A stretch of DNA of 30,265 nucleotides. Source: a virus. The notes under the pieces are model-generated. The model did not search any database, had not been told where the DNA came from, and was given only the letters and a program-made list of their open reading frames with translations. The DNA is taken from the IMG/VR virus record IMGVR_UViG_3300042317_002092, positions 1 through 30,265 of that record; one strand, written 5' to 3'. Positions 1 to 30,265 of the stretch are shown piece after piece. Within the stretch, counting starts at the first letter, position 1; each line of letters opens with the position of its first letter. The position numbers and the translations under genes are program-made.

Positions 1-429
1 TTAGGGGGTCGGCGCTGGCTGTTGCTTCTTGCGGCGGTTCTCGATGATCATCTTGACGAGCTCGAGAATCAACGGAATGAAAACCTCCCAGCCTTGCGTG
101 CCGACCGCAGGTCCAGACTGGATAGAGACTTCTCGCTCATTGCACTTCGTCTCGATCGCCTGAAGCACGCTTTCAAGGTCGCTTCCGGAATTGACAGCCT
201 CACTTCCGACCATCGATCCTTCAAGGCAAAGGTCGTCGACTTCGCTCATCGCGGAGAAGCCGATCGTCCCGGATTGAGGCGTGGCAATCTTTGCAACAAG
301 GCATCCGAAAAGCCACATTGCTTGCATCAAAGTTTTTGCAGACGGTCCCTTGCGGACATCGGCAACCAAGGCAAGCAAGCACGATACGCTTACTTCGCCA
401 TCAAATTTGCTTTCGCACTGATTCGACAT
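1..429 (-). CDS. Hypothetical protein, end of head module
   Basis: A 142-residue protein I do not recognise; its stop codon is at the left edge. The middle is acidic and the C-terminus holds an amphipathic or hydrophobic helix (IPLILELVKMIIENRRKK, about residues 117-134) followed by a Pro/Ala tail. The helix with a basic flank could sit at a membrane or bind a partner. It lies 29 nt downstream of the subtilase gene on the same strand, with an AAAGGTG ribosome site before its ATG, so it is probably co-expressed with that gene. Function unknown. Confidence 0.6.
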   Translation of the reverse strand: MSNQCESKFDGEVSVSCLLALVADVRKGPSAKTLMQAMWLFGCLVAKIATPQSGTIGFSAMSEVDDLCLEGSMVGSEAVNSGSDLESVLQAIETKCNEREVSIQSGPAVGTQGWEVFIPLILELVKMIIENRRKKQQPAPTP

Positions 430-458
430 AACAAAACACCTTTCAAAAATGGTACTGA

Positions 459-1385
459 CTAAACAAAACTGAGTTGATCATTGACGAGCGCGGCAACGAT
501 GTCTTGAGTCTTTGGAACACCCATACCCCAGAACGGATCGAACCCAGGATCACCCTTGTCCTGGGTGTACTTCGCCAGAAACGCTCGAACGGCTTCAACC
601 CCGGTAAACTCTGCTGCGCCTTCGCGTCGCATTAGCTCAACAATCAGAGCAAACAAACCCGCCGCGAACGGAGTTGCCATGCTCGTTCCCGACATGCCTC
701 GGAAACTATTGTTGGTCGAGCAAGACACGATGTCTTGCCCTGGACAGCACATATCGAGCTCGCGCCCACCAGACGAAAACGAAGCTCGCTGACCGTCTTT
801 TCGGTACGCACCGATACAAAGCGATTCAGGATACTTCGCTGGGTAGCCGATTGTATTTTGCCTTCCGTTGAAACCTGAGTTGCCAGCAGCCGAGATAGTG
901 ATCACCCCCTTGCTCCAAGCGTACTCCATGGACTTCCGAGTAGGCTCGTAAGGACTGCTCGATCCTAGTGACAGCGAAAGGATATCTGCTCCATTGTCGA
1001 CCGCATCTCGCACTCCCTGAGCTATCCCATCGGAGGATCCTTGTCCGCCATTTGAAAGCACCTTGATTGCCATCAACGACGCATCGGGAGCAACCCCGAC
1101 TCCATCTCTGGCGAGCACGGTCCCTGCGCAATGATTGCCGTGACCGTTGCCGTCACTTATGCTTTCACCTCGAATGAATGACTTCGAATAAACTGGCTTC
1201 GGAAGCAAGTCATGGGGAGTGTATCCAGTGTCTAGGACCGCCACGACGATACCCTTGCCAGTAACCCGCTTCCAGATTGGCTCGAACACAGCTTTCGGAA
1301 GATGCCATAAGTCTCCCGGCGCTGCGAACGTCTCGACATCCGAAACCAAGTCTGGTGGCAAATATACTGGTGGTGAATCCATCAC
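459..1385 (-). CDS. Subtilisin-like serine protease (S8 family)
   Basis: A 308-residue subtilase. The triad is visible: Asp52 in AVLDTG, His82 in GHGNHCAGT, Ser235 in SGTSMATP. The oxyanion Asn169 lies in SAAGNSG. There is no signal peptide, so it should act inside the infected cell or in the particle. The prodomain is minimal, with the catalytic core starting near residue 45. It lies after the capsid and jelly-roll genes and behind an intrinsic terminator, so it may use its own promoter. Head-maturation proteases of tailed phages are usually of other folds and sit upstream of the capsid gene; a role in processing is possible but inferred. The start is GTG at 1385 or ATG at 1382. Confidence 0.92.
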   Translation of the reverse strand: MMDSPPVYLPPDLVSDVETFAAPGDLWHLPKAVFEPIWKRVTGKGIVVAVLDTGYTPHDLLPKPVYSKSFIRGESISDGNGHGNHCAGTVLARDGVGVAPDASLMAIKVLSNGGQGSSDGIAQGVRDAVDNGADILSLSLGSSSPYEPTRKSMEYAWSKGVITISAAGNSGFNGRQNTIGYPAKYPESLCIGAYRKDGQRASFSSGGRELDMCCPGQDIVSCSTNNSFRGMSGTSMATPFAAGLFALIVELMRREGAAEFTGVEAVRAFLAKYTQDKGDPGFDPFWGMGVPKTQDIVAALVNDQLSFV

Positions 1386-1409
1386 TTGACCCCGAGCTCA
1401 CTTGAAGGG

Positions 1410-1442
1410 AAAAACGGGGGGTAGGCAAATCGCCTGCCCCCC
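1410..1442 (-). terminator. Intrinsic terminator after jelly-roll gene
   Basis: On the minus strand an 11-bp stem (GGGGGGCAGGC pairing with GCCTACCCCCC, one G-U pair) with a 5-nt loop is followed by GTTTTT. It lies 21 nt after the stop of the gene ending at 1463 and before the protease gene, so it closes the capsid-side transcript. Confidence 0.85.
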
Positions 1443-1462
1443 TTGGACGTCACAGATAACGA

Positions 1463-2311
1463 TTACTCGTACTGTGCGCAAGCAACCCAGTCCATATTGA
1501 TGGTCAACGCAGCATTACCAGCGATGTCCTTGATGCCGATGATAGGAGCAAGAAAAGCATCATCAGGGAACGTAGCTGCATCAAGTTCCGATGCCGTCAA
1601 CCTCGCAGGTGCCGAAACAGTTCCAGCAAGTCTTCCGTTGGCATAGAACTCCAGCGACTTTGGACCAGCACGATAACGCAACCCAAGCTTGACGTAGGTG
1701 CTTGCCACTGCCGTGTGCAGTGCGTTCAACTTCGTCTTGGTAGCACCGTCCTGGTAGGTCTGACCATCAGCCTTGTAAGCTGCGTCAATTGCAGCTCCCT
1801 CAGCCGACAGGTGATTAAACCCAACAAAGTTCTTGTCTGCAAGAACACCAGTCGTATCAACAAACAAACCATCAGTCACGATCATGTTGGCCTCTCCAAG
1901 ACCAATACCATACGACCACTTGGCGGCTGTGATCGCAGATACGGACAACCGGCACTCAAAAGCCAAGTCGTTATTTGCAAGGAAGAACGGCGCACTTGCC
2001 AATCCACCCCACTTGATGACAGCTTCATCGTTTGCAGCATTACCATCGACTGCTAACGCTAAAACTCCTTTTTCAGTCGCCGTGTCAGCAGCCAATGCAA
2101 CCGTACAACCAGTAGTGAGCAAGTTCATCCACGGACCAACGAGCGACGTCGCATTGAACGTCATGAAGTCGTCAAAGAAACCAAAGGCGAGATTCCCGCT
2201 TGGAGTCTGGAACGAACTTCCCGAGGGGTTCATGTTGGTTGGCGATCCGAATCCTTTCCACAAACGTGGCGAAAACAAACGGGTCGAAAGTTCTTCGTAA
2301 TGCAAATCCAT
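1463..2311 (-). CDS. Putative structural protein, beta-rich (jelly-roll-like)
   Basis: A 282-residue protein directly downstream of the capsid gene. The sequence is rich in short beta-prone segments and small residues, with no charged tail. The stretch around residues 210-240 (SLEFYANGRLAGTV) resembles the strand-turn-strand of concanavalin-like jelly-roll domains. Its place after the capsid gene suggests a head decoration or other virion protein, which is inference from order. The ribosome site is GAAAGGA. It is flanked by intrinsic terminators on both sides, so its dose may differ from that of the capsid protein. Confidence 0.7.
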   Translation of the reverse strand: MDLHYEELSTRLFSPRLWKGFGSPTNMNPSGSSFQTPSGNLAFGFFDDFMTFNATSLVGPWMNLLTTGCTVALAADTATEKGVLALAVDGNAANDEAVIKWGGLASAPFFLANNDLAFECRLSVSAITAAKWSYGIGLGEANMIVTDGLFVDTTGVLADKNFVGFNHLSAEGAAIDAAYKADGQTYQDGATKTKLNALHTAVASTYVKLGLRYRAGPKSLEFYANGRLAGTVSAPARLTASELDAATFPDDAFLAPIIGIKDIAGNAALTINMDWVACAQYE

Positions 2312-2376
2312 CTTACTGTTTTCCTTTCAAGGAAGTTTTAGGAGTGTCCCAGCCTTGGGTGGACGTTGTCCCATTA

Positions 2377-2412
2377 AAAAACTGGCGGCGCAATTTAACG
2401 TCTCGCCGCCAC
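2377..2412 (-). terminator. Intrinsic terminator after capsid gene
   Basis: On the minus strand TGGCGGCG pairs with CGCCGCCA (8 bp, 13-nt loop), followed by GTTTTTTAA. It lies 41 nt past the capsid stop. A second hairpin based on CTGACAT/ATGTCAG lies between the stop and this stem. Confidence 0.82.
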
Positions 2413-2452
2413 AGACGCTTGCCAACGACTGACATCATGTCAGCCAGTCGTG

Positions 2453-3571
2453 TTAGGCTGTTTCGGTCACAGTCTGAGTGCAATAGCCACGGAAGTTTGC
2501 GCGACGATTGAAACAGACCATTTGAAGCGAGTCATCCATGCAGCGAACGCGAACGTTGCTCATCTCTGGGTGCTGGAATGCCTTCCTCTTGCGCATCTGC
2601 CGACCTGCGGCGTAGTACGCTTTGAAAGTTGACCAGTTGACTCCGAGGACAATCCCGTCAGTTCGAGCATTGACGCTGTCGCTGCTGGTCCAAGCTGGAA
2701 CCCAGTTCAACGGCACGCCACGGATGTAAACCTGACCGCTGCGAGCAGCCATGTCGTCGCCAATGTTGTCGTTTCCAAGCTGAAGCATTCGCCGACCAGC
2801 CGCCAAGACGCTGTAAGTCGTCAAAAGCTCCCAGTCGCTTCGCTTCTGATCAACGATGTCTGGTCGCTGAACAGGAGGCTCGAACGAACACTTATCCATC
2901 GAGCTGATCGTCTTTTCGACAAAATCGCTTCGAGTGATCGACGTGTAAGGGAACGTTCGGTTTCGCCATTGCGGGTACTGGGTACACGAAATGCCACCAA
3001 CGCCGACGCTTGACCATCCAACAGGCTCGGCTCCATTGAAGCCTTCAGTCGCGTTGTTCTCAGTCACGCTGTCGCTCGTGGAGGTGATCCACCAAAGCAA
3101 CGACGAAACAATATTGGGAGTCTGAGTAGGCCCCGATGGACCAGGACCGAACACCAAGTCTTCCATGCCAGTGTAGAACGACGTCATGAGGTCGCGTTCT
3201 TGATCCTCGATGTAGTCGTAAATCTGCCGACCGCCAGTGCGGAAGATCTCTTCGTCGATGTCGTAGTGGTAGTTGTTCGTGGTCAACGCCCACTTCAATT
3301 CACCTTGGTCGAGCGTGTTGACTCGAGTCGAAGAATCTCGGTGGTACAGACCAACAGACTGGAAGTTGTCTTGATATCCAACCTTTACCTTCCACCTGCA
3401 CTCCGACGTGCTCATCGTGTCCTTCTTCAGATTTCCCGAAAAAAGACGCGATGCGTAATGGTACTTCTGCAACGTCAAGGACAAATCCTGCGCTGCAAGT
3501 CGGTCTTCACCCGCAAACTTCTGGTGGATGCTGTTTACAAAATCGTCAATCTGGTCAATGGACAAAGCCAT
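2453..3571 (-). CDS. Probable major capsid protein
   Basis: A 372-residue protein of the size and composition expected for a tailed-phage major capsid protein: mixed alpha/beta, few lysines, no signal peptide. It begins with a helical segment and ends in a beta-rich part with the motif VRVRCMDDSLQMVCFNRRAN. It follows the order terminase, portal, connector-like, scaffold-like, capsid, which is the main support. It starts 20 nt after the scaffold-like gene and is closed by a strong terminator, as expected for the most abundant transcript. I do not see a clear HK97 signature, so the subfamily is open. Confidence 0.75.
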   Translation of the reverse strand: MALSIDQIDDFVNSIHQKFAGEDRLAAQDLSLTLQKYHYASRLFSGNLKKDTMSTSECRWKVKVGYQDNFQSVGLYHRDSSTRVNTLDQGELKWALTTNNYHYDIDEEIFRTGGRQIYDYIEDQERDLMTSFYTGMEDLVFGPGPSGPTQTPNIVSSLLWWITSTSDSVTENNATEGFNGAEPVGWSSVGVGGISCTQYPQWRNRTFPYTSITRSDFVEKTISSMDKCSFEPPVQRPDIVDQKRSDWELLTTYSVLAAGRRMLQLGNDNIGDDMAARSGQVYIRGVPLNWVPAWTSSDSVNARTDGIVLGVNWSTFKAYYAAGRQMRKRKAFQHPEMSNVRVRCMDDSLQMVCFNRRANFRGYCTQTVTETA

Positions 3572-3590
3572 GTTGCGGCTCCTTTATTGT

Positions 3591-4538
3591 TTAAGCTCGT
3601 TCGAGTTCCCTGTAGAGGCGATCAGCCGCTTCCCGAGGGTCTTCACTCGGAGGTTGAGGCTTCGTTGGGCTTCCGCCCAAACGCATACCGCTCTGCCTGG
3701 AAATCTTCTGTGTATGTTGTTTCAAACGCTTCTTCCCGATTTCGTCCGCGAAAACCATACCGGCAACGCGATCGTACAATCGTTCATTTTCTTCCACTGG
3801 ATAACCAAGCTGTTCCATGCCGATCAAGTGAGCCTTGATGGCAATCCGAAGCTCTTTTCGCCGTTCAAGCTCCCTCTCGGTCTCTTTGCCCGTCTTGCCA
3901 AACAAGTCGGCGTGACCAAGCTGATCAACGATGCTGTCGAAACGAGCCTCGTCGTGAGTGATGGTTGCTTGAACGAGATTCGCTTCGAGTCTTTCGAGTC
4001 GAGTTTCGTAGTGGTCCCGCATTCGCGAAAACTCATCCACGATCTCGTCGTCGTAAAGATCCTTGCTCAGCGTAACTTCGTATTTGCCGCTATCTTTGGC
4101 GACAGGCTTTTGGTCTTCCCGTGAGGCTTCTTGCTTGCTTGGCTCGTCGTCGGAGAGTGCCTTTCGGCCAGATTCCAACGCTTTTTTGTCAAACAATCGC
4201 AAAGCCCGATCCAACTCCTCGCGGCTGGCAAAATCAGACAAGTCAGACTCGTCGATCCCATACGCGGCTACCTCGGCTTTAACGTCGTCAGTAACCCACT
4301 CTGGAGCACTTGACTCGTCGCCGGAACCATCCTCGCTTTGGACCGTGTCCTCGGCGGCTTTTCTGCTGGACTTGTTCTCAGCAGCTATTCTTTCGACTGG
4401 CGCAGTGTCAGCGATGATCTCGGCGTCCGATTTTCGCTCGGCTTGAGATTCCTCAAACACCTTTTCAGCGTATTCTTTGATTTGTTCGCTGGTCATTTCT
4501 TCATTCAGATCATCATCATTCATCGCCATATCCTCCAT
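3591..4538 (-). CDS. Probable capsid scaffolding protein
   Basis: A 315-residue, strongly charged protein that is almost all helix. An acidic N-terminal half (about residues 1-150) is followed by coiled-coil segments (about 170-250) and a basic C-terminal third ending in a short helix, AADRLYRELERA. Scaffolds of tailed phages have this design, with the C-terminal helix binding the shell. The location directly before the capsid gene agrees. The start is ambiguous among Met1, Met4 and Met6. The gene overlaps the end of the upstream 107-residue gene by 23 nt. No protease motif is visible, so it is not a fused scaffold-protease. Confidence 0.75.
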   Translation of the reverse strand: MEDMAMNDDDLNEEMTSEQIKEYAEKVFEESQAERKSDAEIIADTAPVERIAAENKSSRKAAEDTVQSEDGSGDESSAPEWVTDDVKAEVAAYGIDESDLSDFASREELDRALRLFDKKALESGRKALSDDEPSKQEASREDQKPVAKDSGKYEVTLSKDLYDDEIVDEFSRMRDHYETRLERLEANLVQATITHDEARFDSIVDQLGHADLFGKTGKETERELERRKELRIAIKAHLIGMEQLGYPVEENERLYDRVAGMVFADEIGKKRLKQHTQKISRQSGMRLGGSPTKPQPPSEDPREAADRLYRELERA

Positions 4539-4839
4539 CCATATCCCTGAATCCGCGCATACGAAGGAACTCGTTACGTGCGCGACGACTTGTAAATTGA
4601 ACTTGACCGCTGTCGCGAACAGCAGCCCCCTGGATGCAATGCTGCTTAATCAGCTTGCGAGTCTCTTCCACTTGGCTTTTCATTACCCCGCAACCCTCAG
4701 ATACCAAGGGGTTGTGCTCGGTGTACGTGTTTGCCGCCATTGCCGGTCGCTCGAGCCAGTCGGCCTTACGAGGCACCAAGCGATCGAGCTCTGCCTCGGA
4801 CACTTCCTTGCCTTTGTACTTGTGGACAATCTTGCTCAT
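4516..4839 (-). CDS. Small portal-adjacent phage protein
   Basis: A 107-residue protein. The C-terminal part (QVQFTSRRARNEFLRMRG, about residues 79-96, then DMDGGYGDE) resembles a short conserved stretch I associate with small proteins between portal and scaffold genes in podovirus-like heads; that link is from memory. It contains two cysteines (Cys50, Cys68) but no zinc pattern. Its ATG overlaps the portal stop (TAATG), implying translational coupling. Function unknown. Confidence 0.7.
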   Translation of the reverse strand: MSKIVHKYKGKEVSEAELDRLVPRKADWLERPAMAANTYTEHNPLVSEGCGVMKSQVEETRKLIKQHCIQGAAVRDSGQVQFTSRRARNEFLRMRGFRDMDGGYGDE

Positions 4840-6629
4840 TACCCGACTCCTTGCAACATCGAGTTTCTTTGCTGTGAGTTGATCTGCGGCTGACCACCCA
4901 TCAAAGTTTGGATCAGCGCATTACTTCTAGCTGCTTCAGTGCCGCCACTGCTGACGTTTTTCCTGATCGTTTCCCTGCTCGTGACAGGTGACTGCCTGAC
5001 CGTGTTCTCGTCGCCACCGAGCATCTCAGCCGGCGCGGCGAACGTGATGAACCGTTTGAACTCAGGTCTGTTTTTCAGTCTGGCAATTTCTTCGACAATG
5101 GCTTGTGCATCGATCGAGGCACCCGAGGCTTGGAACATCGGCCAAAGCGGTGCGATCTCGCGGATCACCTGGAACAACTCCTGAAGCTTCTGCTCCGGAG
5201 TCTTGAAGATCATTGAGTATGGTTCGATCTTGAACTCGTAGTCGTCAAACTCACCTTGGCGGTAGTCTGGAGTCCAGTCGGAGTTCACATTGATGCCTGT
5301 GTTGCCGACTTCCATAGAGGTCTTCAACTCAAGTGTCTCATCCTCCCACATCAGCCTGCCGAGGTCCAAAATGCACTTGGAGGCAAACGAAACCACCGCC
5401 ATTCGCATGTCAGCTACGTTCTTTGAGACGTTGCCATGGATCAACTCTTCCTGGCCGAGCGTGCTGGCCTGCTGACCAAGACCACCCATAGCCTGAAGAT
5501 TTCCAGCAAAACGGTCGTATTCCGTTTGAATGAACGTTGCTAGCGCCATGTCGCGCTGATCAACGCCGCCGCTTTGGAACTGCTTGATTGACTCTGGACT
5601 CTTGGCTCGATACCACCCGTTACGCTCGGCAGTCCTGAGTCTTTCGGCGTCATCCTCCATCCCTGGCGGGTAGACATTGACCACTCGATTGGCATCCGAG
5701 TCAGCTTCCATGCGCCTGTGCAGGCGATTCTGGAGATCGTGCATTCCCTTGAGGTTCATCGCGGGAGACGTCGGGATGATGTTGTCGGGGGTTTCGCCGA
5801 GCGACAAAAACTTGTACGGACCTGCTTGGGATCCCGTCCATGGTCTTTCGATGAGCGGTTCCATGTCTTGCTGGTCGCAAGGCAAGGTAACAATTGTGTT
5901 GTTTTCGGCGATCCAAATGTCCTGGAGCCAGATCATGTCCTTAAGATCGTCATCCTGAGCACTCCCCCAGTCCGAAGCCATGTCCCGAGTAGCGCCTACC
6001 GAATCATGGTGCTCCCTGTTGGTCGGTCTAAGCTTGTCCTTGACCTTCTTGTCGTACCCAGGTTCGTCCATCACCTTCTCAAAGTCAGCGCGATAGCGAT
6101 GTCCGCAATATCGCATCTTGCTTAACTCTTTGGCGGTCATATCGAGAATCAAATCGTCAAGCGACACTCGATTGAACCAAGGCTCACCTGGATCAAGCCA
6201 AACATCTTCCTCTGACGCGAGAAGTCCGTGAAAGCGAGTGTCCGTGTCACGCATCATGACAACGCCACACCCGAGACAGAAGAACGCATCAAGGACAATC
6301 ATCCTAAACGTCTCGTCCAAAGCCATGTCGCTGATGAGCTTGGCGAGGTTGACTTCAAAACGCCTTGCGAACGGAAGCATGTCCATTCGTGGAGTCGAAA
6401 CCAAGACGCTAGGGTTGTTCGCAGCCAGAGCGACCGTGTAGATACGTGCCGTCTGGTTTATCAAGTTGACGAGAGTTTTGTTCTCTGCGCCTGATTCGTT
6501 GTACCAAGAGCCAACGTAATCCTTGATCAGCGTATGCCGAACGCGACGAAAAGGCTCCAGAGCATCCCGCGATGAGCGGATTGCCTTGTAAAGCCGATCT
6601 CGTTTTTGCTGGTCTTTTAGATCAAACAT
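4839..6629 (-). CDS. Portal protein
   Basis: A 596-residue protein. The N-terminal region with repeated aromatic and basic residues (about 1-60), the long mixed alpha/beta body and the helix-rich stretch around 400-460 fit the portal or head-tail connector that forms the dodecameric DNA gate and docks the terminase. Gly/Gln-rich segments near residues 385-395 and the Gln/Asn-rich C-terminus are typical of portals of this size. The gene lies one small gene downstream of the terminase. It is coupled to the next gene by TAATG. Confidence 0.82.
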   Translation of the reverse strand: MFDLKDQQKRDRLYKAIRSSRDALEPFRRVRHTLIKDYVGSWYNESGAENKTLVNLINQTARIYTVALAANNPSVLVSTPRMDMLPFARRFEVNLAKLISDMALDETFRMIVLDAFFCLGCGVVMMRDTDTRFHGLLASEEDVWLDPGEPWFNRVSLDDLILDMTAKELSKMRYCGHRYRADFEKVMDEPGYDKKVKDKLRPTNREHHDSVGATRDMASDWGSAQDDDLKDMIWLQDIWIAENNTIVTLPCDQQDMEPLIERPWTGSQAGPYKFLSLGETPDNIIPTSPAMNLKGMHDLQNRLHRRMEADSDANRVVNVYPPGMEDDAERLRTAERNGWYRAKSPESIKQFQSGGVDQRDMALATFIQTEYDRFAGNLQAMGGLGQQASTLGQEELIHGNVSKNVADMRMAVVSFASKCILDLGRLMWEDETLELKTSMEVGNTGINVNSDWTPDYRQGEFDDYEFKIEPYSMIFKTPEQKLQELFQVIREIAPLWPMFQASGASIDAQAIVEEIARLKNRPEFKRFITFAAPAEMLGGDENTVRQSPVTSRETIRKNVSSGGTEAARSNALIQTLMGGQPQINSQQRNSMLQGVG

Positions 6630-6715
6630 CTACAGTCGAAATAGTACGGATGATTTTCCGAACGACTCCGACTGGGTTTTATCGCCAGCCTATCGCTTAA
6701 CTAAGCTTTTTCCAG

Positions 6716-7054
6716 CTACTTTTTCCCGCTGGATGGGGTCTTCTCGCCTGTGAGCAATGCTTTCGCTTGCGTCAAATATTGAGCCGACTGCGAATACTTT
6801 TGTGCGCAGTCCGCATCCTGATCGTCCATTGATTGCTGAGTCGCCTTCAACGCCGCCTGAGCCAACTTGTCAACGGATTCGCTTAGCAAACTTGACAGAA
6901 AGGAGCGATCCCCTCCATGCGTACTCCACGAATGAGTTGAAGTCAGAGCCGACTGCGAAAACTTTAGCGATTTGTCTGCATTCTGGCTAGCTCTTGCTTT
7001 GTCAGCAAGCTTGCCAATCGCTGTCAGTGTCTTTTCTGCGAACTCGTCAGCCAT
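6716..7054 (-). CDS. Hypothetical helical protein between terminase and portal
   Basis: A 112-residue all-helical protein rich in Ala, Ser, Gln and Lys. Two similar helical stretches can be seen (SQNADKSLKFSQSA near 23-36 and DADCAQKYSQSAQYL near 79-93), suggesting an internal repeat such as a helical hairpin. It lies 38 nt downstream of the terminase start-to-stop block and 86 nt before the portal. A packaging accessory role is possible from position only. Confidence 0.65.
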   Translation of the reverse strand: MADEFAEKTLTAIGKLADKARASQNADKSLKFSQSALTSTHSWSTHGGDRSFLSSLLSESVDKLAQAALKATQQSMDDQDADCAQKYSQSAQYLTQAKALLTGEKTPSSGKK

Positions 7055-7092
7055 TCTTTGCTTCCTCCAGGTATTAACCTGAGATTCCTTGC

Positions 7093-8988
7093 TTATCGCT
7101 TCAAAACGTCGCGTATTGAGTACATCGGACTGCCGATCTCGACGCTACGTCTTTCCTGGCGTTCCCGCCATAAGTAACTACCATACTCTGGAGTTTGTCC
7201 CGTTTCAACATCGCTGTCAATTTTTTTTCCAGGATTATCGGTAGAAAATACCAACCAAGCACCCGCAGCGGAGATTGCTCGATCGCCGTGATTCTTCTCC
7301 GTCGCACCTTTGTTCTTGGTCGGAGCGTGGATAATTCTTCCGTTTTCCCACTCGTACTCGCCGCACTCAACAAGCATTTCCTCGGACCTTGGCGTGTACT
7401 CTCCACTCTCCATCGCCAACGCAAATTGCTCGAACATATCCGCCTTGTCGGCATCACGGCATGGGAACCCAGCCTTGCGACTCTTCGTTTGGGATCCGAG
7501 TTGATCGACGTCTCGATAGAAAATGTTGCCGTAGTAGCAAACCTCACGCACCTCCTTGGCGAAACCTCCAGAGACACCCGAGTCCTCCCATCCAAGCAAT
7601 GCGTTTCGCATCCACAGGCACAATCCGACTACGATGCGAGCAAACGGACGAGGCTCGAGACCTTTGACCGTATACTCAAGCACCTGCTCGCCTGTTCGAT
7701 TGTCAATTCCCGATGCCACGGAGTTCGAGGCAAAGGCTCCAACCCCGCCTGACGCGATGTCGCAAGCGATCGTGAATGGACCAAGTGTTGGTCTGTTGTC
7801 GATCCCTGGCTTGAACCAGAGCGACAAGGGACCGTTCTCGTCGGGAATGAGACCTTTGAGCTCGAGCGTTTCGCTGTCGAACACCGGCTTGCCTCTCCAA
7901 ACTGGCTTTTTGCAGTGCTCGCGTTTCATTCGGTCCAACAGGTCCGTGGTGAACACCTTGCCGGCTGACCCCTTGGCGTCCATGTCCAACTCTCGAGCGA
8001 TGTACCGCGGAGTAGACCCTGGGACCAAGCAATGGGAGTCGTACCAGGGAGATCTCACCTTACCTTCGATCTTGTGTCCCTTGCGCTCGATCGTCCGCAG
8101 TTCTCGCTCATGCGACTTGATGTACTTTTCGACTTCCTCTTGCTCGTCAGGGTTGATCGCTTTAACCACCCCATCCTGCTTGACGTAGGCTAATCTGGCG
8201 TGCTCTGGGTTATCCTTCCAGTCGAGGGAATAGACTTTCGGGTTGTCTGTGTCAGTTGCCGACTCGTAAAACACTCCCGTATCGGCGCCGAAGGTGGAGC
8301 AAAGCACGACGCAATTAGTCACATGCGCAACGCTGGACATGATTTTGTAGTCGATGCCGTTTGCGATGAACTCCTCAGATCCAACTTCGTCAAACGCAAA
8401 CATCGTTGTCCGGCCACCCCGAGCAACGTCACTCGTTGCAGCAAACCCAACCCATATCGAACCCGTAGTTGGCAAAAGAATCGTGTGGTCGTCGATATTC
8501 CGCTTGTACCCGTCGAGCATCCACAACGGAAGCTTGTCAAGCATCGTGGATAACTTGTTCATTACCGCGGTTGGATCCTTTGAATCCATCATCTTTTCGT
8601 TCCGAGTCACCAAACCCGACGAAAAGCCTTTTTCGAACAAAGCTCGCCTGATCTGCGTCCCGAGGTAGACGTATGTCCCGCCTTGCGCTCGGCTTTTGGG
8701 GATCGTCACCGACACTGGATGCTCAGTGTCCATCGCCTCTGTGATCGCATCATCGATCGCCGTGATCACCTTTTCTTGGTGATTCCATGGAACAAACGGC
8801 TTCATCTTGACCTTGGCTCGCGGCTCATGCACCCACAGAGCGAACGCGAAGAAGAACAGCACATCGGTTTCGCAGGCTTGTAACAACGCGTCGCGGAACC
8901 GCTTGTCGGTCAAGGCGCGCTCCCTGCATCGGATTCGCCACTCCAGGTTTTCTACTGGATCTTTTGGTGCTAGGTCGTAGTAAGACAT
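7093..8988 (-). CDS. terL: Terminase large subunit (ATPase and nuclease)
   Basis: A 631-residue DNA-packaging motor. The ATPase domain shows a deviant Walker A (PKSRAQGGT, residues 97-105), Walker B with the catalytic acid (FAFDEVG, Asp200-Glu201) and a coupling motif (VVLCSTF, 227-233). The RNase H-like nuclease domain shows Asp410 (IACDIASGG), Asp469 (WEDSGVSGG) and HGDRA near 567-571. It cuts concatemers and pumps DNA through the portal at the expense of ATP. The ATG lacks a good ribosome site and lies 20 nt after a terminator-like hairpin, so expression may be limited on purpose. Length is in the usual range. Confidence 0.93.
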   Translation of the reverse strand: MSYYDLAPKDPVENLEWRIRCRERALTDKRFRDALLQACETDVLFFFAFALWVHEPRAKVKMKPFVPWNHQEKVITAIDDAITEAMDTEHPVSVTIPKSRAQGGTYVYLGTQIRRALFEKGFSSGLVTRNEKMMDSKDPTAVMNKLSTMLDKLPLWMLDGYKRNIDDHTILLPTTGSIWVGFAATSDVARGGRTTMFAFDEVGSEEFIANGIDYKIMSSVAHVTNCVVLCSTFGADTGVFYESATDTDNPKVYSLDWKDNPEHARLAYVKQDGVVKAINPDEQEEVEKYIKSHERELRTIERKGHKIEGKVRSPWYDSHCLVPGSTPRYIARELDMDAKGSAGKVFTTDLLDRMKREHCKKPVWRGKPVFDSETLELKGLIPDENGPLSLWFKPGIDNRPTLGPFTIACDIASGGVGAFASNSVASGIDNRTGEQVLEYTVKGLEPRPFARIVVGLCLWMRNALLGWEDSGVSGGFAKEVREVCYYGNIFYRDVDQLGSQTKSRKAGFPCRDADKADMFEQFALAMESGEYTPRSEEMLVECGEYEWENGRIIHAPTKNKGATEKNHGDRAISAAGAWLVFSTDNPGKKIDSDVETGQTPEYGSYLWRERQERRSVEIGSPMYSIRDVLKR

Positions 8989-9008
8989 GACTTCGCGTCA
9001 GTAAATGG

Positions 9009-9038
9009 AAAAAGCCGCGAGACAGGAGTCCCGCAGCT
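9009..9038 (-). terminator. Terminator-like hairpin in terminase leader
   Basis: On the minus strand AGCTGCGGGAC pairs with GTCTCGCGGCT (11 bp with two G-U pairs, TCCT loop), followed by TTTTTCC. It lies between the promoter at 9076-9103 and the terminase ATG at 8988, where a terminator would act as an attenuator. Confidence 0.75.
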
Positions 9039-9075
9039 TCTTTGGAGATTTGCTCCCGATGAAAGAGCATGCGTA

Positions 9076-9103
9076 AGTGTACCGAAAGCAAGTCGCATGT
9101 CAA
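9076..9103 (-). promoter_or_regulatory. Sigma70-type promoter for terminase
   Basis: On the minus strand TTGACA (9103-9098), 16-bp spacer, TACACT (9081-9076). It fires leftward into the terminase leader. Confidence 0.6.
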
Positions 9104-9109
9104 CTACTT

Positions 9110-9406
9110 TTATTTTCTTTCTAGCGCCTCTCGCATCCCCATCGTCTTGAGTCGAGCTCGAAGCGTCGATTCTTTGATCTTGTGGGACATCGCCCAGTCC
9201 TTGATCGACATCCGCATGCCGTTGTACTCTACGCCGCAGTTCCCGCAGGACGACGTGTGGCCGCTTTGCAGGTGGTCCAATCGCACCTCAACCTTGTTTC
9301 CGCACGAACACTCGCATTGGAACTTGCGCTTGCCAGTGGACGCAACCTCGCTGACTACGGTCAACTCGCCGTACTTCTTTCCTTTTCCAATGACGATCGG
9401 TCGCAA
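9110..9406 (-). CDS. Small zinc-ribbon / HTH DNA-binding protein
   Basis: A zinc ribbon (CECSCG then SSCGNC, four Cys at about residues 31-56 of the short form) is followed by a helix-turn-helix segment (MSIKDWAMSHKIKESTLRARL). This pairing is familiar from small phage DNA-binding proteins related to HNH homing nucleases, but no HNH core is present, so it probably binds without cutting. Directly upstream of the terminase, it could be a regulator or a small-terminase substitute; that is inference. I start it at TTG 9406, two bases after the upstream stop, because the domain begins there. A GTG at 9478 in frame would add 24 Arg/Pro-rich residues overlapping the upstream gene. Confidence 0.7.
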   Translation of the reverse strand: MRPIVIGKGKKYGELTVVSEVASTGKRKFQCECSCGNKVEVRLDHLQSGHTSSCGNCGVEYNGMRMSIKDWAMSHKIKESTLRARLKTMGMREALERK

Positions 9407-9407
9407 C

Positions 9408-9539
9408 TTACTTTCCCTTCGCCTTGGGTTTCGGGGGACTTTTCTTCGTCGAGGAGGTCGCTTTCTTGCAACTCCCACTGCTGTACGCTTTCTTGCCTTT
9501 CACTGGCTCATATCCTTTCCAACATCGATTCTTGTTCAT
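9408..9539 (-). CDS. Small basic phage protein (CWKGYEPV type)
   Basis: A 43-residue protein starting MNKNRCWKGYEPVKGKKAYS and ending in a Lys/Pro/Ser tail. The CW-GYEPV-GKK-Y-GSC pattern recurs in tiny proteins of many tailed phages as far as I recall; their function is not known to me. It starts at ATG 9539 behind AAAGAG; an in-frame start at 9602 would give 64 residues. The basic tail suggests nucleic acid binding. It is followed at once by the zinc-ribbon gene. Confidence 0.6.
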   Translation of the reverse strand: MNKNRCWKGYEPVKGKKAYSSGSCKKATSSTKKSPPKPKAKGK

Positions 9540-9586
9540 CAGCATCTCTTTCTGCGCAAAATCACCTTGCAATAACTTAGCAACAT

Positions 9587-9632
9587 CCACCCCACTTAGC
9601 AATACGTCACCAATTAGGCTACCACCCTACTT
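9587..9632. repeat. Pair of 11-bp direct repeats in divergent promoter region
   Basis: CCACCCCACTT (9587-9597) and CCACCCTACTT (9622-9632) are 35 bp apart and differ at one base. The second touches the -35 box of the recombinase promoter. They may be binding sites for a regulator or the recombinase. Confidence 0.4.
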
Positions 9633-9659
9633 GACTATTTTGGCATTGCGCACTATCAT
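9631..9659 (+). promoter_or_regulatory. Sigma70-type promoter of the recombinase
   Basis: TTGACT (9631-9636), 17-bp spacer, TATCAT (9654-9659). The predicted start is about 35 nt before the ribosome site AAGGAG of the recombinase. Confidence 0.8.
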
Positions 9660-9704
9660 GCCGATGGTGTTTTGCAGATGGTTTTCTTCGAAGGAGATAT
9701 TTCG

Positions 9705-10313
9705 ATGACAGTAGCAGCGTATGTTCGAGTAAGCACAGCTTCGCAGAATGAGGCTGGACAAAAGCAGGAGATCTTGAGGTGGCTTGTTGGCAACGGCATC
9801 AACCCCAACAGCGTTATTTGGTACATCGACAAGGAGAGTGGCGAAACACTCAAGCGTCCTGAGTTCGAAAGCATGCAACGGGACATCTTCAACGGCGCAA
9901 TCAAAACCGTTGTGGTCTACAAGCTCGATCGGCTTTCGAGATCGCTCAAGGATGGTGTTGATACCCTTTGTTCGTGGTGCCAGGGTGGTATCAGGGTGGT
10001 TTCAACGTCTCAGCAGATCGATTTTACTGGCGCAATGGGACAACTCGTCGCCGCAGTGTTATTCGCAGTTGCGCAGTTCGAAACTGAGACTCGAAGGGAG
10101 CGCCAAGCGGCTGGAATCGCCGTTGCGAAGGAGAAAGGCGCTTACCGAGGTCGCATTCGTGGCGCTACCAAGGCTGGCGTTAATCCAGCTCGCGCGGCTG
10201 AACTGCGAGCGAAGGGTTTGAAACACGCGGAAGTAGCGCAAGCCATGGGTATCAGCGTGAGTACAGCGTTCCGATATGCGCAAGATGCTAAACGCGAAGC
10301 AGCAGGCAGGTAA
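9705..10313 (+). CDS. Serine recombinase (resolvase/invertase family)
   Basis: A 202-residue protein. The catalytic domain starts at once with AAYVRVST, placing the nucleophile at Ser10; the second active-site motif YKLDRLSRS (72-80) carries the conserved Arg residues. The long helix E region is rich in Arg/Glu (about 120-145). The C-terminus has a helix-turn-helix (HAEVAQAMGISVSTAFRYAQ). The length matches small resolvases and invertases, not the large phage integrases. It would make a four-strand break at a short paired site and resolve, invert or integrate DNA. The start is fixed by AAGGAGAT six bases before the ATG. The genes on either side face the other way. The gene-free DNA after it is rich in inverted repeats and is the obvious place to look for its site. 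Confidence 0.93.
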   Translation: MTVAAYVRVSTASQNEAGQKQEILRWLVGNGINPNSVIWYIDKESGETLKRPEFESMQRDIFNGAIKTVVVYKLDRLSRSLKDGVDTLCSWCQGGIRVVSTSQQIDFTGAMGQLVAAVLFAVAQFETETRRERQAAGIAVAKEKGAYRGRIRGATKAGVNPARAAELRAKGLKHAEVAQAMGISVSTAFRYAQDAKREAAGR

Positions 10314-10817
10314 GAGCGCACCCCAGGCCCATATAAGGATGCAATCTCGCAAGGTGCCGGAAATCACGGGATTTTTTCCGTGATACTGACAAATAGGCTT
10401 ACTTTGGCGAAGGTAAGGTGCGAGCAGCCAGCGCTGCTTGGTCTCCGTTTTTGTCTACAATTGTAGACAAATTCAGAACCGCCGTTCTCTTCGCCTGCGT
10501 CCACCTATCGGTCAGCCTGTTGCTCCTGTTCGACCCTTGAGGTTAGGAGCCTTTCCACGTCGCAGGACGCTTCTTAGACTCGTTCCCATGCACTTCGGCG
10601 GTCTTCCACAGATCGGACAACTTGCTCAAACGATTGCAGGCACAAGCGCCGATTGCTCGGCATTACACTCGTGCCATATATGTGCTCACCCCCAGGATGT
10701 GGATTTGGGGGTGAGCTGTGCGACAAGATCACGCACGAAGAAACGCCTTGCGGCGAGTTTTGAAAAACGAACTATGATCTTGTCTTTGTGCCGAATCCAC
10801 TCAGCACGTTTCGAATT
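10314..10817. other. Gene-free region rich in inverted repeats (candidate recombination/regulatory DNA)
   Basis: About 500 nt between two genes that converge on it. I see no convincing gene. It holds at least five inverted repeats: ATCACGG/CCGTGAT near 10362-10384, AGCAGC/GCTGCT near 10424-10440, the palindrome at 10450-10471, an 11-bp hairpin GCTCACCCCCA/TGGGGGTGAGC (10684-10716) and GACAAGATCA/TGATCTTGTC (10722-10731 and 10775-10784). None has a proper T-run, so they are not plain terminators. Confidence 0.5.
10450..10471. promoter_or_regulatory. Perfect 22-bp palindrome, operator-like
   Basis: The core TGTCTACAATTGTAGACA is extended by TT on the left and AA on the right, giving two perfect 11-bp arms with no spacer. 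The inner TACA-AT-TGTA matches the box form bound by BlaI/CopY-type dimeric repressors, which is only a resemblance. A close relative occurs at 18553-18570. Confidence 0.6.
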
Positions 10818-11144
10818 TTACCTCCAGCAACGCTGAATGTCAACCAAACACCTGAGTTGTTCGCTCATTCCAGTTTCCACCAAATAAATCTCGGAAAATT
10901 CCTGCAAAGACAATTTTTCGTGAAGGTACAGGTAGAGCAGACGACCCCAAAAATTGACGCAAATTAGCAAATACGTTTCGCTTTGCAAATTGAACGATGT
11001 TTCATCGAGAGTTGCGTCAAATTGCTCACTCGAGACTAAAACCGGGAAACGAACACGGTCTTTTGGAGTTTCTCGAAGAGATCGAGTTTCTGCGTCAATA
11101 AGCGTTCGATGCTTTTGACCACCAATCAACAACACCTTGCTCAT
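10818..11144 (-). CDS. Hypothetical protein, partner of the PRTase/subtilase-tail gene
   Basis: A 108-residue protein that I do not recognise. It starts with a beta strand and glycine turn (KVLLIGGQKH) and has a hydrophobic central strand pair (TYLLICVNFWGRLLYLYL, about 58-75). It is last in the operon and its ATG overlaps the stop of the phosphoribosyltransferase-like gene (ATGA), so the two are probably made in step and may work together. No membrane segment or known motif is evident. Confidence 0.6.
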   Translation of the reverse strand: MSKVLLIGGQKHRTLIDAETRSLRETPKDRVRFPVLVSSEQFDATLDETSFNLQSETYLLICVNFWGRLLYLYLHEKLSLQEFSEIYLVETGMSEQLRCLVDIQRCWR

Positions 11145-12076
11145 GCGGGCTCCTCCGGTGGCTCTGGCTGCTTTGCTTCAGCACCCAAGCGTTTGAGCCA
11201 CGCAACCAGCAACGCCACCTCCCCGGCAAGACGCGGCGTCTCCATGGACGTGCCTTGCATCCCAACGCACCGTGCCGGCTCCTCACTTCCAGTTGCCTCG
11301 TCCCAAATTTGCATCTCCAAGCGGGACATGGCAGCATCGACAGCATCGTCCTTGATAATCGCCATGCCTGGACAGTGACTTCCGTGACTGTTTATGTCGT
11401 TTTCGTCGACCGGAATCATTAGAGTGACAAGGCGTGTACCGATCAGTGGCTTCAAAGGATCCCGCTTGACTTGATCCGCTTCCAGCTTCGCACGGTCGGC
11501 ACATGACAGTCCAGATCCCCAAACAGCCTTTGAAGCCAGTCGTTTTCGTTCTTGGATGTCGATCGGCCAGTGCTTGTTGTAAGCCTCCCACCAAAACGTC
11601 AAGTCTTGCGTCTCGTCGTCGTAGTACTTGACCACAAAATCCGACTTGAACGTCGAGCCTTTGTTCTCGAACAATGTCGTGGTGACAATTTTGTGCTGCG
11701 GGTAGTGTCTTTGAATCAAGTCAACGACATTCCGATAGTTGCTGCCGCGTATGACACCAGCTTCGATCAGGATAAGGTTTTGATTGCAAGACATAGACCT
11801 GTGCAGTGAAGCTCGGCAAGCGTCTAGCGCTCGACGAGCAAACCTGTCGTCCCAAACTTGGTCTGGGTACGGGACATCGATCGTGAAACCTTCGCAAACC
11901 TCGCCATCGTGGCTCAGGAAGTGGCGCAAGATCTGCCATGCAATGGACGAGTAGTCCGACGAAACAGCTACTAGCGTCGAATTTGACGCGTTAAAGCCTG
12001 CATTCCGCAGCATGATGCCGAGCTTGTTGATCAATTCGTGCTCCTCAGCCAGCGAGCACTCCAAAATTTGCCTCAT
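11141..12076 (-). CDS. Phosphoribosyltransferase-like protein with subtilase-like C-terminal segment
   Basis: A 311-residue protein with two parts. Residues 30-165 read as a type I phosphoribosyltransferase fold: a strand and turn STLVAVSSDYSS (33-44), a PRPP-loop position LILIEAGVIRGSNYRNVV (101-118) and then TTTLFENKGSTFKSDFVV (132-149) ending near FWWE, as in xanthine/guanine transferases. The usual acidic pair and Thr of the PRPP loop are replaced (EAGVIRGSN), so normal catalysis is doubtful. Residues 215-297 carry two subtilase signatures, HGSHCPG (His231) and GTSMETPRLAGEVALL (Ser277), but only 46 residues apart instead of about 150 and without the oxyanion Asn. It overlaps the next gene by ATGA and follows the methyltransferase by 31 nt. 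Confidence 0.7.
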   Translation of the reverse strand: MRQILECSLAEEHELINKLGIMLRNAGFNASNSTLVAVSSDYSSIAWQILRHFLSHDGEVCEGFTIDVPYPDQVWDDRFARRALDACRASLHRSMSCNQNLILIEAGVIRGSNYRNVVDLIQRHYPQHKIVTTTLFENKGSTFKSDFVVKYYDDETQDLTFWWEAYNKHWPIDIQERKRLASKAVWGSGLSCADRAKLEADQVKRDPLKPLIGTRLVTLMIPVDENDINSHGSHCPGMAIIKDDAVDAAMSRLEMQIWDEATGSEEPARCVGMQGTSMETPRLAGEVALLVAWLKRLGAEAKQPEPPEEPA

Positions 12077-12107
12077 AAACCACCATTTTCGTGAAAAAGT
12101 CTCGAAA

Positions 12108-13208
12108 CTACTGCAATCGCCGCAATACCATTTTGCCTACAAACTCCGCGACTTGCGGAACTACTGCGTTTCCGAGCCCTCTAAGTCGGTCCACCCGAGA
12201 GGGAATCCCATGAGCCACTCTACAAATATCGGGCTCAACTGACCAGTTGCTTGAGAGTCTTCGCCTGAAATCCTCTTGCGTATCGCAACTAACCCGCAAG
12301 AGTTCCCCGCTTCGTTGTAGCCGTTCTTGGCAGGAGATATGCTCGTTGGTGTCGGCCACATTCGTCCAGTTGCTAGGTCGATCATTCCCTCCGCAATTGC
12401 CACCTGTGTCGTTAAATGAGTTGACTTCGTGACATCCCTTCCTGATGTCTTTGCCGACATCCCTGGATTGTTTGCTTTCGGTGTCGGCCACATCTTCACC
12501 GCATCGTTGATCGTCATTTGTCGCTGAGCCCCGCTTGGCCTGTGAGTCGCTGCGGGGTCTTTTGCTGGTCCCCGATTTCCGCAATTGGCATCGGGTGTCG
12601 GAAACATTGGAATCTTGCCCTCCCTCACTTGCGATGCAAGGCTCTGACTGCATAGGTTCGACCTGTCTCCGTTCCGAGCCAAAAATGTCTCGCTTTTTTC
12701 GCCCGTTGAACTGTCGCTCGCCCGAGGCGTAAGCCAGTACGAACACCCTGTCCCTGATATGCGGTGCGCCAACGTAGGCAGCCGGTATGCAATGCCATTC
12801 AGCATCATACCCGATCTCGGCCAACGTCCCGAGAACTCTGTCCAGCCCTCTAGTAAGCAACGCTGCCACGTTCTCCAGGACAACTGCTCTCGGTTGCAAT
12901 TCTGAAACCAAGCGAATGGCCTCAAAGAACAATCCGCTTCGCTCTCCGTCAAGACCTGCCCCGAGTCCGGCATAGGAAATATCCTGGCAGGGGAAACCAC
13001 CTGCGATGATATCGACCCGCTCAAGGTTTCGGGCTGAACATCCTCGGATATCTCTTTCGCGATGGACTTTCGGCCAATGCTTTTCGAGGATCTTCGTTGC
13101 GTAGTCGTCGATTTCAACTTGCCATCGACATTCAAAACCGGCTCGCTCGAATCCAAGGTCAAACCCTCCAATGCCTGCGAATAGTGATCCAAAAGTTAGT
13201 TGCGTCAT
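12108..13208 (-). CDS. DNA (cytosine-5) methyltransferase
   Basis: A 366-residue C5 methyltransferase that transfers a methyl group from S-adenosylmethionine to cytosine. Motif I is FAGIGGFDLGF (10-20), motif IV GGFPCQDIS with the nucleophile Cys74, motif VI ENV (112-114), motif VIII IRDRVFVLAY (151-160) and motif X RLRGLGNAVVPQ near 342-353. The target-recognition region (about 165-320) is charged, low in hydrophobics and carries repeats of the form V(A/S)DT. No restriction enzyme with a typical fold is adjacent, so it may be an orphan that protects phage DNA. It starts 2 nt after the stop of the upstream gene. A long second frame lies inside it. Confidence 0.94.
   Translation of the reverse strand: MTQLTFGSLFAGIGGFDLGFERAGFECRWQVEIDDYATKILEKHWPKVHRERDIRGCSARNLERVDIIAGGFPCQDISYAGLGAGLDGERSGLFFEAIRLVSELQPRAVVLENVAALLTRGLDRVLGTLAEIGYDAEWHCIPAAYVGAPHIRDRVFVLAYASGERQFNGRKKRDIFGSERRQVEPMQSEPCIASEGGQDSNVSDTRCQLRKSGTSKRPRSDSQAKRGSATNDDQRCGEDVADTESKQSRDVGKDIRKGCHEVNSFNDTGGNCGGNDRPSNWTNVADTNEHISCQERLQRSGELLRVSCDTQEDFRRRLSSNWSVEPDICRVAHGIPSRVDRLRGLGNAVVPQVAEFVGKMVLRRLQ
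12161..13192 (-). CDS. Overlapping reading frame within the methyltransferase gene
   Basis: A 343-codon frame shifted by one base relative to the methyltransferase and lying wholly inside it. Its C-terminal half has a regular design: (F/M)WPTP-like repeats (FPTPDA, MWPTPKA, MWPTPTS) and an ending LSPIFVEWLMGFPLGWTD (319-336). I recall the same WPTP and VEWLMGFP-GWT motifs in stand-alone phage proteins labelled methyltransferase-like. In this DNA WPTP is the shifted reading of V-A-D-T, and VEWLMGFP of the segment before motif X. It may be a real overprinted gene or a frame kept open by methyltransferase constraints. No clear ribosome site was found for its ATG. Confidence 0.35.
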   Translation of the reverse strand: MDHYSQALEGLTLDSSEPVLNVDGKLKSTTTQRRSSKSIGRKSIAKEISEDVQPETLSGSISSQVVSPARIFPMPDSGQVLTESEADCSLRPFAWFQNCNREQLSWRTWQRCLLEGWTEFSGRWPRSGMMLNGIAYRLPTLAHRISGTGCSYWLTPRASDSSTGEKSETFLARNGDRSNLCSQSLASQVREGKIPMFPTPDANCGNRGPAKDPAATHRPSGAQRQMTINDAVKMWPTPKANNPGMSAKTSGRDVTKSTHLTTQVAIAEGMIDLATGRMWPTPTSISPAKNGYNEAGNSCGLVAIRKRISGEDSQATGQLSPIFVEWLMGFPLGWTDLEGSETQ

Positions 13209-13210
13209 CT

Positions 13211-13501
13211 TTACTCTGGCTCAAACTTGTGCTCGTTGAGGTATCGCAGCACGTCTCGAGCGTGCGCCGCGCTTTCGTAAACCGAGATGGTCTCGCTCTC
13301 GTAGGCATAGCGACCATCGCCGATGTCGCCGCCTTGCCAAAAAACCGTGGCTTTCATGTGGCAGTCCTCCTGGCCGTTCTTTCGAGTCTCCTCGATCTCC
13401 AGCGTGGTAAGGTCTTCGTCCCAGTCGGTGATCGCATATTGCTCGCCATCGACTTCGAACGTGTACCTGACCGACTTCTTGTACGCTACTTCTTGTGCCA
13501 T
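13211..13501 (-). CDS. Hypothetical protein upstream of methyltransferase
   Basis: A 96-residue acidic protein, mostly beta-strand in appearance at the N-terminus (VRYTFEVDGEQYAITDWD) with a C-terminal helix (AHARDVLRYLNEHKFE). It contains no recognisable motif. It overlaps the end of the HNH gene by 16 nt and ends 2 nt before the methyltransferase ATG, so it belongs to the same operon. Confidence 0.65.
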   Translation of the reverse strand: MAQEVAYKKSVRYTFEVDGEQYAITDWDEDLTTLEIEETRKNGQEDCHMKATVFWQGGDIGDGRYAYESETISVYESAAHARDVLRYLNEHKFEPE

Positions 13502-13929
13502 CGTTTAACATCCTCTCGAACATTCGGGTTGTAAAGCGTCCAGGAGGGTCTACGCCACCCCCATGGACCGTCTGGGTCGTGACCAATGCGGAAATGATGC
13601 TCCCGGCAGAGCGTGATCAGATTGTCCATGTCCAGCTCCAATTCAGGGTGGTCCTTGAACGGCTTGATATGGTGGACGTTCAAGTCCCACGACAGACCGC
13701 AAGCCTCGCAACGGGGGTGCAACTCGACGAACTCGTTGCGGACAGCCTGCCACCTGCCCGAGCGTTCGCCGTAGGGAGACATCGACTCGACCGACTCGAC
13801 ATGCTGCTCGATCGGTTCGTCCGGTATCGGACCTATCGCGTCGGAGAAAAAGTACGCGACGATACCGAGTAAGCAAACGCCGAGCAACGTAAAAAACGCC
13901 TCTGCCAAAGCTTTGCGTTTAAGTATCAT
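13486..13929 (-). CDS. Membrane-anchored HNH endonuclease
   Basis: A 147-residue protein with a hydrophobic N-terminal segment (about 10-28, FFTLLGVCLLGIVAYFF), a linker and an HNH domain. The domain shows CEAC (Cys74, Cys77), the HHIKP core (His86-His87), the Asn at 103 in DNLITLC and CREHH (Cys108 to His112). HNH nucleases cut DNA with one bound metal; the zinc knuckle holds the fold. The membrane anchor is unusual and would place the nuclease at the inner membrane, cytosolic side or outside depending on topology. The ATG overlaps the stop of the upstream gene (ATGA), behind GAGGTGAC. Confidence 0.85.
   Translation of the reverse strand: MILKRKALAEAFFTLLGVCLLGIVAYFFSDAIGPIPDEPIEQHVESVESMSPYGERSGRWQAVRNEFVELHPRCEACGLSWDLNVHHIKPFKDHPELELDMDNLITLCREHHFRIGHDPDGPWGWRRPSWTLYNPNVREDVKRWHKK
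13573..13640. repeat. 68-bp HNH segment, copy 1 (in the HNH gene)
   Basis: It encodes most of the second half of the HNH motif (ELDMDNLITLCREHHFRIGHDP on the minus strand spans it). 62 of 68 bases match the copy at 14619-14686. Confidence 0.85.
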
Positions 13930-15017
13930 TCTGTCACCTCAATTCGGCATTGCTCCCATTGGCCGCTAAGCTTCCACTGTTCGTCGACGCAAAGAAACGG
14001 AATAGCCCCATTGAGAATATGAACCAGGAAGCCGCCTCGCCAGTGCTCGTCATCGCAGTCTCGGTACTCGCACGCAATCGGACCGTTTGTTAGGTCGGCT
14101 AGTGTCGGTTCGCGGTATCGCTTTGGGGAAGGACTCGTCACTTCGATCTTACGACAAGCCACCCAGTCATCGCGGTTTGCGTACTCGACTTGTTTGAGCT
14201 TGATCGGAATCCAATTCTTCGCCGATAGCGACCAATAAAGATCGCTTGCCTGCCTTGGCTCATCCTTTGCCGATCCGAGCATTCGATAGTCGCTTGGCGG
14301 TTGCGTCTTCGATGGCTTAGGGGTTGGCTCGCTTGAACTATCCGGAATTTCCGGACAGTTGACGGGCTCAATGTCCTCTAGGTTTACGCAAGATCCTGGC
14401 CAGCCTTGCATCGAATACTGCGCGTAGGTTTCGCTGTACGATCCTATTTCGTAAATGTCGCCTGTCTCAATCAAGCGAACTCTCTCGCCTATCTTCGGCA
14501 CCCAAGGCTTGCTCGAACTATTCGGAGATTCTGAAGGGTTGATAGGCTCACTCGCTGGCACGCCGCAACGATCCTTTGCGTATTCGATTTCGTCTTTCGT
14601 TGGCTCCCACCCGCCGGATGGGTCGTGACCAATGCGAAAGTGGTGCTCGCGACAGAGCGTGATCAGGTTGTCCATGTCCAGCTCCACCATTTTCGAAAGC
14701 TGCGCCTCGCTTCGCATCGGTCGATTCACGCCTGGGATCGGATGCTCAAGTGTTGATCGCGGGACCGTTGCAGAAAGAAACGCCGCAGCGAACGTCGTCA
14801 TAAACTCATCCGACAGCAAGACCTCGCGGATTGCTTGTTTCATGTCGGCTTGCGGGTCGACCAAAACGATGTCTTTGAGTTCTATCAACTGCCTTCCGTA
14901 ATCCAGTTTTCTTCGGAATACTATCCATGCCTTACCTTCGGCGAAACTATCAATTTTCCACTTTCTGCTTGAGCCGCCTACGATCCGCACCACATCGCCA
15001 ATCTTAAATTTCGTCAT
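13926..15017 (-). CDS. SH3-like multidomain protein with embedded HNH fragment
   Basis: A 363-residue mosaic. Residues 1-60 (FKIGDVVRIVGG to ELKDIVLVDP) and about 175-225 (PKIGERVRLIETGDIYEIG to NLEDIEPV) look like two SH3-like barrels of the same family. Between them (about 113-135) lies a copy of the HNH end segment found in the next gene (LDMDNLITLCREHHFRIGHD), without the rest of the nuclease, so it cannot cut. The C-terminal third is another beta-rich unit ending GQWEQCRIEV. I start it at ATG 15017, behind AAAGGAGAAGCG, and not at the far upstream alternative. It overlaps its neighbours on both sides by ATGA. Role unknown. Confidence 0.75.
   Translation of the reverse strand: MTKFKIGDVVRIVGGSSRKWKIDSFAEGKAWIVFRRKLDYGRQLIELKDIVLVDPQADMKQAIREVLLSDEFMTTFAAAFLSATVPRSTLEHPIPGVNRPMRSEAQLSKMVELDMDNLITLCREHHFRIGHDPSGGWEPTKDEIEYAKDRCGVPASEPINPSESPNSSSKPWVPKIGERVRLIETGDIYEIGSYSETYAQYSMQGWPGSCVNLEDIEPVNCPEIPDSSSEPTPKPSKTQPPSDYRMLGSAKDEPRQASDLYWSLSAKNWIPIKLKQVEYANRDDWVACRKIEVTSPSPKRYREPTLADLTNGPIACEYRDCDDEHWRGGFLVHILNGAIPFLCVDEQWKLSGQWEQCRIEVTE
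14619..14686. repeat. 68-bp HNH segment, copy 2 (inside SH3-like gene)
   Basis: It matches 13573-13640 at 62 of 68 bases in the same reading frame and strand. It is flanked here by SH3-like domain sequence instead of the rest of an HNH nuclease. Confidence 0.85.
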
Positions 15018-15289
15018 CGCTTCTCCTTTTCGGATTGGATTTTCTTCTGCGCAACACAAATGACGCACGGCGACAATGCAACGGTGTTGCCGTGCGCACA
15101 TAGATAGCTTGGAACGCGATAGAACTTTACGCCAATTGTCGCTGGAGCGTCTGCTTCGCGGCATGCAAGACACTTCTTAGAATTGCTGTGTGTCAGTTGG
15201 TACTGTTCGCCACACTTGGCGCAATGGCTGTAAGCGGCTGCCTTGCGTGCTGGTCGTATTCGCTGGGTCGGTCTCATCGCAAATCTCAC
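15014..15289 (-). CDS. Small double zinc-ribbon protein
   Basis: A 91-residue basic protein with two Cys pairs forming a first ribbon (CAKC near 23-26, CLAC near 38-41) and a second set (CAHG and CVIC, near 64-79). Such ribbons bind nucleic acid or bridge proteins. It is first in the operon that runs down to 10818, and its stop overlaps the next ATG (ATGA). Its leader contains the tRNA-like region and a T-run at 15294-15300 just before the start. Confidence 0.65.
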   Translation of the reverse strand: MRFAMRPTQRIRPARKAAAYSHCAKCGEQYQLTHSNSKKCLACREADAPATIGVKFYRVPSYLCAHGNTVALSPCVICVAQKKIQSEKEKR

Positions 15290-15293
15290 ATGT

Positions 15294-15425
15294 AAAAAAA
15301 GAGCAGGGTGTATACTGTGCCTCTCGCACTATGATGCTACCAAAGGACCGTTGCCGATCTCAACCAGCCACCCATCCCGCTTTCCGGTCTAGGCCACACT
15401 CTCCTGCTCAAAAGGACCGAGCAGG
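15294..15425 (-). promoter_or_regulatory. Competing hairpins ending in a T-run (attenuator-like)
   Basis: In minus-strand order: CCTGCTC (15425-15419), GAGCAGG (15409-15403), CCTGCTC (15307-15301), then seven T. The middle element can pair with either outer one. Pairing with the last gives a stem directly before TTTTTTT, as in a terminator; pairing with the first forms a local 7-bp hairpin with a 9-nt loop and would prevent it. The first element also overlaps the T-arm of the second tRNA-like fold. Confidence 0.45.
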
Positions 15426-15487
15426 GTTGGCTACCTGCTTAACACGTCAAACGCGACTGATTACGGTGCTCAGCGATGTTCCGATCC
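15414..15487 (-). ncRNA. Possible second tRNA-like fold
   Basis: 74 nt on the minus strand, three bases after the first fold. The ends GGATCGG and TCGGTCC pair over 7 bp with two G-U pairs. A T-arm-like stem GCAGG/CCTGC directly precedes the 3' end, but its loop lacks TTCGA. A D-arm-like stem CTGA/TCAG is present. The anticodon arm is unclear. Weaker than the first. Confidence 0.3.
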
Positions 15488-15489
15488 AG

Positions 15490-15561
15490 TTCCCTGTGAA
15501 GGCTTCGAACCTTCCGTCTCCAAACCGAAGCTTGGTGTTTCGCCATCAAAACTTACAGGGA
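15490..15561 (-). ncRNA. tRNA-like fold, degenerate or divergent tRNA
   Basis: 72 nt on the minus strand fold as a cloverleaf: acceptor TCCCTGT/ACAGGGA (7 bp), D-arm GTTT/AAAC with TGATGGCG loop, anticodon-arm position CCAAGCTTCGGTTTGG, variable AGACG and a perfect T-arm GAAGG-TTCGAAG-CCTTC, then a discriminator A. The anticodon arm is one base short (loop of 6 or 8); if the T-turn is read normally the anticodon would be UCG (Arg). U8 is A here and no CCA is encoded. It is probably a decayed or divergent phage tRNA or a tRNA mimic. Confidence 0.55.
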
Positions 15562-15652
15562 TTATTTGCCGGTTACGTTTGTCCGGCGTGCTGTCCGTAA
15601 GCACCGTACACCCTCAGCAGCCGGTCCTCTCCCCCCGACTGCCGAGCATGGA

Positions 15653-15898
15653 TCAACCGCGTCTTCGACAACGCAGGATAGGTCTTCGCAAAACGCGAGT
15701 CGCACTGGCAACCGTCGATCGCACAGGCTGAGCCTCGCCGACGACCTGCACAGCTCGCACAGGCAACGCAACTACCGACACCGCGGCAGAAGCCACGCGA
15801 GCCGCACACTGACCGCCGAGGCAGTCCTGAGCCGACGCCGGCAACGTTGCCACCAACAGAGTCACAACCAGCATGATTGCCGACCTGATGCTTTTCAT
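15653..15898 (-). CDS. Small secreted Ala/Val/Arg-rich protein
   Basis: An 81-residue protein with a clear signal peptide (KSIRSAIMLVVTLLVATLPASAQ, cleavage after ASA near residue 22) followed by DCLGGQC and a repetitive mature part rich in Val, Ala, Arg and Pro, ending in basic residues. Similar short exported proteins with an early GG-C motif are common in planctomycetes as I recall, which hints at the host. The start at 15898 is set by AGGAGG eight bases upstream. It has its own promoter (15948-15975). Role unknown; possibly a lysogeny cargo gene. Confidence 0.75.
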   Translation of the reverse strand: MKSIRSAIMLVVTLLVATLPASAQDCLGGQCAARVASAAVSVVALPVRAVQVVGEAQPVRSTVASATRVLRRPILRCRRRG

Positions 15899-15947
15899 AA
15901 TCAAATCCTCCTGAAACATAGAAACCGAAACCTCAACCAAAAACGAC

Positions 15948-15975
15948 ATGATAGCACATTGACCCGTCAACGCAA
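15948..15975 (-). promoter_or_regulatory. Promoter of secreted protein gene with embedded operator
   Basis: On the minus strand TTGCGT (15975-15970), 16-bp spacer, TATCAT (15953-15948). The spacer holds the inverted repeat TTGAC-GG-GTCAA (15959-15970), well placed for repression. Confidence 0.5.
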
Positions 15976-15991
15976 GAGCAGGTTGGGAAAA

Positions 15992-16516
15992 TTACGACGG
16001 CGGGACGTAGTTTGTGTCCAGCGGGATTTGTGCGCCTCCGGGAACCAAAGGAAAAATTTCGTGCTGAAAAATTCCCTCGAACCCTGTTTCCTCAGTACCT
16101 AAAATTCCTTTGAGTTTCATGCCGCGCAAATATCCGTACTGCAAAGCGAACGCTTCCTCGCCATGCAACTCCAAATCCCGCACCATTTCAGCGTTAAGTG
16201 AAAAACGCATGAGGCGAGCAGAACTTATGCTTCGTTCATCCCCCAAGTATCGCAACATTGCCTCGCGGACGATCGACATGAACTGTTCGTCGCTCGCTTC
16301 GCAAACGCCAAACAAAGCGCCGCCTATGTTCTTTACCCTGTAGCGGATGCGTTGAGGCTTTGACAACTCAACCCGATCGGTTAGTCCGACGTAATTGCAA
16401 AGGTCAAGTTCTGGCTCCGCTGGAACCTCAAACCAAAAGTACGGCTTACTGACCGTAATGCGAGTTCCGCGTCTCGGACCATCGAGAAAATACAGTTCGT
16501 ATTTCTGGTCGCTCAC
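15992..16516 (-). CDS. Hypothetical protein
   Basis: A 174-residue protein with a beta-rich start (YELYFLDGPRRGTRITVSKPYFWFEVP) and a helical middle (EQFMSIVREAMLRYLGDER). I do not recognise the family. The start is GTG at 16516, overlapping the upstream stop as GTGA, so it is coupled to the 111-residue gene. Confidence 0.65.
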   Translation of the reverse strand: MSDQKYELYFLDGPRRGTRITVSKPYFWFEVPAEPELDLCNYVGLTDRVELSKPQRIRYRVKNIGGALFGVCEASDEQFMSIVREAMLRYLGDERSISSARLMRFSLNAEMVRDLELHGEEAFALQYGYLRGMKLKGILGTEETGFEGIFQHEIFPLVPGGAQIPLDTNYVPPS

Positions 16517-16848
16517 GACTGCACCTGCTTTTTCGCTAAAGCCACGTCCCGCAAGACCCTGCTCACAATCACTTCCAAGCTCTCCTTGTGCTCAGGATAC
16601 GCCTCTATCAAGCACTTGGAGTCAACGTAAAGATGACCCTGAAACGTGATCATGTCGCATTCGCAATGCTTTGAAAACGCGACAGCCCAAACCGCACTGT
16701 TAAACCAGATCTCGGCAGCGAGGTAAACCGATTCACCCTTGACCAGCGAGGTGCGTTGCCATTCAGCGAGCGTCTCTTGCTCGTCGACTGGACCCTCGAT
16801 AACCGCCCTGTAAACCTTGTCGTCCAAATCCGCATTAAAATTCACCAT
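16513..16848 (-). CDS. Hypothetical protein
   Basis: A 111-residue protein starting MVNFNADLDDKVYRA behind GGAGATTTGCAA, the ribosome-site form also used by the rightward genes. It has alternating strands and a C-terminal helix (SLEVIVSRVLRDVALAKK). No motif recognised. First of a two-gene unit with the 174-residue gene. Confidence 0.65.
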   Translation of the reverse strand: MVNFNADLDDKVYRAVIEGPVDEQETLAEWQRTSLVKGESVYLAAEIWFNSAVWAVAFSKHCECDMITFQGHLYVDSKCLIEAYPEHKESLEVIVSRVLRDVALAKKQVQS

Positions 16849-16871
16849 TTGCAAATCTCCATTTTGTAAGA

Positions 16872-17027
16872 CTACTCAGCGCCAAACCACACGCGATCCA
16901 GCCACTCCAAATCGCTTGGGTTCACACAGACACCCAACCCTAACTCATGGCACCTAACGACGTGACGCGCAAGCATCCACGAATGCCAAAGCCAACGCAC
17001 ATGCCGAATACCCCATAGTCGCTTCAT
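16872..17027 (-). CDS. Small phage protein (GIRHVRW type)
   Basis: A 51-residue protein starting MKRLWGIRHVRWLWHSWMLA, rich in Trp, His and Arg, ending DLEWLDRVWFGAE. Short proteins with the GIRHVR start and a W-x-G end recur in phages as I recall; role unknown. I choose ATG 17027 because it overlaps the upstream stop as ATGA and because the family begins there. Confidence 0.6.
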   Translation of the reverse strand: MKRLWGIRHVRWLWHSWMLARHVVRCHELGLGVCVNPSDLEWLDRVWFGAE

Positions 17028-17293
17028 GTTGCCACCTGCGCCTTCAACTTGTAAACGGCTTCCTTCAGGATACCAGTGAGGGTTTCCAGTCCGTTGAGGG
17101 ATTCGATCAACTCTGGTGTTTCGCAACGCTGCATACACAAGGTCTTTTCCGTCCCGTCAACAGTCAACACCCTGCAAAATCGAAACACAAACAAGTCTGG
17201 AAACTCGCTCGGTATCTTAATGGTCGCATCAATCCCCTCGCAATGCGCCTGGGTGAACGTGCCCCACCACGCCAGAAATTCAGACAGTTTCAT
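17024..17293 (-). CDS. Hypothetical protein
   Basis: An 89-residue protein, MKLSEFLAWWGTF, with alternating strands (IPSEFPDLFVFRFCRVLTVDG) and a C-terminal helix. It starts at ATG 17293, overlapping the upstream stop (ATGA), and overlaps the next ATG in the same way. Unknown function; small accessory gene. Confidence 0.6.
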   Translation of the reverse strand: MKLSEFLAWWGTFTQAHCEGIDATIKIPSEFPDLFVFRFCRVLTVDGTEKTLCMQRCETPELIESLNGLETLTGILKEAVYKLKAQVAT

Positions 17294-17520
17294 GTGTTGT
17301 CGTCCCATGACCATTCGGGATACCCATCGCAGTAAAAGTAGTCCTGAACCGCCTTCATTTTCTCTTCCTCAGTGGCAGCATCCCATGCCGCACGATCGTC
17401 AAAGCCAAGCTCCTCCGCAGTTGTAATTGCGTGCCGACCGCTTTTGCAGTTCGATCCGTCGTCTACCGTCACTCGAATCTCGTCGCCTTTCGGCTTCGGC
17501 GTGTTGTCAAAACCACCCAT
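17290..17520 (-). CDS. Hypothetical acidic protein
   Basis: A 76-residue acidic protein starting MGGFDNTPKPKGDEIRVTVDD, rich in Asp/Glu, ending YPEWSWDDNT. The start at 17520 is set by GGGAGGTGATC. It is the first gene after the promoter at 17563-17591 and heads a three-gene unit coupled by ATGA overlaps. Confidence 0.65.
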   Translation of the reverse strand: MGGFDNTPKPKGDEIRVTVDDGSNCKSGRHAITTAEELGFDDRAAWDAATEEEKMKAVQDYFYCDGYPEWSWDDNT

Positions 17521-17562
17521 GATCACCTCCCGTACTGGAAACGTTACCACCCCACCAACGCA

Positions 17563-17591
17563 ATTGTACCGCGATGGACCCAGAAACGCAA
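17563..17591 (-). promoter_or_regulatory. Sigma70-type promoter
   Basis: On the minus strand TTGCGT (17591-17586), 17-bp spacer, TACAAT (17568-17563), 43 nt before the ATG at 17520. The inverted repeat GATAG/CTATC lies just upstream, beyond the -35 box. Confidence 0.75.
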
Positions 17592-17606
17592 TGACTAGAT
17601 AGGTTT

Positions 17607-17981
17607 CTATCGAAGCAAATCCAGCCGTCCCTTGCCGAGGATCTCTTTGACGGTCGCCTCTTTGCCGCTTCGGTGGTCCTTAACCAAGCCGCGAGAGAAG
17701 TTGTAGGTGCGGACGATGGTATGGTCGTGGATCGCTACGTCGCGTCGATCCTTGCGGACCTTTGCCTGTGCGTCAGCCTTTGCCTGGGCGATCCGCTTTT
17801 CCAGTTCCGCAAGAGCCATGCGGTACGACGCTTCGCGTGTCCGGCAGTCGGCGTAGGCAGAGATGCCAGTCGCATGATCATGGATCCGACAAGCCGACTC
17901 GATCTTGTTGCGGTTCTGTCCACCTGGACCAGTTCCTCGCATGTACTCAATGGTCCGTCCGTTTTTGATTGATTTGGTCAT
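17607..17981 (-). CDS. Stand-alone release-factor catalytic domain (GGQ protein)
   Basis: A 124-residue protein with the peptidyl-tRNA hydrolysis motif GTGPGGQNRNKIESACRI (Gly20-Gly21-Gln22), as in class I release factors and rescue factors. After a helical segment the motif RTYNFSRGLVKDHRSG matches the end of the same domain (RTYNFPQ-RVTDHR in RF1/RF2). The codon-recognition domain and N-terminal domain are absent, and the ArfB-type basic tail is short. It could free stalled peptides or act on phage-modified translation. The start at 17981 has a weak AGAAGG site. Confidence 0.87.
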   Translation of the reverse strand: MTKSIKNGRTIEYMRGTGPGGQNRNKIESACRIHDHATGISAYADCRTREASYRMALAELEKRIAQAKADAQAKVRKDRRDVAIHDHTIVRTYNFSRGLVKDHRSGKEATVKEILGKGRLDLLR

Positions 17982-18020
17982 AGCTATCGCCTTCTTGTGG
18001 CTTCTGCGCAAAAAAAACAA

Positions 18021-18332
18021 CTACCAAGCCATCGCCTCGAGAATCGTCTGACGCATCTTCGCTCTTGTGATCCGCATCGTCGTGGCGCGAGCCTCTTCCA
18101 GACTTGCGCATTGCCAATCGTCGAGCGTATACAACGCCTTGACCGCCTGAGCCGCATCCTCGGCACGACCAAACGTCATTTCGCCGTAATACGCCAATGT
18201 CTTCCCAAAACTCCACCCGATACGCCACCCAGGGTCGCGACCACTTTCGCCCCAAGTCAACGAGCCTGGATCCTCATCGAACGGCTTTTTCACGTCGTCG
18301 TAAACCGCTACCCAGCGACCAATCTCTGACAT
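18021..18332 (-). CDS. Hypothetical protein
   Basis: A 103-residue protein starting MSEIGRWVAVYDDVKKPFDE behind GGAGATTGCAACG. It has a beta-rich N-terminal half with several Trp and Gly, then a helical C-terminus with the repeat-like ATTMRITRAKMRQTILEAM. No family recognised. It is 39 nt upstream of the GGQ gene, so the two are probably transcribed together. Confidence 0.65.
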   Translation of the reverse strand: MSEIGRWVAVYDDVKKPFDEDPGSLTWGESGRDPGWRIGWSFGKTLAYYGEMTFGRAEDAAQAVKALYTLDDWQCASLEEARATTMRITRAKMRQTILEAMAW

Positions 18333-18691
18333 CGTTGCAATCTCCAATCGCAAAAACACACCAGCCACAACACAAACGACAGCTTACTTGCATGGACCCG
18401 ATGACGCAAGTGCTTTTATAAACGCGGGAGACGGGGATACCGCTACCGTCTCGTGCGGACGGGTGGGGGGTCTGGGTCGTTTTCCGTTGGTCCGCATCCT
18501 TCACGCTTCGCGGTCGTCGTTCGGTTGGTCGATAGCCACCACAGCGCAGAAATGTCTCCAATTGGAGACAAAAATCGTCAAATAGGGTCGTTCGCATCGA
18601 TCACCACAAAACGCAGGGAAAACACCCTGAAATTCAGCACAAAACACCGCACCATCAAGCCTATACCCGTGCCAACGTGCCAAACTGGCAT
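18333..18691. other. Gene-free regulatory region with palindrome and hairpin
   Basis: About 360 nt without a convincing gene. It holds a perfect hairpin GAGACGG/CCGTCTC (18428-18452), the operator-like palindrome at 18553-18570 with a minus-strand TTGACG (18581-18576) beside it, and a minus-strand TATAAA (18420-18415) that may be a -10 box for the 103-residue gene. Confidence 0.5.
18553..18570. promoter_or_regulatory. Perfect 18-bp palindrome, operator-like
   Basis: TGTCTCCAATTGGAGACA. It differs from the core at 10450-10471 only at one symmetric pair (A/T to C/G), so the same protein may bind both. A TTGACG on the minus strand ends 6 bp to its right, so the palindrome would lie in the promoter spacer. 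Confidence 0.6.
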
Positions 18692-19300
18692 TTACTCGCG
18701 ATCCGGCAGCATTTCGGTGAGAAGACCTCGTATCTCGTCGATTGCCATCCGTTCGCGTCGCACCATGTCCCGCTCGTCCTCGACATGCGCAGAAGCTTTG
18801 GCAGCGACGTCCACAAATTTGCTGTATGCGCGGATGGAAGTCTCAAGCCAACCCAACGCCGCCCAGCTCGGCGCGGGACTCATCGCTTTGCGCAGATCGA
18901 CGATTGCGTGGTCGCCGAGGTCGCGAACCACACTTAGCCGATTCGCCTGTACCCAACTGATCTCTGCGCTGAGTGTCGCATTCGCAGCGAGTGGCGGCCA
19001 GGAGTCTGGAACGTCGGACAGGCCGGTGACGGCGGCCTCGTCTCGTGCGTGCGTGCCGTTCCCCGCTACGTTGTTTTGCGCCGTCGGGTTCGCGTCGCCC
19101 CCTGCATCCCCCCGCGATTCTTCCCGATGTTCTTTGCGTTGCGGATACAGTTCGAGCAGTTTCGCGTAAACTTCCGCCCGCGCTGCTTCTTTTTCCAGTC
19201 CGCTGCGCCTGGCGATCCGCATCAACTCATCGCGCTGCGGCTCAATCTCGGCCCAGCGTCCATCGCGTTGCCAGTTTCGCGTTACTTCCAGGATGTCCAT
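18692..19300 (-). CDS. Hypothetical protein, helical
   Basis: A 202-residue protein with three parts: an N-terminal helical segment (NWQRDGRWAEIEPQRDEL to VYAKLLELYPQ), a low-complexity linker (about 58-100) and a helical C-terminus with two long charged helices (ASAHVEDERDMVRRERMAIDE). It resembles small terminases in size and build, but no helix-turn-helix is clear, so I do not name it. It starts at ATG 19300 behind AAAGGG, after a long leader from the promoter at 19563-19590. Confidence 0.65.
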   Translation of the reverse strand: MDILEVTRNWQRDGRWAEIEPQRDELMRIARRSGLEKEAARAEVYAKLLELYPQRKEHREESRGDAGGDANPTAQNNVAGNGTHARDEAAVTGLSDVPDSWPPLAANATLSAEISWVQANRLSVVRDLGDHAIVDLRKAMSPAPSWAALGWLETSIRAYSKFVDVAAKASAHVEDERDMVRRERMAIDEIRGLLTEMLPDRE

Positions 19301-19562
19301 TCGCGTTACCCTTTCGCGTCAACTCAAGACACAAGGATTCCTACGGATTCCGCAGGTTATTTATCGACGCCGCAACCGCTGGCATGATGCCAACCCGAAC
19401 AACACCATCCGGTGAAGCCCCTCGCGTCTATTCGGATCTGGGATTTGTGGTCCGTGCTCCGACAGGATTGGATCGACTCCGGTCGACCCGCTCGACGATC
19501 CTTTGGTCTGTGCTCTCGCCTTGGACGCTCGGCAGGATTGTATGCCGCTTCGATTTGCTTCC
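19301..19562 (-). other. Long structured leader of the 202-residue gene
   Basis: About 255 nt of presumed 5' untranslated RNA with no convincing gene. On the minus strand it can form GGATCG...CGATCC (about 19469-19500) and CCTGCGG-AAT-CCGTAGG (19340-19356). The upstream part up to 19743 belongs to the divergent promoters. Confidence 0.4.
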
Positions 19563-19590
19563 AAGATACCACCCCGAGATCCAGCGTCAA
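19563..19590 (-). promoter_or_regulatory. Sigma70-type promoter, leftward
   Basis: On the minus strand TTGACG (19590-19585), 16-bp spacer, TATCTT (19568-19563). It diverges from the rightward promoter at 19640. Confidence 0.55.
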
Positions 19591-19623
19591 CTATTTTGGA
19601 TAAAACTAGATTATTTTTTTATT

Positions 19624-19638
19624 TAGGGTGAAACCCTA
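19624..19638. promoter_or_regulatory. Inverted repeat upstream of rightward promoter
   Basis: TAGGGT-GAA-ACCCTA lies between the two divergent promoters and touches the -35 box at 19640. It suits an operator that controls both directions. Confidence 0.45.
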
Positions 19639-19639
19639 T

Positions 19640-19668
19640 TTGACAAACAGCGTACAGGTCGATAGGAT
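19640..19668 (+). promoter_or_regulatory. Strong promoter of the rightward operon
   Basis: TTGACA (19640-19645), 17-bp spacer, TAGGAT (19663-19668), behind an A/T-rich stretch. A consensus -35 and ideal spacing make it the best promoter in the window. Confidence 0.75.
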
Positions 19669-19674
19669 CATATC

Positions 19675-19729
19675 GGGTAGGCACGTTGCCACCCACACAA
19701 CACCGCGCCAGTGAGACGGCGCACTTTTT
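19675..19729 (+). promoter_or_regulatory. Leader hairpins with terminator-like second stem
   Basis: Hairpin GGGTAGGCA/TGCCACCC (19675-19694, one bulge) and then GCGCC/GGCGC (19705-19722) followed by ACTTTTT (19723-19729) directly before the ribosome site of the first gene. It may attenuate the operon. Confidence 0.45.
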
Positions 19730-19743
19730 CGGAGATTTTGACG

Positions 19744-20124
19744 ATGATTGCGATACAAACAAAAGTAGTACCAGGAAGCGAGACCAAAGGCACGAGAATC
19801 AAGGCTTGGACCTCGAACAAGCAGTCCGTGACGATCCCGTATCCACACGATCTATCCAACGAACGCGCCCATTTTGCTGCGGTCCAAGCTTTGGTGGCAA
19901 AACACAAGCTCGAATGGGACTTGTCCGAAATGCGATGGGGAGGCGTGGATCACGGTTATGTTTTCTGCTTTGCGGACTCCATCGTAAAGACTCCCAGCAA
20001 GCCTGAGTACCAGCCAAAGACCGGCGAGGCTTGCGGCTGCCGTCCTGGCGTGGCTCGGGACAACTGTCCAGCCTGTGAGGGTACGGGGCAAAAGATCGAT
20101 TTCGCCGCGATCCGTGCTCGATAA
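19744..20124 (+). CDS. Hypothetical protein with C-terminal zinc knuckle
   Basis: A 126-residue protein, first in the rightward operon. The N-terminal 80 residues form a compact mixed fold (IPYPHDLSNERAHFAAVQAL...YVFCFADS). The tail has ACGCRPG and CPACEGTG, a four-Cys pattern like half of the DnaJ zinc centre. The start at 19744 is set by GGAG nine bases upstream. Likely a small nucleic-acid- or protein-binding factor; family unknown to me. Confidence 0.7.
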   Translation: MIAIQTKVVPGSETKGTRIKAWTSNKQSVTIPYPHDLSNERAHFAAVQALVAKHKLEWDLSEMRWGGVDHGYVFCFADSIVKTPSKPEYQPKTGEACGCRPGVARDNCPACEGTGQKIDFAAIRAR

Positions 20125-20208
20125 TCCGCTGCCAGTACGCGCACGAGGGGACTGCCCGAGTCCCCGACTGCCTGCACTGTTCGCAGGACAATCACACCTT
20201 ACAGCGGA
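20125..20208 (+). ncRNA. Intercistronic structured RNA element, copy A
   Basis: Hairpin 1 GGGGAC-TGCCCGA-GTCCCC (20147-20165), hairpin 2 CCTGC-ACTGTTC-GCAGG (20171-20187). Loop 2 ACTG (20176-20179) can pair with upstream CAGT (20133-20136). The whole is enclosed by TCCGCTG (20125-20131) and CAGCGGA (20202-20208); the latter covers three bases of the ribosome site GGAG (20206-20209) of the next gene, so closing it would hide that site. Confidence 0.6.
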
Positions 20209-20217
20209 GAAAAGACC

Positions 20218-20436
20218 GTGCCAACTTACACCCTTCAAGACACCTTCAACCAACGCGCAATCAGCAACCACCGCACCATCGAAACGGCGGTAAAGGCGCA
20301 GATTAAGCATCTGCGAGGAATCAAGCGATCCCACGGAGGAAGCAGCTATTTAACTTACACCGTACTGAGAAACGGCGAAGAACTAAGCGAGCAAGAGCAA
20401 AAGGAGTACATCGAACTGTGTTTTGCGATTCGCTAG
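20218..20436 (+). CDS. Hypothetical small protein
   Basis: A 72-residue basic protein, start GTG 20218 behind GGAGAAAAGACC. One N-terminal helix with many Gln/Lys (TIETAVKAQIKHLRGIKRS), a beta pair (SYLTYTVLRNGEEL) and a C-terminal helix. It is unknown; its translation may be gated by the RNA element before it. Confidence 0.6.
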   Translation: MPTYTLQDTFNQRAISNHRTIETAVKAQIKHLRGIKRSHGGSSYLTYTVLRNGEELSEQEQKEYIELCFAIR

Positions 20437-20537
20437 GCTCGGTGGGGTTAGGCCGAGTGCGGAGGGGTTCGCCCCTCGTCCCCAAGTTGACACAGTGTCA
20501 ACCGGATCACGGCAGGCGTGAGACCCTGCACAACAAT
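20437..20537 (+). ncRNA. Three-hairpin intercistronic spacer
   Basis: CTCGG/CCGAG (20438-20457), GAGGGG-TTCG-CCCCTC (20462-20477, a very stable UUCG tetraloop) and GTTGACA-CAG-TGTCAAC (20486-20502). None is followed by a T-run. It may be a distant relative of the repeated element or an RNA processing or stability signal. Confidence 0.5.
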
Positions 20538-20549
20538 GGAGACTCTGCT

Positions 20550-21008
20550 ATGAAGGCAGTATTTGAAACCCGCTTCCAGAAGATCGGCGAGACCGAGGAA
20601 CACTACGGCGGTATTCGCTCGGCACCTGTCGGAGGCGTCGACGATGCCAAAGAATTTGCGAGAAAACACCTAATACCGTACTTTGCGGACAAATGCGACC
20701 AAGAAGAGTTCGTGATTGTCACCCTCGACACCAAACACAGACCCATCCGCATCGTCCGGATCACTCGCGGCACCCTCGATGCAAGCCTAGTGCATCCCCG
20801 AGAGGTCTTTCGAGCTGCAATCGTCGATTGTGCCTCTGCCATGTTTTTGGCTCATAACCACCCCTCTGGCGACCCTACACCAAGCCCCGTAGATAGGGAT
20901 GTAACGCGCCGTCTCAAAGAAGTGGCTGCAATCGTCGGTATTCGCATCCTCGATCACCTGATCGTAGGCGACACCGTTTGTTCGATGGCGGAGCACGGTT
21001 GCTTCTAA
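20550..21008 (+). CDS. RadC-like JAB/MPN domain protein
   Basis: A 152-residue protein. The RadC/JAB metal site is complete: Glu85 in HPREVF, AHNHPSGDPTPSPVDRD (His102, His104, Ser112, Asp115). The N-terminal helix-hairpin-helix of long RadC proteins is missing. The biochemical role of RadC-family proteins is not settled; JAB folds in other systems are metallo-isopeptidases, and short phage forms are common in mobile DNA. The start at 20550 follows GGAG by eight bases. It is flanked by structured spacers on both sides. Confidence 0.88.
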   Translation: MKAVFETRFQKIGETEEHYGGIRSAPVGGVDDAKEFARKHLIPYFADKCDQEEFVIVTLDTKHRPIRIVRITRGTLDASLVHPREVFRAAIVDCASAMFLAHNHPSGDPTPSPVDRDVTRRLKEVAAIVGIRILDHLIVGDTVCSMAEHGCF

Positions 21009-21091
21009 TCGCATCTCCCGCTTGGTCCAGCACCCAGGCGGAACGTCTCACAGTGCTGGCGCGGTTGGCCGATGCGACATTCGGCTTTTTT
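21009..21091 (+). ncRNA. Pseudoknot leader with intrinsic terminator (riboswitch-like)
   Basis: An outer stem TCGCATC/GATGCGA (21009-21015 and 21071-21077) encloses a hairpin CCGCTTGG/CCAGGCGG (21018-21025, 21034-21041). Its 8-nt loop contains CCAGCAC (21027-21033), which pairs with GTGCTGG (21053-21059): a classical H-type pseudoknot with a 1-nt first loop and 11-nt last loop. Right after, GCCGA-TGCGACAT-TCGGC-TTTTTT (21068-21091) is an intrinsic terminator whose left arm shares two bases with the outer stem. Confidence 0.6.
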
Positions 21092-21120
21092 CCCACACAA
21101 CGCAATTGGAGATTTGCACA

Positions 21121-21744
21121 GTGCTCAAAGTTACACCGAACGGCGCGAACGCCAAGCTTGGTCCAGGCGTCGGCACGACATACCGTCCAGTCGGCATTAC
21201 CTGCCCGAACACCTGTCCGCTACTTGAAAATGGCTGCTATGCCAAGCGAGGACACGTCGCAATCCAGCAAGCTCGATCCGCACATGACGACCATGACTTG
21301 ATGCGGCTTGCGGGAAACACCCTGGTAAGGCACCTCGTTTCGGGCGATTGGCTGCGGACCATCGCCAACGGTCGCAAGATCCTTGACCGCGCCTTAGTGG
21401 CTGGCGTCCTGGAATTGCATCGCAGATGCCCATGGCTCACCGGATGGGGCTACACCCATGCGATTGATCGATTCGACCGAGCTGGCATCACCCCCGCAAG
21501 CCTGCCAAGCAATTTCCACCTGTTGGCATCATGCGACACGGCTGAGCAAAAGGCGGCACACAACGCGAACGGATGGAGGACCGCCCGAGTAATTGACGAA
21601 CTGACAGACAAGCAACCCGACGAGTTTGTTTGTCCCGTCGATGCACAGAAACGCAAAGGCATCCCACAAGAGCGCAGAACCAACTGCGCATTGTGCAAGG
21701 CATGTTTTAACACTGATCGAAACATCGCTTTTCTCAAGTTTTAA
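21121..21744 (+). CDS. Cys-rich phage protein (gp88-like)
   Basis: A 207-residue protein, start GTG 21121, nine bases after TTGGAG. A Cys cluster near the N-terminus (GITCPNTCPLLENGCYAKRG) and one near the end (CPVDAQKRKG, CALCKAC) frame a body with WLTGWGYTHAIDRFD. This resembles the uncharacterised family I know as phage gene product 88; the Cys sets could hold zinc or an iron-sulfur cluster. Role unknown. It is the first gene after the pseudoknot/terminator leader, so it is the best candidate for the target of that control. Confidence 0.7.
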   Translation: MLKVTPNGANAKLGPGVGTTYRPVGITCPNTCPLLENGCYAKRGHVAIQQARSAHDDHDLMRLAGNTLVRHLVSGDWLRTIANGRKILDRALVAGVLELHRRCPWLTGWGYTHAIDRFDRAGITPASLPSNFHLLASCDTAEQKAAHNANGWRTARVIDELTDKQPDEFVCPVDAQKRKGIPQERRTNCALCKACFNTDRNIAFLKF

Positions 21745-21760
21745 CCAAGGAGATCGAAAC

Positions 21761-21982
21761 ATGACCGCACTTGAACGCAAAACCAAGAGGCTACGCAACG
21801 CACTGCGAGACCTGTACGGAGACGACGAGTCTCTTGATACGATCATATCGGAGGCACTCGCCGACTTGCGGCATCTCTGCGATGCAGACGACGCTAGCTT
21901 CTCTGATCGTGACCGTATCGCGTACCAGCAATACCTGCACGAGAAAAACACACAGATGCGTTTTCAATTCGAAGACGCATAA
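21761..21982 (+). CDS. Hypothetical small acidic protein
   Basis: A 73-residue helical protein starting MTALERKTKRLRNALRDLYG with a very acidic middle (GDDESLDTIISEALAD). The start at 21761 follows AAGGAGATCGAAAC. It may fold as a helical hairpin. Unknown. Confidence 0.65.
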   Translation: MTALERKTKRLRNALRDLYGDDESLDTIISEALADLRHLCDADDASFSDRDRIAYQQYLHEKNTQMRFQFEDA

Positions 21983-22048
21983 CACGACCGAACAAGCCTT
22001 TTCGCGGGTAGGCTCCGCTTTTCACTGCTAACTTTGGAGATTTCTAAC

Positions 22049-22372
22049 ATGCTACGAACACTGAAAATCGTTCATACCACCTGGGGAGTATCCCAACACA
22101 GTCACGAGTTTGCGCCGGGTATCGTGCTGCATTCGACGGCAGGACACGGAGGAATTGTCCTCAGTGCTGCACGACACAAGGAGCTTCAGGCGAAATTTAA
22201 GTTCGCAACGTTCGCGGGAGGGTCCAACTACGAAGAAGATTGCGATGCTGCGGTTGTCGTTGTGGCGTTCCCGCAATTCTTCACCGAGAAACAGCAGCAA
22301 CAAGCAAGATCGCAAGTGTTAGCCAATCCCGAGTATTACGGCAACGTTGCCGCATGGGTCAAGGCGAACTAG
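22049..22372 (+). CDS. DUF7007-like protein
   Basis: A 107-residue protein. The pattern STAGHGGIVLSAARHKEL followed later by YEEDCDAAVVVVAFPQFF matches a domain I recall as DUF7007 (HGG-x-LS-x-x-R then YEEDC-W), found in phage and plasmid proteins with unknown function; this is from memory. The start at 22049 follows TTGGAGATTTCTAAC. The spacer before it has a possible GCGG/CCGC hairpin. Confidence 0.65.
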   Translation: MLRTLKIVHTTWGVSQHSHEFAPGIVLHSTAGHGGIVLSAARHKELQAKFKFATFAGGSNYEEDCDAAVVVVAFPQFFTEKQQQQARSQVLANPEYYGNVAAWVKAN

Positions 22373-22410
22373 GACATTTCAGGACAACCAACTACAAGGA
22401 GATTTTTACG

Positions 22411-22659
22411 ATGAACCAACAAATGCAAAGAGAGATCGGAGCACGACGGGGAGCGATAATGCTCTATAAGGCGAATCACCTCGTATGCGACCTGAAAAAA
22501 GGCGATTTATTTTGTTTTCCGAACAGTCCTCACGTTTTCGAATATCGTGGTCGAGGGTGGTATAGGTCAACCGCATTCCCAAATTCTGGCATGACGTACA
22601 GAACAGGCACGTTCACGGCATGTTTCCCGCAGTCGGCAACGTGTTTGGCGGCAAGCTAA
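22411..22659 (+). CDS. Hypothetical small protein
   Basis: An 82-residue protein starting MNQQMQREIGARRGAIMLYK. The middle has a beta-sandwich look (LKKGDLFCFPNSPHVFEYRGRGWYRS). Three Cys without clear pairs. The start follows ACAAGGAGATTTTTACG; ACAAGGAG also equals the core form of CsrA-binding sites. Unknown. Confidence 0.6.
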   Translation: MNQQMQREIGARRGAIMLYKANHLVCDLKKGDLFCFPNSPHVFEYRGRGWYRSTAFPNSGMTYRTGTFTACFPQSATCLAAS

Positions 22660-22719
22660 GACGTTTCGCGCGTGAGTCCATCGAACGCCCCGATGGACAA
22701 TCGCCTGCAACGTCGCAGG
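22660..22719 (+). ncRNA. Intercistronic structured RNA element, copy B
   Basis: GACGTT (22660-22665), conserved linker TCGCGCGTGAG, hairpin 1 GTCCATCG-AACGCCC-CGATGGAC (22676-22698), hairpin 2 CCTGC-AACGTC-GCAGG (22704-22719). Loop 2 AACGTC is the exact complement of the upstream GACGTT. Hairpin 1 differs fully in stem sequence from copies A, C and D but keeps the 7-nt loop with GCCC. Confidence 0.65.
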
Positions 22720-22750
22720 AATGTTTCACCCTATGTTTGGAGATAGTACG

Positions 22751-22927
22751 ATGAAAGTCACGATTGAGAACAACGAGTTGGTTATCCGCATCGCAATGCA
22801 AGAGCCACGACCATCGGCAAGCGGTAAAACGCTGGTTGTGGCGACCAGCAGCGGCAACAAGACGACTGAGGCGACCGTAAACGGGAAACCGATCACCATC
22901 GGTTTGAACGCCTACATCACTCGCTAG
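22751..22927 (+). CDS. Small conserved phage protein
   Basis: A 58-residue all-beta protein: MKVTIENNELVIRIAMQEP, then SASGKTLVVATSSGNKTTEA and GKPITIGLNAYI. This layout is widespread in tiny phage proteins as I recall, with no known role. The start follows TTGGAGATAGTACG. It is enclosed by two copies of the structured RNA element. Confidence 0.7.
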   Translation: MKVTIENNELVIRIAMQEPRPSASGKTLVVATSSGNKTTEATVNGKPITIGLNAYITR

Positions 22928-22929
22928 CC

Positions 22930-22984
22930 ACGTTTCGCGCACGAGGGGACCGCCCGAGTCCCTGAGTGCCTGCAACGTCGCAGG
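22930..22984 (+). ncRNA. Intercistronic structured RNA element, copy C
   Basis: ACGTT (22930-22934), linker TCGCGCACGA, hairpin 1 GGGAC-CGCCCGA-GTCCC (22946-22962), hairpin 2 CCTGC-AACGTC-GCAGG (22969-22984), whose loop pairs with ACGTT over five bases. Hairpin 2 and the first 11 bases are identical to copy B, while hairpin 1 is like copy A. Confidence 0.65.
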
Positions 22985-23011
22985 AACACAACAACACAAG
23001 GAGATTTTGCA

Positions 23012-23473
23012 ATGTCAGAACGATTTATCACGATCAACACCGTCACCGCTCAACCATTTGAGGATTGCGGGAGGATGCTTACCCCTCGATTGCACTTGAT
23101 AGTCAGTTACACGACTGGAGGAATGTGCTACTTCACTGGCAATCGATACTCGCGAGGGTATGAGATTGCTGTGCGGCATGATCGATCATCCAACGAAGGA
23201 TGGGTATCGATCATCATTGACGGCAGAGGCAACCCGACAGCAATAGTTGAACAGGCTGCACGATTCTCGCAAAAGACGCTTAAAAGGATCGCCAATGATG
23301 TCCGATGCGGCAAGCACAATGCGACAATCAATGCTTTGTACGCAAATGCAAAAGCGAACCGATCGGCATACCAGTGGCCTGAAGGCATCATGGCGAAGCC
23401 TGACGCAATTCCAAGTGATGGCTTTGCTGATGGCGGCGAGCCATACACCAACGAAGAATTGCAGATTGCGTAA
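23012..23473 (+). CDS. Hypothetical protein, paralogue of the 24342 gene
   Basis: A 153-residue protein. The first 90 residues share a pattern with the gene at 24342: TINTVTAQPF, RMLTPRLHLIVSYTTGG, SRGYEIAVRHDR, IDGRGNP and a later R-AYQWPEGI. It looks like a beta-rich N-terminal domain and a helical tail. The start follows ACACAAGGAGATTTTGCA. Function unknown. Confidence 0.7.
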   Translation: MSERFITINTVTAQPFEDCGRMLTPRLHLIVSYTTGGMCYFTGNRYSRGYEIAVRHDRSSNEGWVSIIIDGRGNPTAIVEQAARFSQKTLKRIANDVRCGKHNATINALYANAKANRSAYQWPEGIMAKPDAIPSDGFADGGEPYTNEELQIA

Positions 23474-23653
23474 ACTCAAGAAACATGGTGCGCGGTACGA
23501 GCCACATCGACCGCACGGCTAGAGCGTGTTTTGAACTTTCGCGCGGCTAGCCGATTCGGCGCGCAACTGAGCGGATGCGCCAGCATCGCGGGTTCGACCC
23601 CGCCGCCGAATTTGCCCCCTGCCGGGATGGGCTCCGGTTTACTCACACTTTTT
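23474..23653 (+). ncRNA. Structured spacer with tRNA-like fold lacking the anticodon arm
   Basis: After two stems (GTG-CGGT/ACCG-CAC near 23488-23516 and CGGCTAG/CTAGCCG at 23516-23553) a cloverleaf-like unit follows at 23555-23610: acceptor TTCGGCG/CGCCGAA, D-arm CGCA/TGCG with a 10-nt loop holding GG, an 8-nt link and a T-arm GCGGG-TTCGAC-CCCGC with the tRNA-type TTCGA. It is 56 nt, which is a 73-nt tRNA minus a 17-nt anticodon arm. The T loop is 6 instead of 7. Confidence 0.55.
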
Positions 23654-23668
23654 TTGGAGATGATGAAA

Positions 23669-24232
23669 ATGGAAAGACCGCAGTCGATAAGAACGAAAGC
23701 TGAATATCTGCAAATTATCATGCGAGAGTTAACGCCGACGGAACTTGCGCTCGTAAACGTAACAATTTACGGAAGTGCAAAACACAAAAAATACTACGAT
23801 ATGTACCACGAAGGGCGATTCCAAGATTGCTGGGATTACCTCATGGCTAATCGCGGAGAAATGACACTTGACAATGCTCCTGAATCCCAAAGAGAGATGG
23901 CAAAAAAAGCTATCGCGGATTCCATTGGCATGCACTCAAACAAGAACGATCCTCCTGTCCTTGTGACTATTGATCCCTACATGGACCGAATTATTTCAGC
24001 TAAGAAAAAGCACCCTGATTTTTTTAGTGCTGGCGTAAGCGATTGCTGCGTACAGCACGACCCTGGTTGCAACATGCTCAACAATGGTGCTTGCAATTGC
24101 GTCCCAGACATTACGATCACATCCCAATCAGGAAAGTTTAGCGTTGATTCCAATGGAGATTGCCAGCGACTAGGGACGGAAGGGGATTTGATTCCAACGA
24201 TGATTGACCTGCGACAGGTCGACTTGAACTAG
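23669..24232 (+). CDS. Hypothetical protein with Cys-rich C-terminus
   Basis: A 187-residue protein starting MERPQSIRTKAEYLQIIMRE, nine bases after GGAG (two earlier in-frame ATGs are too close to it). The N-terminal 100 residues are helical (TPTELALVNVTIYGSAKHKKYYDMY). The C-terminal part has DCCVQHDPGCNMLNNGACNC, a dense Cys cluster likely to bind metal or form disulfides. Codons are more A/T-rich than in the neighbours, which hints at a separate origin. Confidence 0.65.
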   Translation: MERPQSIRTKAEYLQIIMRELTPTELALVNVTIYGSAKHKKYYDMYHEGRFQDCWDYLMANRGEMTLDNAPESQREMAKKAIADSIGMHSNKNDPPVLVTIDPYMDRIISAKKKHPDFFSAGVSDCCVQHDPGCNMLNNGACNCVPDITITSQSGKFSVDSNGDCQRLGTEGDLIPTMIDLRQVDLN

Positions 24233-24242
24233 ACACCATGTC

Positions 24243-24300
24243 GGCGACGCGAACACGAGGGGATTCGCCCAATCCCCGACTGTCCGCGCCCCTGGCAGTC
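24243..24300 (+). ncRNA. Intercistronic structured RNA element, copy D
   Basis: GGCG (24243-24246), linker ACGCGAACACGA, hairpin 1 GGGGAT-TCGCCCA-ATCCCC (24259-24277), hairpin 2 GACTG/CAGTC (24278-24300) with a 13-nt loop containing CGCC (24287-24290), complementary to GGCG. The most divergent copy, but the pairing scheme is kept. Confidence 0.5.
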
Positions 24301-24341
24301 AGAGGCAGGATAGCACCATTGCAAAGGAGATTGCACACACC

Positions 24342-24797
24342 ATGACATCCGTAACGATTAAGACCGTCACGGCTCCCTCGTTCATTGAGCGCGGCACAAG
24401 GCTCACGCCACGGCTGCACTTGGTTGTTGATTACACGAAAGGAGGGACCAGCCTGATTAACGGCAAGCACTACCCCCGAGGATATCAGATTTCCGTCCGG
24501 TTCGACCGACTAGCTGACGATGGCACGACATCGCAGGTCATCGACGGCAAAGGAGATCCGTCGCTGTGCATCGAACCATCACCACGGTTCACCAAGAAGC
24601 GACTGGATAGCATTGTCGCGGAAGTCTATGGCGAGCTGCATCAACGGCTCATCAGGGAACTGTACCGCCAAGCAACGGCGGACCGCAGCAACCACGTTTG
24701 GCCTGAGTCCATCTTGCCGTTGGTGGACAAAGAAGCGGGTTTACATGAAGCGGTTGTAGCTGTTGTTAATGGGATAGCGGAGACGCTCGACCAATGA
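24342..24797 (+). CDS. Hypothetical protein, paralogue of the 23012 gene
   Basis: A 151-residue protein related to the 23012 gene: TIKTVTAPSF, RLTPRLHLVVDYTKGG, PRGYQISVRFDR, IDGKGDP and R-NHVWPESI line up in order. The C-terminal third is unrelated. ATGA overlap with the next gene. Both paralogues stand behind a copy of the structured RNA element, so gene and element may have been duplicated together. Confidence 0.7.
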   Translation: MTSVTIKTVTAPSFIERGTRLTPRLHLVVDYTKGGTSLINGKHYPRGYQISVRFDRLADDGTTSQVIDGKGDPSLCIEPSPRFTKKRLDSIVAEVYGELHQRLIRELYRQATADRSNHVWPESILPLVDKEAGLHEAVVAVVNGIAETLDQ

Positions 24798-24994
24798 AAA
24801 CATGCACGAAGTGTAAGCAGGAGAAGCCGCTTGCCGAGTTTGGACGCTACACGCGAACCAAGGACGGACTGGACACGCAATGCAAGGAATGCAGGCGAGC
24901 CAAGTTGCGAACCCCCAAGTCACGCAGCTTGCCTGGGAACCGGCGGCAATGGATTGAAGGCATGATGAAACAACTAGGACCAGGAGACTATTGA
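24794..24994 (+). CDS. Small zinc-ribbon protein
   Basis: A 66-residue basic protein with CTKCKQEKPLAEFGRY and TQCKECRRAK, a four-Cys ribbon of the kind that precedes HNH domains; here the HNH part is missing. Probably binds DNA or RNA. Its ATG overlaps the upstream stop (ATGA). Confidence 0.75.
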   Translation: MKTCTKCKQEKPLAEFGRYTRTKDGLDTQCKECRRAKLRTPKSRSLPGNRRQWIEGMMKQLGPGDY

Positions 24995-24995
24995 T

Positions 24996-25142
24996 ATGGC
25001 AAGATGGATTTTGCTAGTTTTGTGCCTGTGCAGCGGTTGCGCAGGCTATCGGACGAAAGTGACGTTTACCAAGATCGACGGGAAGCCAGCGATCAGTTTT
25101 GAGATTGAGGAATCAAGGAGATTTAATCATGCGGATAGGTAG
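24996..25142 (+). CDS. Small lipoprotein
   Basis: A 48-residue protein starting at ATG 24996, nine bases after GGAG. It begins MARWILLVLCLCSGCAGYRT: a short hydrophobic core and a lipobox-like C-S-G-C at residues 12-15, so lipid attachment at Cys15 is likely. The mature part KVTFTKIDGKPAISFEIEE is beta-prone. Its end overlaps the next gene's start in another frame. Small lipoproteins in phages can be outer spanins or superinfection factors; neither is shown here. Confidence 0.6.
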   Translation: MARWILLVLCLCSGCAGYRTKVTFTKIDGKPAISFEIEESRRFNHADR

Positions 25143-25545
25143 TACAGTGCAGATCGGACGGCGCAACGAGACTTACGAATACTCGGCTGTGCCGGGATCA
25201 CCATCGGGCATCGTCATTGGAATCGACAGCCAGGAATGCGACAATCACGAGCGCGTCGAGTCGGTGAAAATCCGATGGCAGGACGGCAGGATCGAAACCC
25301 TCGAACCCGAGGGAGACGACGATCAAGGCGACTGGGAGTTGGTCGACACGACCCCGTTGCTCTATGCCAACCTCTATTTGTACGACCGCGCCTACGGCGG
25401 TTCAGAGGAGGGTGGATGGTGGTACGATACCTACACACCTGCCGATGGCGATTGGAACACCGAGCCAACAAAGCACGGCTTATGCGAGTCGATTGACGAT
25501 GCCAAGGCGGCTTACGAAGCGTTGCAAGCATGGTGCGACGAATAG
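25129..25545 (+). CDS. Hypothetical acidic protein
   Basis: A 138-residue protein starting MRIGSTVQIGRRNETYEY, nine bases after AAGGAG. The first 60 residues look like an SH3-like barrel (STVQIG, GIVIGIDSQE, ESVKIRWQDGRIETLEPEG). The second half is Trp/Tyr-rich and acidic (GGWWYDTYTPADGDWN). After its TAG the same frame stays open for 36 more codons to 25656, with a possible GTG start at 25573 for a 27-residue peptide; I do not call it. Unknown function. Confidence 0.65.
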   Translation: MRIGSTVQIGRRNETYEYSAVPGSPSGIVIGIDSQECDNHERVESVKIRWQDGRIETLEPEGDDDQGDWELVDTTPLLYANLYLYDRAYGGSEEGGWWYDTYTPADGDWNTEPTKHGLCESIDDAKAAYEALQAWCDE

Positions 25546-25668
25546 AACAAGACCCGTCGCAGTCCCCATAGCGTGGCGTCCGATGGTCATTACGCTGTGT
25601 GGCTCGAAGCGTGGCCGGCTGAACACTCGCCAGCACGCAAACCCTACTATTGTTGATTGGAGGCAATC

Positions 25669-25794
25669 GTGGATATCGTTGACTGGATTGTTTTGGGAGT
25701 CCTGTACGTTGCAGGCTCCTATGGTTTATCGGTACTTTGCTACCATGTTATTTTCCCAGCGATGGCTGGAAAGGATGAATGGGATGACAACTAA
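25669..25794 (+). CDS. Small single-pass membrane protein
   Basis: A 41-residue protein, start GTG 25669 preceded by TTGGAGG. A hydrophobic segment (WIVLGVLYVAGSYGLSVLCYHVIFP, about residues 6-30, here given as IVLGVLYVAGSYGLSVL) is followed by an acidic tail AGKDEWDDN. It overlaps the next gene by 11 nt in another frame. Role unknown; holin-like accessory proteins can look like this, but nothing here proves it. Confidence 0.55.
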   Translation: MDIVDWIVLGVLYVAGSYGLSVLCYHVIFPAMAGKDEWDDN

Positions 25795-26524
25795 ACACAT
25801 TGAGGCATTTTGGGAAAACGCAACGGCTGACGATGTTTCGCGGGTGATGGCAGGGGAGACGGTCGAGGCTAGGTTTCGGGACTCGGAAAGCGTCAAATGG
25901 GTCGAAAACGGATGTAGTTTGGCCGGATGGTGCGCGGGCGTGTGGACAAGCAGCAGCGGGCTACCCTGGAATCACTGCCAAGTCTACCGCGAGCCCTCCT
26001 GGTACGCGAACAAGCCAGATCCGGGGCTGGGGTTCAGGTTGCTAGAGAAGTTTCCGGATGAGGAGCTAAAGCTAGGGGATGAGTATTTTGATCGATTAAC
26101 CACAACGTGGCGACGTTCAACTAACGCGAAAGCTGGAATGCCACAACCCGAAAAGGTTTGGTATCGCCGCCGCATCGAGGTGGAGCCTGAGTTTGCCGTT
26201 GGGCAGACCGTCAAGGTGGTTGGGCCGAAGGCGACCGACGCGAAGCACTGGGACAGCGAAATGGCTCGACATGTTGGCACGCTACAGACAGTCAAGTACA
26301 TCGAGGAATTCGCTAACCCTCCCGAGATTTTTTACGGTGTTTACGGCATCGACAGCCGGAAGTTTCGCGAAGACTACCTAGAGCCGGTTGAGCCTGTCGA
26401 GGCGATAAGCATGTCCGATTTTGAGGCGATTTGCAACGGTGAACTGGTCAAGGGCTACGCCTACAAGCTCCCCAACGGCCAGACAATCACGGCCACTGAA
26501 AAAGGCTTTGAGGTGACGCAGTGA
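25784..26524 (+). CDS. Hypothetical multidomain protein
   Basis: A 246-residue protein starting MTTKHIEAFWENATADDVSR (an in-frame ATG at 25775 adds three residues). The first 60 residues, with EARFRDSESVKWVENGCSLAGWCAGVW, look like a repeat-type phage domain. Residues about 135-205 (EFAVGQTVKVVGPK to YLEPVEPVE) look SH3-like, and the C-terminus is a small beta unit (GYAYKLPNGQTITATEKG). It ends in a GTGA overlap with the next gene. Function unknown. Confidence 0.7.
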   Translation: MTTKHIEAFWENATADDVSRVMAGETVEARFRDSESVKWVENGCSLAGWCAGVWTSSSGLPWNHCQVYREPSWYANKPDPGLGFRLLEKFPDEELKLGDEYFDRLTTTWRRSTNAKAGMPQPEKVWYRRRIEVEPEFAVGQTVKVVGPKATDAKHWDSEMARHVGTLQTVKYIEEFANPPEIFYGVYGIDSRKFREDYLEPVEPVEAISMSDFEAICNGELVKGYAYKLPNGQTITATEKGFEVTQ

Positions 26525-26727
26525 CTCAGGGAACTAAACCAACGCCGCGAGAGTGGTTCGTCGAGGCGATCATTCGCGACAAAGGTAATTCGGCAGACGA
26601 AGTGTGGGAAGCGTTTTGTGCGTTCGCACAGCAGCGGCTCAAAGAGGACTACCCCGACTCTTCATACGCCGCACTGGTGTTTGACGGCGGGGACGGCGAG
26701 ATCATTGGACTGGAGATGCACGAATGA
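26521..26727 (+). CDS. Hypothetical small protein
   Basis: A 68-residue acidic protein starting at GTG 26521 (MTQGTKPTPREWFVEAIIRD), with a helix rich in Ala/Phe (VWEAFCAFAQQRLKED) and a beta end. Coupled by GTGA to the upstream gene and by ATGA to the next. Unknown. Confidence 0.6.
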   Translation: MTQGTKPTPREWFVEAIIRDKGNSADEVWEAFCAFAQQRLKEDYPDSSYAALVFDGGDGEIIGLEMHE

Positions 26728-27125
26728 GCACGACGGAAACAAAAACGATTTATTGCTGCGGTTGCCACTGCGATACCCAAGCTAGGCTGACTGACGGAAA
26801 AGAGGTTTACCCGCACCGAACGGATCTTTACCCCCTGCCGTTCTGGAAGTGCGATCAATGCGGGAATTTTGTTGGCTGCCACCACAAGTCGGCACAAAGG
26901 ACAAGACCGCTTGGCAACATACCAACATTCGAGATTAAATTGTATCGCAAGGAAATCCACAGGATTATGGATCCGCTATGGAAGAGTGGCAGGATCAGTC
27001 GAAGCGCAATCTACAAAATGATCGGAAAGCACATCGGACACAATTATCACACTGGAGAAATCAAATCGGTCGAAGATGCTAAAAGAGTGCTAGAGTTTGT
27101 CAATTCGATACGATCGCCATCTTAA
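26724..27125 (+). CDS. Zinc-finger-containing protein (DUF3268-like)
   Basis: A 133-residue protein with CCGCHCDTQ, then GKEVYPHRTDLYPLPFWKCDQCGNFVGCH and later DPLWKSGRISRSAIYKMI. This order (Cys pair, Y-PHR-DLY, W-C-x-x-C, V-GCH, PLW-SG) is that of the phage family DUF3268 as I recall, which binds zinc; role unknown. Last gene of the rightward operon, followed by a terminator. Confidence 0.78.
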   Translation: MSTTETKTIYCCGCHCDTQARLTDGKEVYPHRTDLYPLPFWKCDQCGNFVGCHHKSAQRTRPLGNIPTFEIKLYRKEIHRIMDPLWKSGRISRSAIYKMIGKHIGHNYHTGEIKSVEDAKRVLEFVNSIRSPS

Positions 27126-27143
27126 TACCATCCACCACCACGC

Positions 27144-27180
27144 AACGCTGACACTCGCTCATGGGGTGCCAGCGTTTTTT
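27144..27180 (+). terminator. Intrinsic terminator of the rightward operon
   Basis: AACGCTG-A-CAC pairs with GTG-C-CAGCGTT (10 bp with one mismatch), followed by TTTTTT. It lies 19 nt after the last stop, between convergent operons. Confidence 0.85.
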
Positions 27181-27187
27181 CGTTGGT

Positions 27188-27757
27188 CTATCGCTCCGAA
27201 GACTTTCGAGCCTGCGCAAACCGTAATAGGTCGATCGGCTGCACTCGCCACATAGCACGTTGCGCCTTGTCGGGTCGAACGTCCACCGCAGCCAATTCTC
27301 CGCTGTCGATCCATGTCTGAACTGTGCGACGGTTCACCCGCATCTTGTCCGCCACTTCATCGACTTTAAGCATTTCGCTTTTCATAAATGCAACAACCTC
27401 CTCTATTTCGATTCTCCGAGGTGCTCTCGGTGAAGTCAACTCCAAGTAGGCAGCGAGATCCCAGTCGTGCAACCGACGCTCGGCGAGCAATGCAAGCTGT
27501 CTTGCTTCCGGCCACTGTCCCGCATCGCCAAGTGAGTCATGGCAAGTTCGGCAGACGACGAGCAACGCAAAGAGCTTATCGAGCGACTTTTGCCGATGCA
27601 CGCCTCTGGATATTTCATGGACATCGAATGGCATAGTCCAATCGTTCAAGAACGGACGATCGCACACCTCGCAGCACCCGACCGACTCACGGAGGCTGTC
27701 TCGAACAGGCTTAGCCTCCATGAATCGTGCTCGTGTCTTGTCGCTCATGCGTTTCAT
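27188..27757 (-). CDS. HNH-like / helix-turn-helix fusion protein
   Basis: A 189-residue protein. The N-terminal half has CCEVC near 28-32, FDVHEISRG (His near 47) and VCRTCHDSLG near 68-77, an HNH-like zinc fold with the core histidine. The C-terminal part (MLKVDEVADKMRVNRRTVQTWIDSGELAAVDVR) is an excisionase/MerR-type helix-turn-helix. It could cut at or bind a defined site and control the operon. Last gene of the leftward operon, 2 nt from the gene above it. Confidence 0.8.
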   Translation of the reverse strand: MKRMSDKTRARFMEAKPVRDSLRESVGCCEVCDRPFLNDWTMPFDVHEISRGVHRQKSLDKLFALLVVCRTCHDSLGDAGQWPEARQLALLAERRLHDWDLAAYLELTSPRAPRRIEIEEVVAFMKSEMLKVDEVADKMRVNRRTVQTWIDSGELAAVDVRPDKAQRAMWRVQPIDLLRFAQARKSSER

Positions 27758-27759
27758 GG

Positions 27760-28014
27760 CTAGAAAGGTGCTCCACCAGTCGACGGAGAGTCTGGCTTGC
27801 TAGATTGGGCATTGCTGCCGCCTGCTTCCTTCGGAGTGAAAGACAGACTGAGAAACTGCGTGCCGTTCTTTCCGTCCTTGAGCCAGCCCGATATCCACAT
27901 CTCCTGACCGTTGATTATCGCATCCCCTTTACGATCTGGAAGTTTCGAATTTTTATCGGTTTTCCTGTCGTTGACGAAAAGGGTTCCGCTGTTGTCGCGT
28001 TGTTGGTAAGGCAT
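27760..28014 (-). CDS. Small beta-rich phage protein
   Basis: An 84-residue protein: MPYQQRDNSGTLFVNDRK, then GDAIINGQEMWISGWLKDGKNGTQFLSLSFTPKE and a disordered Ser/Gly/Pro tail. This pattern (Y-Q-RD-SGTLF-N, NG-x-W-SGW, F-SLSFTPK) recurs near phage replication genes; OB-like single-strand DNA binding has been suggested to me by the layout but not shown. It lies one base from the HNH gene. Confidence 0.65.
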   Translation of the reverse strand: MPYQQRDNSGTLFVNDRKTDKNSKLPDRKGDAIINGQEMWISGWLKDGKNGTQFLSLSFTPKEAGGSNAQSSKPDSPSTGGAPF

Positions 28015-28015
28015 A

Positions 28016-28405
28016 CTAAGTCACTTCCTTTTGCGAGCCGTGAGTTTTTACATTGTGGCAATGCTCGCACAGCACCACAAATCCGTCTGCTTCACATAGC
28101 AGACGCTCTACAAATCCTGGGAGATCACTATACGCCAGCAACCTCCCTACTGGAATCACATGGTCGACCGCGACTTGCTTCTGCGGGAACCACTGCAAGC
28201 ATTGGCTGCATTGGTGCTCGTATTTCAGTCGCTTGTTGTCGCTCTGACTCGGACGCCGCGAGGCTTCCATCGCACGTTGTAACGGACGCCACTTGCGAGA
28301 CATCAGCCGCAGGTTCGATCGGATAAAGGACCAGAACCCCGCCTCGGTCATGGTGTTGTCGGCTCGGGTTCTAGGAACCCGCTGTTTCTTTGGTTGCTTT
28401 CGCAT
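28016..28405 (-). CDS. HNH endonuclease
   Basis: A 129-residue protein starting MRKQPKKQRVPRTRADNTMT, six bases after GGGGGAG; earlier in-frame starts at 28411 and 28450 are possible. The nuclease shows CSQCLQWFPQKQVAVDHVIPVG (two Cys and the DH pair), a spacer DLPGFVERLLCEADGF, and CEHCHNVKT. HNH enzymes of this form are common in phage replication modules and may nick or cut DNA. The start overlaps the upstream gene by 35 nt. Confidence 0.82.
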   Translation of the reverse strand: MRKQPKKQRVPRTRADNTMTEAGFWSFIRSNLRLMSRKWRPLQRAMEASRRPSQSDNKRLKYEHQCSQCLQWFPQKQVAVDHVIPVGRLLAYSDLPGFVERLLCEADGFVVLCEHCHNVKTHGSQKEVT

Positions 28406-28778
28406 CACCATCTCCCCCTGTTTCCTGCTTGATACTGATACTTTCTTCATCCCTGTCCTTGTCTCGCTCTATCAGCATAGCATCGGCAATGGCGTAAGCG
28501 TCCCATGCTAAGCGACCTGCAATTGACAAGCTTTTCAAGTCGCTATCTGAACCCCATCCCATCGCCATTGCGTCTGCTGCCAAACTAGAGAAATTGCGCT
28601 CTTTTGATTCTTGCTTTTTGCACCCAGAGCCATCAAACACAATATATGCTTTGATCAAGCTTTGCATTGCGCCAATTGCAATTCGATCCCGCAAGTCTTT
28701 TGCGGCAGCAATCCCTCTCTCTTTTGAAGCTTGCTCGAAAGCTTGCTGCCATGCTTCGCACTCATTTGTTGTATCCAT
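28371..28778 (-). CDS. Hypothetical helical protein
   Basis: A 135-residue helical protein starting MDTTNECEAWQQAFEQAS after GGAGATTTGACG. Long Ala-rich helices and a charged, disordered C-terminus (IKQETGGDGDAKATKE). I do not recognise it. It sits between the primase-like gene and the HNH gene, so it may belong to DNA metabolism. Confidence 0.65.
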   Translation of the reverse strand: MDTTNECEAWQQAFEQASKERGIAAAKDLRDRIAIGAMQSLIKAYIVFDGSGCKKQESKERNFSSLAADAMAMGWGSDSDLKSLSIAGRLAWDAYAIADAMLIERDKDRDEESISIKQETGGDGDAKATKETAGS

Positions 28779-28792
28779 CGTCAAATCTCCAA

Positions 28793-29659
28793 TTAAAACA
28801 GTTCAACCAAATCCAACCACAGACCACCTGCGGTTAGCAACTCCCTCATATCCTTGTGCGGCTTCGGGACCATCACCCATCGGGTGTTGAGTTCCGAAGC
28901 CACCTTCTTCGCGCCGAACAGTCCAGGCCAGCAGAACGCGCACCCTCGGCAGTTCAACGTACAGCTCGGCACGCGCCCTCGTTTCTCAGGCACTTCGTCA
29001 CGCTCACCAACTACGATCACTCGCTTGTCTGGACAGCATTGCTTGACCATCCTTCGAACGTACTCGCCACCGTGGGTGTTCGATGCTCGACCAATTGCGC
29101 AAAGTCCTGCCGACTCGCAAGCCGCAACGTCCGATCCCCCCTCAACGACCCAAAGCGGACCAGGACGGCTGAACCACTCCGAGGTATAGAATACGCCAGT
29201 GGAACCTCCCTCGTTGGTACGCTTGGCACCATCGACGTACCTGCGAACGTAACCGATACAACGTCCGTTGTGGTCGCGACTCGGCCAACTTGAGAACTCT
29301 GCGCCGTTCCATTCGTCCCATCCAATGCCAACTCGCATCAATTCAAGCGACTCGACGGATACTGCCAACGTGTCAGCAATGGCGCAACGCTTGTCGTGCG
29401 CCTTCTCATGGTCGAACATCGCTCGGCACTCCCTTGTCCAGTCAGGCTTCTTCAGGACGGTCTTCGTCGGTGAGACTGGCGGCAGCGGGTTGGACAGCAC
29501 ATGGATCCACCCCATGGTCCCGTCTTTCGCCGCGCTTGGCTTGTCCGAATCGACCCGCATACACCGCACAGCAGAGCCGTCTACGGTCCTGGTGCAGTAG
29601 TCAGGCTTGCCGCACACTGGACATGGCTCCCGCCGTGAAACTCGCTTCCATTCGCTCAT
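28793..29659 (-). CDS. Toprim primase-like protein with zinc ribbon
   Basis: A 288-residue protein starting MSEWKRVSRREPCPVCGKPD, after AAGGA. Zinc ribbon: CPVC then YC and RC (about residues 13-33). The Toprim-like domain follows with PLWVVEGGSDVAACESAG (acidic Glu in the first strand) and RVIVVGERDE (the second acidic pair position); a further Cys cluster CTLNCRGCAFC lies near the end. It would make or handle short RNA primers for phage replication; the helicase half of a primase-helicase is absent here. Catalytic competence of the second motif is uncertain. Confidence 0.8.
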   Translation of the reverse strand: MSEWKRVSRREPCPVCGKPDYCTRTVDGSAVRCMRVDSDKPSAAKDGTMGWIHVLSNPLPPVSPTKTVLKKPDWTRECRAMFDHEKAHDKRCAIADTLAVSVESLELMRVGIGWDEWNGAEFSSWPSRDHNGRCIGYVRRYVDGAKRTNEGGSTGVFYTSEWFSRPGPLWVVEGGSDVAACESAGLCAIGRASNTHGGEYVRRMVKQCCPDKRVIVVGERDEVPEKRGRVPSCTLNCRGCAFCWPGLFGAKKVASELNTRWVMVPKPHKDMRELLTAGGLWLDLVELF

Positions 29660-29669
29660 TTGGCTGTCC

Positions 29670-29990
29670 TTACGCAAATCCGTCGTTTTTCTCGACCAGC
29701 ATCCATTGCATGTCGCCGTGTCGCTGATACGTCATGCCGCGTAGAGGACCATAGATCACAATCCTCCAGTCGTGGTCGGGATCCGCTTTGGCAAGTTCCT
29801 CTGCCTCGGCAACGCTCATGCAGTCGTCGTATGAATGCAATCCATCGAACGGTTCCTGCCACACAATCTCTCCGTTCTTGGTTAGCTTCGCATCGCCAAA
29901 CCCAACAGAAATCCTAGCGTCTGCGTGAATTTGTGACGCTGGGTCGCTCCCAATCAAAATCGCTGGTAACAGATAATTTTTTTCGCTCAT
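29670..29990 (-). CDS. Hypothetical protein
   Basis: A 106-residue acidic protein starting MSEKNYLLPAILIGSDPASQ, in the strand-rich form of a small alpha/beta fold (ARISVGFGDAKLTKNGEIVW, DWRIVIYGPLRG). Its ATG overlaps the upstream stop (ATGA). No motif recognised. Confidence 0.6.
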   Translation of the reverse strand: MSEKNYLLPAILIGSDPASQIHADARISVGFGDAKLTKNGEIVWQEPFDGLHSYDDCMSVAEAEELAKADPDHDWRIVIYGPLRGMTYQRHGDMQWMLVEKNDGFA

Positions 29991-30265
29991 TCTATCGCTC
30001 TCAGTTTCACTTCCTTTGAAGCATTGACGCCTATCGTAACTTCCTGTCCCTTAAACCGCACGATCACCAACAGGATTGCTGTCTTCCCACCCATGACGAT
30101 CTCAGCACCAGCAGCCAGCGGTCCGTGTGTTTCGCCGTTGATCGCAAGCCACGCATGCTTGCCGTCGATCACTCGCACCAGCTTTACCGTGTTGACGTAG
30201 CCGAGGTGTTCCATCTCGATCGAATCGCCAGGGTTGCGCTTGCAGATCCAGTAACCGGCGCTCAA
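29987..30265 (-). CDS. CsrA-like protein with two fused units (5' end at window edge)
   Basis: At least 92 residues; the first codon TTG coincides with the right edge, so the true start may be outside. The second half (GAEIVMGGKTAILLVIVRF, then KGQEVTIGVNASKEVKLRA) follows the CsrA plan of G-E-I-x-I-G, strands, then V-x-IG-V-x-A-x-EV. The first half (KRNPGDSIEM, then VKLVRVIDGKHAWLAING) follows the same plan, so I read it as two CsrA units in one chain. CsrA is normally a homodimer of about 60 residues that binds GGA in RNA loops near ribosome sites. The homology is weak and inferred by eye. Confidence 0.5.
   Translation of the reverse strand: MSAGYWICKRNPGDSIEMEHLGYVNTVKLVRVIDGKHAWLAINGETHGPLAAGAEIVMGGKTAILLVIVRFKGQEVTIGVNASKEVKLRAIE

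Follow-up and report, generated by a model that had tools for sequence, protein, structure and literature searches.

A statistically supported RNA family that is absent from Rfam recurs between the genes of a group of related phages, where it forms a multi-copy intergenic RNA with an unusual fold. As shown by comparison of its copies, the element is about 60 nt long and, when transcribed, would fold as a compact pseudoknot. Its most likely role, to which we assign a probability of about 0.45 and for which we infer cleavage, is junction processing, that is, the cutting or ending of the message between genes.

The window, by which we mean the whole stretch of 30,265 nucleotides analysed, is IMG/VR virus record IMGVR_UViG_3300042317_002092. 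Structural genes, including one for a large-terminase-like protein, lie on its minus strand, and a plus-strand run of small genes at about 19.7-27 kb houses copies A to D of the element in four spacers of one operon (Table 1). At 66% and 52% identity, relatives of the large terminase turn up in MAG contigs that bear the labels Pirellulaceae and Planctomycetaceae, whereas the named phages of the known phage collection offer only distant ones (<30% identity), so that a planctomycete is the likely host of the window phage and its kin. The operon also contains a terminator-like hairpin with a T run at 21067-21086, between RadC-like and GP88-like genes. On the minus strand at 15489-15561, ARAGORN calls a tRNA whose two-base anticodon is undetermined. 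The spacer 5' of the gene ahead of copy D contains, at 23555-23611, a tRNA-like sequence that has an acceptor-like stem of 7 bp and a T-arm (GCGGGTTCGACCCCGC) but is devoid of an anticodon arm.

Table 1. Intergenic RNA elements in the window and their parts
Feature	Position	Strand	Remarks
Copy A	20131-20190	+	cmsearch 70.3 bits, E 3e-14; starts 6 nt past TAA of ORF ending 20124
Copy A, 5' parts	P1a 20131-20136, J1 20137-20140, P2a 20141-20143, hairpin 1 20147-20165	+	
Copy A, 3' parts	P2b 20169-20171, P3a 20172-20175, loop/P1b 20176-20182, P3b 20183-20186	+	
Copy B	22660-22722	+	cmsearch 68.3 bits, E 1e-13; abuts TAA of ORF ending 22659
Copy B, 5' parts	P1a 22660-22665, P2a 22670-22672, hairpin 1 22676-22698	+	
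Copy B, 3' parts	P2b 22702-22704, P3a 22705-22708, loop/P1b 22709-22714, P3b 22715-22718	+	
Copy C	22929-22987	+	cmsearch 77.5 bits, E 5.5e-16; 1 nt past TAG of ORF ending 22927
Copy C, 5' parts	P1a 22929-22934, P2a 22939-22941, hairpin 1 22945-22963	+	
Copy C, 3' parts	P2b 22967-22969, P3a 22970-22973, loop/P1b 22974-22979, P3b 22980-22983	+	
Copy D (divergent, D-type)	24243-24312	+	cmsearch 33.7 bits, E 2.9e-5; 10 nt past TAG of ORF ending 24232
Copy D, parts	P2a 24253-24255, hairpin 1 24259-24277, P2b 24281-24283, enlarged 3' hairpin 24284-24308	+	P1 mostly lost
Companion family 2, pistol-like without P1	20438-20483	+	spacer between ORF ending 20436 and ORF starting 20550; CTCGG-T-GGGG-TTAGG-CCGAG-TGCGG-hairpin-CGTCCCC
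Companion family 3, hairpin with (A/C)GUGAGAC loop	20512-20529 and 19705-19722	+	just before ribosome site

Fold and covariation of the element

The plan of the element, from 5' to 3', is P1a, a linker NCGN, P2a, YGA, hairpin 1, RAY, P2b, P3a, P1b as a loop, and P3b. Hairpin 1 sits on the short P2 helix through the YGA/RAY internal loop, whose GA is missing in a few copies; P2 leads straight into the small hairpin P3 (CYGC/GCRG), and the P3 loop pairs with the P1 strand at the 5' end. Across copies the P2 helix flanking hairpin 1 reads GCA/TGC, GCG/CGC, GCC/GGC, GGG/CCC, CTC/GAG or GAA/TTC, its inner pair being seen in all four Watson-Crick forms, and the core pairs of P1 alternate likewise (U-A, C-G, G-C, and G-C versus A-U). 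The sequence of hairpin 1 varies freely. P3 is almost constant (C, U/C, G, C), and the linker holds near-invariant bases, a C in 28 of 32 copies and a G in 31 of 32, of a kind that is scarce in the unpaired core. Folding energies (z -1.0 to -2.9) are not decisive by themselves, because a pseudoknot is expected to behave in this way. A nested alternative, in which the linker pairs with the 5' strand of P3 at the expense of P3 itself, was considered; ordinary copies show no covariation between these two strands, and P3 is therefore preferred there. The same nested pairing is possible in D-type copies.

The seed alignment consisted of ten sequences, namely copies A, B and C together with seven relatives obtained by way of a DNA pattern and terminase-bearing contigs. 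In the seed, 94% of cells are paired and nine of 19 pairs have two-sided changes, as against no more than 46% paired in slid controls. A covariance-model search had been proposed in the initial annotation, and the model built on the ten seeds (R1) recovered copy D, which had been left out of training, together with over 20 additional copies from related phages, bringing the family to over 32 copies, with one to five per genome. The E-values of A to C (1e-13 to 5e-16) belong to training members, and that of the untrained copy D is 3e-5; the resemblance among the spacers is thus more than chance. For the larger analysis, 32 copies were segmented by hand and the structural alignment was hand-made and structure-aware. 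Over 33 distinct copies, 95.6% of pairs form, 13 of 17 show two-sided change, and the covariation score is 0.551 versus at most 0.11 in slid controls. For the four pairs of the pseudoknot core, an alignment to a model from which P1 had been omitted shows 95.5% standard pairing, with two-sided changes at every pair. Under a tree null that redistributes substitutions, and which is weakened by recombination among copies, seven of the proposed pairs take the top seven ranks among all 1081 column pairs. Six of them have E < 0.05, comprising one in P2, which is the strongest of all, four in hairpin 1 and one in P1 (pseudoknot pair 3-38), while a second P1 pair stands at E 0.145. The covariation first noticed among the four window copies is therefore genuine, extends to the pseudoknot, and is significant in the larger alignment under this substitution-redistribution null.

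Copies beyond the training set repeat the plan. For instance, a held-out record (G422), to which only the pistol-like pattern described below had led, contains a copy (L269) at E 8e-13 with the plan confirmed, and a divergent copy in a Planctomycetaceae contig (L234), outside the final model, preserves the plan with P1, P2 and P3 sequences of its own. A search of 0.64 Mb around pattern matches in other viral contigs returned four matches at E <1e-3, three of them copies from a single relative and the fourth due to chance. A loose pattern scan gave chiefly chance matches, among which L139 alone is real and L193 was ruled out by its failing P1. Searching with the protein encoded after copy C revealed no relatives in viral contigs. 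Among 392 sampled planctomycete genomes there were eight weak matches; only one phage-like contig (L234/L242) keeps all helices, and the remaining matches look like chance, so there is no convincing chromosomal copy of the kind expected of a REP-like host repeat.

Of what the initial annotation had claimed for the window, much stands for copies A, B and C, which share the pseudoknotted fold, including the order of strand, linker, hairpin 1 and second hairpin and the pairing of the last loop back to the first strand. The GCCC that had been ascribed to the 7-nt loop of hairpin 1 is found in just 18 of 32 copies. Copy D proves to be a divergent subtype. Besides window D, the D-type copies include L003:3521, L139:2712, L051:1536 and relatives. 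P2, the internal loop and hairpin 1 persist in them, the 3' hairpin is enlarged, and of the P1 core pairs just two survive. The GGCG/CGCC pairing proposed for D is unsupported because copies of this type keep little P1; to illustrate, GGCG is absent from its nearest relative, L003:3521-3587, which has the same downstream gene. An analogy to a T-loop contacting a D-loop is not supported, as the tRNA T-loop consensus UUCRANY occurs in none of 32 copies. That annotation did not include the P2 helix, the pistol-like element or the linkage to junctions rather than genes. Another junction, L047:2579-2678, seemingly has the 3' hairpin alone (CCTGCAATGTCGCAGG) past the stop codon, and is perhaps a truncated copy.

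The lack of a named family for the element is borne out by Rfam 15, which yields no family match in the window and nothing relevant for the element at E<=10, including when copy C is searched alone. Hammerhead identity is ruled out in all permutations: the CUGANGA block, which permuted hammerhead types retain (PMC10085705), is absent from all 32 copies. HDV and twister ribozymes, likewise considered as kin, gave no Rfam match, and cmscan gave no pistol match to copies A to D. A match to a known terminator or repeat would have spoken against the element, and none was found; the terminator scan (GC stem with a direct U run) lists none of the four copies. Nor does the element have the GTT/AAC core that integron attC sites, imperfect hairpins used with IntI, carry at both ends, since copy A has CAGT/ACTG and copy D GAC/GCC at the core pairs and the fold is a pseudoknot. 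No description of the element in planctomycete phages was found in the open-access literature.

Gene junctions and a pistol-like companion

In nearly all copies the element begins 0-12 nt past the upstream stop codon (median about 1), and some 25 nt separate its end from the next start. Its orientation is always coding, and the P2/hairpin-1 core folds better on the coding strand than on the complement in 22 copies versus 9, a modest bias; together these suggest that the element acts as RNA rather than DNA. An outer stem that had been proposed to hide the ribosome site of copy A (TCCGCTG/CAGCGGA) does fold in silico but is not conserved, as L004:2853-2912 carries the 5' arm without its complement, and masking is unsupported as a general feature given that the Shine-Dalgarno sequence is inconsistently paired (median unpaired probability 0.54).

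The 32 junctions adjoin 38 unrelated gene clusters, and a single gene may lie 3' of one copy and 5' of another with different partners. This implies that the element belongs to junctions and not to particular genes. Copies that share a neighbour gene, on either side, are more alike than random pairs, and some of these pairs are alike in the matching half only, which indicates that genes shuffle as small modules with breakpoints at or within the elements. The element is therefore not the regulator of one gene. A serine recombinase of the DNA invertase type, encoded at 9672-10313, is a possible contributor to the shuffling. Paralogous genes at 23012-23473 and 24342-24797 lie directly 3' of copies C and D, and the element precedes this gene family in several phages.

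Weak Rfam matches to Pistol (RF02679), one of them at 20444-20483, led to a second family in the same phages. Its general layout is a 5-nt strand, GGGG, UUAGG, the complementary strand, YGCGG, a hairpin, CGU and CCCC, which amounts to a 45-nt pistol core (model positions 23-68) without the first hairpin, P1, and its linker. The 25 copies found are spread over roughly a dozen phages, with up to four per genome (window, L033, L043, L091, L257-L268). The pseudoknot strand pairs in all 25, in nine compensated sequence combinations. Scores against RF02679 are 25-33 bits, the best ones at 27-33 bits and the highest, 32.9, falling short of the curated 34.5. The copies have the pistol core (UUAgG..AG.GCG-hairpin-GU, with closing stem and pseudoknot), including its GU cleavage site, but neither the P1 hairpin nor the A-rich linker of pistol; ahead of GCG, the copies inspected carry U or C where pistol has a conserved A, a position at which the search pattern itself required U/C. 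The companion is possibly a reduced pistol ribozyme, whose own activity is putative given that P1 and the linker are missing. A third family consists of hairpins with covarying stems and a constant loop, present in several related phages (L268, L264, L266, L270). These are often directly before ribosome sites and look like a protein-binding or translational element.

Eight of the ten records with a pistol-like element also have the new element. In at least five gene families, the new element stands at the junction in one phage and a pistol-like element on the same side in another. To illustrate, the gene upstream of copy A has a 72% identical relative in L266 that is followed by a pistol-like element, and the gene downstream of L004:2212 is preceded by one in five phages; the same swap is seen for the genes before and after L029:4407 and before L004:2853. 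Such exchange of a new fold with a ribozyme-like element is unusual. Since two unrelated folds are interchangeable beside many unrelated genes, a single generic RNA-level job is indicated, one that the new fold and the pistol-like element probably share.

Possible roles at gene junctions

We propose that the element would serve as cis-acting punctuation of the polycistronic phage message, with the fold presumably acting in the same way at any junction. A cut at the element, made by the RNA itself or by a nuclease, would separate the upstream and downstream cistrons and leave structured, defined RNA ends, which could allow gene-by-gene control of stability. Structured spacers at which polycistronic phage message is cut are familiar from the RNase III sites between T7 genes, although those are plain hairpins served by a host enzyme, unlike the covarying pseudoknot here. 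The HDV ribozyme has a double-pseudoknot order, and neither this order nor the tRNA association of the HDV-like theta ribozymes is present in the new element. Theta ribozymes of gut phages are small RNAs proposed to process phage transcripts (PMC10879173).

Junction processing is favoured because the companion has a self-cleaving ribozyme core with its GU cleavage site, and because prophage hammerhead arrays, which flank varying single genes or short blocks, have been proposed to cut long phage transcripts (PMC3088659). Like those arrays, the new element occurs as several copies per phage with variable flanked genes and a small compact fold, but it lacks the CUGANGA core and differs in topology. 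Like pistol, it is small and has a pseudoknot in which a hairpin loop pairs with a remote strand, and a pistol-like relative occurs in the same phages and at junctions of the same gene families. It gives no sequence match to pistol, however, and circular permutation does not turn one strand order into the other. As a sub-case of processing, self-cleavage by the element itself is a doubtful proposition, and a structural contact in a groove would explain the conserved linker just as well. We consider it similarly doubtful that a new self-cleaving ribozyme class and a P1-less pistol act as interchangeable punctuation that cuts the message into single-gene pieces.

The main rival, which we regard as rather unlikely, is a device that insulates or couples translation while the message stays uncut. 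A ribosome at the upstream stop would cover P1 and the linker, and the fold would form only once upstream translation ceases, thereupon blocking ribosome run-on or tuning reinitiation at the downstream start. The location inside the footprint of a terminating ribosome, the tight spacing to the next start and the independence from any one gene all agree with such a device, but the Shine-Dalgarno sequence is not consistently sequestered and replacement by a pistol-like element reads more naturally as processing. A lower probability attaches to a post-transcriptional regulon, in which the flanked genes would be controlled together by a small molecule, or by a protein of phage or host, that recognises the conserved pseudoknot. 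The compact pseudoknot with its near-constant linker would suit a ligand, and there is a precedent in the SAS and ESAS of cluster K mycobacteriophages, which are multi-copy elements of unknown function just ahead of the starts of many unrelated genes (PMC3203893). Those consist of a start-site sequence of 13 bp and an inverted repeat of 17 bp, and are not known to have a pseudoknot or compensatory pairing. However, nearly half of the hairpin 1 loops do without GCCC, most stem sequences are freely variable, the flanked genes come from many unrelated families, and a second, unrelated fold is able to replace the element at junctions of the same gene families.

The shuffling of partners around the elements, the tendency of an element half to follow its neighbour gene in several pairs, and the recombinase gene in the window would all fit a DNA-level site, where short homology or an attC-like folded single strand recombines small genes as cassettes. 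This is improbable, as compensatory changes preserve a pseudoknot that strand exchange does not need, folding shows the modest coding-strand bias, and the shuffling may be a by-product; moreover, with pistol-like elements at junctions of the same families, one recombinase site cannot explain both folds. Least probable by our estimate is a stabiliser of transcript ends or REP-like hairpin that acts without cleavage and needs no pseudoknot. The strong hairpin 1 directly past stop codons is what such a stabiliser would present, but P1 and P2 covary, so that more than a hairpin is retained, and the terminator scan is silent on all the window copies.

The gene families that have the new fold in one phage and the pistol-like fold in another at the same kind of junction provide a natural comparison, and the part played by small ribozymes in phage operons, a long-standing question, becomes directly testable. 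The new element also offers a well-defined candidate for a further class of self-cleaving RNA, and should the pistol-like companion be active without P1, the minimal pistol ribozyme would need revision.
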